Shown in pieces: positions 1 through 64,000 of a stretch of 64,000 nt of DNA. The stretch is taken from NCBI GenBank assembly GCA_030706145.1, contig JAUZPB010000005.1, forward strand, positions 1 through 64,000, read 5' to 3'. Under the pieces are notes generated by a model, which saw only the letters and a program-made list of their open reading frames with translations, searched no databases and was not told the origin of the DNA. The stretch is from Bacteroidota bacterium (GTDB taxonomy: Bacteria > Bacteroidota > Ignavibacteria > Ignavibacteriales > SURF-24). Position numbers and translations under genes: made by a program. Position 1 is the stretch's first letter. The number at the start of each line of letters is the position of its first letter.

Positions 1-7
1 AAACAAT

Positions 8-1141
8 ATGGATTTTGATTTCCTTGTTATAGGTGCTGGTGTTGTCGGCTTGGCAACAGCTGAATATTTTTCGAGAAATAATCTTCGCATCCTTGTAATT
101 GAAAAGGAAAACAAGATTGGCACCGGTGTATCTAGTAGAAACAGTGAAGTCATTCATGCTGGAATTTATTATCCAAAAGATTCTCTTAAATCTAAATTGT
201 GCCTCAGAGGAAAAGCTTTACTTTATGAGTGGTGTCGTAACAATAAAGTCTCGCACCTTAAGCTTGGTAAATTTGTTATTGCTACTAATGATGATGAATT
301 TGAGAGACTTCAGACCATTCAGGCAAATGCACTAAAATCAGGTCTGGAAGAGCTTTCCCTGGTCTCTAAAGAAAAGATACTAATGGAGGAACCAAATATC
401 TTCTGCGTAGGAGGATTATATTCCCCTACTACCGGCATTCTATCTGCTCATGAACTAATGGATTCACTTTTCCACAAAGCATTATTTTATGGTGCAGATT
501 TTTTGTTTAATTCCAGCATCCAATCTGTGGTGAAAAATTCCCGCTCAGATGGATATTTGGTTCAAATCAAAGATTCTACATCTGAAGTTACTGAAATCGA
601 GGTCGGAGGAATTGTAAATTGTGCTGGCTTATATGCAGATCAGGTCGCAGATCGAATAGGCATACATAATGAAGAATATAAACAGAAGTTTATTAAAGGA
701 AATTACTTCAGATTAAAAGGGAAAAAAGAGCTATTTAAACATCTGATTTACCCAGTTCCAATGCCAAAACTTCATGGCTTGGGAGTCCATGTTACAATTG
801 ATCTCAATAGGGGAGTTAGATTTGGACCTGATGTCGAAAAAGATTCTCTTGAAAAAGAAAATTATGATGTAAATGAAAGCAGAAAGGATGACTTCTTTAA
901 GGCTATAAAAAAATACTTCCCTTCTATTAACTATGATGATCTTATGCCTGATATGGCAGGCATTAGACCTCGCCTTGCTGCTGATAAGGAGTTTAATGAT
1001 TTTATTATTTCCGAGGAGGAAAAATCTTCTTTCCCTAACGTGATTAATTGCATTGGTATAGAATCGCCTGGATTGACCTCTTCACTTGCAATCGCAGAAT
1101 ATATTTATAATATGATCTCTAGTAAAAACAATTCTTTATAA
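8..1141 (+). CDS. lhgO: FAD-dependent L-2-hydroxyglutarate oxidase-like protein (DAO family)
   Basis: A 377-residue flavoprotein of the D-amino-acid-oxidase fold. Residues 4-14 form the N-terminal dinucleotide site with the glycine motif GAGVVG, followed by the acidic end of the second strand (VIEKE). The stretch SSRNSEVIHAGIYY at about residues 43-56 is characteristic of L-2-hydroxyglutarate dehydrogenase/oxidase relatives, and a second FAD-contacting segment (GIRPRL...CIGIESPGLTSSLAIAEYI) closes the protein. Family members oxidise L-2-hydroxyglutarate to 2-oxoglutarate and pass electrons to quinone or oxygen. The substrate here is inferred from family resemblance only. The ATG lies seven bases from the window edge, so the ribosome site and any upstream operon partner cannot be judged. 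Full length for the family. Confidence 0.8.
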   Translation: MDFDFLVIGAGVVGLATAEYFSRNNLRILVIEKENKIGTGVSSRNSEVIHAGIYYPKDSLKSKLCLRGKALLYEWCRNNKVSHLKLGKFVIATNDDEFERLQTIQANALKSGLEELSLVSKEKILMEEPNIFCVGGLYSPTTGILSAHELMDSLFHKALFYGADFLFNSSIQSVVKNSRSDGYLVQIKDSTSEVTEIEVGGIVNCAGLYADQVADRIGIHNEEYKQKFIKGNYFRLKGKKELFKHLIYPVPMPKLHGLGVHVTIDLNRGVRFGPDVEKDSLEKENYDVNESRKDDFFKAIKKYFPSINYDDLMPDMAGIRPRLAADKEFNDFIISEEEKSSFPNVINCIGIESPGLTSSLAIAEYIYNMISSKNNSL

Positions 1142-1449
1142 ACCTAAACTAATAGTTAAACCTCTGCTAATCAAGCATCTGCTAATCAAGCATCTGTTTT
1201 GAAAAACAGCATCTGCAAAAGATGTACAATAATAATTAAATCAGAATATTTATATCAAAAAAAACTTGCTCTTTTTTGTCCTTTATCCTTATTTTGGGTC
1301 TGCATTAAGCAGGATAATGGTGCAATAACTTATATCTGCACAGTTTTTCCTTACTACCATGACTCAGTAAACATTTTTAAGGTCAAAATTCTTAGAAAAA
1401 ATTCGATTAATAAACAAAAAATAATAAGAAAACTATTAGTAAAGACAAA
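1142..1449. other. intergenic region before the histidine kinase
   Basis: About 300 bases without a convincing gene. It holds a short tandem repeat and adjoining small hairpins (listed separately) just after the flavoprotein stop, then AT-rich DNA that presumably carries the kinase promoter. A TTG-started open frame from 1199 runs through it into the kinase gene but has no family resemblance and overlaps the kinase by about 80 bases, so it is not called. Confidence 0.5.
1163..1209. repeat. 15-bp tandem repeat (2.3 copies) plus small hairpin
   Basis: The unit TCTGCTAATCAAGCA occurs twice head to tail (1163-1177 and 1178-1192) and begins a third time (TCTG). It runs straight into CTGTTTT-GA-AAAACAG (1194-1209), a tight inverted repeat. 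Too few copies and no spacers, so it is not a CRISPR array. Confidence 0.7.
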
Positions 1450-3078
1450 ATGGTTAGAATTCAGCCAGATCCGGAAAGAGCCGAATTATCTAGTAATGAG
1501 AATAGCTCTGAAAAAACACGCTCAATAATTCAGATGGTTACACATTCAAAACTACCTGAAGACTACTCACATCTTAGTTCACAAGATTATTTTATTCTGA
1601 AAAAAGAATTAGAATCCTACCGCAGAATTACTTCAAATGTAAAGGGTTTTATTTGGGCCCTTAGCTATGAGGCAAATCCCGAGGGGGAATCTTATTTTTC
1701 AGAATCAATAAAAAATCTTACAGGCTATAGCGCTGACGAAATAAACTCTAAAGCCGGAAGAGTCCAGTCACTGATTCATGCTGAAGATGCTTTTAATATA
1801 AGAAAGCAAATAACTGATTTTGAGAATAATCCAACACAAAACTCAATTTCCTTAGTCTATAGAATTGTTAATAAAACAAATGATATAATTTGGATTAAAG
1901 ATAATATTTCTGTAGAAAGAAATGCTATTGGGAAAATAATTAGATATGACGGAATTGTTTCTGATATCTCTGAAATAAAAAATTCTGAAGAAAAGGCTAA
2001 AATTTCTGAGGAAAGGCTAAAACAATTAAATAATGCAAAAGATAGATTCATTTCAATTATCTCACATGATTTGCGTGCCCCATTTACTAGTATTCTAGGA
2101 TTCGCTGAGATCCTATTAAATGAAGCAAGCCTCCCTGAGTCAGAAAGACAGGAATATCTCAATTATATATTCGAGTCATCGCAGAATCAGCTCCATATGG
2201 TGAACTACCTTCTTGACTGGTCTCGCCTGCAAACAGGGCGGATGAAAATGGAGCCGCAGAGGCTTAAAGCTAGGACTATAGTTGAAAATTGTATCTCTAC
2301 GTTGACAGGTAATGCCATACGAAAGAGTATTGAAATTAAAACCTATTTGCCAGAGGAAATTTTTATTCAAGCAGATGAGAAACTAATTTCCCAAGCTATT
2401 ACTAATCTTTTGAGCAATGCAATTAAATTTACTGAACCATACAAATCTATTGAGGTAAGCGTAAATCACTTTAAAAAGGGATTTGTTGAGTTTGTAGTTA
2501 AAGATGAAGGAGTTGGAATTTCTGAGGAAAATCAAACTAAACTTTTTAAGTTTGAACAGAAATTTACACTTGAAGGAACTAAGGGAGAAAAAGGTAGTGG
2601 CCTTGGTCTAACTCTGGTTAAGGAAATTGTTGAAAAGCATGGCGGTGATATCTGGTTTTATTCGGCAATAAATAAAGGAAGTGAATTCCATTTCATTATT
2701 CCAGAGGCTTCAAATATTTTGTTACTTGTTGAAGATGATCCGGCTTCAAGAAACTTGTGGCAGAGAATAGTTAATAAAGATCTTCCTAATTTCGAAATAA
2801 TGCTCGCTTCGAATGGTTATGAAGCTATGACAATGATTCAAGAAGCAACACCTACTATTGTCATTACTGATCATAATATGCCACTTATGAATGGAATACA
2901 ATTAATCGAATCAATACGTAAAAAGGAAGAGACCCATAGAATACCGGTGATCATAGTGGCTGCTTTACTTACAGATGAACAACGTGAAAAATACTATGAT
3001 CTTGGAGTTGAAGCTATACTTGATAAGCCACTCGACATAAATGAATTTTCACGTGCCTTACAAGAAGTGATAAAATAA
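1450..3078 (+). CDS. hybrid sensor histidine kinase with C-terminal receiver domain
   Basis: A 542-residue cytoplasmic-looking hybrid kinase with no obvious membrane segment. Order of domains: PAS/PAC sensor (about 60-180), HisKA dimerisation domain with phospho-acceptor H206 in SHDLRAPF, HATPase with N323 in the N box, DEGVGIS (352-358) and GSGLGL (382-387), then a REC domain with the acidic pair in VEDD (427-430), phospho-acceptor D474 and K526. It should autophosphorylate on H206 and relay to D474 or to a separate regulator. The usual switch Thr/Ser after the fourth REC strand is replaced by Ala (IVAA, around 502-505). No output regulator lies nearby, so the stimulus and target are unknown. 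The ATG at 1450 is preferred; the next Met is residue 29, which has no better ribosome site. Confidence 0.9.
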   Translation: MVRIQPDPERAELSSNENSSEKTRSIIQMVTHSKLPEDYSHLSSQDYFILKKELESYRRITSNVKGFIWALSYEANPEGESYFSESIKNLTGYSADEINSKAGRVQSLIHAEDAFNIRKQITDFENNPTQNSISLVYRIVNKTNDIIWIKDNISVERNAIGKIIRYDGIVSDISEIKNSEEKAKISEERLKQLNNAKDRFISIISHDLRAPFTSILGFAEILLNEASLPESERQEYLNYIFESSQNQLHMVNYLLDWSRLQTGRMKMEPQRLKARTIVENCISTLTGNAIRKSIEIKTYLPEEIFIQADEKLISQAITNLLSNAIKFTEPYKSIEVSVNHFKKGFVEFVVKDEGVGISEENQTKLFKFEQKFTLEGTKGEKGSGLGLTLVKEIVEKHGGDIWFYSAINKGSEFHFIIPEASNILLLVEDDPASRNLWQRIVNKDLPNFEIMLASNGYEAMTMIQEATPTIVITDHNMPLMNGIQLIESIRKKEETHRIPVIIVAALLTDEQREKYYDLGVEAILDKPLDINEFSRALQEVIK

Positions 3079-3108
3079 TTAAGAACAATTGCAAAAAAGC
3101 TATTGCTG

Positions 3109-3149
3109 AAAAGCCATTGCAAAAAACTGTGCCTATCGATTGGCTTTTT
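3109..3149 (+). terminator. probable intrinsic terminator of the histidine kinase gene
   Basis: AAAAGCCA (3109-3116) pairs with TGGCTTTT (3141-3148), an 8-bp stem with a rather long loop of about 24 bases, with the T-rich end of the right arm as the U tract. It sits 30 bases after the kinase stop. Confidence 0.5.
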
Positions 3150-3233
3150 GTTCCTAAAATTTTATCTTATGTAAAATGATTATTACTGATAATATTTCTT
3201 TATCTTTCTTTGCAAACTTATTTAAGTGGAATT

Positions 3234-3782
3234 ATGATTGAAAATCCAAAGGTGCCCTCATCTAAAAAAAACTGGTTTGCTTTATATACTAAACCCAAAC
3301 ATGAATTTAAGGCTGCTGAACAACTAAATGATATAGAGATTGAATATTATTTACCAACCATCATAAAGATCAAGCAGTGGAGTGACAGGAAAAAGAAGGT
3401 TACTGAACCATTGATACATGGATATATTTTTATTAAAGCTAATGAGAAGGAAAGAATTCTGGCTCTTCAGCAAAATTCCATGGTCAGGTGCGTGACTTTT
3501 AATGGGAAACCAGCTTCCATACCTGACTGGCAGATCGAGAACTTGAAAATAATGTTGAGTACTAATGAAGATCTCTCCTTAACTGAAATTATTCAATCAG
3601 GTACAAAAGTTAAGATTATTTCTGGACCTTTTGAAGGAGTTATTGGTGTTGTAAATGAAACTTCATCTGGCAAAACCTTATCAATTAGTATTGACCTCTT
3701 AAAACGCTCTGTCACAGCAACTCTTCCTGTTGAAAGTGTTATCCGGCTTACTGAAGAGGAAGTCTCAGAAGGAGAAGCCTAG
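3234..3782 (+). CDS. NusG-family transcription antiterminator (UpxY/RfaH type)
   Basis: A 182-residue NusG paralogue. The N-terminal NGN domain (about 12-110) starts with WFALYTKPKHEFKAAEQL and contains PLIHGYIFIK; a C-terminal KOW domain follows (GTKVKIISGPFEGVIGVV). Specialised NusG paralogues of the UpxY/RfaH/LoaP kind bind paused RNA polymerase and let it read through long operons, usually for surface polysaccharides or secondary metabolites. Here the gene stands alone: a strong terminator overlaps its own 3' end and lexA follows, so its target operon must be elsewhere or lies upstream of the window. The ATG at 3234 is chosen over a TTG at 3210 because AAGTGGA sits just before it. The core nusG gene usually lies beside rplK and secE, which are not here, so a paralogue is more likely. 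Confidence 0.85.
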   Translation: MIENPKVPSSKKNWFALYTKPKHEFKAAEQLNDIEIEYYLPTIIKIKQWSDRKKKVTEPLIHGYIFIKANEKERILALQQNSMVRCVTFNGKPASIPDWQIENLKIMLSTNEDLSLTEIIQSGTKVKIISGPFEGVIGVVNETSSGKTLSISIDLLKRSVTATLPVESVIRLTEEEVSEGEA

Positions 3783-3807
3783 AACTTCTCTCCTTCTGAG
3801 ACTCTTT
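3762..3807 (+). terminator. strong intrinsic terminator of the NusG-like gene
   Basis: GTCTCAGAAGGAGAAG (3762-3777) pairs with CTTCTCtcCTTCTGAGAC (3785-3802), 16 bp apart from a 2-base bulge, with a 7-base loop and TCTTTT after it. The left arm lies inside the last codons of the gene, so the coding end is constrained by the hairpin. Confidence 0.8.
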
Positions 3808-4048
3808 TACTTTTGATGTACTCGCCCAATGTCTTTTGTGTAGTTCTAATAGCAGAACTTTTTCCCCTTTTTAGTCTTTGCCTTTTAGTTTTACCTCTTT
3901 TCTTGCTATCGTTATCAGTCCCTCTTTTAAGTACTATTGCCTGGCCTATTTTTCTCTCTATATCAATTTAATCTCTATATTATATCTTAATGAAAATTGC
4001 TGCATTATTAAAAAAAATCATCCTTTTTAAAATTAGTGAAGAATTTTC

Positions 4049-4078
4049 TTGACAAAGTGATCGTTTGTACACTATATT
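4049..4078 (+). promoter_or_regulatory. probable sigma-70-type promoter of lexA
   Basis: A perfect TTGACA (4049-4054) is followed after 18 bases by TATATT (4073-4078), about 26 bases before the start codon. The -10 lies inside the palindromic operator described next, which is the geometry expected for autorepression. Confidence 0.65.
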
Positions 4079-4091
4079 TATAGTAAACAAA
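4064..4091. promoter_or_regulatory. candidate LexA operator (28-bp imperfect palindrome)
   Basis: The site reads TTTGTnnACTATAnnTATAGTnnACAAA, with 22 of 28 positions symmetric. It spans the -10 element of the lexA promoter and ends 12 bases before the start codon. LexA proteins repress their own gene through palindromes at the promoter in many phyla, although the sequence of the box differs between phyla. Assignment to LexA is inference from position and symmetry. Confidence 0.65.
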
Positions 4092-4103
4092 TGAGCACGC
4101 TAT

Positions 4104-4766
4104 ATGAAAACAGAACTTACTGAAAGACAAAAAGAGATTTTGAAGTTTATTCAATCATTTCTTCAATTAAACGGCTACCCTCCGACTATTAGAGAAATTG
4201 GAAGGGAATTTGGTATTAGTTCTACATTTGGAGTAAAAAGGCATCTGGATGCTCTGGCAAAAAAAGGATATTTGACAATAGGAAACAATCTTAGCCGCGG
4301 CTTATCACTTAAGAACCCATTGGAACTTGAGGTTCCGACAGCACTCCTTTCCTCTGGAAACATTCTTCCTGGAACAGAGATTCAGCAAATACCTATTGTT
4401 GGGCGTGTTGCTGCCGGACTCCCGATTTGCGCTATTGAAAACATAGAAGGCGCTATTCCAATTGATGCTGGTCTTTTAAGAAAGAATCCTGATTGCTTTG
4501 CTCTTAAAGTTAAAGGCGATAGCATGATCAATGCAGGCATATTTGAGGGGGACCTGGTCATAGTTGTACCTCAAAAAAATGCCCGAAATGGGGAAATTAT
4601 TGTGGCTCTAATTGGTGATGATGCCACAGTAAAAAGATTCTTTAGAAATGGTGAAGATATCCTTCTGATAGCTGAGAATAATAACTATCAACCCATTGTT
4701 GTAAAAAATCGGGAGGATTTTTCGATAATAGGTAAAGTCATTGGCATTCAGAGATGGTATTACTAA
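4104..4766 (+). CDS. lexA: LexA SOS-response repressor (self-cleaving)
   Basis: A 220-residue LexA of normal length. The winged-helix DNA-binding domain covers about residues 1-65 (LTERQKEILKFI, PPTIREIG). The C-terminal S24 peptidase domain has the cleavage site A104-G105, the catalytic Ser140 in GDSM and Lys177 in ATVKRF. On RecA-ssDNA activation it would cut itself and release SOS genes. The DNA-recognition helix reads ISSTFGVKRHLDAL, somewhat unlike the proteobacterial form, which fits a phylum-specific box. It is preceded by its own promoter and a palindrome that is probably its operator, and followed 38 bases later by two small genes in the same direction that may share the transcript. 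Confidence 0.96.
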   Translation: MKTELTERQKEILKFIQSFLQLNGYPPTIREIGREFGISSTFGVKRHLDALAKKGYLTIGNNLSRGLSLKNPLELEVPTALLSSGNILPGTEIQQIPIVGRVAAGLPICAIENIEGAIPIDAGLLRKNPDCFALKVKGDSMINAGIFEGDLVIVVPQKNARNGEIIVALIGDDATVKRFFRNGEDILLIAENNNYQPIVVKNREDFSIIGKVIGIQRWYY

Positions 4767-4804
4767 AGGTTGGCTAAAAGTTATAACTTAAAGGATTTTC
4801 TATT

Positions 4805-5044
4805 ATGAAGTCACAATTATTTTATTCAGCCATTTATAATAGATTTAAAGTACAATTCCTCTACGGACTAAAAGAAGTCGTCTTGGAACCATATTTTATA
4901 TCTTTGGATAAATCAGGGAAGAAGGTTATCTACGGGAGAACCGATTCTTCGAACGAAATTAAAAGGTACGAATTCGGACGTATTGCTAACATTAAAATAT
5001 TAAACAAACGAAGATTTTCACCAATTATTCCTCTTGCTTCTTGA
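4805..5044 (+). CDS. small WYL-domain-like protein
   Basis: A 79-residue protein whose whole length resembles a single WYL domain: AIYNRFKVQFLY, then LEPYFISLDKSGKKVIYGR, then RYEFGRIANIKIL. WYL domains bind ligands or nucleic acids and usually sit behind a helix-turn-helix in transcription regulators or in phage-defence proteins; here there is no DNA-binding part. AAAGGA lies well placed before the ATG. It follows lexA closely, with another small gene right after it, so SOS-linked expression is plausible but unproven. Confidence 0.6.
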   Translation: MKSQLFYSAIYNRFKVQFLYGLKEVVLEPYFISLDKSGKKVIYGRTDSSNEIKRYEFGRIANIKILNKRRFSPIIPLAS

Positions 5045-5070
5045 AACCTTAAAAGATGGAGTAGAAAATT

Positions 5071-5475
5071 ATGGCACTTAAATCTAACAGAGAAAAAGTT
5101 GATATGCTTATCAATTGTTTCTGGCAGAACGGTTACTTAACCATTAGCCGAAGATTCGGTACTTATCTGCCATCTCCTCAACCTGTAGGTACTTATGACG
5201 TTGATGCTGTAGGTAGATATAAAAGAAAGTTTGCCTTTGGAATTATACTCGATTCTGAGGACCTTGCTAATGAATCGACCGCTAATAAGTTGAATTTCCT
5301 TGCAACGCGTCAGACAAGATTTAGCAACACGCGCGTTACTTTGTTTGTAGGTGTTGATTCGGAAAATGCTAAAAAAGCCAGGGAGTTGATTGCTTCTCTT
5401 GATGTTGAAGCTAAACGTAATATTAAGTTAGTTGTAATAGGAGAAAAGGATTTTCCAAAAATAATTCCAAACTAG
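5071..5475 (+). CDS. conserved-looking hypothetical protein, possible nuclease-like fold
   Basis: A 134-residue soluble protein that I do not recognise. It opens with a helix (REKVDMLINCFWQNGYL), then a short acidic strand pair (TYDVDAVGRYKRKFAFGIIL), an SEDLANES turn, a helix, and two further strand-helix units (RVTLFVGVD, IKLVVIGE). The order helix, strand with Asp, strand, helix is reminiscent of PD-(D/E)XK nuclease-fold proteins, but I do not see a convincing (D/E)xK pair, so activity cannot be claimed. GGAG precedes the ATG by about ten bases. Only 26 bases separate it from the WYL-like gene, so the two and lexA probably form one unit. Confidence 0.55.
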   Translation: MALKSNREKVDMLINCFWQNGYLTISRRFGTYLPSPQPVGTYDVDAVGRYKRKFAFGIILDSEDLANESTANKLNFLATRQTRFSNTRVTLFVGVDSENAKKARELIASLDVEAKRNIKLVVIGEKDFPKIIPN

Positions 5476-5836
5476 AAAATTCCACTTCTTTTGTGACTTT
5501 CTGGAGTTTCTCTTTTTTTTCTCTTTTCATGTCTTTTTGCCTTCTTTCCCTGCAAATAGATACACATTTTTTTTGTGTCTTCAATTAAATTATTGAGAAA
5601 TTACAAATATTTCCGAAACAAATTCAAAACTGCTGCTGTCAAAGGGGTAATTATTTCTTAGAACGGCGATTTTTAGCTGAATTCCTCCGTAAATTTTGAT
5701 TTTGAGAAATTACTATTCATTTTACAGAGTAATGCTTTTTCTATTGTGTCTGGCGTATTATTCATAAACTATATTACCTTGACATTTTAAGTCTGTTCAA
5801 GTATTTTTGACTTCTAAATGATTTTATAGAGTAAAA
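5476..5836. other. intergenic region before uppS
   Basis: No gene seen. After the stop codon lies a weak stem (AACTAGAAA with TTTCTggAGTT) ending in a long T run at about 5510-5520, which may terminate the lexA unit. A 12-base direct repeat TTGAGAAATTAC occurs at 5593-5604 and 5702-5713. The uppS promoter is at the right end. Confidence 0.5.
5779..5807 (+). promoter_or_regulatory. sigma-70-type promoter of the uppS-bamA envelope run
   Basis: TTGACA (5779-5784), a 17-base spacer, then TATTTT (5802-5807), about 30 bases before the start codon. Nearly consensus -35 with ideal spacing. Confidence 0.55.
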
Positions 5837-6646
5837 TTGGCAAAAGCACAGAAAGATCAAGATTCGAAAATCCAAGAATCACTTAAAAAATCAGGTGATA
5901 TACCGGTGCATATTGCTATTATTATGGATGGCAATGGCAGGTGGGCACGTCAGAGGGGATTACCAAGAGCAGCCGGTCACAGACAGGGGGTTGAGACAGT
6001 TAGAGATATTGTCAAAGCCTGTGTTGGTCTTGGTGTAAATTATCTCACTCTCTATACTTTCTCCACTGAAAACTGGAAAAGACCCAAAGATGAAGTCACA
6101 ACTCTGATGAGATTGATTGTCAAAAGTTTGCAGAGCGAAACTAATGAATTGCATGCAAACGGAATAAGGTTGACTACAATCGGAAATCAGGATTCTCTTC
6201 CTGGCATTGTACAAAAAGAATTAAACGAAGCAGTCAAAAAAACAGCTGATAATAAGGCCATGACATTGAACTTAGCCTTGAGCTATAGTGGAAGATGGGA
6301 AATTGTTGAAGCTGTTAAAGAGATTGCTAATTTATTGAAAGATGGTAAGATTAATACTGAGGATATCAATGACTCACTTATATCTAAACATCTTACAACC
6401 GGAAATATGCCTGACCCAGACCTTCTGATCCGCAGTGGCGGTGAATTCCGTATTAGCAATTTTTTGCTTTGGCAAATTGCGTATTCAGAAATTTTTATCT
6501 CTGATGTCTTATGGCCCGAATTTTCTCGCAATCACCTCTATGAGGCTATACGGGATTATCAGACAAGAGAAAGAAGGTTTGGTCTGGTAAGTGAACAAAT
6601 TTCGAAGAATTTAAAAGGTTTGTCGAATGCTCAAAACTTGTCTTAA
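5837..6646 (+). CDS. uppS: isoprenyl transferase (undecaprenyl diphosphate synthase)
   Basis: A cis-prenyltransferase of 269 residues that extends farnesyl diphosphate with isopentenyl diphosphate to make the C55 lipid carrier of cell-wall and LPS synthesis. Signatures: IIMDGNGRWARQRGLPR near residue 33, LTLYTFSTENWKRP, and the C-terminal RSGGEFRISNFLLWQ...FSDVLWPEF-type block (here ISDVLWPEF) with the final RERRFG. The start is a TTG; no in-frame ATG lies between it and the catalytic Asp, so the TTG is needed for a full-length enzyme. It overlaps the start of bamA by 20 bases, so the two are translationally linked. Confidence 0.95.
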   Translation: MAKAQKDQDSKIQESLKKSGDIPVHIAIIMDGNGRWARQRGLPRAAGHRQGVETVRDIVKACVGLGVNYLTLYTFSTENWKRPKDEVTTLMRLIVKSLQSETNELHANGIRLTTIGNQDSLPGIVQKELNEAVKKTADNKAMTLNLALSYSGRWEIVEAVKEIANLLKDGKINTEDINDSLISKHLTTGNMPDPDLLIRSGGEFRISNFLLWQIAYSEIFISDVLWPEFSRNHLYEAIRDYQTRERRFGLVSEQISKNLKGLSNAQNLS

Positions 6647-9149
6647 TTGGTCATTAACATTTTTCTCCATTATTCTATGCCTTGCCTTTGCCTCATCTTC
6701 TGAAGCTCAGATGGTAAAGAATCAATATAAGATACTTGGTATTTCTGTCGAAGGAAACAAATCGGCAGATGCCTCTACAATTATTGCTAATAGTGGTCTC
6801 AAAGTCGGTGATGAAATCGATGTGCCCAGTGACCAGACTATCAATGCTATCAGACAACTTTGGTCCCTTAATATCTTTTCTGATGCCCAGCTTTTAATTG
6901 ATAAGCAAATCGATAAAGGCATATTTCTGCTTATCAAAGTCAAAGAGTATCCGCGTGTAGAAAAAGTTGTTTTTGAAGGAAATGACGATATTAGCGAGAA
7001 AGATATTGAAGCTAAGGTTAGTTTTGTAAGAGGCCAGATATTAAAGCCTCAAGACATTATGAATTCTAAGACAAGGATTCTGGGGCTATACGAAGAAGAA
7101 GGATTATTAAATGCTACAGTTGAACCTCTAAAGTATACTTTCCTTGGTGCCGATACAACTAATGATGAAATTAAAGTTACATGGCGCAATTCGGCTGACT
7201 ATTCAGATGAGTATTCAACTACATACAATATAAAAGAAAATTCTAATAATTTTATTTCTAAAGTTAAAGATAGAATTCTTCTGAAATTTAAGATTAAAGA
7301 AGGCGATAAGGTTGTCGTAAGAAAAATTACTTTTACAGGCAACGATCACATTAGTAGTGATGACCTTAAAGGCGCTTTGAACGAGACATCTGAAAAAAAA
7401 TGGTGGAAATTCTGGAGCAGTTCGAAGTTAAATAAGAAAAAATACGAGGAAGATAAAAAAGCTCTGGCTGATTATTACAAGAAAAATGGCTATAGAGATT
7501 TTGACCTTCTTTCTGATTCACTGATCTATTCAAATGATAAAAAAGACGTTCAAATTGTTATTAATGTTTTTGAAGGTCCCCAGTATAAGATAAGAAACAT
7601 TACTTGGGAGGGGAATACAGTCTTTAAGGAATCTGTACTAAATGAAAGATTGGGTTTCGGAAAAGGGGATATTTATAACTATGAAAAGTTCATGCAGAAC
7701 CTTCATGGTAATGAAAAACAGAGCGATGTTGACGGTCTATATAAAGATAATGGTTACCTGATGTCTAACCTTAGAGCTGTGGAGACTAAAGTTGCTGAGG
7801 ATTCAGTTGATATTGACATTAAGGTTACTGAGAATAATCAGTTTAAAATTGGAAGAGTTGATATTACTGGTAACGACAAGACTAAAGATAAAGTTGTTAG
7901 AAGAGAGCTCTTTACTATTCCAAATGATTTTTTTAGCCGTAGTGCTTTATATACTAGTTTTCAACAGCTGGCAAACCTTGGCTACTTTAATCAGGAAAAA
8001 CTTTATAAAGAAGGCGCTGATTACTTCCCTGTAAATGACAGTACAGTTAATATTACTTATAAAGTTGAAGAAAAATCTAGTGACTACCTCAATGCCTCTG
8101 TCGGTTATAGCGGCAGTTTCGGTATGAGTGGTTCGGTGGGTGTGACATTAAAGAATTTTGCAATCGATCATCCTTTCTCCTTGGGTGGTGGCCAAATTCT
8201 TGACTTTAACTGGCAGTTTGGTGTAGGTAACTATTATAGGACTTTTACACTTGGCTTTACAGAGCCTTGGCTGATGGATACCCCAACTTTGCTTGGATTT
8301 GAGGTCTTTGATACCCGTCAGAGCTATTACTATGACCTTGCACAGTACGGTGGAACCATTCGTCTTGGCCGTAGATTAACTTGGCCTGATCACTACTTTA
8401 ATGTGCTTGGTTTCTTCAAATTTCAGCACAATGATATTAATTTCCCTTCGGGTTATTCTAGCTACTACTATTATGCAAATGGTAAATCTAAGCAGTATAC
8501 CTTGGGCGCATCTATTAGTAGAAAAGATATTGATAATCCTATCTTTCCATCTCAGGGCTCTAATGTATCTCTCGATGCTCAGATTTCTGGTGGACCGTTT
8601 CTCCCTGGCGATTTGAATTTCTATAAGTTGCAGTTTAGAGCTGAATGGTATAAGAGATTGTTTAATACAAACCGCATTGCTCTTTATACAGTCGCTGACC
8701 TTGGCTACTTAAATGAACTCGATGAAAAGACTAAGTCAAAGATTAATCCTGTCGATAAATTTTTTATGGGTGGTGCAGGCTTAAGTACTGGCCTTCCAAC
8801 TACTCCACTTAGAGGTTATGACGATAATCTAGTCGGTCCACATAGTGGTACTACTCCTCTTGGTGGAAATGTTCTTGTTAGATACACCGCAGAACTTAGA
8901 GCTGCTCTTGCTCTGGAACCTATTCCAATTTATGTCCTGGCATTTGCAGAAGCTGGAAATGTTTTTAAGAGCATCAGTCAAGACGCTAATCTTTTTGATT
9001 TGAAACGCTCGGTTGGCGTTGGTGCTAGACTAATGATCAATCCTATTGGTTTAATTGGATTCGATTTTGGTTATGGCTTTGATAGAAAGAGTGTCAGCGG
9101 TAACGACCCGGCCTGGATGTTCCATTTCCAATTTGGTAAAGGTTTTTAA
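6627..9149 (+). CDS. bamA: BamA, outer-membrane protein assembly factor
   Basis: An 840-residue Omp85 protein. It has a signal peptide cut as SSSEA|QMVK (A27/Q28), successive POTRA domains over about residues 33-470 (recognisable by repeats such as VRKITFTGNDHISSDDL, KIRNITWEGNTVF and KIGRVDITGNDKT), and a 16-strand-type barrel from about 490 to the terminal Phe. It would be the core of the machine that folds outer-membrane proteins. The POTRA region is longer than usual because of a lysine-rich insertion near residues 250-280 (KKWWKFWSSSKLNKKKYEED). It starts inside uppS and is followed by two chaperone genes, the usual Bacteroidota order. Confidence 0.95.
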   Translation: MLKTCLNWSLTFFSIILCLAFASSSEAQMVKNQYKILGISVEGNKSADASTIIANSGLKVGDEIDVPSDQTINAIRQLWSLNIFSDAQLLIDKQIDKGIFLLIKVKEYPRVEKVVFEGNDDISEKDIEAKVSFVRGQILKPQDIMNSKTRILGLYEEEGLLNATVEPLKYTFLGADTTNDEIKVTWRNSADYSDEYSTTYNIKENSNNFISKVKDRILLKFKIKEGDKVVVRKITFTGNDHISSDDLKGALNETSEKKWWKFWSSSKLNKKKYEEDKKALADYYKKNGYRDFDLLSDSLIYSNDKKDVQIVINVFEGPQYKIRNITWEGNTVFKESVLNERLGFGKGDIYNYEKFMQNLHGNEKQSDVDGLYKDNGYLMSNLRAVETKVAEDSVDIDIKVTENNQFKIGRVDITGNDKTKDKVVRRELFTIPNDFFSRSALYTSFQQLANLGYFNQEKLYKEGADYFPVNDSTVNITYKVEEKSSDYLNASVGYSGSFGMSGSVGVTLKNFAIDHPFSLGGGQILDFNWQFGVGNYYRTFTLGFTEPWLMDTPTLLGFEVFDTRQSYYYDLAQYGGTIRLGRRLTWPDHYFNVLGFFKFQHNDINFPSGYSSYYYYANGKSKQYTLGASISRKDIDNPIFPSQGSNVSLDAQISGGPFLPGDLNFYKLQFRAEWYKRLFNTNRIALYTVADLGYLNELDEKTKSKINPVDKFFMGGAGLSTGLPTTPLRGYDDNLVGPHSGTTPLGGNVLVRYTAELRAALALEPIPIYVLAFAEAGNVFKSISQDANLFDLKRSVGVGARLMINPIGLIGFDFGYGFDRKSVSGNDPAWMFHFQFGKGF

Positions 9150-9253
9150 TCCATTAGTGAAAAAAAATTTGCCAGATGCATTTTATTATCATAATTTTAC
9201 TGTCGTTATTTGACAGATGCTTTTAATAACAAAAAAAATATAGAGGTAAAAAG

Positions 9254-9781
9254 GTGAAAAAATTTCTCTTGATGATCGCCATGATCGGTTTTGGTGCAGT
9301 TAGCTTATTTGCACAAGCTCAACAACAGAAAATTGGCTTTGTTGATTCTCAAACAATTCTAAAGGCTCTTCCTGAAGCAATTAGGGCTCAAGGTCAGTTA
9401 GATGACTTAACTAAAAGGTATTATGCTCAGGCCGATAGTCTTACAGCTCAGCTTCAACAAATGTATGCTGATTATCAGAAACAGCAGGGTACTATGAAAG
9501 CTGCCCAGAAAAAAGAAAGTGAACAATCAATTGTCGCTAAACAACAGGAACTTGAAGGTTTTAAACAGCAGAAATTTGGCCAAAATGGTGAACTTGTAAA
9601 GAAAAATGAAGAACTCTTTAGCCCAATAAAAGATAGAATCTTAAAGGGAATTCAGGAAGTTGCTAAAGATGAAGGTATGACTTTTGTCTTTGATAAAACT
9701 GGCGATGCTATTCTTTTATATGCTGATACAACTTATGACGTTACTTTTAAAGTTCTTGATAAGTTGAAAAGAGGAAAATAA
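9254..9781 (+). CDS. OmpH/Skp-family periplasmic chaperone, first copy
   Basis: A 175-residue Skp-like protein: signal peptide cut at FA|QAQQQ (A20/Q21), a head strand KIGFVDSQTILKALPEA, a long helical tentacle rich in Gln, Lys and Glu (about 45-125), and a closing strand FVFDKTGDAILLYADTTYDVT. Skp trimers hold unfolded outer-membrane proteins on the way to BamA. The start is GTG, with AGAGG seven bases upstream. The second copy follows after 27 bases. Confidence 0.9.
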   Translation: MKKFLLMIAMIGFGAVSLFAQAQQQKIGFVDSQTILKALPEAIRAQGQLDDLTKRYYAQADSLTAQLQQMYADYQKQQGTMKAAQKKESEQSIVAKQQELEGFKQQKFGQNGELVKKNEELFSPIKDRILKGIQEVAKDEGMTFVFDKTGDAILLYADTTYDVTFKVLDKLKRGK

Positions 9782-9808
9782 TAATTAATCCTAATTCTTG
9801 GGTATACC

Positions 9809-10324
9809 ATGAAAAAATATTCTTTTATCATCGCTCTATTTTTGTTCTTTGGTTTTACAAAGCTTGTTAATGCCCAGCTTAAGATTGGGTTTGTCGATTC
9901 AGATACAATTATGGACAAACTTCCTGATGCTCAGGACGCCCAGCAGAAACTTGATGCTATTATTAAAGACTGGCAATCTGAGCTAAACAAACTTGAAAAA
10001 GACTGGAAAGATAGATATGACGACTATGAGAAACGTAAGCTTATTATGAGTGACCAGACTAGGGCTGAAACTGAAGCCGAACTGGTTAAATTAGAAGAGA
10101 AAATGAATGACTATAGGCAGAAAAAGTTCGGTACTAATGGTGAACTTTTTCAAAAACAGGACGAATTTATGAAACCTATTCAGAACAGAGTCTTTGATGC
10201 TATAAAGAAAGTTGCCGAAGAACAGGACTTTGATTTTGTCTTCGACAGAAGCGGTGATGTTCTTTTTCTTTATGCCAAGGAAAAATACGATATAACAAAT
10301 CTTGTTCTTGATAAACTTAAATAA
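9809..10324 (+). CDS. OmpH/Skp-family periplasmic chaperone, second copy
   Basis: A 171-residue paralogue of the gene before it. Signal peptide cut at NA|QLKIG (A22/Q23), head strand KIGFVDSDTIMDKLPDA, helical tentacle with more charged residues (Lys, Asp, Glu) than the first copy, and closing strand FVFDRSGDVLFLYAKEKYDIT. The two copies share the head sequence but differ along the tentacle, so they are an old duplication and may serve different clients or form mixed trimers. Six bases separate it from lpxD. Confidence 0.9.
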   Translation: MKKYSFIIALFLFFGFTKLVNAQLKIGFVDSDTIMDKLPDAQDAQQKLDAIIKDWQSELNKLEKDWKDRYDDYEKRKLIMSDQTRAETEAELVKLEEKMNDYRQKKFGTNGELFQKQDEFMKPIQNRVFDAIKKVAEEQDFDFVFDRSGDVLFLYAKEKYDITNLVLDKLK

Positions 10325-10330
10325 TGCTTA

Positions 10331-11392
10331 ATGAAAGTAAAAATAAAAGAAGTCGCCGACTTAGTCGGCGGCACACTAACTGGTGATGAAAATGTTTTTT
10401 TAGAAAACATATCAAAAATTGAAGAAGCCCTCCCAGGCGACTTAACATTTCTTTATCTGCCTGCATATGAAAAATATTTCCCAACTACAAAAGCCTCTGC
10501 TATTCTGGTAAAAACTGGTTTTCCTAAAGTTAGAGGTGATATTGCATATATTGAGGTCCCAAGCCCAAATACTGCTCTCCTTAAAGTAATTAATCATTTC
10601 TTTAAACCTGATTTTAATCTGCAGGGAGTTGACCAAACTGCTTTTATTGACCCCTCAGCTAGTATTGGTGAGAACGTCTCTATAGGAAAAAATGTAGTCA
10701 TATCTTCTGGATGCAAAATTGGCGATAATGCTAAAATATACCATAATTGTGTCCTCTTGGATAATGTTGAGATTGGTAATGATTGCTTGATCTTTCCTAA
10801 TGTGAGTATTCGGGAAAAATGCAGGATTGGAAATAGAGTGATAATTCATTCAGGTACCGTTATTGGTTCTGATGGCTTTGGCTATAACCCTGATAAGGAC
10901 GGAGTATATCAGAAAGTACCTCAGATTGGAATTGTAATAATTGAAGATGATGTGGAGCTCGGAGCTAATGTTTGCATTGATAGGGCATCAATTGGTACAA
11001 CGTTGATAAAACATGGTACTAAAATTGACAACCTCGTTCAGGTAGCTCATAATGTTGTAATTGGAGAAAATACGGCAATTTCTGCTCAATCTGGTATTTC
11101 AGGCAGTACAAAGGTTGGAAAAAATTGTATATTTGCAGGTCAGGTTGGTGTGGCTGGTCATCTTGAAATTACCGATAGAGTAATTATCGCTGCTCAATCC
11201 GGAGTCTCTAAGAGCTTGACTAAGTCAGCTACCTATTTTGGTTCACCTGCTAAAGAACATAGACATGCTTTAAAGCTGGAAGCGCATATCAGAAACCTTC
11301 CCGAGCAGTCAGTTAAAATAAAAGAGCTGGAGAATCAACTGAAAGAACTACAAGAAAAATTTAATAAATTGAGTGAAAGGGGAAATTTTTGA
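10331..11392 (+). CDS. lpxD: UDP-3-O-acylglucosamine N-acyltransferase
   Basis: A 353-residue left-handed beta-helix acyltransferase of lipid A synthesis. It adds the second, N-linked acyl chain to UDP-3-O-acylglucosamine. The N-terminal uridine-binding domain spans about 1-105, then hexapeptide repeats (IGENVSIGKNVVI..., IGNDCLIFPNVSI...) run to about 310, with the active-site segment around VQVAHNVVIGENTAISAQSGISGS including the catalytic His in VAHN. A short C-terminal coiled coil (about 320-350) ends the protein. The stop codon overlaps the start of lpxC-fabZ as TGATG. Confidence 0.96.
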   Translation: MKVKIKEVADLVGGTLTGDENVFLENISKIEEALPGDLTFLYLPAYEKYFPTTKASAILVKTGFPKVRGDIAYIEVPSPNTALLKVINHFFKPDFNLQGVDQTAFIDPSASIGENVSIGKNVVISSGCKIGDNAKIYHNCVLLDNVEIGNDCLIFPNVSIREKCRIGNRVIIHSGTVIGSDGFGYNPDKDGVYQKVPQIGIVIIEDDVELGANVCIDRASIGTTLIKHGTKIDNLVQVAHNVVIGENTAISAQSGISGSTKVGKNCIFAGQVGVAGHLEITDRVIIAAQSGVSKSLTKSATYFGSPAKEHRHALKLEAHIRNLPEQSVKIKELENQLKELQEKFNKLSERGNF

Positions 11393-12804
11393 TGCTTGAA
11401 AGACAGAGAACTATTGCTAAGGATGTCTCAATTTCTGGTAGGGGATTGCATACAGGTACTTGCTGTACAATGACTTTCAAACCTGCAGGGGAGAACTGTG
11501 GTATTAAGTTTGTACGTACTGATCTTGGCGGAAATCCTGAGATCCCAGCGATTGCAGAAAATGTGATTGATATTTCAAGAGGAACCACTATTGGAATTGG
11601 CGAAGCTAAAGTTCATACAGTTGAACACGTGCTTGCTGCTATTGTTGGCCTGCAGATTGATAATATTACTATTGAATTAGATGGTATGGAACCCCCTATT
11701 TGTGATGGTAGTGCTATGCCTTATGTAAATATTCTTATGGAAGCTGGCTTTTTGCAGCAGGAAGCTCCAAAAGATTATTTGATAATTGATGAAACTGTTC
11801 AGTATCACAACGAGGAAGGTCAAATTGATATTGTGGCTCTTCCATTGGATAACTTCAGAGTTACTGTAATGGTTGACTACCAGAATCCCGCACTTGGAAG
11901 TCAGCATAGTGGTCTGTTCGATCTCGAAAAAGAATTTGTTACTGAATTTGCTCCTGCCAGAACTTTTAGTTTCTTAAGTGAAATTGAGTCTTTGGCTAAC
12001 CGTGGACTTATTAAAGGTGGGAGTCTTGATAATGCCGTAGTTATAGTTGACAAAAAGATGAACGACGATGAACTAGTTGAATTATCACAGAAAATTGGTC
12101 TTGAAGGGAAAATTACAATTGGTAGCACTGGATTCTTAAACGATAAGACTCTTAGATTTAGAAATGAACCTGTCCGTCATAAGCTTCTTGATATGATGGG
12201 TGATCTTGCTCTTATCGGTGCTCCAATAAAGGCTCAGATACTTGCTGCTAGACCAGGGCATAAGGCCAATGTTGAATTTGCAAAACAGATTAGAAAACTC
12301 TATCAGCAGAAAAAACTGGTTAAAAAATATCAGTTTGTAAAGACTGAAGGCGTTGTTTTTGATACTGATGCTATTCTGAGAATTCTTCCTCACCGTTATC
12401 CTTTCCTTTTGGTCGATAAAATTGTACACCTTGACTTCGATAAGAAAGTTGTGGGAGTCAAATCTGTTACAATAAATGAACCATTCTTCCCTGGGCATTT
12501 CCCAGGTCAGCCTATAATGCCAGGGGTCCTAATTCTTGAAGCAATGGCTCAAACTGGTGGCATTCTGCTGTTAAATTCTTTCCCTGACCCATCTAAAAAA
12601 CTTGTCATGTTCATGCAGATAAACAACGTCAAGTTTCGTAAACCTGTTAAACCAGGTGACCAGATTGTTATGGAAGTTGAATTGCTAAATAAAAGAAGTA
12701 AAACTGCTGTCCTCTCTGCAAAGGCTTATGTTGATGGACTTCTTACTACAGAAGCAGAATTTATGGCTGCTATTGTTGATAAAAATGAACCTGCAGAAAA
12801 GTAA
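11392..12804 (+). CDS. lpxC-fabZ: bifunctional LpxC deacetylase / FabZ dehydratase
   Basis: A 470-residue fusion. Residues about 1-315 are LpxC, the zinc-dependent UDP-3-O-acyl-GlcNAc deacetylase and committed step of lipid A synthesis, with metal ligand region HTVEHVLAAI and the late active-site His in PGHKAN. Residues about 325-470 are FabZ, the 3-hydroxyacyl-ACP dehydratase, with LPHRYPFLLVD and the active-site GHFPGQPIMPGVL plus a following Glu. The fusion ties the enzyme that consumes hydroxyacyl-derived product to the one competing for hydroxyacyl-ACP, and is known in Bacteroidota and relatives. The ATG overlapping the lpxD stop, with AGGGG upstream, is chosen over the TTG one codon earlier. 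Confidence 0.96.
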   Translation: MLERQRTIAKDVSISGRGLHTGTCCTMTFKPAGENCGIKFVRTDLGGNPEIPAIAENVIDISRGTTIGIGEAKVHTVEHVLAAIVGLQIDNITIELDGMEPPICDGSAMPYVNILMEAGFLQQEAPKDYLIIDETVQYHNEEGQIDIVALPLDNFRVTVMVDYQNPALGSQHSGLFDLEKEFVTEFAPARTFSFLSEIESLANRGLIKGGSLDNAVVIVDKKMNDDELVELSQKIGLEGKITIGSTGFLNDKTLRFRNEPVRHKLLDMMGDLALIGAPIKAQILAARPGHKANVEFAKQIRKLYQQKKLVKKYQFVKTEGVVFDTDAILRILPHRYPFLLVDKIVHLDFDKKVVGVKSVTINEPFFPGHFPGQPIMPGVLILEAMAQTGGILLLNSFPDPSKKLVMFMQINNVKFRKPVKPGDQIVMEVELLNKRSKTAVLSAKAYVDGLLTTEAEFMAAIVDKNEPAEK

Positions 12805-12864
12805 AAAAAATCGTACTTTTAGGCAGAAAATTATAAACTTATAAACATTTATAAAGATAAGAAC

Positions 12865-13641
12865 ATGACTAATATTCACCCGACTGCAATTGTTAGCCCC
12901 AAGGCAAGATTATGTGAGAATTTGACCGTAGGACCTTATGCAATTATACACGACGATGTTGAAATTGGCAATAACTGCTCCATTGGACCGCATGCAGTTA
13001 TTTATGATGGAGCCCGAATTGGTAATAATGTTAGAATATATCAGGGAGCTTCAATTTCTCATGTCCCTCAAGACTTAAAGTTCGATGGTGGACCAACTGA
13101 ATTTATTATTGGCGATAATACTACTATTCATGAATATGTTACACTTCACAGAGGCACTCATGAAACAGGTAAGTCTGTAATTGGTAAAAACTGCCTCTTT
13201 ATGGCTTATACTCATATAGCCCATGACTGTAGGGTTGGTGATAATTGTATTATTGCTAATGGAGTTCAGGTTGGCGGTCATGCTGTTATTGAAGATTGGG
13301 TTACAATCGGCGGGATGACTCCAGTGCATCAGTTTTGTAAGATCGGTCAGCACTCTATGATCGGTGGAGGATTTCGTGTCGTTCAAGATATCCCTCCTTT
13401 TATTCTTGCTGGTAATGAACCACTTACTTACAGTGGCTTGAATATCATTGGCTTAAGACGCCGTGGATTCAGTAACGAGGATATTAATATCTTAAAACTG
13501 GCTTATACTTATATCTATAATTCAGGCTTAAATTTCTCAAAAGGAAAAGAAAAAGTCCAGCAAGAGCTCGGTTATCATCCTCTGGTTCAGAAAATTCTTG
13601 AATTCATGAGTAAAAGTAAAAGAGGCATTATCAATAAATGA
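12865..13641 (+). CDS. lpxA: UDP-N-acetylglucosamine O-acyltransferase
   Basis: A 258-residue hexapeptide-repeat acyltransferase, the first enzyme of lipid A synthesis. Signatures: IHPTAIVSPKARL at the start, repeats through about residue 190, the catalytic His in MAYTHIAHDC, and the LpxA-specific ISHVPQDLKF and NIIGLRRRGF. It is the normal length. Its last four bases overlap the following lipoyl/octanoyl transferase start as ATGA, so the operon continues. Confidence 0.96.
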   Translation: MTNIHPTAIVSPKARLCENLTVGPYAIIHDDVEIGNNCSIGPHAVIYDGARIGNNVRIYQGASISHVPQDLKFDGGPTEFIIGDNTTIHEYVTLHRGTHETGKSVIGKNCLFMAYTHIAHDCRVGDNCIIANGVQVGGHAVIEDWVTIGGMTPVHQFCKIGQHSMIGGGFRVVQDIPPFILAGNEPLTYSGLNIIGLRRRGFSNEDINILKLAYTYIYNSGLNFSKGKEKVQQELGYHPLVQKILEFMSKSKRGIINK

Positions 13642-14402
13642 AATGGTACCTGATTAACACAGGTTTTAATACCGGCAAGTATAATATGGACTATGACATT
13701 CAACTTGCCGGTAAAGCTTCCGATAACCAGGCCTTTCTTAGATTCTACAGATGGAACCCCTATTGTATCTCTCTCGGAGCAAACCAGAAATTTGAAGATA
13801 TTGACTCAATGAAAGCAGAACTTTGCGGCTTGGATATTGTAAAAAGACCAACCGGAGGTCGCGCAATTCTCCATGCAGAGGAACTGACTTATTCTGTAGT
13901 TATTCCAACATCTGCTCAGATTTCGTCAACTGAAATCTATAGACGCGTCAGTCTTGCTCTCGTTTCAGGCCTAAGACATTATAACAACCTTCTTAATAAA
14001 GTCGAATTGGAAACTCTTCAGCCTAATTTTGCTGACCTTCTTAAGAACCCTTCCGGAATGGTTTGTTTCGGTAGTACTGCAAAAAGCGAAGTCAAATTCA
14101 ATGGATTAAAACTCATCGGTAGTGCTCAACGTAAAATGGGACATGTTATTTTGCAGCATGGGTCTATCTTATGCGGAGACTTTCACATAAAATTAGCTGA
14201 ATTTCTTAATCTTCCCGATGAACAGAGCAATATTATTAAGAATGAAATGATAAGTAAAACCATTGACCTTAAAAGCATTCTAAATGTAGAGATTGATTAT
14301 GATATGCTTACTGAGTATATCACCATGGGGTTTGAATCGGAATTTGGAATAGAATTTGAAAATGTTGTCCCTGATAATATTATTTATAATAATGTTACTT
14401 AA
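13638..14402 (+). CDS. octanoyltransferase / lipoate-protein ligase family (LipM-like)
   Basis: A 254-residue BPL/LplA/LipB-fold enzyme that attaches octanoyl or lipoyl groups to carrier proteins. Motifs: RRPTGGRAILH-like KRPTGGRAILHAEELTYS, then GMVCFGSTAKSEV with Cys143, the conserved lysine K158 in NGLKLIGSAQRK, and ILQHGSIL. The Cys plus GSAQ...LQHGSI arrangement matches LipM-type octanoyltransferases more than ATP-using LplA ligases. No separate lplA C-terminal domain is present. It is joined to lpxA by an ATGA overlap, an unusual partner for lipid A genes; both use acyl-ACP as donor if the LipM assignment is right. Confidence 0.8.
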   Translation: MKWYLINTGFNTGKYNMDYDIQLAGKASDNQAFLRFYRWNPYCISLGANQKFEDIDSMKAELCGLDIVKRPTGGRAILHAEELTYSVVIPTSAQISSTEIYRRVSLALVSGLRHYNNLLNKVELETLQPNFADLLKNPSGMVCFGSTAKSEVKFNGLKLIGSAQRKMGHVILQHGSILCGDFHIKLAEFLNLPDEQSNIIKNEMISKTIDLKSILNVEIDYDMLTEYITMGFESEFGIEFENVVPDNIIYNNVT

Positions 14403-14496
14403 TTTTCGTATTTGCATTAAATTTGTCCAATATTTAAGTTAACTTGAAACTTATCGATATCACTGTTTTTTGCAATTAAACTTTAAAGCTTAAAAA

Positions 14497-15312
14497 ATGA
14501 GCACATATACGGATTTTAGAAAAATAACTACTCAAACATTATTCCTTTCGAAAACAAAAGGGATTAAAATCTCTGCTCTTACAGCTTATGACTTTATTAC
14601 TGCAAAACTTTTGGATCAGGCCGGTATTGATATTATCTTAGTTGGCGATTCTCTTAGTAATGTTTTTCAGGGAAATGAAACTACTCTTCCTGTTACTATG
14701 GATGAAATGATATATCATACCAAAGCTGTTACAAAAGGAGTCGACCGCGCAATGGTTGTTGTTGATATGCCATTTATGTCATACCAGACAAACATTGATG
14801 AGGCATTTCGTAATGCAGGAAGGATTATGAAGGAAACCTCCGCCGGTGGTGTTAAACTTGAAGGGGGAGAAAGAGTAGCTGAAACTGTTAGAAAAATAAC
14901 TCAGGCCGGTATCCCTGTCATGGGCCATATGGGACTTACACCTCAGAGCATACATCAGTTCGGAAGTTATAAGGCACGCGGCAAGGATGAAGAGGAAGCT
15001 AAACAGATTATTAAAGATGCGAAGATACTTGAACAAGCAGGCGCTTTTTCAATTGTACTTGAGAAAATTCCTGCTCAGCTTGCTAAAACTGTTACAGAAA
15101 GCATTTCAATCCCTACAATTGGCATTGGCGCCGGAATGCACTGTGATGGACAAATACTTGTTACTCCGGATATGCTTGGCTTGAATGTCGATTTTCACCC
15201 AAGATTCGTTCGGCATTATGCTGAACTTGCTGAAGTTATGATCCAAGCAGTAAAGAATTATGTTAAAGATGTGAAGGAAAAACAGTTCCCATCTGAACAG
15301 GAAAGCTACTAA
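14497..15312 (+). CDS. panB: 3-methyl-2-oxobutanoate hydroxymethyltransferase
   Basis: A 271-residue TIM-barrel enzyme, first step of pantothenate (and so CoA) synthesis: it adds a hydroxymethyl group from methylenetetrahydrofolate to 2-oxoisovalerate. Signatures are [25 protein letters not shown], metal-binding Asp in [28 protein letters not shown] and IPTIGIGAG. Full length. It lies 94 bases after the octanoyltransferase gene, at the end of the envelope run; panC and panD are not in the window. Confidence 0.95.
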
Positions 15313-15434
15313 AATGTGACTCGTAACTTTCTTTAGTATTTGGATTTGTAATGCTTAACTTTTATTAATTTGCTACAATTGAAATTTTAATACAATGATT
15401 AGATGATAATTATCAGGAAAAATTTTTAAGGATT

Positions 15435-16553
15435 ATGCGAAAGATATTTTTTATTGCCCTATTGTTCTTCACTACCGCAGGATTTTTAACTGCGCAGGAA
15501 AAACCTCAGATAGTATCATATCTGGATAGTACTTCTGTAAACCAAATTACAGGAGATGAAAATGAACTCTGGATCGCTACCTATGGGCGCGGCATTTACC
15601 ATTACATTAAAAGCTCGGATAAATGGGAAAACTTCTCTACTGCAATGGGGAATCTTCAACAGGACTTCTTCTATTGTATAAGCTATAATAAAGATTTTGT
15701 TTGGGCAGGGTGTAGTGATGGTCTGTTCATTTATGATAGAAAACATAATATCTGGCTTAAGAGAAAGTTCGGAAAAGGTGGTGAAATGGGCAACTGGGTC
15801 CGTGCACTGGCTTTCGACAAATCTACAAATACACTTTGGATTGGCCGTTTCAAATATTTGTCGAGACTTGAACTAAATAACCAAAGATTCTCTGATATTG
15901 ACCTTACCGTTAATGAAGATGCTAAGACCAACAATATTAAATCAATTAAACTTGATGGTGATAGTGTAGCATGGTTTGGGACAGAAGTTGGTATTCATAA
16001 GTATAATAAATCTAAAGATATAGAAGACCCATCTTCTCGCCAGTTTATTACAAATAAAACAAATTCTTTTAATGGTGATGGAGATGTAATCTCTCTTTCT
16101 GACATATTATTTGAATCCAGAAATATTTGGTTTGGCCTTGATGAATTTGTTACTTTTCAAAAACCCAATTTTAATATAGGTGGGATATATTGTTATAACC
16201 GCAAAATTGACTGGAGAAGATTTGATAAATACACTGGAATGAGCGCAAATGGAGTTTACTGTCTGGCTCGTACAGGTAATATTATTTGGGCTAGTTTATA
16301 TGAGTTTAATAAAAAAAATAAAGAACAAGTTGGACAGGGAATCGCTCTTATTAACAGAATTACCAAAAGTGTTACTAAGGTTAGTAAGGATGAGCTAAAT
16401 CTTCGTTCTGATAAAATAATTTCTATGTTCTTTGACGGCAATTATATGTGGCTTGGTACAGAAGCCGGATTGCTTAAAGTCAAAATTACAAACGATTTTG
16501 CCACACTTAGGGTCGATGGCCTTAGGGTTGAAAACAATAAAAAAAGAAGCTAA
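15435..16553 (+). CDS. secreted beta-propeller protein (two-component-regulator propeller type)
   Basis: A 372-residue exported protein with a signal peptide cut at LTA|QEKPQ (A20/Q21). The rest is built of propeller repeats of the kind ELWIATYGRGIYHY, FVWAGCSDGLFIYD, TLWIGRFKYLSRL, VAWFGTEVGIHKY and YMWLGTEAGLLKV, which are typical of the sensor part of hybrid two-component systems. Here there is no membrane helix, kinase or DNA-binding domain, so it is a stand-alone periplasmic or surface propeller. What it binds is unknown. A clear terminator follows. Confidence 0.75.
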   Translation: MRKIFFIALLFFTTAGFLTAQEKPQIVSYLDSTSVNQITGDENELWIATYGRGIYHYIKSSDKWENFSTAMGNLQQDFFYCISYNKDFVWAGCSDGLFIYDRKHNIWLKRKFGKGGEMGNWVRALAFDKSTNTLWIGRFKYLSRLELNNQRFSDIDLTVNEDAKTNNIKSIKLDGDSVAWFGTEVGIHKYNKSKDIEDPSSRQFITNKTNSFNGDGDVISLSDILFESRNIWFGLDEFVTFQKPNFNIGGIYCYNRKIDWRRFDKYTGMSANGVYCLARTGNIIWASLYEFNKKNKEQVGQGIALINRITKSVTKVSKDELNLRSDKIISMFFDGNYMWLGTEAGLLKVKITNDFATLRVDGLRVENNKKRS

Positions 16554-16570
16554 ATACAAACTTTGAAAAT

Positions 16571-16616
16571 GAATCATCAGGCCCGTTTTCCATTTCTGAC
16601 CTGATGATTCTCTTTC
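16571..16616 (+). terminator. intrinsic terminator of the propeller gene
   Basis: A perfect 11-bp stem, GAATCATCAGG (16571-16581) with CCTGATGATTC (16600-16610), loop of 18 bases, then TCTTTCC. The T run is weak but the stem is clear. Confidence 0.7.
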
Positions 16617-16847
16617 CACCACTTCCTGCTTGATTACTTCATTTTCTGCCAGAAAAATAAGAATTTGTCATAAATTATGAATATTTTACACTTGGTAATT
16701 TCTGCATTTTTGTGCGCTGCCCTTTGGGAAAATTATTCCCATATTTTTCCACTTTTTACAAATGAGGTTTCAGCCACTTAAAAACACTTAATAGATCCCA
16801 ATTTTTTTTTGTTAGGATCGACTAGAAATGAAAAAACTAGAGGCAAA

Positions 16848-17852
16848 ATGATAAAACTTAGTAAAAACAGGCTTAATCAGCTAAAAAAAGGCTTTGAAGG
16901 AAAGCGTATTGCAATTATTGGTGATATGATGCTTGATTGTTATTATTGGGGAGATGTAAAAAGAATATCACCAGAAGCTCCTGTCCCAGTTATTGAAATC
17001 GATAATGAGTTCTACCGTTTCGGTGGAGCTGCAAATTGTGCTTTGAATGTACTAAAACTTGGCGGCATCCCAATTCCTGTTGGCGTAATTGGATATGATA
17101 ACAATGGATCTATATTCACAGGACTAATGGAAGAAGCTGGTATTCCTTCCTCAGGAGGGATAATAATTGATGATTCAAGATGCACTACTGCTAAGACTAG
17201 AGTTATTGCTCAAAAGCAACACCTTGTTAGAATTGACCAGGAGAAAAAAGATTATATAAACGGCGAAATTGAGAGAAAATTGCTTGAGTTTTTAACAAGC
17301 AATATTAAAAATATTGATGGAATAATCCTTCAGGATTATAACAAGGGTGTACTAACACCGTTTTTAATCGAAGAATTAATAAACTTATCTAATAAAAATA
17401 ATGTTATAGTTAATGTTGACCCTAAGTTTAATAATTTCTTTAGCTATAAGAATGTGACTGTCTTTAAACCAAATAGAAAAGAAACTGAAGACGCATTTGG
17501 AATAAGGATAAAATCTGAAGAAGATATCCATTCTGCTGGACATAAATTACTTGATACCCTAAATGCAAAATATGTACTGTTAACTCTTGGTGAACAAGGT
17601 ATCGCAATTTTTGAAAATGGTAAAGATGAGGAAAGAAGAATTCCAACTAAGGCTAGGAAAGTTGCCGATGTTTCTGGGGCTGGTGATACTGTCATTTCAA
17701 CCCTTACTTTAGCTCTTACCTCAGGAGCAGATATATTGGAGGCTTCTTATCTTGCTAATTATGCCGGTGGTCTTGTATGTGAGGAAGTTGGTATTGTTCC
17801 AATTGAGGCTGAAAAGCTTTTTGCAGAAGTTGGAAAAGAATGCGAGGATTAA
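16848..17852 (+). CDS. rfaE1: D-glycero-beta-D-manno-heptose-7-phosphate kinase
   Basis: A 334-residue PfkB/ribokinase-family sugar kinase matching the first domain of HldE. It phosphorylates heptose-7-phosphate at C1 on the way to ADP-heptose for the LPS inner core. Signatures: IAIIGDMMLDCYYWGDVKRISPEAPVPV-type N-terminus, the heptokinase marker GGAANCALN, and the C-terminal anion hole with catalytic Asp in DVSGAGDTV. The ATG preceded by AGAGG is preferred to a TTG 13 codons upstream. The nucleotidyltransferase half is a separate gene 74 bases downstream, not fused as in enterobacteria. Confidence 0.93.
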   Translation: MIKLSKNRLNQLKKGFEGKRIAIIGDMMLDCYYWGDVKRISPEAPVPVIEIDNEFYRFGGAANCALNVLKLGGIPIPVGVIGYDNNGSIFTGLMEEAGIPSSGGIIIDDSRCTTAKTRVIAQKQHLVRIDQEKKDYINGEIERKLLEFLTSNIKNIDGIILQDYNKGVLTPFLIEELINLSNKNNVIVNVDPKFNNFFSYKNVTVFKPNRKETEDAFGIRIKSEEDIHSAGHKLLDTLNAKYVLLTLGEQGIAIFENGKDEERRIPTKARKVADVSGAGDTVISTLTLALTSGADILEASYLANYAGGLVCEEVGIVPIEAEKLFAEVGKECED

Positions 17853-17926
17853 GTCCTGTGTTGTATATATGTTCTATTACACTTTTTGCTTTTTTTATGA
17901 ATTATTAAACTAGGGATACATTAAAC

Positions 17927-18421
17927 GTGGGAAATTTATCTGAAAACATTATTGAAAATAGACAAGAATTATTGCAAATCAGAGAAGAGTTAAAAAAACA
18001 GGGAAAAAAAGTTGTCTTTACTAACGGCTGCTTTGATATACTTCATGCCGGACATGTTGATTATTTAAAAAAAGCTAGAGAAATGGGGGATATTTTGATC
18101 GTTGGCCTAAACAGCGATTCCTCTATAAGAAGAATAAAAGGTCAGCTTCGGCCAATTGTTCCTCAGTATGAAAGAGCATTCTTGATTGGGAACCTTAAAG
18201 CTGTTGATTATGTAACATTCTTCGATGAGGATACCCCGGGAGAACTGATTTCTGACTTAATCCCAGATATACTTGTTAAAGGAGCAGATTGGAAAATTGA
18301 AAATATTGTTGGACGTGATGTTGTTGAGAAAAATGGTGGGGAAGTCAAGACTATCGAATTTGTCAATAACCAATCAACAACAAATATTATTCAGACTGTA
18401 CTTGAAAGATATAAAAATTAA
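17927..18421 (+). CDS. rfaE2: D-glycero-beta-D-manno-heptose 1-phosphate adenylyltransferase
   Basis: A 164-residue nucleotidyltransferase equal to the second domain of HldE. It transfers AMP to heptose-1-phosphate. Signatures: VVFTNGCFDILHAGHVDYL with the HxGH motif, VGLNSDSSIRRIKG, ERAFLIGNLKAVDYV and LVKGADW. The start is a GTG with AGGGAT about ten bases upstream. With the kinase gene before it, the window covers two steps of ADP-heptose supply; gmhA and gmhB must be elsewhere. Confidence 0.94.
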   Translation: MGNLSENIIENRQELLQIREELKKQGKKVVFTNGCFDILHAGHVDYLKKAREMGDILIVGLNSDSSIRRIKGQLRPIVPQYERAFLIGNLKAVDYVTFFDEDTPGELISDLIPDILVKGADWKIENIVGRDVVEKNGGEVKTIEFVNNQSTTNIIQTVLERYKN

Positions 18422-18439
18422 TTTATTTTTTTAGAGTAA

Positions 18440-21400
18440 ATGGAAGAAAATCCGGCAGACATCCCACAGGAAAACAAAGCTGAAAATCAGAATGCTTCGG
18501 CCGGCAATAAGAAAAAGCCTAAGCCTAAGAAAAGCGTTTTCCGCAAGATTGTAAATGTATTCCTCTATACATTTATTGGGATAATTATACTTTTGGCCCT
18601 CTTTTTCGCATTTACTCAGACAAGTACCTTTAGAGAAATTCTCCGCAAAGAAGTTATTAGCCAGGTTAATAGCTCAATAAATGGGAAACTTGATATTGGT
18701 AAAATTGATGGTACAATTTTTACCTCTCTCATTATTCATAATGCTTCTCTTACTTCCGGAAATGACACGCTCCTTTCAGCTGGCAGAATTTTTCTTAAGA
18801 CTAGCCCACTGCAGATTTTTCTAAAGAGAATTTATATAAGAAATTTTGAACTTTCTGATACTAGAGTAAACCTGCTGAAAGATTCTTTAGGGGTATATAA
18901 CTTTAGCAAGCTCTCAAAAACAAAAAAAGAGTCTGATACTACTAAATCATCATTCCCATTTCAGATAATTGTAGCTGACTTCAAACTCAACAATATCAGC
19001 TTTAGACATGGACTGTATAACAATAGAAATAATGATTCTTCTTATGAAGCATTGAATATGAATAATCTAAGAGTTGATAGTCTCTATCTTGCCTTGGATG
19101 CTTACGCCAATATTGATAATAATGACTTTCAGCTGCGCATTAGCGGTGCTAAAGCAAAAGTAAATCTCCAGAATTTCAGACTACGGGATCTTCGTGGAAA
19201 TTTTTTCGTGACTGATAATAACGCTAAAGTAGATTATTTTACAATTCGCTCCAATACAACTGACCTTGACCTGTTTGCACATATCGATAAAATTAGGCTT
19301 TTTGATAAGGGATTTGATCTTGCAAAACTGAAAAATTCTCCAATCCGTGTCGATCTTAATGTCCGTATGTTTGACTTTGCTGATCTGGCTCATTTTGCTG
19401 TCTCGACTAATATGCTGAAAGGTACAGTTAAAACAAAATTCCTTGCCTCTGGAACTTTGGGTAACATTAAAATTGAAAGATTAGGACTGGATTACTTGCA
19501 AACTCACTTAAATGCCGTTGGTTTTGTCAAGAATCTTCATAAACCAAAGGACTTAGCCTTCAAAGTACAAATTGTTAATTCCTATATAAATGAACCAGAT
19601 ATTGCTAAACTGCTTCCTCGCTATACAATTCCCGTTTATCCCAATCTTCAGGTGAAAAATATAAATATTGATTATGAGGGTACCCCTTTGACCTTTAAGA
19701 CCACTTTGAAGGCCGATCTGCCTGAAGGTTCTATTGCTGCTAAGGGGGATATGGATCTTATACCAAAGGATATTAAGTATAATTTTGAAATTCAAACTTC
19801 CAAATTAAATGTTGAACCTGTTGCTCCGGGTGTGCATTCTTTCTTAAATGCAAATGCTTCTATCAAGGGACAAGGATTTTCTCCATACGCCCTGACTGCA
19901 AATACAGTCATTAGGCTGAACTCTTCTAATATTAAAGAATACCAAATTGATTCTCTGCTGCTGACAGGTGTTGCTAATAAGGGGAAGATCGTTGCAAAGG
20001 TCAATAGCTCTGTCATGGGACTTTTAGCTGCAATTGATGCTAATCTCGACCTAAGAAATAAGAAGGACCCCGATTACTCTCTTTCAGGGCAAATTGCAAA
20101 TCTAAATCTAAAAAGATTTGTAAAAGATACTTCAATGAATACGAACCTTAATTTTGCTTTTAATCTTAAGGGGAAGAGCTTTGATTTCAACAAAATGGAA
20201 AGCCAATTAGATTTTGTCTTGAACGAATCCAGGTATAATAACAAAAAGATCGATCCTACTAACCTGAGATTGACTTATACTAAACCTAATGCAAATGAAA
20301 GACTTATTACTCTTAATTCTGATTTTGCTGATATGAACATACGCGGAAATTATTCAATTGACAATGCTGCTGCAATTATTGGTTACGAATCTAAAATAAT
20401 CTCTCAATCAATACTTCAGAAGATCTATGAATTTAATCCTTTAGCAATTTTTAACGACTCGCTAAAAGCAAAAGAATTTGAAGTACAGTTAAAGCTTGAT
20501 AAAACCAGAATTCCAAATATTATTAACGAAAACATGAATGTTGTTTTCGACCTTAAGATCAAAGATTTCAAACTAATATCTGCATTTACTGGTATTAATA
20601 AGATTGATATGGATGGCACTTTTGGCGGTAAGATTACTAACGATAAAAATGGCTTCAGTGTCTCTAGTGATATTAATATGAAGTACTTAAAACTTTATAC
20701 TAATAATAATTTGGTCTATGTCTCTAATCTTGGTTTTAACTTTGACGTAACTCGTTCAAATAATGAAGTAGATTTTAGCAATGTTAGTGCTAATTTGAGA
20801 TTAGCTACTGATAGGGTATTCTCAGGAAGTGATCTTAAGAATATACTGGTGCAGATGAATCTAAAGAAAAATATATTGGATTTTAACCTTGCATCGGATA
20901 TGGATACAACACTGCGTGCTCAACTTGCAGGTCATGCAGATATGACAAGGAACCAGTTCGAGTTCGCCATAAACAAGTTTTTTGTCGATTATAACGATAT
21001 ACAGTGGGTAAATGATAGCTCTTTGGTTGGACTTTATTCCAAAGATGAATTTGAAATAAAGAAATTCTCCCTTATAAGAAATAATTCACGCATTAATCTT
21101 TTAGGGAAAATTCTTGGCAGCGGAATGCTAAAGGATCTGAAACTACAAGTCCAGAACCTTGATATAGCTCAGATAAAGGATTTGATTAAATCTAAAACTG
21201 ACATTAACGGTTTAATTAACCTTACAGCAACTGCCGATGGTTGGATGGATAAACCTTTAATAAAGGTTGAGTTTAATGCTAATAATTTGACTGCAGGAAA
21301 AACCTTGCTTGGGAATCTGCAATGTGATCTGGATTATGCCAATAAACTACTTAAAGCAAATTTAGAATTCCTTGACCCTGCTATGAACAAGTTAAAACCA

Positions 21401-23056
21401 CTGCTTAGTGCTACAGGTAGTATACCTGTTGACCTTGGCTTTATAGGGGTCCAGGATAGAATGATTGTGGGCCAACCGGTTAGCTTTTCTCTTAAATCAG
21501 ATAATTTTGAACTCTCTACAGTATCTGACCTTGTTCCTCAGATTAGTGACCTAAAAGGGAAAATGACAGCTGACTTAAATTTATCAGGAACATTTGACAA
21601 ACTGAATTATAGTGGCAAACTTGGCTTAAATAATGCTTCATTTGTTTCTAGACAAAATGGACTCCCTTATTCATTGGATTTGGCCGTTAGTCTTGCTGAC
21701 CAAACTGTTACAGTCGATAATGTTGCATTGCATAATGCCGGTGGAACTGACTATAAAGGTACACTCAGTGGTAGCGGAAAAATTAACTTTGCTGGTACAG
21801 AACTTAAAACAATTAACATGACTTTAGGTGGAGATCTTGCTCTTTTAAGTTCTACAGTCAAAACAGGTAATATCCCTCTTTCTGGTAGAATGATCATTCA
21901 ATCTGACGGAGATTGGAATTTTAGTTATGAAGATGGACAAAGTAGTTTCGATGGTACGGTTTTACTAAAAAACACTAATATTACTTTTACTCCACCTCAA
22001 TCTTCCTATGCTTCTAAGAAACAGGATATCATATATAATTATATTGTAGATTCATCTAAAGTAGATAAAAAGCTGGATGAATTTAACCAGATGCTTGCTC
22101 TTTCAAAGAACTCTTCTATAGTTTCTAGGGCTAAATCTTCAAAGGAAACTAGTTTCGATTATAATGTCCGCTTAAGAATAGACAAAAATGATCCTACTAC
22201 TGTTGTTGTTGTAATTAGCCCTGAGGTCAGTTCTCAGCTTACTGCAATCCTGGATGGCGAGATAATTGTTAATAATACTGGCTTAGCGCAAGGTGAATTT
22301 AATCTCGAAGAGGGTTCAAACCTCGCATTTATTAAGTCCTTTGATGCTCAGGGAAAGATTTTCTTTGAAAGTGATCTTACAGACCCCAGATTAGATATAG
22401 TTGCAACATATACCGGAAAACATATATCCACTACAGGCCGCTCAAATGGTGGCACTGAGGGCGGTGGCAGTAGTAGTAGTTCTTCTTCTGAAGAAAAAAA
22501 AGTCGAAGTCAGACTTCCTCTTAAAGGTTCGGTTAAAGAATTAGGACAAAATCTTGCCTCAAGTACACAAAACTTTGTTGTTTATGTGGGTGACGAAAAT
22601 ATTAAGAACGATATCCCTTCTCCCGAATATGGTGCTGCAGATGCTCTGTCTTTTATTATTTCAGGCAGATTCGCTAATGAACTCACAGCACAGGATCAGA
22701 AAGATCAAGCCGGAACTGTCGCTCAGTATGCACAGTATGCTACCCCAATTATCAGTGGCCTCATCTCTAGTCTTGCTAATTCTTATATTGGCGATGCAGT
22801 TCAGGATGTTGAGATTGATCAACAGAGGAATGGTCAGACTCGTGTTGGAATAAGTGGAAAAATTGAAAGTGTTAAGTATTCAATTGGTGGAACCACAGAA
22901 ACTCTGCAAGACGTTTCAAAAGCTAATATTAAATTTGAATTTCCTTTTGGCGATAAATTCTTCCTCCGTTTCGAAAGAAAAGACCAGATTTTAGAAACTA
23001 CAGGAATAAATGAAAAAATGAATGAACTTGGTCTACGTTATAAATTTATATTCTAA
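18440..23056 (+). CDS. tamB: TamB/DUF490-family translocation and lipid-transport protein
   Basis: A 1538-residue AsmA-like protein. A Lys-rich cytoplasmic N-terminus is followed by one membrane anchor (about 38-58, FLYTFIGIIILLALFFAF), then over a thousand residues of beta-rich repeats forming the periplasm-spanning groove, and a C-terminal DUF490 domain (about 1180-1538) ending in LRYKFIF. Such proteins bridge inner and outer membranes and are implicated in phospholipid transport and outer-membrane protein assembly with TamA. A Gly/Ser run (GGGSSSSSSS, around residue 1345) interrupts the C-terminal domain. Starts 18 bases after rfaE2; its stop abuts the rnr start codon. Confidence 0.9.
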   Translation: MEENPADIPQENKAENQNASAGNKKKPKPKKSVFRKIVNVFLYTFIGIIILLALFFAFTQTSTFREILRKEVISQVNSSINGKLDIGKIDGTIFTSLIIHNASLTSGNDTLLSAGRIFLKTSPLQIFLKRIYIRNFELSDTRVNLLKDSLGVYNFSKLSKTKKESDTTKSSFPFQIIVADFKLNNISFRHGLYNNRNNDSSYEALNMNNLRVDSLYLALDAYANIDNNDFQLRISGAKAKVNLQNFRLRDLRGNFFVTDNNAKVDYFTIRSNTTDLDLFAHIDKIRLFDKGFDLAKLKNSPIRVDLNVRMFDFADLAHFAVSTNMLKGTVKTKFLASGTLGNIKIERLGLDYLQTHLNAVGFVKNLHKPKDLAFKVQIVNSYINEPDIAKLLPRYTIPVYPNLQVKNINIDYEGTPLTFKTTLKADLPEGSIAAKGDMDLIPKDIKYNFEIQTSKLNVEPVAPGVHSFLNANASIKGQGFSPYALTANTVIRLNSSNIKEYQIDSLLLTGVANKGKIVAKVNSSVMGLLAAIDANLDLRNKKDPDYSLSGQIANLNLKRFVKDTSMNTNLNFAFNLKGKSFDFNKMESQLDFVLNESRYNNKKIDPTNLRLTYTKPNANERLITLNSDFADMNIRGNYSIDNAAAIIGYESKIISQSILQKIYEFNPLAIFNDSLKAKEFEVQLKLDKTRIPNIINENMNVVFDLKIKDFKLISAFTGINKIDMDGTFGGKITNDKNGFSVSSDINMKYLKLYTNNNLVYVSNLGFNFDVTRSNNEVDFSNVSANLRLATDRVFSGSDLKNILVQMNLKKNILDFNLASDMDTTLRAQLAGHADMTRNQFEFAINKFFVDYNDIQWVNDSSLVGLYSKDEFEIKKFSLIRNNSRINLLGKILGSGMLKDLKLQVQNLDIAQIKDLIKSKTDINGLINLTATADGWMDKPLIKVEFNANNLTAGKTLLGNLQCDLDYANKLLKANLEFLDPAMNKLKPLLSATGSIPVDLGFIGVQDRMIVGQPVSFSLKSDNFELSTVSDLVPQISDLKGKMTADLNLSGTFDKLNYSGKLGLNNASFVSRQNGLPYSLDLAVSLADQTVTVDNVALHNAGGTDYKGTLSGSGKINFAGTELKTINMTLGGDLALLSSTVKTGNIPLSGRMIIQSDGDWNFSYEDGQSSFDGTVLLKNTNITFTPPQSSYASKKQDIIYNYIVDSSKVDKKLDEFNQMLALSKNSSIVSRAKSSKETSFDYNVRLRIDKNDPTTVVVVISPEVSSQLTAILDGEIIVNNTGLAQGEFNLEEGSNLAFIKSFDAQGKIFFESDLTDPRLDIVATYTGKHISTTGRSNGGTEGGGSSSSSSSEEKKVEVRLPLKGSVKELGQNLASSTQNFVVYVGDENIKNDIPSPEYGAADALSFIISGRFANELTAQDQKDQAGTVAQYAQYATPIISGLISSLANSYIGDAVQDVEIDQQRNGQTRVGISGKIESVKYSIGGTTETLQDVSKANIKFEFPFGDKFFLRFERKDQILETTGINEKMNELGLRYKFIF

Positions 23057-25150
23057 ATGAAAAAGAAAATAAAAGCATTCTTCAAAAACAACTCCGGAAA
23101 AAGTCTCAAAGCTAATGAAATTGCAAAGTATCTTGGCATTGATGATGATTATGAATATGCCGCTCTTAAAGCTATGCTTCATGATCTGACCGAAGAGAAC
23201 TTCCTTTCCAGGATTGGTAAAAGATTTCGTTACAACTCTAAAGCTAATGGAAAACTCATCGGAACCTTGAGCATTACTGAGGGAGGTTATGGCTTTGTCC
23301 TAATGAAAAATAGCGGGATGAAAGATGTTTTCATTGCTGCTAAAAATTTGGGCACAGCATTTAATGGTGATGAGGTCGAAGTCTCGCTGTTTGCTAAAAG
23401 TAAGGGGAAAAATGCTGAAGGACAGATTATTAACGTTCTTAAGCGCGGTAGAGAGGAAATTGTCGGAACTCTTGAAAAATCTAATTCCTTTTATTTTCTT
23501 AAACCTGACGAGCCTGAGATTCACCGTGATATTTATGTCTCAAAAGTTAACCTAAAAGGGGCAAAAAATGGTGATAAAGTTGTCCTTGGCGAGATAAAAT
23601 GGGACAACCCTCAATTAAATCCTGAAGGAAAAGTAAAAGAGATCCTCGGTAAAGCTGGCTCATATGATGCTGAAATTTCTTCTCTTGCTAGGGAATTTAA
23701 TCTCCCATATGTCTTTTCAAGAGGTGCTCTTAAGGAAGCCGAAGAGATTGACTTTCAGCTTACTTCTGAGGAATTGAATAATAGGCTTGATCTAAGAGAT
23801 AAGATTATTTTTACAATCGATCCCGAAGATGCTAAAGATTTTGATGATGCTGTTTCGGTTGAAATTCTTCCTAATGGTAACTATTTGATTGGAATCCATA
23901 TTGCTGATGTTAGCCATTATGTCAAAGATGAATCTATTATTGACCAGGAAGCATACTTAAGAGGTAATAGTGTCTATTTCGTTGGAAAAGTTATTCCTAT
24001 GTTGCCTGAGAAACTTTCAAATGGCGTTTGTTCATTAGTCCCCTTCGAAGATAGATTGACTTATTCCGTACTGGCAGAACTTACCCCACTTGGCAAAGTG
24101 GAAAACTACCAGATTAAAAAATCTGTAATTAATAGCAAAAGAAGATTTAGCTATGACCAGGCACAGGAAATAATTGATAACAAATACGGCGATTTTTGGG
24201 AAGAATTGACTCTCCTTAACAAGATCGCTATTATGCTTAGAAAAAAAAGGATGAGTAAGGGAAGTATTAATTTCATTACGCCTGAGGTTAGATTCGTTCT
24301 AGGCGAAAATGGTGTCCCCATAAGTATTGAGAAAAAAGAAGTTAAAGAAAGTCATATGCTTATCGAGGAGTTTATGCTCCTTGCAAATCAAATTGTTGCT
24401 AAACATGTTGGAAGTTCAAGGAAAAAAGAACCACTTCCTTTTGTCTATAGGATCCATGACTTACCCGACGAACAGAAAATTTCAGAATTCGCTAGCTTCG
24501 TTAAATCTCTTGGCTATTCTTTTGATCCACATTCGGCAAATAAATCAAAACAGTTTCAGAAACTTTTGGATAGTGTTAAGGGAACAGAGGAAGAAACTCT
24601 TATTAATGAGATAGCTATTAGGTCTATGGCTAAGGCCATTTATTCTCCAGATAATATTGGACACTATGGACTTGGGTTTAAGTATTATTCTCATTTTACT
24701 TCACCTATAAGAAGATATCCAGATTTAATTGCACATCGTCTGTTATTTCATTATATAGAAAATAGTGGCACTAACTTTTATACATATCATGAATTGGAGG
24801 AGATGTGTGAGCATACTTCGGCTACTGAAAGAAGTGCCGTTAGTGCCGAAAGACTTTCTGTTAAGCTTAAACAGGCTGAATTTCTTCAAAACCATGTTGG
24901 TGAGGATTTTCATGGCGTTATCTCAGGAATTACCAATTTTGGGATATTTGTAGAGCTGACACAGAGTCTGGCCGAAGGCTTGGTAAGATTAAAAGATATG
25001 GAGGACGATTATTACATTTACGATGAGAAAAAATATTCTTTAGTTGGTAGACGCAATCATAAAGTGTATCGCTTGGGAGATAAAATTAACGTAAGATTGA
25101 TCCGCGTCGATTTGGAAAAAAGAGAAATCGATTTTTTCATAATAGATTAG
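23057..25150 (+). CDS. rnr: ribonuclease R
   Basis: A 697-residue 3'-to-5' exoribonuclease of the RNase II/R family. Order: N-terminal winged helix (about 1-60), cold-shock domains, the RNB catalytic core with DPEDAKDFDDAVSVE (metal Asps, about 256-270), HIADVSHYV, and the late SPIRRYPDLIAHR, then an S1 domain (GVISGITNFGIFVELTQSLAEGLV). It degrades structured RNA. The basic tail of the E. coli enzyme is missing. The start codon follows the tamB stop with no gap, so translation is probably coupled. Confidence 0.95.
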   Translation: MKKKIKAFFKNNSGKSLKANEIAKYLGIDDDYEYAALKAMLHDLTEENFLSRIGKRFRYNSKANGKLIGTLSITEGGYGFVLMKNSGMKDVFIAAKNLGTAFNGDEVEVSLFAKSKGKNAEGQIINVLKRGREEIVGTLEKSNSFYFLKPDEPEIHRDIYVSKVNLKGAKNGDKVVLGEIKWDNPQLNPEGKVKEILGKAGSYDAEISSLAREFNLPYVFSRGALKEAEEIDFQLTSEELNNRLDLRDKIIFTIDPEDAKDFDDAVSVEILPNGNYLIGIHIADVSHYVKDESIIDQEAYLRGNSVYFVGKVIPMLPEKLSNGVCSLVPFEDRLTYSVLAELTPLGKVENYQIKKSVINSKRRFSYDQAQEIIDNKYGDFWEELTLLNKIAIMLRKKRMSKGSINFITPEVRFVLGENGVPISIEKKEVKESHMLIEEFMLLANQIVAKHVGSSRKKEPLPFVYRIHDLPDEQKISEFASFVKSLGYSFDPHSANKSKQFQKLLDSVKGTEEETLINEIAIRSMAKAIYSPDNIGHYGLGFKYYSHFTSPIRRYPDLIAHRLLFHYIENSGTNFYTYHELEEMCEHTSATERSAVSAERLSVKLKQAEFLQNHVGEDFHGVISGITNFGIFVELTQSLAEGLVRLKDMEDDYYIYDEKKYSLVGRRNHKVYRLGDKINVRLIRVDLEKREIDFFIID

Positions 25151-25254
25151 AACTAAAGCTTGCTCCTCGACTGTTAATTATTTAGAAACCTTTTCTAAGT
25201 TTCCTGTGTCTAAATTTTGTAAACCTAAAAAATATAATTTTACTTGAGCATGAT

Positions 25255-28200
25255 ATGATTAAGAAAATCTATTTAATTTTTGCTCTTCTTTTTGCCGCGG
25301 CAGCAGGCTCCATGTTCGCTCAGGATGTCCAGTTCGGCCAAAATAAGGTGCAATACAAAGACTTTACCTGGTATTATATTCAGACAAAGCATTTTGATAT
25401 TTATTTCCCAAATGGTGGGGAAAAAATTGCAGAATTCTGTGCTCAGGCTTCCGAAGATGCCTTAGTCTCCCTTCAAAACAGTTTTAGGTATTCCATTAAT
25501 AACAGAATTAGTATTATCCTATATAAATCGCTAAATGATTTTCAGGAAACTAATGTTACTGATGAATATCTTGACGAGGGAATAGGTGGCTTTACGGAAT
25601 TGTTTAAGAATAGAGTAGTTCTCCCATTTGATGGATCTTATAGTAACTTCCGCCACGTAATTCATCACGAATTATCTCATGCCGTTATTAATGATATGTT
25701 CTATGGAGGCTCTTTCCAGAATATAATTTCAAAGAATATTCAAATCCAACTCCCTTCCTGGTTTAATGAAGGTATGGCAGAATATCAGTCTTTGGGCTGG
25801 GATATCAATACTGACATGTTTATTAGAGATGCTATTATAAATGAATATTTACCCGACCTTCAAAGAATAAGTGGGTACTATGCATACCGTGCCGGTCAAT
25901 CACTTTTTTATTATATCTCTCAGAAATATGGGAAAGAGAAGATTAGCGAGATTGTTAATAAAACCAGGGGAATGGGCGATCTGGAAGAAGCCATAAAAGC
26001 CTCGGTTGGTCTTAACTATGAAGAACTTAACGAAAGATGGAAAAAAGACCTGAAAAAAATGTATTGGCCTGATATTGCTACAAGAGATGATCCGGATCAG
26101 TTTGCTAAAAAATTAACAGATAAAAAAAAGGATTTTGACGCCTCATATAATGTTACACCAGTAATTTCTCCACAAGGAGATAAAGTTGCCTTTATTACTA
26201 ACAAGGACTTCTTTTTTGATGTTTATATTATTAGCGCAATTGATGGAAAGGTAATTAAAAGACTTGTCCAGGGTAATAGAAGTAATGCTTTTGAACAACT
26301 CAATATTTTGTATCCCGGACTTTGTTGGTCCCCAGATGGAAAGAAAATCGTACTGACCGCAAAAAGCAGTGGCTATGATGTTGCTTATATTATTGATGTA
26401 GAATCCGAAGACAGGGAAACTCTTCCAATCAAGCTAGATGGAATTTCTTCCATTAAGTTTTCTCCAGATGGTAAACTTCTTGTTTTTATTGGGCATGATG
26501 GTACTGAATCTGATATTTACCTTTACAATATGGATTCTAAACAGCTTTCGAATTTGACCAATGACGTCTTTACTGATTTATCTCCTAGCTGGGCCCCGGA
26601 TAATAAGACAGTTGTATTTGTTTCGGATAGGGGACAGTTTACAGATGCTAGCGCTTTAAGAGATACCTTTAGAATCGCTAAGACGAATTACCATGCTACG
26701 AATCTTTATACTATAAATATTGATACTAAAAAAATTAGCAGACTGTCGAACTTTCAGTCCGGCCTGGTCTCCTCTCCAATCTTTTCTCCGGATGGAAAAG
26801 AACTACTCTTTATTTCTGATATGAATGGTATTAATAACATTTATAAAGCAAAAGTGGACCTATCTAAACTGGATTCATTGCAGAAAAGTCAAATGATTTC
26901 ACTTGATGCAGAGCCTATTACTAATTCTTTGAATGGAATTTACCAACTCTCTAGTTCTGCAGATGGAAAGAAACTTGTCTTTAGCTCTTATTATGATCAG
27001 GCTTACAATATTTTCCTGATGAATAATCCTTTCGAGCCAAAAACAAACAAGAAACAATTAGAACCTACGGTTTATATCTCAAAACTACAGCACCCTGAGA
27101 AGGAACTTTTCCCTTCTGGGACTGCAACTGTAGCTCAGGTTGAAACCCCAAAGGATACATCTAATGACCAAATTCACTCGAAGATCTTTACTGGACAATT
27201 TGTTGATGTAAATAAATCGACTGATACTACAAAAAGCGATTATAGTCGCTATGTGTTTGGCGGGCAGACAGATCTGGTAAATAACGATTCTAGTAAGAGT
27301 AGACTTTCGGAATTTGACCCCAAAAATAATTTGGATAAAAACGGGAACTTTTACGTGAACAAATACAAGGTTAGTTTTTCTCCTGACCTTGTATATGCAA
27401 ATGCTGGATATAGTACATTGTACGGTCTCTTGGGTACAACGGTTCTCTCCTTCAGTGATGTTCTTGGAAACCACCGTATCGTTGGAGTTACTAGCTTACA
27501 GATAGATCTTAAAAATAGCGATTATGGACTGGCTTATTATTATCTTGCTAACAGAACTCATTACGGTATTGAAGGTTTCCATACAGCTAGATTCGTTTAT
27601 CTGACTCGAAATGATTTTGAATCCAATCTCTTTAGATTTAGAAACTATGGGGCTATCTTTTCAGCAAGCTTCCCTCTTAACAAGTTTTACCGTGTAGATG
27701 GTACCTTTAGCTGGATAAATGTTTCATCTGAGAATCTGGATAACCCGGATGAACCTTCGGAAAAAATAAGCTATCTGATTCCGTCGGTGAGCTTTGTACA
27801 TGATAATGTCCTTTGGGGATATACTTCTCCGATTGATGGAACTAGGTATAACTTTACTCTCTTTGGTAATCCTCTAAAGGGAAATCTGGATGGTAGAAAC
27901 TTAAGTTTCTATTCTGTTACATGGGATTATAGAAACTACAACCGCTTCTGGTATGATAATTCCTTCGTCTTTAGAGTTTCTGGTGGTTATTCTGGTGGTG
28001 CCAACCCCCAAAGGTTCTTTATTGGTGGTACCGATAACTGGATAAATAGAACCTTCTCAACAGGAGATATACCAATAAATAATGCCTCGGATTTCGCTTT
28101 CTTGACACCGGCTTTACCCCTTCGAGGTTATAATTATGCTGAGCAAATTGGTACTAAATATGCTCTTATGAACCTTGAACTTAGAATGCCTTTGATTAGA

Positions 28201-28473
28201 TATCTTGTTACTGGACCAATACCCATATTGTTTCAAAATATCTTGGGCGTCGCATTTTTGGATATGGGTTCTGCCTGGACAAATAACAAAAGTCTTAAGT
28301 TCTTCAATAGAGATGCAGGATATACAAAAACACAGGATCTGCTTGCAGGTACAGGATTTGGAGCCAGAATGTTCTTCCTTTATTTCCTCCTGAGATTTGA
28401 TGTAGCATGGCAGTATAACCTCAACTCATTCTCAGAACCTAGATATTATTTTTCACTGGGCGCGGATTTCTAA
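25255..28473 (+). CDS. surface metalloprotease-propeller-Omp85 barrel fusion
   Basis: A 1072-residue exported protein with three parts. After a signal peptide cut at MFA|QDVQF (A22/Q23) comes a peptidase MA-like gluzincin domain (about 30-270) with zinc motif H138-E-L-S-H142 and the downstream Glu in PSWFNEGMAEY. Residues about 290-610 carry TolB-like PD40 propeller repeats (FSPDGKLLVFIGHD, SWAPDNKTVVFVSDRGQ, FSPDGKELLFISD). The C-terminal 350 residues look like an Omp85-type beta barrel, with LPLRGYNY as the lid-lock-like RGY and a final Phe. The barrel would sit in the outer membrane with the protease and propeller in the periplasm. Known only as uncharacterised Bacteroidota proteins as far as I recall. 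A strong terminator follows. Confidence 0.8.
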   Translation: MIKKIYLIFALLFAAAAGSMFAQDVQFGQNKVQYKDFTWYYIQTKHFDIYFPNGGEKIAEFCAQASEDALVSLQNSFRYSINNRISIILYKSLNDFQETNVTDEYLDEGIGGFTELFKNRVVLPFDGSYSNFRHVIHHELSHAVINDMFYGGSFQNIISKNIQIQLPSWFNEGMAEYQSLGWDINTDMFIRDAIINEYLPDLQRISGYYAYRAGQSLFYYISQKYGKEKISEIVNKTRGMGDLEEAIKASVGLNYEELNERWKKDLKKMYWPDIATRDDPDQFAKKLTDKKKDFDASYNVTPVISPQGDKVAFITNKDFFFDVYIISAIDGKVIKRLVQGNRSNAFEQLNILYPGLCWSPDGKKIVLTAKSSGYDVAYIIDVESEDRETLPIKLDGISSIKFSPDGKLLVFIGHDGTESDIYLYNMDSKQLSNLTNDVFTDLSPSWAPDNKTVVFVSDRGQFTDASALRDTFRIAKTNYHATNLYTINIDTKKISRLSNFQSGLVSSPIFSPDGKELLFISDMNGINNIYKAKVDLSKLDSLQKSQMISLDAEPITNSLNGIYQLSSSADGKKLVFSSYYDQAYNIFLMNNPFEPKTNKKQLEPTVYISKLQHPEKELFPSGTATVAQVETPKDTSNDQIHSKIFTGQFVDVNKSTDTTKSDYSRYVFGGQTDLVNNDSSKSRLSEFDPKNNLDKNGNFYVNKYKVSFSPDLVYANAGYSTLYGLLGTTVLSFSDVLGNHRIVGVTSLQIDLKNSDYGLAYYYLANRTHYGIEGFHTARFVYLTRNDFESNLFRFRNYGAIFSASFPLNKFYRVDGTFSWINVSSENLDNPDEPSEKISYLIPSVSFVHDNVLWGYTSPIDGTRYNFTLFGNPLKGNLDGRNLSFYSVTWDYRNYNRFWYDNSFVFRVSGGYSGGANPQRFFIGGTDNWINRTFSTGDIPINNASDFAFLTPALPLRGYNYAEQIGTKYALMNLELRMPLIRYLVTGPIPILFQNILGVAFLDMGSAWTNNKSLKFFNRDAGYTKTQDLLAGTGFGARMFFLYFLLRFDVAWQYNLNSFSEPRYYFSLGADF

Positions 28474-28543
28474 TAAGCAGATTTCTAAAGTAACTAGATT
28501 TGATTTATTTAAGTAATATTAAATTACTTCATCTTAAATAAAA

Positions 28544-28616
28544 TGGCCGGCTTAAGTAAGAATGGGATAAATTGTCTGTCGAGAATTTATTCCATTCTTT
28601 AAGGCCGGCATCTTTT
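28544..28616 (+). terminator. strong terminator hairpin after the protease-barrel gene
   Basis: GCCGGC (28546-28551) pairs with GCCGGC (28604-28609); further in, AAGAATGGgATAAATT pairs with AATTTATtCCATTCTT with a single G-T pair, around a ten-base loop (28574-28583). CTTTTT follows at 28612. It is the longest stem in the window. Confidence 0.8.
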
Positions 28617-28622
28617 TGCTAA

Positions 28623-29129
28623 ATTTCTCCCAATTCTAATGAATACCTCTTCACTGCGTCTATTTCAAGAATAATTGATTTTGGGGATTTTCATTCTGAT
28701 AGTATTGCAGTACAGTGGGCTGATGTCTTTAATGCTTACTTTTCAACTGAAATTGACGATATAGAAGTTTATATGGCATTAACGTCTTGGGTAAAAAAGA
28801 TCTTAAAAGTGACAGCTGGTCTAATTGAATGGCTTCTTTCAATTAAGCTGATCAAAAAAATGGTGATCTTTTTTATCAATAGCTTTTTAACTGATCCTAA
28901 TGATCGCCAAAGACAAAATTCTGTGACTTATTTCTGGGGTATGGTGCAAAATCAAAAAGGAACTGTCATTGAGAGAGTACTTCAATTACCCGATGGATAC
29001 AATATTACGGCATTTGGTGCTGCAGAAGCTGCCTTCAGGATCTCTCAAGGGCTTGTAAAACCAGGAACACAAACTCCTTCACTGGCCTTTGGCAGCGATT
29101 TTATTGAGCTATTTTTAAGAAAAAAATAA
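28623..29129 (+). pseudogene. C-terminal fragment of a saccharopine dehydrogenase-family protein
   Basis: The open frame begins just after an in-frame TAA at 28620-28622 and has no start codon until an ATG at 28773. Its translation matches the C-terminal part of saccharopine dehydrogenase-like proteins: DFGDFHSDSIAVQWADVFNAY, STEIDDIEVYMAL, then DGYNITAFGAAEAAF and a terminal KPGTQTPSLAFGSDFIELF. About 200 residues of the NADP-binding N-terminal half are missing and no trace is seen upstream, where the terminator of the previous gene sits. A 118-residue product from the ATG is possible but would lack the nucleotide-binding half, so decay is the simpler reading. Confidence 0.75.
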
Positions 29130-29200
29130 GACTAAAAAAACAAGGCTAAAAAAACGAAAGTTGAAAATTAGAACTTGAAAATAGGGATTTTTTTCATCGC

Positions 29201-30529
29201 TTAATTATTGGAAATTTTACCCTTTTCATCATATACTTTTTGGCTTACTAGTTTCCCATTTTCGTATTTTGCTTCACTTTTTACAAATCCGTTTTGATAA
29301 TAAGTGATATAAAGACCGTTTAGCAAGTCAAGCTTATAATACGTATACTGTGAAATCTCGCCGTTTTCAAAATACCAGGTTTTTAAGCCATCAAGATGCC
29401 CTGATTTGTAATTCTCTTCATAGCTTAACTTCCCATTTTCATAATATCCGCGAGATTTGCCATCTAAAAGACCTTCTGAATAATTTGTCTCGGATTTAAG
29501 TTTCCCGTTAGGATAGAATGTCTTGGCTGCGCCATTTAGTACTCCTCCGCGAATATAATTCCATTCTGCAATTGTGTTTCCTTCGCGGTTGAATTCTAAT
29601 TCCTTACCTTTCTTAATATTGTTTTCATATTCTGTGATACTTGCAACATATCCGCTATCAAAATATGTTTTGCATATTCCATCAAGCTTCCCGTCTTTAT
29701 AGTTAAAGTCGCTTTTTATGTATCCACTATTGTAGTAAATTTTCTCAGGACCATTCTTTACCCCATCTTTAAAACTTATTTCGGATTTCAATGTCCCATT
29801 GTCATAATAGTCCTTAAAGCTCTCTTCAACTTTATCGAATTTCTTATCAATTCCATATCTAACACGTTTTATTATCTGTCCATTTTGATAAGTATCCACG
29901 ACTTTCAGAGATCCATCTATGTAAAATAGTTTTGAAGTGCCATCAAGTTTATCGTTCTTATAGTTGGCTTCAAGTGCAATTTTACCATTTTCAAAGTAGG
30001 TCTTACTTACACCTTCAAGTTTACCGTCAACATAATATTTCTCGACTTCAACACCACCGCCATCAAAAAAAGTCTTTGAAAGCCCATTTAACTGATTATC
30101 ACGATAGTTCCATAGTCCCATAATGCTGCCACTACGGTAATAAGTCTTGGTTATACCTTCCTGAATATTATTTACATAATTTGGCTCAGCCCATAGTTGC
30201 CCTGATTCGTAATACCATTTGGATGTCCCTTCAAGTTTCCCATTTGAATAATACCACTCCATACTAAGGTGACCATTCTCCAGGTACCATTTGGATACAC
30301 CGTCTTCTTTGTCTTCATGAAAATACCATAATTTCCAAAGCTGGCCGTTTGGATAATACTCTCTATAGTTTCCTTCACGTTTCCCGAAATGATAAACACC
30401 TTCTGTCTTTACTTTCCCATTGTCATAATATGTATATTTTATTTCAAATTCTTTTTCCTGAGCTGCAAGTGTTTGGAAAGTAATTATTGCAGTCAGCAGG
30501 ATATATCCTAATATTTTTCTAATCTTCAT
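29201..30529 (-). CDS. exported YwqK/MORN-like repeat protein
   Basis: A 442-residue protein with a signal peptide cut at LAA|QEKEF, then tandem repeats of about 23 residues of the form K-Y-Y-x-N-G-x-L-x-x-E-x-x-Y-x-x-G-x-L-D-G, covering the rest of the chain. Such repeats occur in proteins named YwqK antitoxins and in MORN-like phosphate or membrane-binding proteins, but no toxin gene lies beside it, so a toxin-antitoxin role is not supported. The repeats form a long beta-hairpin solenoid. The ATG at 30529 is preferred to a TTG five codons upstream because the signal peptide then begins MKIRKILG. It is convergent with the decayed gene and divergent from the thioesterase. Confidence 0.7.
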   Translation of the reverse strand: MKIRKILGYILLTAIITFQTLAAQEKEFEIKYTYYDNGKVKTEGVYHFGKREGNYREYYPNGQLWKLWYFHEDKEDGVSKWYLENGHLSMEWYYSNGKLEGTSKWYYESGQLWAEPNYVNNIQEGITKTYYRSGSIMGLWNYRDNQLNGLSKTFFDGGGVEVEKYYVDGKLEGVSKTYFENGKIALEANYKNDKLDGTSKLFYIDGSLKVVDTYQNGQIIKRVRYGIDKKFDKVEESFKDYYDNGTLKSEISFKDGVKNGPEKIYYNSGYIKSDFNYKDGKLDGICKTYFDSGYVASITEYENNIKKGKELEFNREGNTIAEWNYIRGGVLNGAAKTFYPNGKLKSETNYSEGLLDGKSRGYYENGKLSYEENYKSGHLDGLKTWYFENGEISQYTYYKLDLLNGLYITYYQNGFVKSEAKYENGKLVSQKVYDEKGKISNN

Positions 30530-30833
30530 TATTCCATTAATCAATAATTTCTACTTATTACAATTAAAATACTCAAAAGTTTCTGCAAATTTAATGAAAA
30601 AAGTAAACAATATTGCCGAATTTTTAGTGCATAAAAGATGCCATTAACTTATCGAAAAGATATAACATTATGTTGTGCCTGGAACTTTTGTGAGTATTTA
30701 TATAACTGTTGTGTTCCTTTTAGATAATCGATAAATTATTCTTGCAAATATTTCACATTAAGTCTATTAACTTTGGGTAACTTTAAAAAGAATTTTTTGA
30801 CAGCATTTTTATCTGGGAGGTTTTAGAAGAAAA

Positions 30834-31241
30834 ATGTTTAACACTTTTGTCGATATTAAGTTCTATGATGCAGATCCGGCTGGAATTATGTTTTTTGCTA
30901 ATGCTTTTAAGTTAGCCCATGGTGTTTATGAGCAATTTGTTAAGGCTAGTCCACTAAGTAAAGGCTACTTTAATAATGATTCTTTTGTTGTGCCAATAAT
31001 ACATTCAGAGGCAGATTTTTTCAAACCCATATTGCCTGATTCAACTCTTAAGGCTTCACTTGAGGTCTCAAAGTTGAAGGAGAGTTCATTTGAATTGACC
31101 TGTGTGTTTTTTAATAACGAGAGCAGGGAGGAATACCTTCGCGTAAAGACAGTGCATGTTTTTGTGCAAAAAAGTTCCTGGAAAAAAATACCCATTCCGG
31201 TAGATTTTAGAAAATATTTGAATGACCATATTTCTATATAG
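30834..31241 (+). CDS. 4HBT hotdog thioesterase, probable DHNA-CoA hydrolase
   Basis: A 135-residue hotdog-fold acyl-CoA thioesterase of the 4-hydroxybenzoyl-CoA thioesterase family. The N-terminal FYDADPAGIMFFANAF holds the catalytic Asp (D14), as in the Pseudomonas 4HBT enzyme. It faces menE and overlaps its 3' end by 8 bases. Since MenB makes 1,4-dihydroxy-2-naphthoyl-CoA and a thioesterase must release the acid for MenA, this gene is the natural candidate for that step. The function is inferred from context; the fold assignment is firm. GGGAGG lies 13 bases upstream of the ATG, with AGAAG closer. Confidence 0.75.
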   Translation: MFNTFVDIKFYDADPAGIMFFANAFKLAHGVYEQFVKASPLSKGYFNNDSFVVPIIHSEADFFKPILPDSTLKASLEVSKLKESSFELTCVFFNNESREEYLRVKTVHVFVQKSSWKKIPIPVDFRKYLNDHISI

Positions 31242-32682
31242 AAAACTTCTGGCGAATTAAATCTCGCCTTAGTTTGCCCAAAGATGTCTTTGGAAGCTCA
31301 TCTACAAAAAATATCTTCTTTGGAATCTTAAAGTTTGAAATTCTTTCCCTTAAAAAACTTTTTATTTCCTCTTCACTTAACTGGCAATTTTCTGCCTTTA
31401 CCACAGCTGCAGTTACCGATTGTCCCCAATGCCCATCCTTTTGAGGAAAAACACATACTTCCTTTATTCCAGGGCATTTAAGAATAGTCCCTTCCACCTC
31501 TAGTGGATTAATGTTTTCTCCCCCTGAAACAATAAGATCAGTTCTTCTGGATTCAATATACAATAATCCATCTTCATCTATGAAGCCAATGTCCCCTGAA
31601 CAGTAGAAGTTGCCGAATTTCCGTTTTGATTCGGTTAATTCTGGATTCTTCCAATATCCTTTCATTATTGACCCTCCGCTTATTAGCACTTCTCCTGTGC
31701 GGCTTGGGGGAAGGGGGGTATCGTTTTCTCCTAATATGAGCACTTTATTTCCTGGCAGAACTCTTCCTGCAGATGAAACCTTTAAGGGTTCTTTATTGAT
31801 ATTTATTGCAGTCACTAGTGAGGATGTCTCGGTTGAACCATATACCTTAATAATTTGCCACCCCGTCTTTATTGCCCGGGATGCAAGTTCATCATCTATC
31901 GGTCCGCCGCCAAGTAAAACTAGCCTGAGCTCAGGATTTGGTCTTATACTTTTTTCTAGCAATTGTTTTAGAGTTGTAGACACAAATGATGCTAGTGTGG
32001 GCTTTAATTTATTTAGAATCCCTAGGATAGACTCTACCTTAACTGAATCAGCAATCAGAACTGTGGCTCCATAAAGAAAAGTCCTGATTGGAATTGAAAA
32101 TCCGCCTATGTGGTAAAATGGAAGGCTAGCTAACCATCTATCCTTTAGTGTATGATTTATTATGTGGTCTGCAGAAACAGCACTGCTAATTAGATTATTA
32201 AAGCTTAGCATTACTCCTTTGGGTGTACCGGTTGTGCCGGATGTGTAGAGTATTAGTGCAGTATCCTCTATTTCGAAATTATTACTAGATATGGAAGGAG
32301 TATCTGTGCATATCTCTAGAGGAAAAACGATCCTTTTATCCTTTCCTTTTAACCTTTCGTCTAATTTTTTATGAATAAAAAGGTACTCGGAGTTTGAATG
32401 TTCAATTAGTTTTTCAATTTCTTCATCTAGAAGCCTGATATTCATAGGGATGGGTACGGCTCCTATTTCCCACAATGAAAGTATCAGAATTATGAAGTCT
32501 GCATTGTTTTCGCATAAAATTGAAACATGAGATCCTCTTCTTAAACCAATGGAGTATAGATGACATGACAGGTGGTTTATTTCTTTTTTTAACTGCTCAT
32601 ACGAAATGCTTTCTTTTTCTGAAATAATTGCCGGCTGGTCAAAAGGAATATCAATACTTTTATTTAATATTTTGAAATGCAT
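31234..32682 (-). CDS. menE: o-succinylbenzoate-CoA ligase
   Basis: A 482-residue ANL-superfamily adenylating enzyme. It activates o-succinylbenzoate with ATP and CoA. Motifs: the P-loop LILYTSGTTGTPKGVMLS (about 145-162), KVYGSTETSS, YCSGDIGFIDEDGLLYIESRRTDLIVSGGENINP, and a C-terminal catalytic lysine in KTSLGKLRRDLI. Size and adjacency to menC identify it as MenE rather than a general acyl-CoA synthetase. Only one base separates it from the menC stop. Confidence 0.93.
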   Translation of the reverse strand: MHFKILNKSIDIPFDQPAIISEKESISYEQLKKEINHLSCHLYSIGLRRGSHVSILCENNADFIILILSLWEIGAVPIPMNIRLLDEEIEKLIEHSNSEYLFIHKKLDERLKGKDKRIVFPLEICTDTPSISSNNFEIEDTALILYTSGTTGTPKGVMLSFNNLISSAVSADHIINHTLKDRWLASLPFYHIGGFSIPIRTFLYGATVLIADSVKVESILGILNKLKPTLASFVSTTLKQLLEKSIRPNPELRLVLLGGGPIDDELASRAIKTGWQIIKVYGSTETSSLVTAININKEPLKVSSAGRVLPGNKVLILGENDTPLPPSRTGEVLISGGSIMKGYWKNPELTESKRKFGNFYCSGDIGFIDEDGLLYIESRRTDLIVSGGENINPLEVEGTILKCPGIKEVCVFPQKDGHWGQSVTAAVVKAENCQLSEEEIKSFLRERISNFKIPKKIFFVDELPKTSLGKLRRDLIRQKFSI

Positions 32683-32683
32683 A

Positions 32684-33733
32684 TCAACTTATGAAATAAT
32701 TAGGACTGTCTATAACTATTTTGCCATTTGTAATTGGGAGCCTGCCTTCTGCCTCAGAGAAATACTCGCTTGTTCCAAGGCCATGAGCATTATTATCTTT
32801 AAGAATTGATGCCAAAAACAGAGCAGACCGCCATCCTAAATGGGATTCAAATGATGAGGAAACTATAATTTTTATGTTATTCTTCTGGGCTTTTTCAATT
32901 ATCTTTATTGTGTTTAATATCCCACCAAGTATCATTGGTTTAAGTATTAAAACCGGGCAGGTACATTTTTTTATAAATTCTGAAGCGTCGTTAACTGTTT
33001 TTATCGATTCATCTGCAGCAATTGGAATATTACTGTATTTAGATAACTCTATCATATCTTCTTTAGAGCAAACGGGTTGTTCTGCATATTCAATGTTATA
33101 TGGTTCCAATTGCTCTAACTTTTTAATTGCTTCTTTAAGCTCCCATTTACAATTAGCATCAATTCTTATCTTTGCTTTATCTCCTGCAGTTGTTCTTGCT
33201 AACTTTATACACTCTATTTCATCGGCGAAGTTTTCTCTTCCTGCTTTTAGCTTTATTGTTTCATATCCTGCATTAATACATCTTTCTACTTCACTTTGGA
33301 TATCCTTAGCCTTACAAAGCCCAATTACTGAATTAACAAATACTTTATGTGCCGCGACTTTTTTTAGCAAAGTAGGAAAAGTTGCCTCTTTTTCTTTTGC
33401 AAGTAAACTTAAAAGGGCTTGCTCAATTCCATGCCTTACTGCAGGAAAGCTAAAGCTTATTTTTTTTAGCGCTTTTCCAATATCACTTACATCGTTAAAG
33501 ATACCGTCATAATGAGAAAAGGAATCTTTTATTTTTTTTAACATATTCTCAGCTGCCAGTAAACTCTCTGAACCTAGTTCAGGAAAGGGAGAGACATCTC
33601 CTTGAGCTTCAAGAGCCCCAGAATATAATTTGACAATAAAACCTTTTCTTTCAGAAATCCTTTCCCTTGAACTCTGAAATGGTTTCTTTAGTTTTAGCTC
33701 ATAGTTGATATACTCACAGCCTGTTACTTTCAT
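32684..33733 (-). CDS. menC: o-succinylbenzoate synthase
   Basis: A 349-residue enolase-superfamily dehydratase that turns SHCHC into o-succinylbenzoate. Visible active-site elements: the lysine motif in TIKLKAGR, metal ligands in RIDANCKW, EYAEQP and AADES, and the second-side lysine in LILKPMILGG. An alanine-racemase-like relative is excluded by the men context. Its ATG overlaps the menA stop as ATGA. Confidence 0.92.
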   Translation of the reverse strand: MKVTGCEYINYELKLKKPFQSSRERISERKGFIVKLYSGALEAQGDVSPFPELGSESLLAAENMLKKIKDSFSHYDGIFNDVSDIGKALKKISFSFPAVRHGIEQALLSLLAKEKEATFPTLLKKVAAHKVFVNSVIGLCKAKDIQSEVERCINAGYETIKLKAGRENFADEIECIKLARTTAGDKAKIRIDANCKWELKEAIKKLEQLEPYNIEYAEQPVCSKEDMIELSKYSNIPIAADESIKTVNDASEFIKKCTCPVLILKPMILGGILNTIKIIEKAQKNNIKIIVSSSFESHLGWRSALFLASILKDNNAHGLGTSEYFSEAEGRLPITNGKIVIDSPNYFIS

Positions 33734-34629
33734 AATAAAATGCCGAGTGCAAACAAAAAGCCATAGATTGCCGAAAGCTTTGCTGTTAATTCCAGTGTTT
33801 TGTTAAGTTGTTTCCCTTCAAAAGAAAATAGCATTTTTACTAGCTTTACTGCAATTGGAAGAGTAAGAAGAGGCAGCAGTACCCAAATGGCAGGTATGAA
33901 ATTTATATAAACTACGAGTGGAATTAGATAGCTTAAAGTCAATAAAATTATATATTGAAAACGGGCAAATCTTTTTCCGAATATTACAGCTGTTGTGTTT
34001 TTCCCAACAGTCCTATCTTCATCTGTATCTCTATAGTTATTGATCACAAGAATATTTGTAATTAGTGCTCCAACAGGAACAGATGCAAGAATTGAAAGAA
34101 AGCTTACTCTTAATGTCTGAACGTAATATGTACCAACAGTTCCTACAACGCCAAAAAATATAAAAACAAAGATATCACCAAGCCCATGATAGGCAAGTGG
34201 ATATGGACCTGCTGTATATGCCAGGCCAGCAAGGATTGAAAGAATTCCTATTATTAATATGTATATTCCTCCTAGGTATACTAGATACAACCCAAGCAAA
34301 AATGCTAAAGCAAATGTAATAAAGATTCCAAATTTCATTTCCTTTACTGAAATAAGACCCGATGCTAAAACCCTTAAAGGGCCTGATCGTTCTTTTTTGT
34401 CGGCTCCAGCAAGAAAATCGTAGAGGTCATTTACAAAGTTTGTCCCAATCTGTATGAGAAGTGAACATATCAGTGCTACAATTGCAGCTATAGGTTGCAT
34501 TTTACCTTCAAAACAGGCCAGTGCAGTTCCAACTATTACAGGTACAATTGCCGCTGGTAAAGTCTTGGGCCTGCTTGCCAAAACCCAACTGTGAAGTTTG
34601 TTTGGTTTGTTTTCCTTTTCTTCTATCAT
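33730..34629 (-). CDS. menA: 1,4-dihydroxy-2-naphthoate polyprenyltransferase
   Basis: A 299-residue UbiA-family membrane prenyltransferase with about eight to nine transmembrane helices. The first Asp-rich motif is NFVNDLYDFLAGADKKER, and the second is NNYRDTDEDRTVGKNT. It joins the polyprenyl tail to DHNA to give demethylmenaquinone. The ATG at 34629 with GAGAG just upstream is preferred to a TTG ten codons earlier. It lies 51 bases after menB. Confidence 0.94.
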   Translation of the reverse strand: MIEEKENKPNKLHSWVLASRPKTLPAAIVPVIVGTALACFEGKMQPIAAIVALICSLLIQIGTNFVNDLYDFLAGADKKERSGPLRVLASGLISVKEMKFGIFITFALAFLLGLYLVYLGGIYILIIGILSILAGLAYTAGPYPLAYHGLGDIFVFIFFGVVGTVGTYYVQTLRVSFLSILASVPVGALITNILVINNYRDTDEDRTVGKNTTAVIFGKRFARFQYIILLTLSYLIPLVVYINFIPAIWVLLPLLTLPIAVKLVKMLFSFEGKQLNKTLELTAKLSAIYGFLFALGILL

Positions 34630-34680
34630 TTCTCTCAAAATTTTGTTAAAACATAGCAAAAAGCACTAATCAGATTTATA

Positions 34681-35514
34681 TCAGGGTAACCTTGGAAATT
34701 TCTTGAATTCAGGTTTCCTTTTTTCTAGATATGCTTTTTTCCCTTCTTGTGCTTCTTCACTCATGTAATATAATAGCGTAGCGTTACCTGCAAGTTCTTG
34801 AATACCCTGTTGTCCGTCTAGCTCTGCATTAAATGAACTCTTCAACAATCTGATAGCTAATGGACTTTTCTCCAGTATTTCTTTGGCCCAATTGACCCCT
34901 TCTTCTTCAAGCTGCTCAACAGGAACTATTTTATTTATTAACCCCATCTCATAAGCTTCCTGTGCATTATATTGTCTGCATAGGTACCATATTTCTCTTG
35001 CTCTTTTCTGTCCAACTAACCTGGCTAGATAACTGGCTCCAAATCCGCCATCAAAACTACCAACTTTGGGCCCAGTCTGCCCAAAAATTGCATTATCTGC
35101 AGCAATTGTAAGATCACAAACTACATGAAGAACATGACCTCCGCCAATTGCATATCCTGCAACCAATGCTATGACTGCCTTCGGTATGCTTCTTATAAGT
35201 TTTTGCAGATCAAGCACATTAAGTCTTGGAATGCCATCTTTCCCTACATATCCCTGATCTCCTCGTATTCTCTGATCTCCACCTGAACAAAAAGCATATT
35301 TACCATCCTTTGCGGGACCTTTTCCTGTAAGTAAAATAACACCTGTCTCTGGGTCTTCTCTTGCATCCAAAAATGCATCATACATCTCCATTACAGTTTC
35401 AGGTCTGAATGCATTTCTTACTTCTGGTCGGTTTATTGTTATCCTGGCTATACCGTCCATCTTTTCGTAGATGATATCCTGGTATTGTTTTGCAATTTTC
35501 CAGCTATATTTCAT
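34681..35514 (-). CDS. menB: 1,4-dihydroxy-2-naphthoyl-CoA synthase
   Basis: A 277-residue crotonase-fold enzyme closing the second ring of the naphthoquinone from o-succinylbenzoyl-CoA. Signatures are [18 protein letters not shown], the oxyanion-hole loop [40 protein letters not shown] and the C-terminal [17 protein letters not shown], all diagnostic of MenB. AAGGGA precedes the ATG. Confidence 0.97.
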
Positions 35515-35559
35515 TTCGTCCCTTTTCTCTTTTTGGATAATATCTATAAAACAAAACTT

Positions 35560-36393
35560 CTATTGGATTTTCTTAAAAAACTCAACTAACAAATTTAAGA
35601 AAACTTCTGGTCTTTCTAAATGTATATTGTGTCCTGCACCTTTAACAATTATGTGATCTGAGTGTTTTATCTCTTTTGCTATGCGAGCATTAATTTGTGT
35701 GAATTTCTTGTCCAGAATCCCTGTTATCAGCAGTGTTCGAAAATTTATATCTGCCAACCTTGTCCAAAGTTGCGGCATCTTCCCTGTAGAAAACCCTCTC
35801 AAAGAATTGGCTAGACCTATTGGACTGTTGTTTAATTTCCTCTCCTTTTGGTTTCTTAACTCTTCAGAGGTTAGTCTTTTTTGTGAAGCAAATAAGGGAA
35901 TATTCATCCAATAATCTACAAATTCTTCCATCTTGTGATCTAAAATAAACTGCGCTAGTCTTTCATCGCTTCTTATGCGCTCTTCTCTTTCAGATTCATC
36001 TATTATACCAGGTGTAGCACTTTCGAGAACCAAGCATTTTACCTTTTCCGGGTAAGCTACTGAATAGCTTAATGCAGCTCTTCCTCCCATCGAATAACCA
36101 ACTAAAATTACTTTTTTTAAGTTTAGTTGACTGAAAATTTCATCTAGCTGATGAACAATTGACATGCTCGAATAGCATTCTTTCTCTTCGGGGCAGCAGC
36201 TTTTCCCATGTCCAATTAGATCTATGGCTAAGGAATAGATCTCTTCTGGGAGTCTTTTTAGCAAAGGGAGCCATTCGTTTGATGATCCTGAGAACCCATG
36301 AAGAAAGATTACAGGGACATTTTTAGCATTTGAATTTCGGTCTCCTATAGACTCTATGTTTATTTTAATATTATTTGATAAAAAAATATTCAT
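35560..36393 (-). CDS. menH: alpha/beta hydrolase, probable SHCHC synthase
   Basis: A 277-residue alpha/beta-hydrolase-fold protein with the oxyanion loop FLHGFSGSSNEW, nucleophile Ser101 in VGYSMGGRAAL, and the catalytic His in GAGHNIHLERP near the C-terminus. MenH removes pyruvate from SEPHCHC to give SHCHC. The fold is certain; the specific role rests on its place between menB and the rest of the cluster, though GYSMGGR and the overall length are typical of MenH. Confidence 0.85.
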   Translation of the reverse strand: MNIFLSNNIKINIESIGDRNSNAKNVPVIFLHGFSGSSNEWLPLLKRLPEEIYSLAIDLIGHGKSCCPEEKECYSSMSIVHQLDEIFSQLNLKKVILVGYSMGGRAALSYSVAYPEKVKCLVLESATPGIIDESEREERIRSDERLAQFILDHKMEEFVDYWMNIPLFASQKRLTSEELRNQKERKLNNSPIGLANSLRGFSTGKMPQLWTRLADINFRTLLITGILDKKFTQINARIAKEIKHSDHIIVKGAGHNIHLERPEVFLNLLVEFFKKIQ

Positions 36394-36466
36394 TCAAATT
36401 TCCCAATCAGGTTGAACTATCTATTAAGTTTGTGGATTTTTTTTTATGCATTTTTAATAAAAGATG

Positions 36467-37906
36467 TCATTTTGTTAAAAAGGCGACTTTTTCCTTTAGT
36501 ATTTCGATTAGCTCATCAATTGTGTCAAGATGTGTCCTGAAAGAAACTACAGCAAGCCTTAATGTGAATTTATTTTTAAGTTTAGTCGATGAGATAAATA
36601 CTCTTTCCCCCTTTTGAATCTCATTTAAAAGGGCTTTGTTAAATTTATTTATATCTCCACTTTTGGGCTTGTATCTGAACGTTACGACAGATAGCTCGGG
36701 AAAGGGGCCTAATTCAAAGCCACTTAGTTTAGAAATCTCTCTATAGAAATACCTGCTTAATTGAATCTTTTCTTCCAGAGCGTCTCTGAATGGTCTTAAA
36801 CCAAGAAGCTTTAATGGCAGCCAGAGACGTAACCCACGAAAATGTTTGGATAGCTCAGGAGAAAGATCCCCTGGTGCAAATTCCTCCCTTGAAGCTTCTG
36901 TATCCTGCATATAATTAGCTGAATAATGGTGAGATTCTAGTAGTTTCAACTTGTCCTTAACAATTATTGCTCCTGAACCATATGGTAGAAATAAGCTTTT
37001 GTGCGGATCCATGATTATTGTATCACTCTTATCAAGTCCCTTTAATACTTCCTTTCCTGAAGGGCACAGTATAAAGAACCCTCCATAAGCTGCATCCAAA
37101 TGTAGCCAGAGATTATGTTTTCTTGAAATCTGTCCAATTTCTACAATTGGGTCTACTGCTCCTACGTCTGTTGTTCCTGCAGATGCAACAATAAGCCAGG
37201 GATTAAGACCTGAGTTTCTATCCTTTATAATTGCTCTTTCTAACTCCTCTGGTTTCATTCTAAAAGAATTATCAAGTGGAATTAATCTTCTTATGCATTC
37301 ATTTAATCCGCCAATGCGCAGGGCTTTATCAATTGAATGATGCGCCTGCGCTGTCATATAAACAACAGTTTTTTCTATATCTCTTGCCTTTATTGAATGG
37401 GCATCCCTGGCAGTTACAATTCCAATAAGGTTTGCTATGCTGCCTCCTGATGTTAGATTTCCGCCAGCAGTTTCAGGATATCCAACTATACTTGCCATCC
37501 AATTAGTAAGCATGTTTTCCATTCTGACAGCTCCTGGAGAAGCAAAGAATACTCCCGCATACCTGTTAGTAATGTCTGCCATAAAATCACCTAATGCAGA
37601 ATGAAATATACCTCCTCCTGGTATGTATCCAAGATGCCTTCCTGAGGCTGGATTTAGCCCCGGACTGTCAACATTAGTTTTTATCAAATTTAAAAGATTG
37701 TCTATTTCTCCTGGCTCATCAACAATTGGCCAGTTGTTGATGTCTCTCCCTTTGTCTTCTGTGAAATGATATGAAGGAAGATTTGGTAGATCATTTAAAA
37801 ACTCTTGGCAGTATCCAATTACTTTGCCTAAAAGCTTTTTCCTCTCTATGATATCAGGTTCAAGCCGTCTTGCAGAAAATTCCAGATCCTTAATTATTCT
37901 TTCCAT
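36467..37906 (-). CDS. group II PLP-dependent amino-acid decarboxylase
   Basis: A 479-residue fold-type I decarboxylase of the aromatic-amino-acid/glutamate/tyrosine decarboxylase family. It shows VGYPETAGGNLTSGGSIANL for PLP phosphate binding, HLDAAYGG with the pyridine-binding Asp, and MDPHKSLFLPYGSG with the Schiff-base lysine. It would release an amine from an aromatic or other amino acid. The substrate cannot be read from the sequence. It is first in the same direction as the men genes, 73 bases before menH, and has no known part in menaquinone synthesis. Confidence 0.85.
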   Translation of the reverse strand: MERIIKDLEFSARRLEPDIIERKKLLGKVIGYCQEFLNDLPNLPSYHFTEDKGRDINNWPIVDEPGEIDNLLNLIKTNVDSPGLNPASGRHLGYIPGGGIFHSALGDFMADITNRYAGVFFASPGAVRMENMLTNWMASIVGYPETAGGNLTSGGSIANLIGIVTARDAHSIKARDIEKTVVYMTAQAHHSIDKALRIGGLNECIRRLIPLDNSFRMKPEELERAIIKDRNSGLNPWLIVASAGTTDVGAVDPIVEIGQISRKHNLWLHLDAAYGGFFILCPSGKEVLKGLDKSDTIIMDPHKSLFLPYGSGAIIVKDKLKLLESHHYSANYMQDTEASREEFAPGDLSPELSKHFRGLRLWLPLKLLGLRPFRDALEEKIQLSRYFYREISKLSGFELGPFPELSVVTFRYKPKSGDINKFNKALLNEIQKGERVFISSTKLKNKFTLRLAVVSFRTHLDTIDELIEILKEKVAFLTK

Positions 37907-38070
37907 TATTTTATTACTTTACATTTTCTGCTTATTTGTTCATTTCTACAGTAATTTTTCTTAAAACCATGCACCAAAGCGATTTTATTAACTTATACAC
38001 TTACTGAATTGAATAGAATTACTTATCTTTACAATTTGAAATAAATTACGAAAAATAATCAAGTAATTAT

Positions 38071-39066
38071 ATGAAATATTCTTTAATTATATTAGTAATA
38101 GCCATGACTTTTGGTTTCATATCTTGCAAAAAGGAGGAGACTCCGAAAACAGAACCTCTTTATCACCTTAAAGACCAGCCTAAGGTTGCTCCTTTTGATG
38201 GAGGAAATGCATACCAAATGGTTTCAAAGCAGGTTTCTTTTGGCCCTAGAAATCCTAATTCTCTTGCCCATCAGGCGGCTTTGAGCTTTTTTACACTTGA
38301 GCTGAAAAAATATGCCGATACCGTTGTTTTGCAAAACTTTACATATCAGGGCTATAATAACGAACAGCTAAATCTTACTAATGTTATTGCAAAGTTTAAT
38401 CCAAAAGCAACTAATAGAATTTTTATTAGCGCCCATTGGGATTGCCGCCCAAGAGCTGAGCAGGATAAAGACCCTGCTAAAAAAAATCAGCCCATTCCAG
38501 GGGCCAACGATGGAGCTAGCGGTGCTGGCATTCTACTTGAAATAGCACGTATGCTTAAGAGTAATCCTGTTAACTATGGTATTGACCTCGTTTTCTTTGA
38601 TGGGGAAGACTATGGAAAAGAGGGAGATATAGGGAATTACTTCCTTGGATCGAAATACTTTGCAGCACAGAAATCATCTGACTATCGCCCGGCTTTTGGC
38701 ATTTTACTTGACCTTGTCGGTGATAAAGAGGCTGTCTTTGCAAAAGAGGGACTTTCAATGCTTTACGCCCCCGATGTTACAAATATGATCTGGAATCTAG
38801 CCAAAAAGGTAAACTCCACTGCTTTTAATGACGTAGAGGGAAATCAGATACAGGATGATCACCTTCCCTTAAATGAAGCAGGACTTTCTACTGTCGATAT
38901 TATTGATATTGACCTTGTTGGAGCCTCTACGCCTAATCCAAGGAGAAATTACTGGCATACACATAATGATACTATGGAAAATATAAGCAAAGATATGCTT
39001 CAGCAGGTCGGTAATGTTCTATCTCAGCTGATTTATTCGCTGGAATTTTCAAAACCCTCAGCTTAA
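38071..39066 (+). CDS. M28-family zinc enzyme, probable glutaminyl-peptide cyclotransferase lipoprotein
   Basis: A 331-residue lipoprotein (signal peptide ending FIS|C19-KKEE) of the M28 fold. The signature HWDCRPRAEQDKD, PIPGANDGASGAGILLEIAR, GIDLVFFDGEDYG and NYWHTHNDTMENIS closely follows bacterial type II glutaminyl cyclases such as the Porphyromonas enzyme. Likely zinc and acid/base residues are D147, E179/D180 and H296 or H298. The enzyme would convert N-terminal Gln of exported proteins to pyroglutamate. This fits the window well, because all nine predicted signal-peptidase-I substrates here start with Gln after cleavage. An aminopeptidase role cannot be fully excluded. Confidence 0.82.
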   Translation: MKYSLIILVIAMTFGFISCKKEETPKTEPLYHLKDQPKVAPFDGGNAYQMVSKQVSFGPRNPNSLAHQAALSFFTLELKKYADTVVLQNFTYQGYNNEQLNLTNVIAKFNPKATNRIFISAHWDCRPRAEQDKDPAKKNQPIPGANDGASGAGILLEIARMLKSNPVNYGIDLVFFDGEDYGKEGDIGNYFLGSKYFAAQKSSDYRPAFGILLDLVGDKEAVFAKEGLSMLYAPDVTNMIWNLAKKVNSTAFNDVEGNQIQDDHLPLNEAGLSTVDIIDIDLVGASTPNPRRNYWHTHNDTMENISKDMLQQVGNVLSQLIYSLEFSKPSA

Positions 39067-39176
39067 AGTTAGTGCTTTGACTTTGTCTTTTCACTCTAAG
39101 ATAAGGCTGTTTCTTTTGCATTAGTATTATTTGTATCATGTAAAATATTATATATAGAGAAAAATAGGACTTTAGA

Positions 39177-40025
39177 ATGAAGAATTTTAGAGAATTTGTT
39201 ATTAGAACCGAGCCATTTGTCCCGGAATTGGTAAGCGGTGTACTGTGGAATTTAGATATAGCCGGCATCACAGAAGATGAACCTCTTCTGAAGGTTTTTG
39301 CAGTCGAGGAAAACAAGGTGCTAAAGAAAAACGTAGAGGAGGTCCTAAATAACCTTTTACAACAGAAAATCATTATTGGTTATAGTATCGAAGAAAATAT
39401 TTTTGAAGATAAGAACTGGAATGAGGAATGGGAAAAATCTCTTAACGTAATCGAAGTCTCGGATAGAATTGTAATAAAACCAAGTTTTAGAGAATATGAA
39501 GAAAAACCTGGACAGATCATTTTAACTATTGACCCCAAAATGTCTTTCGGAACAGGTGAACACGAAACAACAAAGCTGATGCTTTTAATGATTGAAAAAC
39601 ACATAACCCCTGGAGTATCTGTACTGGATGTGGGTACTGGCACCGGTGTCCTCGCTATTGCTGCTGTTAAGCTAGGAGCTAAAGATGCTATTGCAATTGA
39701 TAATGATGAATGGTGCTATGATAATGGAATAGAAAACGCTCAACAGAATTCCGTCTCTGACAAGGTTAAGATTATGCTCGGTGAAATAAAGGATGTTTCT
39801 AAAAAAGATTTCCAGTTAGTACTTGCAAACATTAATAAGCATATACTTATCGATATTGCACAGGATATCCGGAACCATTTAGGCGAAAATGGATTGCTTA
39901 TTCTCTCTGGACTCCTGCATACTGATTACGATGACATTCTGAAAAAATATAGTAGCCTTGGACTGAGACTTATGGATAAAAGTCAAATGAACGAATGGAT
40001 GTCACTTGTCTTTAAGGCAAACTAA
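39177..40025 (+). CDS. prmA: ribosomal protein L11 methyltransferase
   Basis: A 282-residue class I SAM methyltransferase. Residues 1-100 form the substrate-recognition domain; the SAM site is VLDVGTGTGVLAIAAVKLGAK at about 150, after FGTGEHETTKLML, which is characteristic of PrmA, and LANINKHIL is the NxNI-type catalytic motif. It trimethylates lysines of L11. AGGA lies before the ATG. It converges with marR through a shared hairpin. Confidence 0.93.
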   Translation: MKNFREFVIRTEPFVPELVSGVLWNLDIAGITEDEPLLKVFAVEENKVLKKNVEEVLNNLLQQKIIIGYSIEENIFEDKNWNEEWEKSLNVIEVSDRIVIKPSFREYEEKPGQIILTIDPKMSFGTGEHETTKLMLLMIEKHITPGVSVLDVGTGTGVLAIAAVKLGAKDAIAIDNDEWCYDNGIENAQQNSVSDKVKIMLGEIKDVSKKDFQLVLANINKHILIDIAQDIRNHLGENGLLILSGLLHTDYDDILKKYSSLGLRLMDKSQMNEWMSLVFKAN

Positions 40026-40033
40026 ACTATTAT

Positions 40034-40065
40034 GACCTACAGGGTATTTAATTACCCTGTTGGTC
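40034..40065. terminator. terminator-like hairpin between convergent prmA and marR
   Basis: GACCTACAGGGTA (40034-40046) pairs with TACCCTGTTGGTC (40053-40065) with a single mismatch and a 6-base loop. It lies across the last codons of marR and just after the prmA stop, so it can act for both directions. There is no strong T run. Confidence 0.55.
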
Positions 40066-40503
40066 AACAACTTTTGGACTATTAGTATCTAACTTATCAA
40101 GAAGCCTTAATAGTTGTTCCTGCTCTTCTTTACTTAGGGTTTCCGTAATTTTTAAGATGTTCTGGGCCTGCAGTGGAAAAAGTTTTTCGATCTTTTCTTT
40201 GCCTTTCATCGTTAATTCTGCAATGATAATTCTTCTATCCTGTGAGGAAGGGACCCTTCTTACAAGCTCTTCTTTTTCCAGATTATCAATTACACAGGTA
40301 ATGTTTGCTCCGCTTACATATAACCTTTCACCAATCTTCTTTAAAGGCATTGGCCCTGAATTAAAAAGTACTTCCAGAACACTATATTGCGGAGCTGTCA
40401 ACTTGTGTTCAAATACTGTCTTTACCTGTGCTTTACGATAAATCTCGTAGGCCTGGAAAAGTTTTTCCCATAAACTTATAGCATGTTTAGTCTTCATATC
40501 CAT
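40048..40503 (-). CDS. MarR-family transcriptional regulator
   Basis: A 151-residue winged-helix regulator: LTAPQYSVLEVLFNSGPMPLKKIGERLYVSGANITCVIDNLEKEELVRRVPSSQDRR holds the recognition helix and wing, with dimerisation helices at both ends. MarR proteins repress genes until a small ligand binds. Targets are unknown; the neighbouring metalloprotease gene is upstream in the same direction, 26 bases away. The ATG at 40503 is preferred to a TTG eight codons earlier; the ATG two codons later is equally possible. Confidence 0.88.
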   Translation of the reverse strand: MDMKTKHAISLWEKLFQAYEIYRKAQVKTVFEHKLTAPQYSVLEVLFNSGPMPLKKIGERLYVSGANITCVIDNLEKEELVRRVPSSQDRRIIIAELTMKGKEKIEKLFPLQAQNILKITETLSKEEQEQLLRLLDKLDTNSPKVVDQQGN

Positions 40504-40529
40504 AACTTCACCATATATTTCTTGCAAAA

Positions 40530-41201
40530 TCAGATTATTTTCTTTAATTCCTTCCTAAGTATTTTGTAATTAGGCATAATTTTTTCCACATGACGCCAGA
40601 ATCTAATTGAATGATTTAGTTCTTTGAGATGACATAGCTCATGAACAATCACGTAGTCAATTATCTCTTTGTCATAAATCATTAGCTTAAAATTAAAGGA
40701 AAGATTACCCGCTCTTGAGCAACTACCCCACCTTGTTTTTTGATCCCTTATTGTAATTTTGTTATACTTGAATCCATATTTTTCTGCAATATGTTCTACT
40801 CTTTCAGGAATATATCTCTCTGCCTTTAATTTTAACCAGGTCGTAAAAAGATTTATTAAAGGAACCTTTCTTTCTGAAGGACTAAGTATCTTTAGCTTGT
40901 TTCCCTCTAGTTCTATCCTATGCCTCTTTACAAAAAGATCATATTGATGGTCTATTTCAAGCTTTGATCCCATATACATATATACATGCTGACTTTTTGT
41001 ATATCTGTCTATATATTTGGCAATCCAATCTTTCCTCGAATTAAGGAACTCCTCTGCATCCCGCATTGATACTCCATACGGGATAATTAATTCGAGTCCC
41101 TTTTCAGAACTGACTTGCAACCTCATATAACTTGCTCTCTTACTGATCCTGAGCGTGTAACTATATACTTTTGTTCCAATTTGTATTTTTTGTAGATCCA
41201 A
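40530..41201 (-). CDS. YgjP/DUF45-type zinc metallopeptidase
   Basis: A 223-residue protein of the M48-like YgjP family. The N-terminal part is beta-rich (YSYTLRISKRASYMRLQV), then TIRDQKTRWGSCSRAGNLSFNFKLM and the zinc site VIVHELCHLKELNHSIRFW, with HExxH followed by a third His. Family members are found near restriction and housekeeping genes with no agreed substrate. The start is a TTG with no clear ribosome site, so the exact N-terminus is uncertain. Confidence 0.85.
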   Translation of the reverse strand: MDLQKIQIGTKVYSYTLRISKRASYMRLQVSSEKGLELIIPYGVSMRDAEEFLNSRKDWIAKYIDRYTKSQHVYMYMGSKLEIDHQYDLFVKRHRIELEGNKLKILSPSERKVPLINLFTTWLKLKAERYIPERVEHIAEKYGFKYNKITIRDQKTRWGSCSRAGNLSFNFKLMIYDKEIIDYVIVHELCHLKELNHSIRFWRHVEKIMPNYKILRKELKKII

Positions 41202-41528
41202 ATGACTTTTCTTTGCTAATTGATGGGTACACTAAATATAATTATTTTTCCTTAATTATTTTAGTCCTGAAATTTCTGAAAAGTCTAAAGCCTATTCCTT
41301 TTTCAGGCAATCCCTTCGTTTTTTTTGTGACTTCAAACGCAAAGTAATAGATAAACTTTTTCTTTGTGTCTTATTTTTGAACTCTTTCTGCCTAATTATC
41401 TGTTATTCCATTCAAATTTCACTATTTAAGAAGAATTCTTAGAATTTTTTTATTGTATTCTTTATTTTATGTATTAAAAGAAAACTTTTTTTACCATTAA
41501 ATATTTGTTTAATAAATAAAAGCGAAAA
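41202..41528. other. divergent intergenic region before menF
   Basis: Very AT-rich, no gene seen. It should hold the promoters for the metallopeptidase (leftward) and menF (rightward). ATTAAA-tatttg-TTTAAT near 41497-41514 is a small inverted repeat just before menF, and could be chance at this base composition. Confidence 0.5.
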
Positions 41529-42941
41529 TTGGATATAATTTCAATACAAAAATTTAGTGAATTTATTATTAAAGCTTTACCTAAAGTTTCCCAACCTAAT
41601 ACAATTGCAAGCTTTGCATTTTCTCCGGAAAACTCATTACCTGTTAAAGAGTTAAATTTTTTAACAAATGAATTCGAAAAGTCTTTTTACTGGGAAAAAC
41701 CTTCTGAAAGATTTTTTATTGCAGCTTTGGGAGATTTGCTATCCATTACTGAGCCCGGAATTGGAAGATTTGCTCTGATAGAGAAAAAAATAAGACAACT
41801 TAAAGCTAATTTTATTAACAATTGGAATGATTTTGGTCAAGTGAGTTTCCCACTTTTTGTGGGAGCAATGAAGTTTTCTTCCGAGGGGGAGAAGGGACTT
41901 TGGGAAAACTATTATGATTCAAATTGGTTTATTCCGCATATCCTTATTACTGGGAAAGACCTTGAAATAAAAATTATTTACAATTTTCTGATCTCTCCTA
42001 AAGCCTCACAGGAAAAACTGATAAGCGATTTTAATTATCGTATCTCTCAGCTCTCTAAAATGGCTAAAAAAACATCTGAGCAAACAAATACCCTTCCTCC
42101 TGTCAGTTCTATTTCTGGTAATAGTCAAAAGGATAAGAAAAAATGGATGGAGGCTGTAAAAAAAGCAATTAATGAGATTGAATTTGATAAGGTAAAAAAA
42201 GTTGTCCTTTCTAGAAAAGTTGAGATCGAATTAAAATGGGAGCCCGATATTTCACATATTATTGAACATCTTCACCAGAAATATCCTGAATGTTATTTGT
42301 TTCTATTTCATTCTGGAAAGTCTTCCTTTTTTGGAGCTTCTCCCGAAAAACTTATTAAACTAAGTTCCGGATGGATTGAAGCAGACGCTCTTGCTGGATC
42401 GGCTCCAAGGGGAAACGATGAAACTGAAGATCTTAAATATGCGAAAGATCTTCAAAATAGTATAAAAGACTTAATTGAGCACGCTGCTGTTAAAGATTAC
42501 ATTATTAAGCAGTTCTCTAGCCTTGCTGACGAAGTCTATTATGAGGAATCTCCTAAAATTAAAAAACTAAACAATATTCAGCACCTTTGGACACCAGTTA
42601 AGGCCAAGCTTAAATCGGTTCAAAAGATGTTTCCCATCCTTGAGAACCTGCACCCTACACCTGCTGTTTGTGGCATTCCCAAAACTGAAGCACTAGATAC
42701 AATAAAAAAACTGGAGGATTATCCCCGGGGATTATATTCCGGAATAATTGGCTGGTTTAATTTCGATGCTGAAGCTGAATTCAGCGTCGCAATTCGCTCA
42801 GCTCTTTTGAAAGGTAAAAAATTGTTTATCTTTGCAGGGGGCGGTATTGTCGATGGCTCTAATCCTGCTATTGAGTTTCAGGAGACTGAATTAAAATTAA
42901 AACCAATTTTTTCCTTATTTGAAAATGCTAACAAAAAATGA
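41529..42941 (+). CDS. menF: isochorismate synthase
   Basis: A 470-residue chorismate-utilising enzyme, first step of menaquinone synthesis (chorismate to isochorismate). The C-terminal chorismate-binding domain shows KVKKVVLSRKVEI, FGASPEKLIKL, ADALAGSAPRG, HPTPAVCGIPK and YSGIIGWF. The first 200 residues are the divergent N-terminal domain. The start is TTG; the next Met is over 100 codons in, so the TTG is required. It overlaps menD by 4 bases (ATGA). Confidence 0.93.
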   Translation: MDIISIQKFSEFIIKALPKVSQPNTIASFAFSPENSLPVKELNFLTNEFEKSFYWEKPSERFFIAALGDLLSITEPGIGRFALIEKKIRQLKANFINNWNDFGQVSFPLFVGAMKFSSEGEKGLWENYYDSNWFIPHILITGKDLEIKIIYNFLISPKASQEKLISDFNYRISQLSKMAKKTSEQTNTLPPVSSISGNSQKDKKKWMEAVKKAINEIEFDKVKKVVLSRKVEIELKWEPDISHIIEHLHQKYPECYLFLFHSGKSSFFGASPEKLIKLSSGWIEADALAGSAPRGNDETEDLKYAKDLQNSIKDLIEHAAVKDYIIKQFSSLADEVYYEESPKIKKLNNIQHLWTPVKAKLKSVQKMFPILENLHPTPAVCGIPKTEALDTIKKLEDYPRGLYSGIIGWFNFDAEAEFSVAIRSALLKGKKLFIFAGGGIVDGSNPAIEFQETELKLKPIFSLFENANKK

Positions 42942-44722
42942 AAATAAAAATTAATCGGAATATACTTTGGACCGAAACTTTTGTAAATAAGCTTTCTAAT
43001 CTTGGAGTAAAATATGCCTGTATTTCACCAGGCTCAAGAAATACACCTCTTACAATAGCTTTCGCAAACAATAAAAAAATTAAATCTTTTATTCTTGTCG
43101 ATGAGCGCTCAAGCGGTTTTTTTGCTCTTGGCCTGGCAAGAGCTTCCGACTCTCCTGTTGTATTAGTCTGTACCTCAGGGACAGCTGTTGCTGAATTTTA
43201 CCCTGCCATTATTGAGGCTTATCAGCAACGAATACCATTGATTGTGTGCACTGCTGATAGACCTCCTGAACTAATCGGCAAAGGCGCAAATCAGACGATT
43301 TTTCAGGATAATATTTACAAAAATCATATCCGCTGGTTTGTTAATGCTGGACTGCCAGAGCCAAACTCTGAGCGGTTGGAATTTATCTGTCGGCTCGCTG
43401 AAAAAGCCGTTCTTGACAGTTCAAAAGATAACAGAGGTCCAGTTCATATTAATTTCCCGTTTCGTAAACCTTTTGAACCTTCCTCTTTTACAGATGAGAT
43501 CGAAGAGAATTTGATGGATTTTTCTAATTGTCTTAAAACGCAGATTTTCAGAAGTTCAAATCATAATTATGAACCAGTTTCTTCTAAAGAAAATGAGAAT
43601 ATTTTTGATGAGATTTATTCTTCCTGTAAAAGTAATGCACGCGGACTTATTGTTGTAGGACCAGGGATTTATCAGGACTCATTTGCTGAAAAAGTAAATA
43701 TTCTGGCCACGATGCTTAATTACCCAATTATTGCCGATGGTACATCAAACTTAAGATTTAACCATCTCCCCAAAACAAATATATTATCTAATTTTGAAGG
43801 ATATTTCCGCTCTGATAGTTTTATGAGTACTATGCAGCCTGAATTAGTAATCCAATTCGGAAGAATGTGTACTTCAAAAGCTATGGAGGAGTTCTTTGGA
43901 AATATGGATGCGCCATTTTTTATTGTTGATGAATATGGACAATGGTTTGATCCCTTTAATAAAGCTAGGGCAGTCTTGAAGATGAAACCAGAATCTTTTT
44001 GTGTTAATATTGTCTCTAGATTAAAACACAACGGTTTTATTGCGCAGACTGAGAGCAGTTGGCTTGACAAGTTTACTAAAGCTGAACTATTGGCTGAAAA
44101 ACTAAAAAACGAAATTATTGAAGAAGCACAATTCCCATTTGAAGGTAGAATAATTACTGAGGTAATTAAACTTATCCCTGAGAATTCTGCCCTTATGATC
44201 TCAAACAGTATGCCTGTTAGAGATCTGGATTACTTTGCTCAAAAAATAAATAAACATATCCAGATCTTTCATAATCGCGGTGCAAGCGGAATCGATGGTA
44301 TCACTTCAACCGCTTTGGGAATATCTTTTGGCCTATCGAAAAAAACAGTTTTGATTACTGGCGATTTGGCATTTTATTATGACCTTAATGGCTTACTAGC
44401 TTCTCTAAAGTATTCTATACCTCTTACTGTTGTACTTGTAAACAACAACGGTGGAGGAATTTTTCAAATGCTTCCAATTACAAAATGTGAAGAGATTTTC
44501 GAGGACTATTTTTCAACTCCGCTAAATATCGATTTTTCTCATTTTGTTAAAGCTTATAATGGCAATTTCGAGGTGGTTTCTAGCTGGGAGCATTTCCGTA
44601 TGGCGTTTTCTAATTCTTTGAATATAAATGAGGGTATATCTGTTATTCAGGTAAATACTGATCCAAAAGCTTCCTCCTTAATTCGAAAAGATTATTGGAA
44701 AAGAGTCGGTGAATTAGTCTAA
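42938..44722 (+). CDS. menD: SEPHCHC synthase
   Basis: A 594-residue thiamine-diphosphate enzyme, the committed step that adds a succinic semialdehyde unit from 2-oxoglutarate to isochorismate. The N-terminal domain shows SPGSRNTPLTIAF, VDERSSGFFALGLA and CTSGTAVAEFYPA; the C-terminal ThDP motif is TGDLAFYYDLNGL...VLVNNNGGGIFQMLP. These are MenD-specific. Together with menF it supplies the first two steps, while the remaining men genes lie 5 kb away in the opposite direction. Confidence 0.96.
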   Translation: MKIKINRNILWTETFVNKLSNLGVKYACISPGSRNTPLTIAFANNKKIKSFILVDERSSGFFALGLARASDSPVVLVCTSGTAVAEFYPAIIEAYQQRIPLIVCTADRPPELIGKGANQTIFQDNIYKNHIRWFVNAGLPEPNSERLEFICRLAEKAVLDSSKDNRGPVHINFPFRKPFEPSSFTDEIEENLMDFSNCLKTQIFRSSNHNYEPVSSKENENIFDEIYSSCKSNARGLIVVGPGIYQDSFAEKVNILATMLNYPIIADGTSNLRFNHLPKTNILSNFEGYFRSDSFMSTMQPELVIQFGRMCTSKAMEEFFGNMDAPFFIVDEYGQWFDPFNKARAVLKMKPESFCVNIVSRLKHNGFIAQTESSWLDKFTKAELLAEKLKNEIIEEAQFPFEGRIITEVIKLIPENSALMISNSMPVRDLDYFAQKINKHIQIFHNRGASGIDGITSTALGISFGLSKKTVLITGDLAFYYDLNGLLASLKYSIPLTVVLVNNNGGGIFQMLPITKCEEIFEDYFSTPLNIDFSHFVKAYNGNFEVVSSWEHFRMAFSNSLNINEGISVIQVNTDPKASSLIRKDYWKRVGELV

Positions 44723-44811
44723 TGATACGTAATTATTTTCTTAAAACAAGATTTCAATTGTTTGCCATCAAATGAAATTATTTTTTTACATTTCAATAAC
44801 TTAAAATCATA

Positions 44812-45708
44812 ATGGAAAATTTTATCCTTATTTTCTTGCTTCTTCTTCTTGGCGTTGTTTTCGGTTATCTGAATTTATTCCCCAAAGATTCTGCGCTTAC
44901 TCTTAATTTATTTGTAATTTATATTTCTCTTCCGGCATTGGTTCTTATAAATATACCAAAACTTACCTTTTCAACCGATGTTTTAATTCCCCTTATACTG
45001 CCTTGGATAATGATTGCTATTTCTGTTGCTATCATACTAATACTGGGCAAAGTATTTTCTTGGAATAGAAGTATAATTGGGGGATTACTATTAATCGTCC
45101 CTCTTGGAAATACATCTTTTCTAGGAATTCCAATGGTAAAGGCTTACTTTGGTGAGAGCCATGTCCCTTATGCCATTTTATACGATCAGTTCGGAAGCTT
45201 TCTTGCTCTTTCTACCTATGGCTCTGCAATTTTGGCTATCTATAGCGGGAAAGGTAAACCTACCATAAATATGATTGCTAAAAAGGTCTTTACATTCCCT
45301 CCATTTATTGCTCTGATAGCTGCACTGTTACTTAGGGGAGTTGCCTTTCCTCCTTATGCAGTTAAAGTACTGGAAATGTTGGCCTCAACTCTTGTCCCTG
45401 CAGTCATGTTTGCAGTCGGACTGCAGATTAAACTAAAAATATCTAGTTCTGGTTTTATTCCTATTGCCTCTGGACTTGCAATTAAGTTATTAATTGCTCC
45501 ATTTTTTGCAATTTTACTCTGTGGACTTTTGGGAGCTAAAGGTCAGGCAGTAAATGTTTCGATTTTCGAAGCAGGTATGGGACCAATGATTACTGCAGGT
45601 GCTTTGGCTATTGCAGCGGATCTGGAACCGGAAATGATGGCCTCAATGACTGGCCTGGGACTTATTCTTTCATTTGTTACACTTCCACTTGTCTTTCTTT
45701 TCCTTTAG
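44812..45708 (+). CDS. AEC-family permease (auxin efflux carrier-like)
   Basis: A 298-residue membrane protein with about ten hydrophobic helices in two halves. It has the membrane-transporter features of the AEC/bile-acid fold, for example GNTSFLGIPMVKAYFG in the first half and the mirrored EAGMGPMITAGALA in the second. Members move organic acids or amino acids by secondary transport. No neighbour suggests the substrate. A perfect terminator stem overlaps its stop codon. Confidence 0.88.
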   Translation: MENFILIFLLLLLGVVFGYLNLFPKDSALTLNLFVIYISLPALVLINIPKLTFSTDVLIPLILPWIMIAISVAIILILGKVFSWNRSIIGGLLLIVPLGNTSFLGIPMVKAYFGESHVPYAILYDQFGSFLALSTYGSAILAIYSGKGKPTINMIAKKVFTFPPFIALIAALLLRGVAFPPYAVKVLEMLASTLVPAVMFAVGLQIKLKISSSGFIPIASGLAIKLLIAPFFAILLCGLLGAKGQAVNVSIFEAGMGPMITAGALAIAADLEPEMMASMTGLGLILSFVTLPLVFLFL

Positions 45709-45731
45709 GACCTTCTTTAAGGTCCCTTTTT
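45708..45731 (+). terminator. intrinsic terminator of the AEC permease gene
   Basis: GGACCTT (45708-45714), loop CTTT, AAGGTCC (45719-45725), then CCTTTTTCTCC. The stem begins in the last base of the stop codon. Confidence 0.75.
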
Positions 45732-45871
45732 CTCCTAATCCTATTGACAAGTCTTTCTTTCTAAGAGAAGACCTTTTTTCTCTAAAATGAGCTTCTCTAT
45801 CTAAGAAGTATTTCCTTAAACTCCATTTGTTTTTACCTGTTAAGTTAATAATTATTATCAAATATTATTTT

Positions 45872-46219
45872 ATGGGAAAATATTTACTATTTGTACTGGG
45901 CACTTATTTCTTTGTTACTGGCATATGGCCCATTTTGAGTATTCGGACCTTTCAGCTGGTAACAGGACCTAAGACGGATATATAGCTTGTGAAGACTGTT
46001 GGCGCATTAGCCTCTTCTATAGGTGTAGGTCTTATAGTTGCAGCAATAAGAAATACTTTTGTGCCAGAAATTATTACATTTTCCTTATGTAGTGCTTTTG
46101 CATTTATGTCCATTGATATTTATTATGTAGTAAAGAGAGGAATAATCTCAGGCTATCTACTCGATGCTTTTGTTGAACTTGATTTTATATTTACCTGGAT
46201 TGCTATAATTATTTTTTGA
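45872..46219 (+). pseudogene. small membrane protein gene interrupted by an in-frame TAG
   Basis: From the ATG, 37 codons encode a hydrophobic segment and a conserved-looking turn ending GPKTDI, then a TAG (45983-45985), then the same frame continues for 78 codons as LVKTVGALASSIGVGLIVA and further membrane helices to a TGA. Replacing TAG by TGG would give GPKTDIWLVKTVG, a natural-looking join and a 116-residue protein with about four helices. Alternatively a 76-residue product could start at the GTG at 45989, but that has no ribosome site and would lack the first helix. Family not recognised with certainty. Nonsense mutation, assembly error or readthrough are all possible. Confidence 0.65.
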
Positions 46220-46258
46220 TGTGTTAACTGTTTGTTAAGAATTCCGAAGGAGAATATT

Positions 46259-46732
46259 ATGGATAATGAGGTTTTAAGAAAGGAACTAATCAATCTGTTA
46301 AAAGAAGAACAAGCCCACGTTGGAATCGAAAATGCAATTAGGGGCGTTAAACACAATCTGATAAATAAACGCCCTGAAAATGAAGGACATACTTTGTGGG
46401 AATTGTTTGAACATATGCGGATTACCCAGGAAGACATTCTCAGATATACACTTGATACTAGCTGGAAGTCGCCTTCCTGGCCAGATGAATATTGGCCAAA
46501 ACCAACAGATGAGGCTACACAGGAAAAATGGGATAAGTCTGTAAGAAGTTTTTATAGAGACTTTCAGGAGGTTATTAAGCTGGTAGAAAATAAAACAATT
46601 GATCTTACTAGCCAGATTCCTGGTGGCGAGGGAAGAACTTACCTCAGAGAGATTTTATTAATTGCCGATCATAATGCCTATCATTTAGCACAGATAATCC
46701 TTACTAGAAAACTTTTGGGGGATTGGAAGTAA
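46259..46732 (+). CDS. DinB-fold putative metal-dependent enzyme
   Basis: A 157-residue four-helix-bundle protein of the DinB/YfiT family. Likely metal ligands are His in LFEHMR and the pair in ADHNAYHLAQI. Relatives are thiol S-transferases or damage-inducible proteins; the function here is unknown. AAGGAGA lies five bases before the chosen ATG, which decides it over a TTG nine codons upstream. I saw no LexA-like palindrome in front of it. Confidence 0.82.
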   Translation: MDNEVLRKELINLLKEEQAHVGIENAIRGVKHNLINKRPENEGHTLWELFEHMRITQEDILRYTLDTSWKSPSWPDEYWPKPTDEATQEKWDKSVRSFYRDFQEVIKLVENKTIDLTSQIPGGEGRTYLREILLIADHNAYHLAQIILTRKLLGDWK

Positions 46733-46874
46733 TGTAGACATATAAGCATATTTTTTTGTTTTGATCAAGTACTTTGTTTTTGCCCTTTCAGCTTGAACAT
46801 TAATGGCTTAAATTCATGACGCGACAGACCGCATCGAAATTGTAAGGCCTGTTATTTTTTTAATAAGGGAAGGG

Positions 46875-48800
46875 ATGATATTTTTGAAAAAATTAATTTT
46901 ACTATTTTGTTTATCTTTATTTTTTTCTGCTAATCAGACATTTATATTTCCACAGGTAATTGCACAGGATTCACTTGCTCTTGTTAGTTTTTTTCATTTA
47001 TCAAATGGACAGTCGTGGAAAAATCATGATAATTGGCTTACTGCAGCCCCAGTCTCAAAATGGTATGGTGTCGTTGTTGAAAATAACAGAGTTGTTGGGC
47101 TTCAATTTGGTGCAGGTAATAATCTTCGCGATTCTATCCCGTCATCTATTGGGCAACTAACAGCTCTTGTTGAAATAAATTTGAATTATAACTTTGTAAC
47201 TTATATTCCTGAGGAAATTGGAAAATTATCTAAACTGAAAAATCTGTTTTTGAGAAGTAACCAAATAAAACAATTACCAGTCTCTCTGTCAGCTTTACAC
47301 GAATTAGAGAAAGTTGATATCTCAAAGAATCTAATTTTGGTACTTCCTGATTCTCTTGAAAAGTTAACTAAACTAAGTTTTCTGGATGCTAGTTATAATG
47401 ATTTGGTTTCACTTCCTGAGTCATTTGCAAGTCTCTTAAGGCTCTCATCACTTAATCTAAGCGGCAATAACTTTGTTGAGATTCCATTGGCAATTTCGAA
47501 GTTAAAAGCCTTAAAGGAACTTTATTTTAGTGATAATCCAATAAGAAATATTCCTGTTGAATTATTTACTCTGGATAGCCTTACAATTTTATACTTAAAT
47601 GGGAATATGATAAGCTCAATCCCAGGCGAAATAGAAAAATTAAAATTTATTAAAGACTTGCAGCTTAGTGGAAATCAGTTACGATCAGTTCCTGCAGAAT
47701 TGGGAAATCTTATTAGCCTTAATAATCTTGATCTGAGTTATAATTTAATTTCATCTTTCCCTGAAGAAATTGGCTATCTTAAGAATCTCAAAAGTCTGAA
47801 TGCTGTTTATAATAAGATTTTAGCACTTCCAAAATCTATTGGAAATTTAAGCAGTTTAGAAAAATTAAAACTTCAACATAATTATTTAGATTCATTGCCT
47901 GAAAATATTGTTGATCTAAAAGGACTTTCTGAACTTGACCTTGAGAGAAATTTCTTTTCTGATTCATTACCTGCTCAGATAGGTAAGCTGGAAAACCTTA
48001 ATATGATATCCTTAAGAGGGAATCAGCTCAAATATATAAAAAATGATTTGTTCTCAAGGCTTCTAAAATTAAAATGGGTTTTCCTTGAAAATAACTTCCT
48101 TGAGAATCTCCCTGATTTTTCGAATAATAAAATCCTGGCCGACCTTACTGTGCAGAGTAATAGGCTTACTTTCGAAGACCTGGAACCTGTAATGAAAAAG
48201 ACCAATCTTCATTTCTATTATTCACCTCAGGACAGTGTTGCAATAAAGGCTGATACTAATCTTAAGACAGATGCCTTTATAACTTTATATGTTAATGTTG
48301 GAGGTACCAAAAATAAATATAAGTGGATGAGAGAAGGTGTTGAGTTGCTTAATGCCGATTCACAGTATTTGCAGTTAAAGGCTTCCGACTCAGCTGCCTC
48401 TGGTAAGTATGTATGTAAAGTCCTAAATCAGGATGTACCAGATCTTGTCCTTTTTAGTAAAGAATATAGATTATATCCTACTAATATTATTAGTTCTGTC
48501 TCTGCCTCTTTGGAAACTCCAAAGCAATATTCACTTACACAGAATTTCCCTAATCCATTTAATCCCTCAACTGAAATACGATATGATATACCATCTGAAG
48601 TTCATGTATTATTAAAAATATTTTCTATTGACGGTAGGGAAGTTAGGACTCTTGTCAATGAAGTTCAAACGCCTGGTCATAAGGCTGTAGTGTGGGATGG
48701 AAAGAATAATCTTGAACAGCCTGTAAGTTCAGGAATTTATATTTACAAACTGCAATCTGGTAATTACAGCTTCAGTAGAAAAATGTTAATGATTAAATAA
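46875..48800 (+). CDS. secreted leucine-rich-repeat protein with type IX sorting domain
   Basis: A 641-residue exported protein. The signal peptide ends near VIA|QDSLAL (A30/Q31). Then comes a plant-type LRR cap (NGQSWKNHDNWL) and about 14 leucine-rich repeats of 23 residues (L-x-x-L-x-x-L-x-L-x-x-N-x-I-x-x-x-P-x-x-I-x-x), followed by an Ig-like domain (about 455-535) and a C-terminal domain starting YSLTQNFPNPFNPSTEIRY and ending SFSRKMLMIK. The last segment is the sorting signal read by the type IX secretion system, so the protein should be on the cell surface or released. The LRR surface is probably for binding. Confidence 0.85.
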   Translation: MIFLKKLILLFCLSLFFSANQTFIFPQVIAQDSLALVSFFHLSNGQSWKNHDNWLTAAPVSKWYGVVVENNRVVGLQFGAGNNLRDSIPSSIGQLTALVEINLNYNFVTYIPEEIGKLSKLKNLFLRSNQIKQLPVSLSALHELEKVDISKNLILVLPDSLEKLTKLSFLDASYNDLVSLPESFASLLRLSSLNLSGNNFVEIPLAISKLKALKELYFSDNPIRNIPVELFTLDSLTILYLNGNMISSIPGEIEKLKFIKDLQLSGNQLRSVPAELGNLISLNNLDLSYNLISSFPEEIGYLKNLKSLNAVYNKILALPKSIGNLSSLEKLKLQHNYLDSLPENIVDLKGLSELDLERNFFSDSLPAQIGKLENLNMISLRGNQLKYIKNDLFSRLLKLKWVFLENNFLENLPDFSNNKILADLTVQSNRLTFEDLEPVMKKTNLHFYYSPQDSVAIKADTNLKTDAFITLYVNVGGTKNKYKWMREGVELLNADSQYLQLKASDSAASGKYVCKVLNQDVPDLVLFSKEYRLYPTNIISSVSASLETPKQYSLTQNFPNPFNPSTEIRYDIPSEVHVLLKIFSIDGREVRTLVNEVQTPGHKAVVWDGKNNLEQPVSSGIYIYKLQSGNYSFSRKMLMIK

Positions 48801-48932
48801 CTGCTCCTATAAGTATACATTTTATTAAAACGGGGCTTTCTTATAAATCTATCTTGATAAAAAATTATTACAACAAGTACCGCTTTGAATCACCAGCTCT
48901 TGTTAATAATATTTTTACCAAGTATTTCTTAT

Positions 48933-48951
48933 AAAAAAGCTCCGCTTTTTT
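48933..48951. terminator. bidirectional terminator between the LRR gene and dacB
   Basis: AAAAAAGC-TCC-GCTTTTTT, followed by further T residues; the same hairpin read leftward begins with a run of A and ends in six T. It sits between two convergent genes. Confidence 0.6.
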
Positions 48952-48968
48952 TTTATTCATATTTTTTT

Positions 48969-50384
48969 CTATTCATATTCAGAAAGGATCTGGCATATAT
49001 CATTTTGAATCTTTACTGCTCTGGAGGAACTTCCTGCATAGTTCTGAAACATTAAGGAAAAGGCTAGAAGATGACCACTTTTTGATTTTGCATATCCAGA
49101 CAGGCAGCTTACTCCACTGATAGTTCCTGTTTTGGCATGAACATTACTGAAAGCATTACCACTTTTCATCCGTTCTCTTAAGGTTCCATCTACACCTGCT
49201 ACAGGAAAAGAGTTATACAGGATGTTAAATAATTCAGGTCTATTCTGATATATAAATCTTAAAACGTTTAGCAGAAGATGAGCATTTATTAGATTATAAT
49301 GCGAAACTCCAGAACCATCTACAATTCTGTAGGATTTATAATCAAGACCAGAAAGTGTAATTAAAGAATCTACAATCTTTATTCCATTATCAGCATTTGC
49401 TGGTCTGCCAAAATATTTTACTGAAAGTGCTCTTAAGACCATCTCTGCACTTAAATTGTCGCTGTTTTTATTCAGCCCCATAATAACATTACTATATGGC
49501 CTTTTAAAAGTATAAAGCCTTGTCGTATCGGTCGGAACAGAGGAAATTTTCAATTTCCCATGAAAGCTTATTTTATTTTCCCTTAACTTTTCCGTAAAAA
49601 GTGTAAGAAAGTATTGTGCTGGATTATAAACATTCATCTGAATTGCCTCTGGCTCAGAACCAGAATAAAAGTTGCCTTTTGCAACTATGGCATTTCTTCG
49701 ACTTATCCAGTTTCTCTGCATATCAAAACTTGAAAGACTTTTATCTGAAACAGTAACAGAATGATTTATTATTTTGAAAAATTTGCTCTCTGGAATAGTC
49801 TTTACTTTTGCTTTCTTGCCATTTTCCCCAGGTTCTGCAATTGTAATGACAGAATTTTTATTTATATTTAGTGCCGATAGGTAAGGCGCATCTGTCGAGG
49901 GATCATCATCCCACATCCATCCTTTCCCCCAAAATAAAGAGTCTGTAAAGCTTAGATCTGCATAAATATTCCCTGTTATCTTTTTTATGCCTTGCCTCTT
50001 TAAACTAAGTATTAAGGAATCAAGATCTCCTGTAGTAAAATCTGGATCTCCACCTCCTAAAATATATAAGCTGCCTTTAAGCGTAGATCGTCTTATCTGT
50101 CCAGTATGAAACAGTGCCGTCTCAAAGTTATAATCTGGACCGAGGAAATACAATCCTGCCGAAGTAGTCAATATTTTCATATTCGAAGCAGGATGAAGCA
50201 GTAGCTCAGAGTTCTTTTCAAATAATGTTTCCTTTTTACTCAGATCATAGACCTCAATAGCAGCCATTGAAGATTTGAAGAGACTATCTTCCAATAAAAT
50301 GGAAATTTGATCTTTGATTTTGTTCTGAGCAAATAGATTAAGGGAAAAAATTGTGATAAAGAGAAGGTTAAGTAGGTTTTTCAT
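48969..50384 (-). CDS. dacB: D-alanyl-D-alanine carboxypeptidase/endopeptidase (PBP4 type, S13)
   Basis: A 471-residue exported penicillin-binding protein. After a signal peptide cut at FA|QNKIK (A19/Q20) it carries the three active-site motifs S67-N-M-K70 in HPASNMKIL, SDN in KNSDNLSAEM, and KTG in HAKTGTISG. It trims peptidoglycan cross-links in the periplasm. Length and domain order match S13-family enzymes. It is the last gene of a leftward series. Confidence 0.94.
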   Translation of the reverse strand: MKNLLNLLFITIFSLNLFAQNKIKDQISILLEDSLFKSSMAAIEVYDLSKKETLFEKNSELLLHPASNMKILTTSAGLYFLGPDYNFETALFHTGQIRRSTLKGSLYILGGGDPDFTTGDLDSLILSLKRQGIKKITGNIYADLSFTDSLFWGKGWMWDDDPSTDAPYLSALNINKNSVITIAEPGENGKKAKVKTIPESKFFKIINHSVTVSDKSLSSFDMQRNWISRRNAIVAKGNFYSGSEPEAIQMNVYNPAQYFLTLFTEKLRENKISFHGKLKISSVPTDTTRLYTFKRPYSNVIMGLNKNSDNLSAEMVLRALSVKYFGRPANADNGIKIVDSLITLSGLDYKSYRIVDGSGVSHYNLINAHLLLNVLRFIYQNRPELFNILYNSFPVAGVDGTLRERMKSGNAFSNVHAKTGTISGVSCLSGYAKSKSGHLLAFSLMFQNYAGSSSRAVKIQNDICQILSEYE

Positions 50385-50470
50385 AATAATTTTCTAAGAC
50401 TTGGATTTTATGTGTGGAATGACTTTTTAAAGAAAAATCGGAATTAGTCTATTTTTATTTCCATTTTTTC

Positions 50471-50511
50471 GTACCATTGCAGAATGCTTTATCTTTGTTC
50501 TGCAATGGTAC
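50471..50511. repeat. perfect 14-bp inverted repeat downstream of the TatD-radical SAM gene
   Basis: GTACCATTGCAGAA (50471-50484) and TTCTGCAATGGTAC (50498-50511) pair perfectly around a 13-base loop. Neither direction is followed by a T run, so it is not a classical terminator. It could protect the 3' end of the leftward transcript or be a protein-binding site for dacB. Confidence 0.75.
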
Positions 50512-50537
50512 CTTAAAATAGTTTATCATCAAAACTA

Positions 50538-51908
50538 CTAAAAATATGGCCTTGTCCTAAAGGAAACTCCAAGTTCGTTTTCTACAAATTGTTTTGCTTT
50601 TTCTGTATCAATTGAGCTCATTCCAACCACAGTCATAACAACGTTTGTATACTGCTTTGCTTTTCTTGCAAAATCAAGCATTTCTGCATGAAGTTTTGGA
50701 TCTACTCTCATTAGTTTTGCATATTGTTCAGGATCGAATGAATTTAGACTTATTGATACTGTATCAATCAAATTCTTGAACTCTGGAGTAATATCACGTT
50801 TATTTATGAAATTACCATGACCGTTAGTGTTCATTCTTGTTTTGCCACCATTATTCTTAACATAATTGGCAACTTCTTTTACTATATCCCACCTAATTGT
50901 GGGCTCTCCATATCCGCAAAAGACAACTTCACTATACTGCTTTGGATCTCCAATTTCTTTGATATATGTTGTAGCAGGCGGCTCCTCGGATTTTGACATT
51001 TTAAGGTTATATCCCTTTATTACTGCATCACCTTTGCGGTCACAGAAAGTACAATCGGCATCACATCTGTTTGTTGTATTAATATATAATGCGTTTCCTA
51101 TTTTATAGGTATAGCTAATCCCATTTTTTGAGCCTATTCCAAACAGTTTAAATGCGTTATATGAAGTTGAATTAGCAACTGTTTCTATTGGGAGATTCTG
51201 AATCTCAGAGATCTTTTCTGCAACAAGTCTGATATATGATGGTTCGTTTCTTTTTCCCCTGTAAGGTATAGGGGTCATGTATGGGGAATCTGTCTCAAGA
51301 AGAAGGTCTTCAGTCTGTATATTCTTCAGAATATTGCGCAGATTATCTGATTTTTGGAAAGTTATATTTCCTGTAAAAGAGATCATATGTCCAAGCTCAA
51401 CTAATTCTTTTGCATCTGCAAGTGACCCGGAAAAGCAATGCATCTGGCCCTTAAGACAGGTGCCTTTATATGTCCTTAATATCCTCATTATATCTTCATC
51501 AGCTTCCCGGTTGTGTATGATTATTGGCAGGTTTAATTTTAATGCTAAAATAATCTGACTGTCAAGGGCATCTATCTGTTTTTCTTTTGGCGAAAAATCA
51601 TAATAATAATCAAGTCCAATTTCGCCTATGGCTACAACTTTTGGGTGCTTTGCCAATTCTTCAATATTATCTAGAAGTGAATCATTCCACTCTTTTGTAT
51701 CTTGTGGATGAATTCCGACAGCAGCATATATAAAATCATACTTCTCAGCTAGCTCGACTGCCCGCGCAGAACTTGCTAGATCTGTTCCAGGAACTAGTAT
51801 ATAATCTACTCCGGCTTCCTTTGAACGGCTAAGAACTTCATCAATATCCCCATTAAAATTGGGATAAAACAGGTGGGCGTGTGTATCTACAAACATTTTA
51901 TTTATCAT
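50538..51908 (-). CDS. TatD-family nuclease fused to a radical SAM domain
   Basis: A 456-residue two-domain protein. Residues about 5-258 form a complete TatD metal-dependent hydrolase: H10xH12 in DTHAHLF, E96 in GEIGLDYYYD, H132 in IIHNREAD, H157 in MHCFSGS and D207 in ETDSPYMTP. Residues about 265-456 form a radical SAM domain with the iron-sulphur cluster motif C282-x3-C286-x2-C289 in NRCDADCTFCDR and CGYGEPTIRW. Both halves keep their catalytic residues. Radical SAM proteins linked to TatD genes are known as separate neighbours; here they are one chain. The product of the radical SAM half is unknown. The start could also be Met5. Confidence 0.9.
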   Translation of the reverse strand: MINKMFVDTHAHLFYPNFNGDIDEVLSRSKEAGVDYILVPGTDLASSARAVELAEKYDFIYAAVGIHPQDTKEWNDSLLDNIEELAKHPKVVAIGEIGLDYYYDFSPKEKQIDALDSQIILALKLNLPIIIHNREADEDIMRILRTYKGTCLKGQMHCFSGSLADAKELVELGHMISFTGNITFQKSDNLRNILKNIQTEDLLLETDSPYMTPIPYRGKRNEPSYIRLVAEKISEIQNLPIETVANSTSYNAFKLFGIGSKNGISYTYKIGNALYINTTNRCDADCTFCDRKGDAVIKGYNLKMSKSEEPPATTYIKEIGDPKQYSEVVFCGYGEPTIRWDIVKEVANYVKNNGGKTRMNTNGHGNFINKRDITPEFKNLIDTVSISLNSFDPEQYAKLMRVDPKLHAEMLDFARKAKQYTNVVMTVVGMSSIDTEKAKQFVENELGVSFRTRPYF

Positions 51909-51985
51909 TAATTGTTAAAAACATCTACAAAAATAAAGATTTCTTTGGAAACAAAGGTATGTAAAAATAAATAAATAGTAGATGA

Positions 51986-54151
51986 TTAAAAGGTAAATTC
52001 TAAGCTGACTGAATAATTCCTAATAGGTGAAAGATTTCCTATTATTTCTATATAATTATAATTTAAAGCATTGTTAATATTTGCAATGATTCTTCCCGGG
52101 AGTCCCAAATCAATTAAACTATAGGAAGCATTTATATCCAGAACGTAAACTGCAACTCTTTTATCCCCATCCTTTACAAGCCCAAGATCGACTAATTCAT
52201 TATCTAGCCTTTCGATTTTACTCCATGTCCTGAAATCTAGTCCCAATTCTAGTGGGGATATTGTATAACTTAGTCCTGAATAAAGAAGGTGCCTTGGCCT
52301 GTATTTTAGTGGCTCATGTTTTTCAATATCACGTGCCCATAGATACGTATAATCGCTATGAAATGTGAGAACCTCAGGTATTAAGCTAATGTTTAATCCT
52401 GTTTCTATACCTTGTATACGCGCTCGTGTAACGTTACCAAAGAAAACTTGTCCGTCTTTTGTGTCGACTTCCGGCTCAATAAAGTCATAATATTCATTCT
52501 GAAACATAGCTAGGTCCAGATTGAAGAGATTCCCAAAGCTCTGGTTTATTCCTGCCTCTAAAGATAAGTTGCTCTCGGCTTTTAGTGCTGGATTGGATTT
52601 GATTTTTATGCCTGCTGCAGTTGTACTTGTGAATGTTTCTGCTAGCGTAGGTGCTCTGAAGCCTCTTCCTGCTGAAGCTCTTATTATTGTTGAAGAAGTT
52701 AATTTATAATTTATTCCGAATTTTGGGGAAACTGAACTCTCACCATTCAAAGTCTCGCGCTTCGAGTAATCATATCTTCCTCCCAAAGTTAATGTTAGAG
52801 GAAAATTAAACTTATATTCTCCCTGCAAATATATCCCTGAAGCAAATGACTTCGGATTACTAAAAAGGTTCGACCTGACTTTTCCGAAACTTGTTTCTAT
52901 CCCTGAAATAAGAAGGAGATTATCATTAGACTTATAATTTACCTGCAACTCTCCCCTTAATAGCCCTGCCTTTGAAGTGTCTTTGCTTGATGTCTCATCC
53001 CTCCATCCTGTGTAGTAATAACTTGTCCTTAGATTGTAGGATAAAGCAGAATTAAATTTATTCCTGTAAATAAGTCCAAACATATATCTTCCCGATATAA
53101 CTCTTTGCCCCTGATCGGCATCTCTTGGCTGAAGCACATGCTGAGAATCCTTCCAATAAACAAAATTTCCACGCGTTTGATTCATTGAGTTTGCTAGAAA
53201 TGTAAGAGAAGAATTATCAGTAAAATCAAAATTTGCTTTTATATATCCTAAAAACCTCTTAAAATAATCATCTTGCCTGTAACCTGAATTTTCATTCCTG
53301 CTAAACGATAAAGTAAAACCAAACCGCCCAATTTTGTTTGTATGTGTTAACGTAAAAATATTAAAAGGACGCCTTTGTCCAGACCAATCCCAAACAGAAT
53401 ATGAAGGCTTGTCATAAATTCCATATGAGCCTCTTAAATATGTAAATGCCTTGTTGGAAATATTTCTTGTTATGACGTTAATTACTCCTCCAATGGCTGT
53501 CGAGCCATAAAGCGAGCTTGCAGCGCCTTTGATTATTTCAACACGGTCAATTTCAGTAACGGGAATAATTTCCCAGATTATTTCTCCTGTATCTCCACTA
53601 TAAATTGGAATGCCATCTATGGCAACAAGAACTCGGGTACCTGCCCCTCTGCTGTAACCACTTGAACCTCTGATTGAAACCTGATCCAAATTCATCATTA
53701 TTCCTGGTGCATAACGTAATGCATAATCGAGACTTGAAACGTTTCTTTCTGATAATTCATTTGAATTAATTACAGAAGCACTCACTGGAAGCTCTGTGAT
53801 CTGCTGCTCATATTTGCTTGCAGTAACAACAACCTGCTTTGATTGTATACTCATCTCTTCTAGCTTAAAATCAACTTTTACAGGGTTATCATTTATTCTT
53901 ACATCGCTGCGAACAAGTTTTTTGTAACCTATCATAGATACTGATATTTCATATGTCCCATTAGGAATACTTACAATCTGGTATATACCTTTCTCATTAG
54001 TTGAAGCACCAAAACCTGTGTTTCCCAGTATTATATTTGCACCTACAAGTGGATTCCCTTGATAATCTGTTACAGTACCATAAATAATTCCATTTTGCGC
54101 AAAACTACTTTTTAAGCTGACTGTTATAAGAATAATGATTAAATATTTCAT
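51986..54151 (-). CDS. TonB-dependent outer-membrane receptor
   Basis: A 721-residue outer-membrane receptor. The signal peptide is cut at SSFA|QNGI (A18/Q19). A carboxypeptidase-regulatory-like domain (about 20-100, GTVTDYQGNPLVGANIIL) precedes the plug (VVVTASKYEQQITELPVSASV, IRGSSGYSRGAGTRVLVAIDGIP-type segment, GAASSLYGSTAIGGVINVITR) and the barrel, ending SLEFTF. BtuB/CirA-like in length. The substrate could be a vitamin, metal complex or peptide. A lipoprotein gene lies 60 bases upstream in the same direction and is probably its partner. Confidence 0.93.
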   Translation of the reverse strand: MKYLIIILITVSLKSSFAQNGIIYGTVTDYQGNPLVGANIILGNTGFGASTNEKGIYQIVSIPNGTYEISVSMIGYKKLVRSDVRINDNPVKVDFKLEEMSIQSKQVVVTASKYEQQITELPVSASVINSNELSERNVSSLDYALRYAPGIMMNLDQVSIRGSSGYSRGAGTRVLVAIDGIPIYSGDTGEIIWEIIPVTEIDRVEIIKGAASSLYGSTAIGGVINVITRNISNKAFTYLRGSYGIYDKPSYSVWDWSGQRRPFNIFTLTHTNKIGRFGFTLSFSRNENSGYRQDDYFKRFLGYIKANFDFTDNSSLTFLANSMNQTRGNFVYWKDSQHVLQPRDADQGQRVISGRYMFGLIYRNKFNSALSYNLRTSYYYTGWRDETSSKDTSKAGLLRGELQVNYKSNDNLLLISGIETSFGKVRSNLFSNPKSFASGIYLQGEYKFNFPLTLTLGGRYDYSKRETLNGESSVSPKFGINYKLTSSTIIRASAGRGFRAPTLAETFTSTTAAGIKIKSNPALKAESNLSLEAGINQSFGNLFNLDLAMFQNEYYDFIEPEVDTKDGQVFFGNVTRARIQGIETGLNISLIPEVLTFHSDYTYLWARDIEKHEPLKYRPRHLLYSGLSYTISPLELGLDFRTWSKIERLDNELVDLGLVKDGDKRVAVYVLDINASYSLIDLGLPGRIIANINNALNYNYIEIIGNLSPIRNYSVSLEFTF

Positions 54152-54211
54152 TTTTTATTACTTTGTTTTTAGTTGTTTTCTTTTTCCTTTCCAATAAAAC
54201 TGATAACCTCT

Positions 54212-54721
54212 CTAAAAGGGAGGCTGGGAGGGAGGATCATTGAAATCACAAGTAATATTAATATCTGGTATGAAAGTATTCTCCGGAATATTTAACGTAC
54301 CTGGCTTTGTTGTATCATTGTTTATATAGTATACTCCTATTATGTACCAATCTTTTCTTTCAAGCGAGAGCGCTGGAGTCTTTGATTGTGCTACTGCCAG
54401 ATAAGCATAGTCACCATTTTTGATTGGAACTATGGGATTTATTAAGGATGAATATACTATCTGTCGAGTGCCATATGGAATGCTGTCACTGACAAAAGCC
54501 AAATTAAGTATGTTGAAGTCTTTTGAGGAAAGCAGGGGAGTCCTAAATGCAACAATGTGGGTCCTGGTTACCCCTTGAGGCCAGTTGCCCTTAAAAATGA
54601 TGCTGCCTCCAAATCCGGCTTCTTTGGGAAGAGCTTCAGGTTCAGGCGTTATGCCTTTATCACATCCATTAAGAAAAGCAATAAAACATGTGAGCGCAAA
54701 GATTATCACATATCTTTTCAC
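54212..54721 (-). CDS. lipoprotein of unknown function, partner of the TonB receptor
   Basis: A 169-residue predicted lipoprotein with lipobox LNGC (Cys20) followed by DKGITPEPE. The mature part is beta-rich and begins FGGSIIFKGNWPQGVTRTHIVAF, resembling a small beta-sandwich; a Pro-rich tail (PPSQPPF) ends it. I do not recognise a family. Its position directly upstream of the receptor, same strand, suggests a surface or periplasmic accessory subunit for the same ligand. Confidence 0.7.
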   Translation of the reverse strand: MKRYVIIFALTCFIAFLNGCDKGITPEPEALPKEAGFGGSIIFKGNWPQGVTRTHIVAFRTPLLSSKDFNILNLAFVSDSIPYGTRQIVYSSLINPIVPIKNGDYAYLAVAQSKTPALSLERKDWYIIGVYYINNDTTKPGTLNIPENTFIPDINITCDFNDPPSQPPF

Positions 54722-54867
54722 AATACTTCTTTCTAGAAAATAGATTAATATTGATCGTCACTCTTAAAAAAGAAACTAGTAATTGTTTTAACCAAACTGT
54801 ACTAAGATCAAAAAGTATGTAAGTATAAAAAAGTGAGTAAATAGAAGGATTATAACAATGCCAAAAA

Positions 54868-57800
54868 TCACATTATTTTGAATTGGGTCAGATAGCTGCT
54901 CAATAATGTGTTATCTATTAGAGTTAAATAATTTAGCTTTAGTGTGTTGTATTTGCTGCATTCAGTTGAAAATTCACCTGTAGTAATTATGACCCCTTTT
55001 GCAAATTGTTTCTGCTTTGAAAAATATCCTAAGAATTCTAATATATCTGCCTCCTTTACAAGATGATTATGGTAAAGCCTAATTAATACTTTCTCTTGCC
55101 TCTGGTTTATAAGCTTTGTAGCCTCTAGAGTTGTAATGTTGTTTATGGAATTAAAATCCAGTTCCTTAAGCTGTGCAAACCCTGTTTTCAATAGAAAACT
55201 ACTAGTTAAATTCTTAAAGTTTTCGCTGGAACATTCCTTTATTGATTCAATTGAATCATTAAAGTCAGGGGCTTGTTCAGTTAAAATGTCAGCCTTATCA
55301 AACTTGAGCTCGAAGAGTTCAAACCACTCTTCTGTAGATATTATATCTGCGATGATACTTTGCGAAAGTGACTCTATCAATAGCCTGTTTAAGACCCCCT
55401 TTTTCATAAGTATTTCGTAGATTTTTTCTTCAATTATGCCTCTAGTGCGGAAATACTGGACTAATACATGTTTTCTATTAGTGCTGCATATTCTCTCTTC
55501 AGCAAGCCAAAGTGTAATAGGATTCCACCATTGATCAAAGTGCAATATCTGATCAAAATCTCCAAGATCCATTTCCTTGTTTACTGCTTTTATATCAGCT
55601 AGAAAGATTGTTGTCTCTTTGTTCATCCTGAAGCTTCTACAAACCTGCTCAGTTTGTAGATTATTCATTCCTGCCCGGTATGTTACGAAGTTGATTTTAT
55701 GCTCGGTGAAAAGCTCTTCAAGTCTTTTTAAGCCGAATTTTTCATATTGTGAGAAAACTACCGCCTTTTTACCATGCTGAGATATTCTTTGGACATCTTC
55801 AATCAGGGTATTTACCTTTGAGCTCGCACTTCCACTGGAAGGGAAATTCAATACCTGCATTAGTTCATGCAGTATTGTAAAGATTTGGGGTCTTATGACA
55901 AAAAGATTTCCCCTTTCAATTGAGCCATAGAGTTTTAATTGCCCTTGTTCAAGTACTACCTTATAATCTCTTGACTGCTCTTCGCTTAGGTCGAACCATC
56001 TGTGCTTTACAACTCTCTTTGGAAATTTTTCACTTAGATCCTTTGCTGACCTTCCAATGGCAAAGTCAGTAAGTGACCCTGAGCTCTCCTGTGATTTCTT
56101 TTCTTTGTTCTGAGGGACTAAATTGATAAAGTAAGAAATTATATTGCTTTCAAATTCTTCAATAGGCGAATTATCAAGTATCCACAAGTATTTGGGCCTT
56201 AGTTTTTGAAATATTCTGTCTCTTTGGTATGAAGTGAGTCTGAAAGATAGATAATTGTCTAGAAGTATACAGTCAAACTGCTTTAACCTTCTAAAATCAA
56301 TTGTCTCTTCTGCTTCATCAAATAAGAGGTTTTCATATGAAATTATATGGATGTTGGCTTGAGCGTTCCACTGTCTTATTCTTTCTGATTTGTCTGAACT
56401 TAGCACAATAGTTTTTAATTCAGGAGCCCAGACCTCTAAGTGACCTAACCAGCCATCAGGGATTGTTCGGTTTAACTCATGTCGATCTCTTCCAATATCT
56501 GATGGATTGCAGATTATAAGTGCAGACTTGATCTTTTTCCTTTTTACCAGATGCCCTAGTGCTGACACGGCCTGTACTGTTTTACCTAGCCCGGATTGAT
56601 CTGCTAATAGTGCAAAAGAATTATTTATTAGAAGATTAACCCCCTGGATCTGAAATTCATAAAGTCCTTTTGACGGTTCATCGGTAAAATCGGCTTGATA
56701 GTCCGGCGGGGGACAAAGAGCTGGGATATTTTCCGGATCTTCAGATTTTATTTTGACCTTATTAAAACGCTGAATTGTTTCCTTTCCAATAAATGGTAGG
56801 GAAGAGCTTTTCCGACTTATATCTAACTCAATTGAGCCATTTTCCTGTACAAAGATATTGCTTAGATTTTGATTTAATAAGTTTCTCGAAACGCTTCCTT
56901 GTTCTATAGAATTTACAGGGAATCCCATGAAACCATTTTCCCTTATGCGTAGTCCTTGCGTAGATGGACGAAGTACTTTTACCAATTCTGTCAAATCCAA
57001 TTTCTCAATTGGATATTCATAGGTCTTTGGAGAATCTTCGTCAAAACTTGCATGCTCTAACTTATAGGTCGAAACATCAAAGCTGCCTAAATCAAGTAGG
57101 GAAATGTCGTATGTAGACGGTACTTTTGCTATTAACTCTTCAGAAACTTTTGTTATACCGAAAAAGAACTTTCTTAAAGCTTCTTCTTTTGTAATTTCCG
57201 TATCGGTGCCGGAAGATAAAAGATCATTACTTATCGATTGTTTTTCTAGGAAATAAGAGTCCAGTACTTGCTTTCCAATTAAACTGTTATCAGTTGAAAA
57301 TGAAAAATCTATTGACCTTGAAAGTGCTTCGTATTTCTTAAAAATCCAGTCAAATTGATCTGTGCTGTATATAACTGTCTCATATTCAGCAGGAAGAAGA
57401 TTCTCTATTACAATAAAGGATTGAATTATTGTTTCGTAAGCTGATTGTGAATGTTGCGGATCTGGTATCTCTATCTTCTTTGTTACAGTTGGAATAACAT
57501 TTGTCTTTGAATTAAAAACAGTAAAGACAAGGGCTTGTTTCTCACCATCTAGAAAAAGCTTTTCTGAAATCCTGCTTGCTGGGAGGTTAAAAAACAGTCT
57601 ATGTGATTTTGGTTGAACTAAAGCAAAATGCTTCGGCTTTGTAGGCTGAATTCGTAAAAACTTGTCAAAGGATTTCCTTTGGAGTATTGAGACCCTTCTT
57701 AGGTAAAATTCGCATGCCTCTGTTAATGCTGGTGCAATCCAGGGATCATAGTGCTCACTTTGCTGCAGTCCAGGTTGATCAAGCTGAAATACCTGCGTAC

Positions 57801-57900
57801 TGTGCGAAGGAGGCTTTAACCATCGCTTCCAGACAAGATCGTCCGGAATACTCAAAGGCTTTATTGAGGAAGCTAACTTTGCTCTAAGATCATTTATCAT
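54868..57900 (-). CDS. SNF2-like helicase-fold protein with degenerate motifs and Mrr-like C-terminus
   Basis: A 1010-residue protein. Residues 1-400 match nothing I know, though Pro- and Tyr-rich segments recur. Residues about 405-850 are SNF2-like: motif I is intact (LLADQSGLGKT, K440/T441), and VVFSQYEKFGLKRLEELF starts the second lobe. Motif II, normally DEAH, is L-L-D548-N-Y; motif III (LTGTP) is LDNSP; motif VI keeps WWNP but changes QxxxRxxR to AEERICSTNR. Residues about 936-1004 resemble the end of the Mrr restriction-endonuclease fold (KGVIITTGEFSTECSKY, LTLIDNTLLSSYL), but the QxK catalytic position reads RLY. It follows a 177-residue gene by 22 bases. ATP binding is likely, hydrolysis and cleavage doubtful. 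Confidence 0.75.
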   Translation of the reverse strand: MINDLRAKLASSIKPLSIPDDLVWKRWLKPPSHSTQVFQLDQPGLQQSEHYDPWIAPALTEACEFYLRRVSILQRKSFDKFLRIQPTKPKHFALVQPKSHRLFFNLPASRISEKLFLDGEKQALVFTVFNSKTNVIPTVTKKIEIPDPQHSQSAYETIIQSFIVIENLLPAEYETVIYSTDQFDWIFKKYEALSRSIDFSFSTDNSLIGKQVLDSYFLEKQSISNDLLSSGTDTEITKEEALRKFFFGITKVSEELIAKVPSTYDISLLDLGSFDVSTYKLEHASFDEDSPKTYEYPIEKLDLTELVKVLRPSTQGLRIRENGFMGFPVNSIEQGSVSRNLLNQNLSNIFVQENGSIELDISRKSSSLPFIGKETIQRFNKVKIKSEDPENIPALCPPPDYQADFTDEPSKGLYEFQIQGVNLLINNSFALLADQSGLGKTVQAVSALGHLVKRKKIKSALIICNPSDIGRDRHELNRTIPDGWLGHLEVWAPELKTIVLSSDKSERIRQWNAQANIHIISYENLLFDEAEETIDFRRLKQFDCILLDNYLSFRLTSYQRDRIFQKLRPKYLWILDNSPIEEFESNIISYFINLVPQNKEKKSQESSGSLTDFAIGRSAKDLSEKFPKRVVKHRWFDLSEEQSRDYKVVLEQGQLKLYGSIERGNLFVIRPQIFTILHELMQVLNFPSSGSASSKVNTLIEDVQRISQHGKKAVVFSQYEKFGLKRLEELFTEHKINFVTYRAGMNNLQTEQVCRSFRMNKETTIFLADIKAVNKEMDLGDFDQILHFDQWWNPITLWLAEERICSTNRKHVLVQYFRTRGIIEEKIYEILMKKGVLNRLLIESLSQSIIADIISTEEWFELFELKFDKADILTEQAPDFNDSIESIKECSSENFKNLTSSFLLKTGFAQLKELDFNSINNITTLEATKLINQRQEKVLIRLYHNHLVKEADILEFLGYFSKQKQFAKGVIITTGEFSTECSKYNTLKLNYLTLIDNTLLSSYLTQFKIM

Positions 57901-57922
57901 ACTGTTTTTTCATCAATACTTG

Positions 57923-58456
57923 TTATTCATCAACCTTCTGAAGATGAACTTGTTCGCAGGCTATCCTTAAGCGATCAAAAGGTTCTATTAGATTTCTATA
58001 GGTCGAAATGCTTCCTAGTCTTTCCCGGATCTCTGGTAATTCATTTGCAAATTTTCTGGTGGTTTCAATGAGTATCTTTCCACTGTCTCCGCTAAGAGCA
58101 AAAGGCTCTTCATCGGATTTGTTTGCCTTTGAAGGTTCTTCATCTTCATTAAATAGCCTGACAGCCCTGACTCCCTGTTTATTGTTTATTCCTAAGAAAA
58201 GTGGATCTCTAACCAAAATTAGATCTATATCATCTTTTATTGCTCCTAAAAGAGGTAAGGCTATTAGCTCAACTAGAATATGTTCGTGAAGAACGTTTCC
58301 ATATAGTGTTTTCTGAAAACTTGTTGGTTTTATTGGCGCTGTTACTCTAAATTCCAGAGGTTTTGTGTCCGGGTCTGTTACTAAAATCGCTCCCATAATT
58401 CCGGATTTGTCATCGAAACTGTAAGTCTCCAAAAATGCTATTCTAACTAAATCCAT
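57923..58456 (-). CDS. hypothetical protein in a unit with the SNF2-like gene
   Basis: A 177-residue soluble protein. The N-terminal half has a distinct pattern: FLETYSFDDKSGIMGAILVTD, PLEFRVTAPIKPTSFQKTLYG, then HILVELIALPLLGAI and LILVRDPLFLGI. The C-terminal half is charged and helical with a low-complexity acidic stretch (NEDEEPSKANKSDEEP). I do not know a function. AGGAGT precedes the ATG by seven bases, a much better ribosome site than that of the SNF2-like gene after it, so it is probably translated in larger amounts. Confidence 0.65.
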   Translation of the reverse strand: MDLVRIAFLETYSFDDKSGIMGAILVTDPDTKPLEFRVTAPIKPTSFQKTLYGNVLHEHILVELIALPLLGAIKDDIDLILVRDPLFLGINNKQGVRAVRLFNEDEEPSKANKSDEEPFALSGDSGKILIETTRKFANELPEIRERLGSISTYRNLIEPFDRLRIACEQVHLQKVDE

Positions 58457-58905
58457 TCTTTACTCCTGAAGATTATTAAATATTAAACCCATAATTGAAT
58501 CTTTAACGCAAATATTGTTCCAGAGACTTTCATTGTCTTTTAGAATAACTTTTTTTTCCCTGAAAACCCTAAGATCTAAAACTGCTTTTCAAAAGATAAA
58601 GCGATCTGCTTGGGGAGTAATTATGGAATTTCTTGAATTTTTGAATACTTTGTAGAAGATTTGCTTTGCTTAAGGGGAGTACAGATTAAGACGAATAATT
58701 ATGGATGCCTTAATGAAATTTTTCATAGACGATTCTATCTTTAATATTTCTGCCAGGAATTTTTACAGGAAATATTTACCTTTGTGTGTTTTTAGGTGAG
58801 TAACCAGATATAAAAATAGGACAATACGCTGGAAGTATTGTCCTATTAAAAAAATTAGAGTAGTTAGCTTTTTTTTGCAGAAAATTTGGAAAGTTTATTT
58901 GTCAG
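58457..58905. other. intergenic region between purM and the 177-residue gene
   Basis: Holds the purM terminator at the right end and presumably the promoter of the two-gene unit at the left. Between about 58500 and 58800 I see only very short frames and two AATTATGGA words about 70 bases apart (near 58619 and 58697), with no gene. Confidence 0.5.
58810..58847 (-). terminator. intrinsic terminator of purM
   Basis: AATAGGACAATAC (58815-58827) pairs perfectly with GTATTGTCCTATT (58835-58847), 13 bp with a 7-base loop. Read leftward it is followed by TTTTTATA, the U tract for a purM transcript. Confidence 0.85.
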
Positions 58906-59901
58906 TTACTCTACTTTCCCAATTACTCTTGCATTTTCTTTCATGGAATTTGCAATTTCTAAAACTTTCTCAACATCATTTGGAGCAACAACAGCAATAA
59001 GACCTATGCCTATATTAAATACTTCTCTCATCTCTTCGTCGGAAACATTCCCTGTCTGCTGAATTAGCTTAAAGATAGCAGGCATTTCCCAGCTGTTCCA
59101 ATCTACCTTTAATTTAAGACCCTCTGGAATTATTCTTTTTGTGTTTCCTATAATACCGCCACCAGTGATGTGTGAGAAACCCTTTATTTTTATATTATCT
59201 GCCAGCTCGGTTATTAGTTTAAGATAGGATTTATGAACCCTTAAGAGTTCATCTCCCAGTGAGTTCTCAAACCCTTCAATTCTATCGTTAACGCTGAATT
59301 TATCAAGTAGTATATTTCTTGCAAGTGAATATCCATTGGTATGTAAGCCATTTGATTCAAAGCCAATAAGAACATCACCTTTTGTTATTGTTTTACCGTC
59401 TATTATTCTGTCTTTATCAACTACACCAACAATGGTTCCTGACATATCATATTCATCTTTGGAGTATAACCCAGGCATCTCTGCAGTCTCACCTCCTATT
59501 AGAGCACAACCATTTTGACGGCAAGCAATTGAAAAGCCTTCAATTATCTTTTCGGCAACATCAGGATATAGCTTTCCAAATGCCAGATAATCCATGAAAA
59601 ACAGTGGCTTTGCTCCGCAAACAGCTATGTCATTAACACAGTGGTTTACAAGGTCTTGCCCAACTGTCGTATGGCTTTTCATCAGAAATGCAATTTTTAG
59701 CTTTGTGCCGACTCCATCGACAGATGAGACCAGAACAGGATGCTTATATTCAGGTAAATTTAGGTCATAAAAGGCACCAAAATGTCCAATATCCATAAGA
59801 ACATTCTTGTTAAACGTCGATTTTACATGATTTTTTATTCTCTTGACCGTCTCATCTCCGGCCTGAATATCCACACCGGCTGCTTTATAGTTTGCTTCCA
59901 A
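58906..59901 (-). CDS. purM: phosphoribosylformylglycinamidine cyclo-ligase
   Basis: A 331-residue AIR synthetase, fifth step of purine synthesis (FGAM plus ATP to aminoimidazole ribotide). Signatures: GVDIQAGDETVKRIKNHVK, SSVDGVGTKLKIAF, VNDIAVCGAKPLFFMDYLA, GGETAEMPGLY, GLHTNGYSLAR and HITGGGIIGN. Full length, with its own terminator, and single on its strand here. Confidence 0.96.
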   Translation of the reverse strand: MEANYKAAGVDIQAGDETVKRIKNHVKSTFNKNVLMDIGHFGAFYDLNLPEYKHPVLVSSVDGVGTKLKIAFLMKSHTTVGQDLVNHCVNDIAVCGAKPLFFMDYLAFGKLYPDVAEKIIEGFSIACRQNGCALIGGETAEMPGLYSKDEYDMSGTIVGVVDKDRIIDGKTITKGDVLIGFESNGLHTNGYSLARNILLDKFSVNDRIEGFENSLGDELLRVHKSYLKLITELADNIKIKGFSHITGGGIIGNTKRIIPEGLKLKVDWNSWEMPAIFKLIQQTGNVSDEEMREVFNIGIGLIAVVAPNDVEKVLEIANSMKENARVIGKVE

Positions 59902-60183
59902 AAATAACCTCGATTAATTATTAACCTTTAAATTACCTAAAATTAAGCTCTTATTCAATTTGAATTTCCAGTTGAAAACAATATTGAATTCTGGATTGTT
60001 ATGGATCAATATTATCAAAAATTTGGTTTAAATATATATGCGGAGTTTTATATTCGTTCTATGAACAAAATTCCCCATCTCTTCTGGCCCTATTGGGTTA
60101 GGTTCGAACTAATGAAATATTGGGAATTTTTTAATATATTTGACCGTAAGAATTTATAAATAAGGCATTTTTGACGTGAAACT

Positions 60184-61224
60184 ATGGCACCCGTTGAATT
60201 AAGTGATAGAGAAAAATCGATACTTAGGAATATTATTCACCAGTTTGTCCTGACGGCAAACCCGGTAGGATCCAGGAATATTGCTAAGAAATTTGCTATA
60301 GGACTTTCACCTGCTACCATTCGTAATATTATGGCGGATCTGGAAGATGCCGGTTATTTGGATCATCCACATACCTCCGCAGGACGTATCCCAACTGATA
60401 AAGGCTATAGGTTCTTTGTCGATACACTTATGGAACCTCCTCAACTAAGCTTTGAGGAAAAGGAAGTAATCGCTAGAGAATTGAAGCAGTATACTGATGA
60501 AACTGATGAGCTTATTAGAGTAACTTCTAACCTGATTAGCGGTATTACTAATCAATTGGCTTGTGTTACTTTCCCAAATCTGGATGCCGGTGTACTCGAA
60601 AAATTACAGATCGTGCAGCTTACTTCATCCCGTATTTTGGTCGTCGTTAGTATTAAGTCAGGTCTTATAAAGACTATTACTCTTGAGCTTAGTGCTGAAG
60701 TCAATGGCGATCACATTCTTACTATGCAAAATCTTATCAATGAGAGATTGTCAGGGTTAAAACTCACTGAAATCCAAAGGACTTTCGGTGAAAGATTTAA
60801 GGACGTGAGTGAAGCCTATAGACCGATTATTAGGATATTTCTGAACTCGGCTGATAAAATTTTTGCAGATACTAATAAAACTGAAAAAGCTATTATTACA
60901 GGTGCCAAAAATATTCTTAAGCAACCTGAATTTGAAAACCATGAGCTTTTGCAGAGCGCAATCGAACTTATTGAGGATAAAGATGTCATTATTCAAATCC
61001 TCGATAACAGAAAATCTTCTAATGATGATGTTATTATTAGAATTGGAAGCGAAAATAAGTCCGAAAAATTGAGCGAATATAGCCTTATTACCAAAGATTA
61101 TACTTTGGGTGATATAACAGGTACAATCGGAGTTGTTGGCCCACGGAGAATGCAATATTCTAAAGTAATTGCTATTATTTCTTATGCCTCCGAAGTCTTA
61201 TCTGAGTATCTGAAAAGAGGATGA
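60184..61224 (+). CDS. hrcA: HrcA heat-shock repressor
   Basis: A 346-residue repressor of class I heat-shock genes. The N-terminal winged helix is LSDREKSILRNIIHQFVLTANPVGSRNIAKKF with the conserved SPATIRNIMADLEDAGYLDHPHTSAGRIPTDKGYR; the rest is the HrcA GAF-like dimer domain ending GPRRMQYSKVIAIISYASEVLSEYL. It usually binds CIRCE elements; I found no recognisable CIRCE in the 280 bases before it or elsewhere in the hrcA-grpE-dnaJ stretch. Confidence 0.95.
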   Translation: MAPVELSDREKSILRNIIHQFVLTANPVGSRNIAKKFAIGLSPATIRNIMADLEDAGYLDHPHTSAGRIPTDKGYRFFVDTLMEPPQLSFEEKEVIARELKQYTDETDELIRVTSNLISGITNQLACVTFPNLDAGVLEKLQIVQLTSSRILVVVSIKSGLIKTITLELSAEVNGDHILTMQNLINERLSGLKLTEIQRTFGERFKDVSEAYRPIIRIFLNSADKIFADTNKTEKAIITGAKNILKQPEFENHELLQSAIELIEDKDVIIQILDNRKSSNDDVIIRIGSENKSEKLSEYSLITKDYTLGDITGTIGVVGPRRMQYSKVIAIISYASEVLSEYLKRG

Positions 61225-61347
61225 CTTTTTTGCGCTTAACTTAGAATAAAATTGTTTATTCATATAGATTTTGTCATTTTGAATTGAGATATCGAAAAAT
61301 TGTCTCAACTGATAATTAAAATTTTGAAAAGGAGAAGTGAAAAAATT

Positions 61348-62001
61348 ATGAACAATAAAGAAAAAAAGAACGGAAAAGACAAGGAAAGTAACGAGATAAA
61401 GATTGAAAGAGGATCAAATACTACAAATTCTGCTGAAACTGAGAATAAGAAACAAAATGAGCAAAGCGTCGAAAACGAATTGTTAGAACCTGCTGCTTCT
61501 GCTAATATAGAGGATAATCCTGAATATAAAGCATTAAAGCAACAGAATGATTCTTTAACTAATGAGGTCAGTGAATTAAAAGACAGGCTTCTGCGAAAAG
61601 CAGCTGAATTTGAAAACTATAAAAGAAGAACTGAAAACGAACATCTGAACTTCCTGAAATATGCTGCAGAATCTTTTATTAGCAAGGTTTTGCCTGTCTA
61701 TGATGACCTTGAGAGATCTTTGGCTCATATTAATGAGTCAAGTAATATTGAAACCATTACAAGCGGACTGAATATGATATTCTCAAAGTTCAGTAAAGTT
61801 CTTGAAGAGCAGGGCGTAAAGAAAATTGAAGCTAAGGGAATGCCTTTCGATTTTAATTTCCATGAGGCTCTCTTACAGCAAACAGTCCAGGGAGTTGCTC
61901 CTCATACTGTTATTGAGGTTGTTGAACCTGGCTACATGTATAAAGATAAAGTAATTAGACACGCAAAAGTTATCGTTAGTGATGAGAACTCTGCGGCTTA
62001 A
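61348..62001 (+). CDS. grpE: GrpE nucleotide exchange factor
   Basis: A 217-residue cochaperone that releases ADP from DnaK. A long charged disordered N-terminus (about 1-60, Lys, Asn and Glu rich) leads into a coiled coil (LKQQNDSLTNEVSELKDRLLRKAAEFENYKRRTENE) and the beta-domain GMPFDFNFHEALLQQ...HTVIEVVEPGYMYKDKVIRHAKVIVS. The ATG with GGAGAAG upstream is chosen over a TTG sixteen codons earlier. Confidence 0.95.
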   Translation: MNNKEKKNGKDKESNEIKIERGSNTTNSAETENKKQNEQSVENELLEPAASANIEDNPEYKALKQQNDSLTNEVSELKDRLLRKAAEFENYKRRTENEHLNFLKYAAESFISKVLPVYDDLERSLAHINESSNIETITSGLNMIFSKFSKVLEEQGVKKIEAKGMPFDFNFHEALLQQTVQGVAPHTVIEVVEPGYMYKDKVIRHAKVIVSDENSAA

Positions 62002-62076
62002 GAATATGTTAAACATAAATTTATCTGTGCACTAAATCGATTTTTGTTAGAATAAAAGTGAAAAAATATTAAATTG

Positions 62077-62095
62077 AGGCGACAATTTGTCGCCT
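62077..62095. other. short perfect hairpin in the grpE-dnaJ gap
   Basis: AGGCGACA-ATT-TGTCGCCT, an 8-bp GC-rich stem with a 3-base loop, followed by TTGCTTAAT. It may attenuate read-through from grpE into dnaJ, or stabilise the grpE mRNA end. The T run is too short for a confident terminator. Confidence 0.5.
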
Positions 62096-62182
62096 TTGCT
62101 TAATAATGTAAAATGTGTTTTTCGGGTCAATTGAAAAAGCTTATCTTGAAATTAAACTGAATCATAAGAAGGTAAAAGTCGA

Positions 62183-63301
62183 ATGGACAAAAGAGATTAT
62201 TACGAGGTGTTGGGATTAGATAGGAACGCTTCGAAGGACGATATTAAAAAGGCATATAGAAAACTGGCTATGCAATACCATCCCGATAGAAATCCTGATG
62301 ATAAAAATGCTGAAGAAAAATTTAAAGAAGCTGCTGAGGCTTATGAGATCCTTAGCAACGATGAAAAGAAAGCCAGATACGATAGATATGGACATAATGG
62401 CCTAAGAGGTGGTGGTCAGGACTTCTCAGGTTTTAGTAATATTAATGATATTTTCTCCCACTTCTCTGATATTTTCGGCGGAGGCGGAGGTTCTATTTTT
62501 GACGATATTTTCGGTGGCGCAGGCTCTCAGCAGAGAACTAGAAGAAGAGGGCAGGGCAGCCCAGGATCCGACCTAAAAGTAACGTTAAAACTGACACTAG
62601 AGGAGATCTCTTCTGGAGTTACAAAAAAAATTAAAATTAAGAAACACCTTAAATGTGATATATGCAGCGGTACGGGAGCTAAAGGTGGCACTTCGACAAA
62701 AACCTGTCCGGCTTGTAATGGCACTGGCGAGGTGAGAACCGTTTCAAGATCTGTCTTTGGACAATTTGTTAATATTACTACTTGCGCAAATTGTGAAGGA
62801 GAGGGAACCGTTGTTGATAACCCATGTAAAAATTGCTCCGGAGATGGAAGGGTTTATGGGGAAGCTACTATCAAAATTAATGTCCCAGCTGGTGTTACTC
62901 ATGGAAGTTATATGACCATTAGAGGTGAAGGTAATGCGGGAAAAAGAAACGGGACGCCAGGTAATATAATTGTCGTTTTTGAAGAAGAACAACATGAGTT
63001 TTTTGTAAGGGATGGCGATAATGTGATCTATGAGCTTTTCCTTAGCTATCCTGAAGCTGTACTTGGGGCAGAAGTTGAAGTCCCTACTCTTAACGGTAAG
63101 GCAAAACTTAAAATTGAACCTGGTATTCAACCTGGAAAATTTCTGAAAATGCGCGAAAAAGGTATTCAGCACCTTAACCGCCATGGAGCAGGAGATGAAC
63201 TTGTCAGAATTAATATTCATGTCCCTACTAAGGTTAATTCAAAAGAGAAAGACCTCTTAAAGGAACTCTCTGGACTGCCGAATATTAAAGTGCCTAACTG
63301 A
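62183..63301 (+). CDS. dnaJ: DnaJ chaperone
   Basis: A 372-residue type I DnaJ that stimulates DnaK. J domain with HPD in [11 protein letters not shown] (about 1-70), Gly/Phe-rich linker, four CxxCxGxG zinc motifs ([32 protein letters not shown], about 155-225), then the client-binding domains. AGAAGG lies before the ATG. dnaK is not in the window. Confidence 0.97.
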
Positions 63302-63360
63302 GATAGGTCTCACTGAATCTTTTATTTTTGAATAGCTTATAATAATTTTGTCTTGTGCTG

Positions 63361-63404
63361 CTGGGAACATGTATTTCATGTCCCCAGTAGATTTTACTTT
63401 TTAT
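63361..63404 (+). terminator. probable terminator of dnaJ
   Basis: CTGGGAACATG (63361-63371) pairs with CATGTCCCCAG (63377-63387) with one mismatch around a 5-base loop, and is followed by ATTTTACTTTTTATT. Confidence 0.6.
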
Positions 63405-63426
63405 TATTTACAGCACGAGTAAAACT

Positions 63427-63906
63427 ATGCAATTTAAGAAAATTGCTTATCTTTTAGGTTTTACAAAAACAGAATTAACGGTACTTGCTTTCCTGCTTGG
63501 AGTTTTTCTCCTTGGCCTTGCATTAAGTTATTTTAGGTCAGAAAATATTGTTCAGAAAAATTTCGATTATTCTTTGGTCGATAGTCTTTTCCTTTCTTTT
63601 GATGAAAATGATAGCTCCAATTCTTTTGCTAAAGACTCAGATCTGAAGAAAAGTGTCCTTGATTTAAGAGCACCAAAGCATGTAAAAAAGGGAAATTTAC
63701 CCCAGGAAAAAAGCTTGAATTTGAATAAAGCTGACATTAATGGCTTGATGAATTTGCCTGGAATTGGCCAAAAGACTGCTCAGAAAATAATTGAATTAAG
63801 AGATAAAAAAGGTGGATTTAAGCTTATCGATGAACTAGTAGAAGTTAAAGGTATTGGTCCTGCTAAGTTCGATAAAATTAAGAAATATATTTTTATTGGA
63901 GAATAA
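63427..63906 (+). CDS. membrane-anchored ComEA-like helix-hairpin-helix protein
   Basis: A 159-residue protein with one N-terminal membrane helix (about 18-36, ELTVLAFLLGVFLLGLALSYF), a charged linker, and two helix-hairpin-helix motifs at the C-terminus (LNLNKADINGLMNLPGIGQKTAQKII and ELVEVKGIGPAKFDKIKKYI). This is the layout of ComEA, which binds incoming DNA in the periplasm during uptake. No other competence gene is in the window, so the DNA-uptake role is inferred. Confidence 0.85.
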   Translation: MQFKKIAYLLGFTKTELTVLAFLLGVFLLGLALSYFRSENIVQKNFDYSLVDSLFLSFDENDSSNSFAKDSDLKKSVLDLRAPKHVKKGNLPQEKSLNLNKADINGLMNLPGIGQKTAQKIIELRDKKGGFKLIDELVEVKGIGPAKFDKIKKYIFIGE

Positions 63907-63949
63907 CCCCATCATATAACTTATTCTCTGCTGTTTTATTAGCAATTTA

Positions 63950-64000
63950 ATGGAGAAATTGAAGAGCATTATGCCCGGTTTTCAGAATCATATTGGTCTT
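63950..64000 (+). CDS. possible start of a further gene, cut by the window edge
   Basis: An ATG 44 bases after the previous stop opens a frame that stays open to the last base (MEKLKSIMPGFQNHIGL). There is no clear ribosome site, and 17 codons are too few to name a family. Confidence 0.3.
   Translation, partial: MEKLKSIMPGFQNHIGL

Follow-up and report, generated by a model that had tools for sequence, protein, structure and literature searches.

Gene content of the locus

The window analysed here is a 64,000-nucleotide stretch of an Ignavibacteriales genome (contig JAUZPB010000005.1 of assembly GCA_030706145.1, positions 1 to 64,000). It encodes a 1010-residue SNF2-fold protein and, directly upstream on the same strand and 22 nt apart, a 177-residue protein that we refer to as p177 (Table 1). 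The preliminary description of this DNA had presented the longer frame as an SNF2-fold protein with eroded motifs; the frame and fold proved real, with Pfam and Foldseek in agreement, and every residue position named there (GLGKT, LLDNY, WWNP, RLY and KGVIITTGEF) was correct on re-checking. Pfam places an SNF2-related domain at residues 417–594 (E = 2.9e-18), Helicase_C at residues 699–803 (E = 1e-8) and Mrr_cat at residues 887–1001 (E = 5e-5, exceeding the curated cut-off). The top PDB match returned by Foldseek for the model of the 1010-residue protein is the Sulfolobus SWI2/SNF2 core 1z63 (E = 6e-25, TM 0.74 on the target), and residues 412–866 map onto this core in PDB sequence and fold searches.

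Table 1. Features of the p177–SNF2 locus in window coordinates.
Feature	Position	Strand	Basis
SNF2-fold pseudo-helicase with inactive Mrr-like tail, 1010 aa	54868..57900	(-)	ORF, Pfam, AlphaFold model, Foldseek
Basic helix and W-L-[RK]-x-P box, residues 1–31, candidate docking site	57808..57900	(-)	Conservation
Fast-evolving region, residues 32–409, mostly pLDDT <50	56674..57807	(-)	Model
SNF2 lobe 1, residues 412–595	56116..56667	(-)	Pfam, model
Walker A GLGKT, residues 437–441, intact in window copy	56578..56592	(-)	Motif positions
Motif II LLDNY, residues 546–550, Glu of DE replaced by Asn	56251..56265	(-)	Motif comparison
Motif III region WILDNSPI, residues 573–580, TGT lost clade-wide	56161..56184	(-)	Motif comparison
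SNF2 lobe 2, residues 620–865	55306..56043	(-)	Pfam, model
WWNP, residues 791–794; W.P in 35/36 partners	55519..55530	(-)	Motif positions
Motif VI position, residues 799–809; arginine finger absent in 36/36	55474..55506	(-)	Motif comparison
Inactive Mrr-like PD-(D/E)XK tail, residues 878–1010	54871..55269	(-)	Mrr_cat, alignment, model
R941-L942-Y943 replacing QxK	55072..55080	(-)	Tail alignment, motif positions
p177, 177 aa, first gene of pair, predicted RNase H-like fold	57923..58456	(-)	ORF, conservation, model

Motor motifs of the SNF2-fold protein

The two-lobe SNF2 fold of active motors is present in the window protein by Pfam, model and Foldseek, and motif I is kept; motifs II, III and VI, the last together with its arginine finger, are lost. 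The segments LDNSPIE and AEERICSTN occupy residues 575–581 and 800–808, respectively. Across the Ignavibacteriales partners of p177, neither the TGT of motif III nor the RxxRxG of motif VI occurs in any of 36 proteins. The Walker A pattern GxGK[TS] is kept in 11 of the 36 and gone in 25, with at least four changes of state on the tree, and the DE of motif II is kept in 19. Walker A and DE occur together in five members, which, to judge from these motifs, might still bind or hydrolyse ATP to some extent. Residues Asn685, Lys695, Asp789 and Pro794 are invariant among the SNF2 partners, and conservation is slightly higher in lobe 2 than in lobe 1. Since one partner has lost lobe 1 (L052, the same gene as L045) and the tail is absent in three of the 36 (L054, L055 and L062), no part of the protein is universal except lobe 2.

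Decay in this strain had been named as an alternative in the preliminary description. The motif losses are conserved as losses in the orthologues and are therefore not decay in one strain. The ATP-binding scaffold proposed there divides into two parts. The scaffold is supported by a retained fold, absent catalytic motifs, purifying selection and intact relatives (see below), whereas ATP binding as the retained function is rejected on the distribution of Walker A and its repeated changes of state.

C-terminal tail and N-terminal region

A canonical Mrr (...GIDGII...YIQAK...) encoded in the genome of a relative aligns with the C-terminal tail, whose elements in the AlphaFold model follow a PD-(D/E)XK-like order. 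By Mrr_cat and this order the PD-(D/E)XK fold is present in the window tail, and the catalytic Asp and the QxK pair are missing; IRLYHN spans residues 940–945 and KGVIITTGEF residues 968–977. A complete nuclease site (an acidic residue plus QxK) was found in none of 33 tails examined by alignment. The family of inactive restriction endonucleases PF22722 matches the window tail weakly (E = 0.01, below the cut-off). The tail thus remains Mrr-type and inactive-looking, as originally described: Mrr_cat scores above its cut-off, RLY stands in place of QxK and the catalytic pair is incomplete in every tail.

The N-terminal ∼400 residues had been said to match nothing known, and this holds, with a model of low confidence (mostly pLDDT <50) and no family match in the searches for one. 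The length of the region varies among partners. Its conserved island is formed by residues 1–31, in which residues 1–16 carry a mean net charge of +3.5, 30 of 36 partners have a W-L-[RK]-x-P box at about residue 27 and Arg6, Ala10, Trp27 and Pro31 are nearly invariant; from this conservation, our best guess for a p177 docking site would be this island. Hydrophobic h-x-h-x-LL motifs number 29 in 40 partners against a shuffle mean of 11, but a SENLL-like linear motif was rejected as a docking site, being present in nine of 40 members although it exceeds the shuffles overall. An RNase H-like reading of residues 105–230 from predicted element order was likewise set aside at pLDDT ∼40. Two partners (L063, 6535–10026, and L077, 6541–9534) contain short internal repeats in their N-terminal regions, for example DHSDLYGLN and NIELLxP.

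Conservation and predicted fold of p177

p177 has no family in Pfam or NCBIfam and no clear match in PADLOC, and it is the most conserved component of the pair. Across the order it is 52–80% identical to the window copy, with a mean column identity of 69% and 26 invariant columns in 42 sequences, compared with ∼20–30% identity and a mean column identity of 21% (38 sequences) for the SNF2 partner. An AlphaFold2 model built from the 42-sequence alignment (pLDDT 82, pTM 0.80) has the element order β-β-β-α-β-α-β. Endonuclease V accounts for the 15 top Foldseek matches (E = 1e-5 to 1e-3); lower in the ranking come an uncharacterized Archaeoglobus protein, Argonaute/PIWI and RNase H. Foldseek assigns a probability of 1.00, but with TM scores of 0.41–0.59 and large r.m.s.d. 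values; because the match is this moderate, the function of p177 does not follow from it, although the model makes a nucleic-acid-binding role plausible.

In RNase H-like nucleases a catalytic acid is expected on the first strand. Asp28, Glu35, Glu63 and Asp84 are invariant in the 42 p177 sequences. Position 10, which we assume to be the structural equivalent of the strand 1 acid, is Glu or Asp in 37 of 42 and Gly or Ala in five, so on this assumption the acid is not conserved; the Gly/Ala set includes the cyanobacterial and acidobacterial p177 proteins that adjoin intact SNF2 partners.

Distant relatives of p177 also occur in a different two-gene unit, in which a p177-like gene overlaps or adjoins one for an unannotated protein of ∼180–300 residues (L136–L138, around 5200–8300, L143 and L145–L155). 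The genomes with this unit come from the same phyla as the cyanobacterial and acidobacterial ones discussed below; in the L091 phylum, ∼25 of 297 genomes have it. Genes for FliA-type sigma factors, an FHA-GGDEF protein or Ser/Thr kinases lie close by.

Pairing and distribution

Relatives were found by searching with the SNF2 protein, and 20 neighbourhoods were then read. p177 precedes the SNF2 gene in 16 other genomes with gaps of −37 to +8 nt; the two genes are thus adjacent in 17 of the 17 pairs read including the window (gaps −37 to +22 nt), a partnership that the preliminary description had not mentioned. Order and orientation are the same in essentially every genome with either gene. When the order was searched with a profile, 42 of 164 Ignavibacteriales genomes, representing 20 of 68 genera, each proved to have exactly one p177, and in a 297-genome phylum sample all eight matches fell in Ignavibacteriales. 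Scanning a GTDB-based contig collection gave 42 p177 loci, nearly all from Ignavibacteria or from Bacteroidetes-labelled MAGs, the latter grouping in the same clade as Ignavibacteria; one contig labelled Gammaproteobacteria (L068) is possibly mis-binned. No description of the p177–SNF2 pair was found in literature searches.

Relatives with intact motors

Four p177 homologues outside Ignavibacteriales, with 38–45% identity, adjoin SNF2 proteins in which all motifs are intact (four of four). They come from Nostoc TH1S01 (L089), Symplocastrum torsivum (L090), an Acidobacteria MAG (L091) and a genome of the same phylum (G725, L142). The C-termini of these SNF2 proteins differ: that of Nostoc carries a phosphorylase/nucleosidase domain (PNP_UDP_1, E = 3e-17) that PADLOC labels 'Effector, PN-superfamily' (E = 1e-27), that of Symplocastrum has no assigned domain and the L091 protein stops soon after the helicase. 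The intact relatives look defence-like. They are also sporadic: ∼245 genomes sampled from each cyanobacterial order contained no more pairs, and searches of the orders to which the Nostoc, Symplocastrum and G725 genomes belong did not add any. Upstream of the Nostoc pair (4135–4787 and 5926–9368 of L089) are two short genes, next to each other, that resemble a toxin–antitoxin pair. In Nostoc mirabile a truncated remnant (L092, 6001–6660) consists of the first half of p177 fused in frame to a piece of SNF2 lobe 2.

Selection and phylogeny

In close pairs, dN/dS is 0.02–0.07 for p177, where synonymous sites were not saturated, and 0.07–0.18 for the SNF2 partner; the values are approximate because dS is high in the pairs used, and they place both genes under purifying selection. 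In an unrooted maximum-likelihood tree, the 35 dead SNF2 proteins form one clade (SH-aLRT 100) with long branches, and the p177-linked SNF2 proteins, dead and intact together, are separated from 15 unlinked SNF2 proteins with a support of 100. Purifying selection and monophyly together indicate an old pseudo-enzyme and not local decay, against which the orthologues, the dN/dS values and the tree all speak. The topology supports a single origin of the pairing with later loss of the motor. Because the tree has no root and intact partners number only four, the direction from intact to dead is one that we infer from general knowledge of SNF2 proteins and the unlinked outgroup.

Genomic context

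The pair in the window is surrounded by genes for an AIR synthase, HrcA, GrpE, DnaJ, a TatD–radical SAM fusion, a TonB receptor and a D-Ala-D-Ala carboxypeptidase. In the fusion (50538–51908) a TatD-type DNase is joined to a radical SAM domain. Local synteny is common to subgroups of the Ignavibacteriales pairs, as expected from vertical inheritance. No p177 matches were found in plasmids, phages or viral contigs, and a mobile-element origin of the Ignavibacteriales form was rejected on this basis.

The PADLOC model of ZorD matches the window protein partially (66 bits, E = 6e-19) and that of DpdE matches its helicase weakly (E = 1.4e-20). The NCBIfam ZorD equivalog gives no match, and the DpdE equivalog scores 23 bits against a cut-off of 500. 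No MotA/MotB-type or other Zorya partner genes are present among the ten window neighbours, nor are dpd genes among them. Membership of Zorya, Dpd or DISARM was rejected, the scores being partial and the partner genes absent. The defence role first suggested finds no support for the Ignavibacteriales form, which is single-copy, has housekeeping neighbours and lacks matches in the mobile and viral sequences searched.

Interpretation

What we observe directly is that the genes are paired, that motifs are lost, that both genes are under selection and that intact relatives exist. On balance we lean towards reading p177 and its partner as a domesticated two-gene unit, in which the SNF2 half would act together with p177 on nucleic acid as a scaffold independent of ATP. 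With intact motors in other phyla, the pair has the appearance of a two-gene machine put to a new use. Its ancestor may have been an ATP-driven DNA translocase with its activity or targeting coupled to p177, and with an effector, nuclease-like or nucleosidase, carried at the SNF2 C-terminus. In Ignavibacteriales this translocase would have been domesticated into the scaffold: the N-terminal helix and the WLxP box may dock p177, the SNF2 frame and the Mrr-like tail may serve to hold nucleic acid or a different partner, and the working surface under constraint may be that of p177, which would probably bind nucleic acid but not cleave it by the standard RNase H mechanism. Both the binding of p177 to its partner and the nucleic-acid target are steps that we infer, and the cellular job of the pair would most likely be chromosomal or regulatory rather than phage restriction.

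A broader proposal, which we put forward tentatively and consider rather less probable, is that the pair represents an undescribed class in which an RNase H-fold sensor or adaptor is combined with an SNF2 translocase bearing exchangeable C-terminal effectors (nucleosidase or Mrr-like). Such a class would probably act as a conflict system in Cyanobacteria and Acidobacteria and would have been captured by one order as an ATP-independent, vertically inherited, nucleic-acid-associated complex with a pseudo-helicase at its core.

By analogy with HamA–HamB of Hachiman, p177 could instead be an active Endonuclease V-like nuclease and the dead SNF2 protein its targeting or inhibitory subunit. The Endonuclease V matches, the four invariant acidic residues and the arrangement of a small gene beside that of an SF2-type helicase fit this idea, but the first-strand acid is not conserved, the fold match is moderate and the Hachiman helicase is active (PMC12278908); we regard it as unlikely. 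More doubtful still is the reading as a functional system for restriction or anti-phage defence, of the Zorya, Dpd or Mrr type, with merely divergent motifs. The weak DpdE and ZorD matches over the helicase, the Mrr_cat match in the tail and the closeness of the intact relatives to ZorD and SCO1167-type helicases, one with a nucleosidase effector, are what such a system might leave; against it, the whole clade lacks motifs III and VI as well as the nuclease residues, no MotA/MotB or other system partners occur among the housekeeping neighbours in the window, and the pair is single-copy per genome, shares local synteny and is absent from the phages, plasmids and viral contigs searched. That the SNF2 gene is a slow pseudogene in decay and p177 alone matters is very improbable, since its fast divergence relative to p177 and the pieces missing from four partners (lobe 1 in one, the tail in three) are set against 36 long intact ORFs, low dN/dS in close pairs, four invariant residues with WWNP kept, strict pairing with p177 and no close strain seen with a frameshifted or deleted partner beside an intact p177.

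Bacterial pseudo-enzymes derived from SNF2 motors appear to be little described, and none like the p177-linked form emerged from the library searches. A dead-motor clade with a selected frame makes the role of the SNF2 fold without ATP directly testable. p177 points to a new protein family with distant relatives in two other phyla, some near sigma factors or kinases, and the domesticated unit may illustrate a route from a defence-like system to a resident cellular complex.

Comparison with known systems

Hachiman resembles the p177–SNF2 pair by analogy, as a two-gene unit of a small protein and an SF2 helicase-fold protein; it differs in that its helicase, HamB, is active and its effector nuclease is HamA (PMC12278908), and p177 has no PADLOC match to Hachiman. 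Endonuclease V and PIWI share the RNase H-like fold predicted for p177, which lacks sequence similarity to them and does not conserve the first catalytic acid. Among named families, the intact p177-linked SNF2 proteins best match NF053675 (pilus_reg_Snf2), NF058637 (SCO1167/SCO6262 helicase) and NF041790 (ZorD), with E values of 1e-39 to 1e-75 but scores of 134–255 bits against cut-offs of 1100–1500, and p177 itself has no match in these libraries. The ∼115-residue window tail aligns end to end with the catalytic domain of Mrr type IV restriction endonucleases (PF04471), although such tails never combine the acidic residue with QxK. Compared with the SNF2/Rad54 ATPases (Sulfolobus SNF2 core 1z63/1z6a), the Ignavibacteriales clade is without motifs III and VI, has lost motif II in about half of its members and often lacks Walker A, yet it shares with them the two-lobe fold and the conserved blocks around WWNP and Asn685/Lys695.
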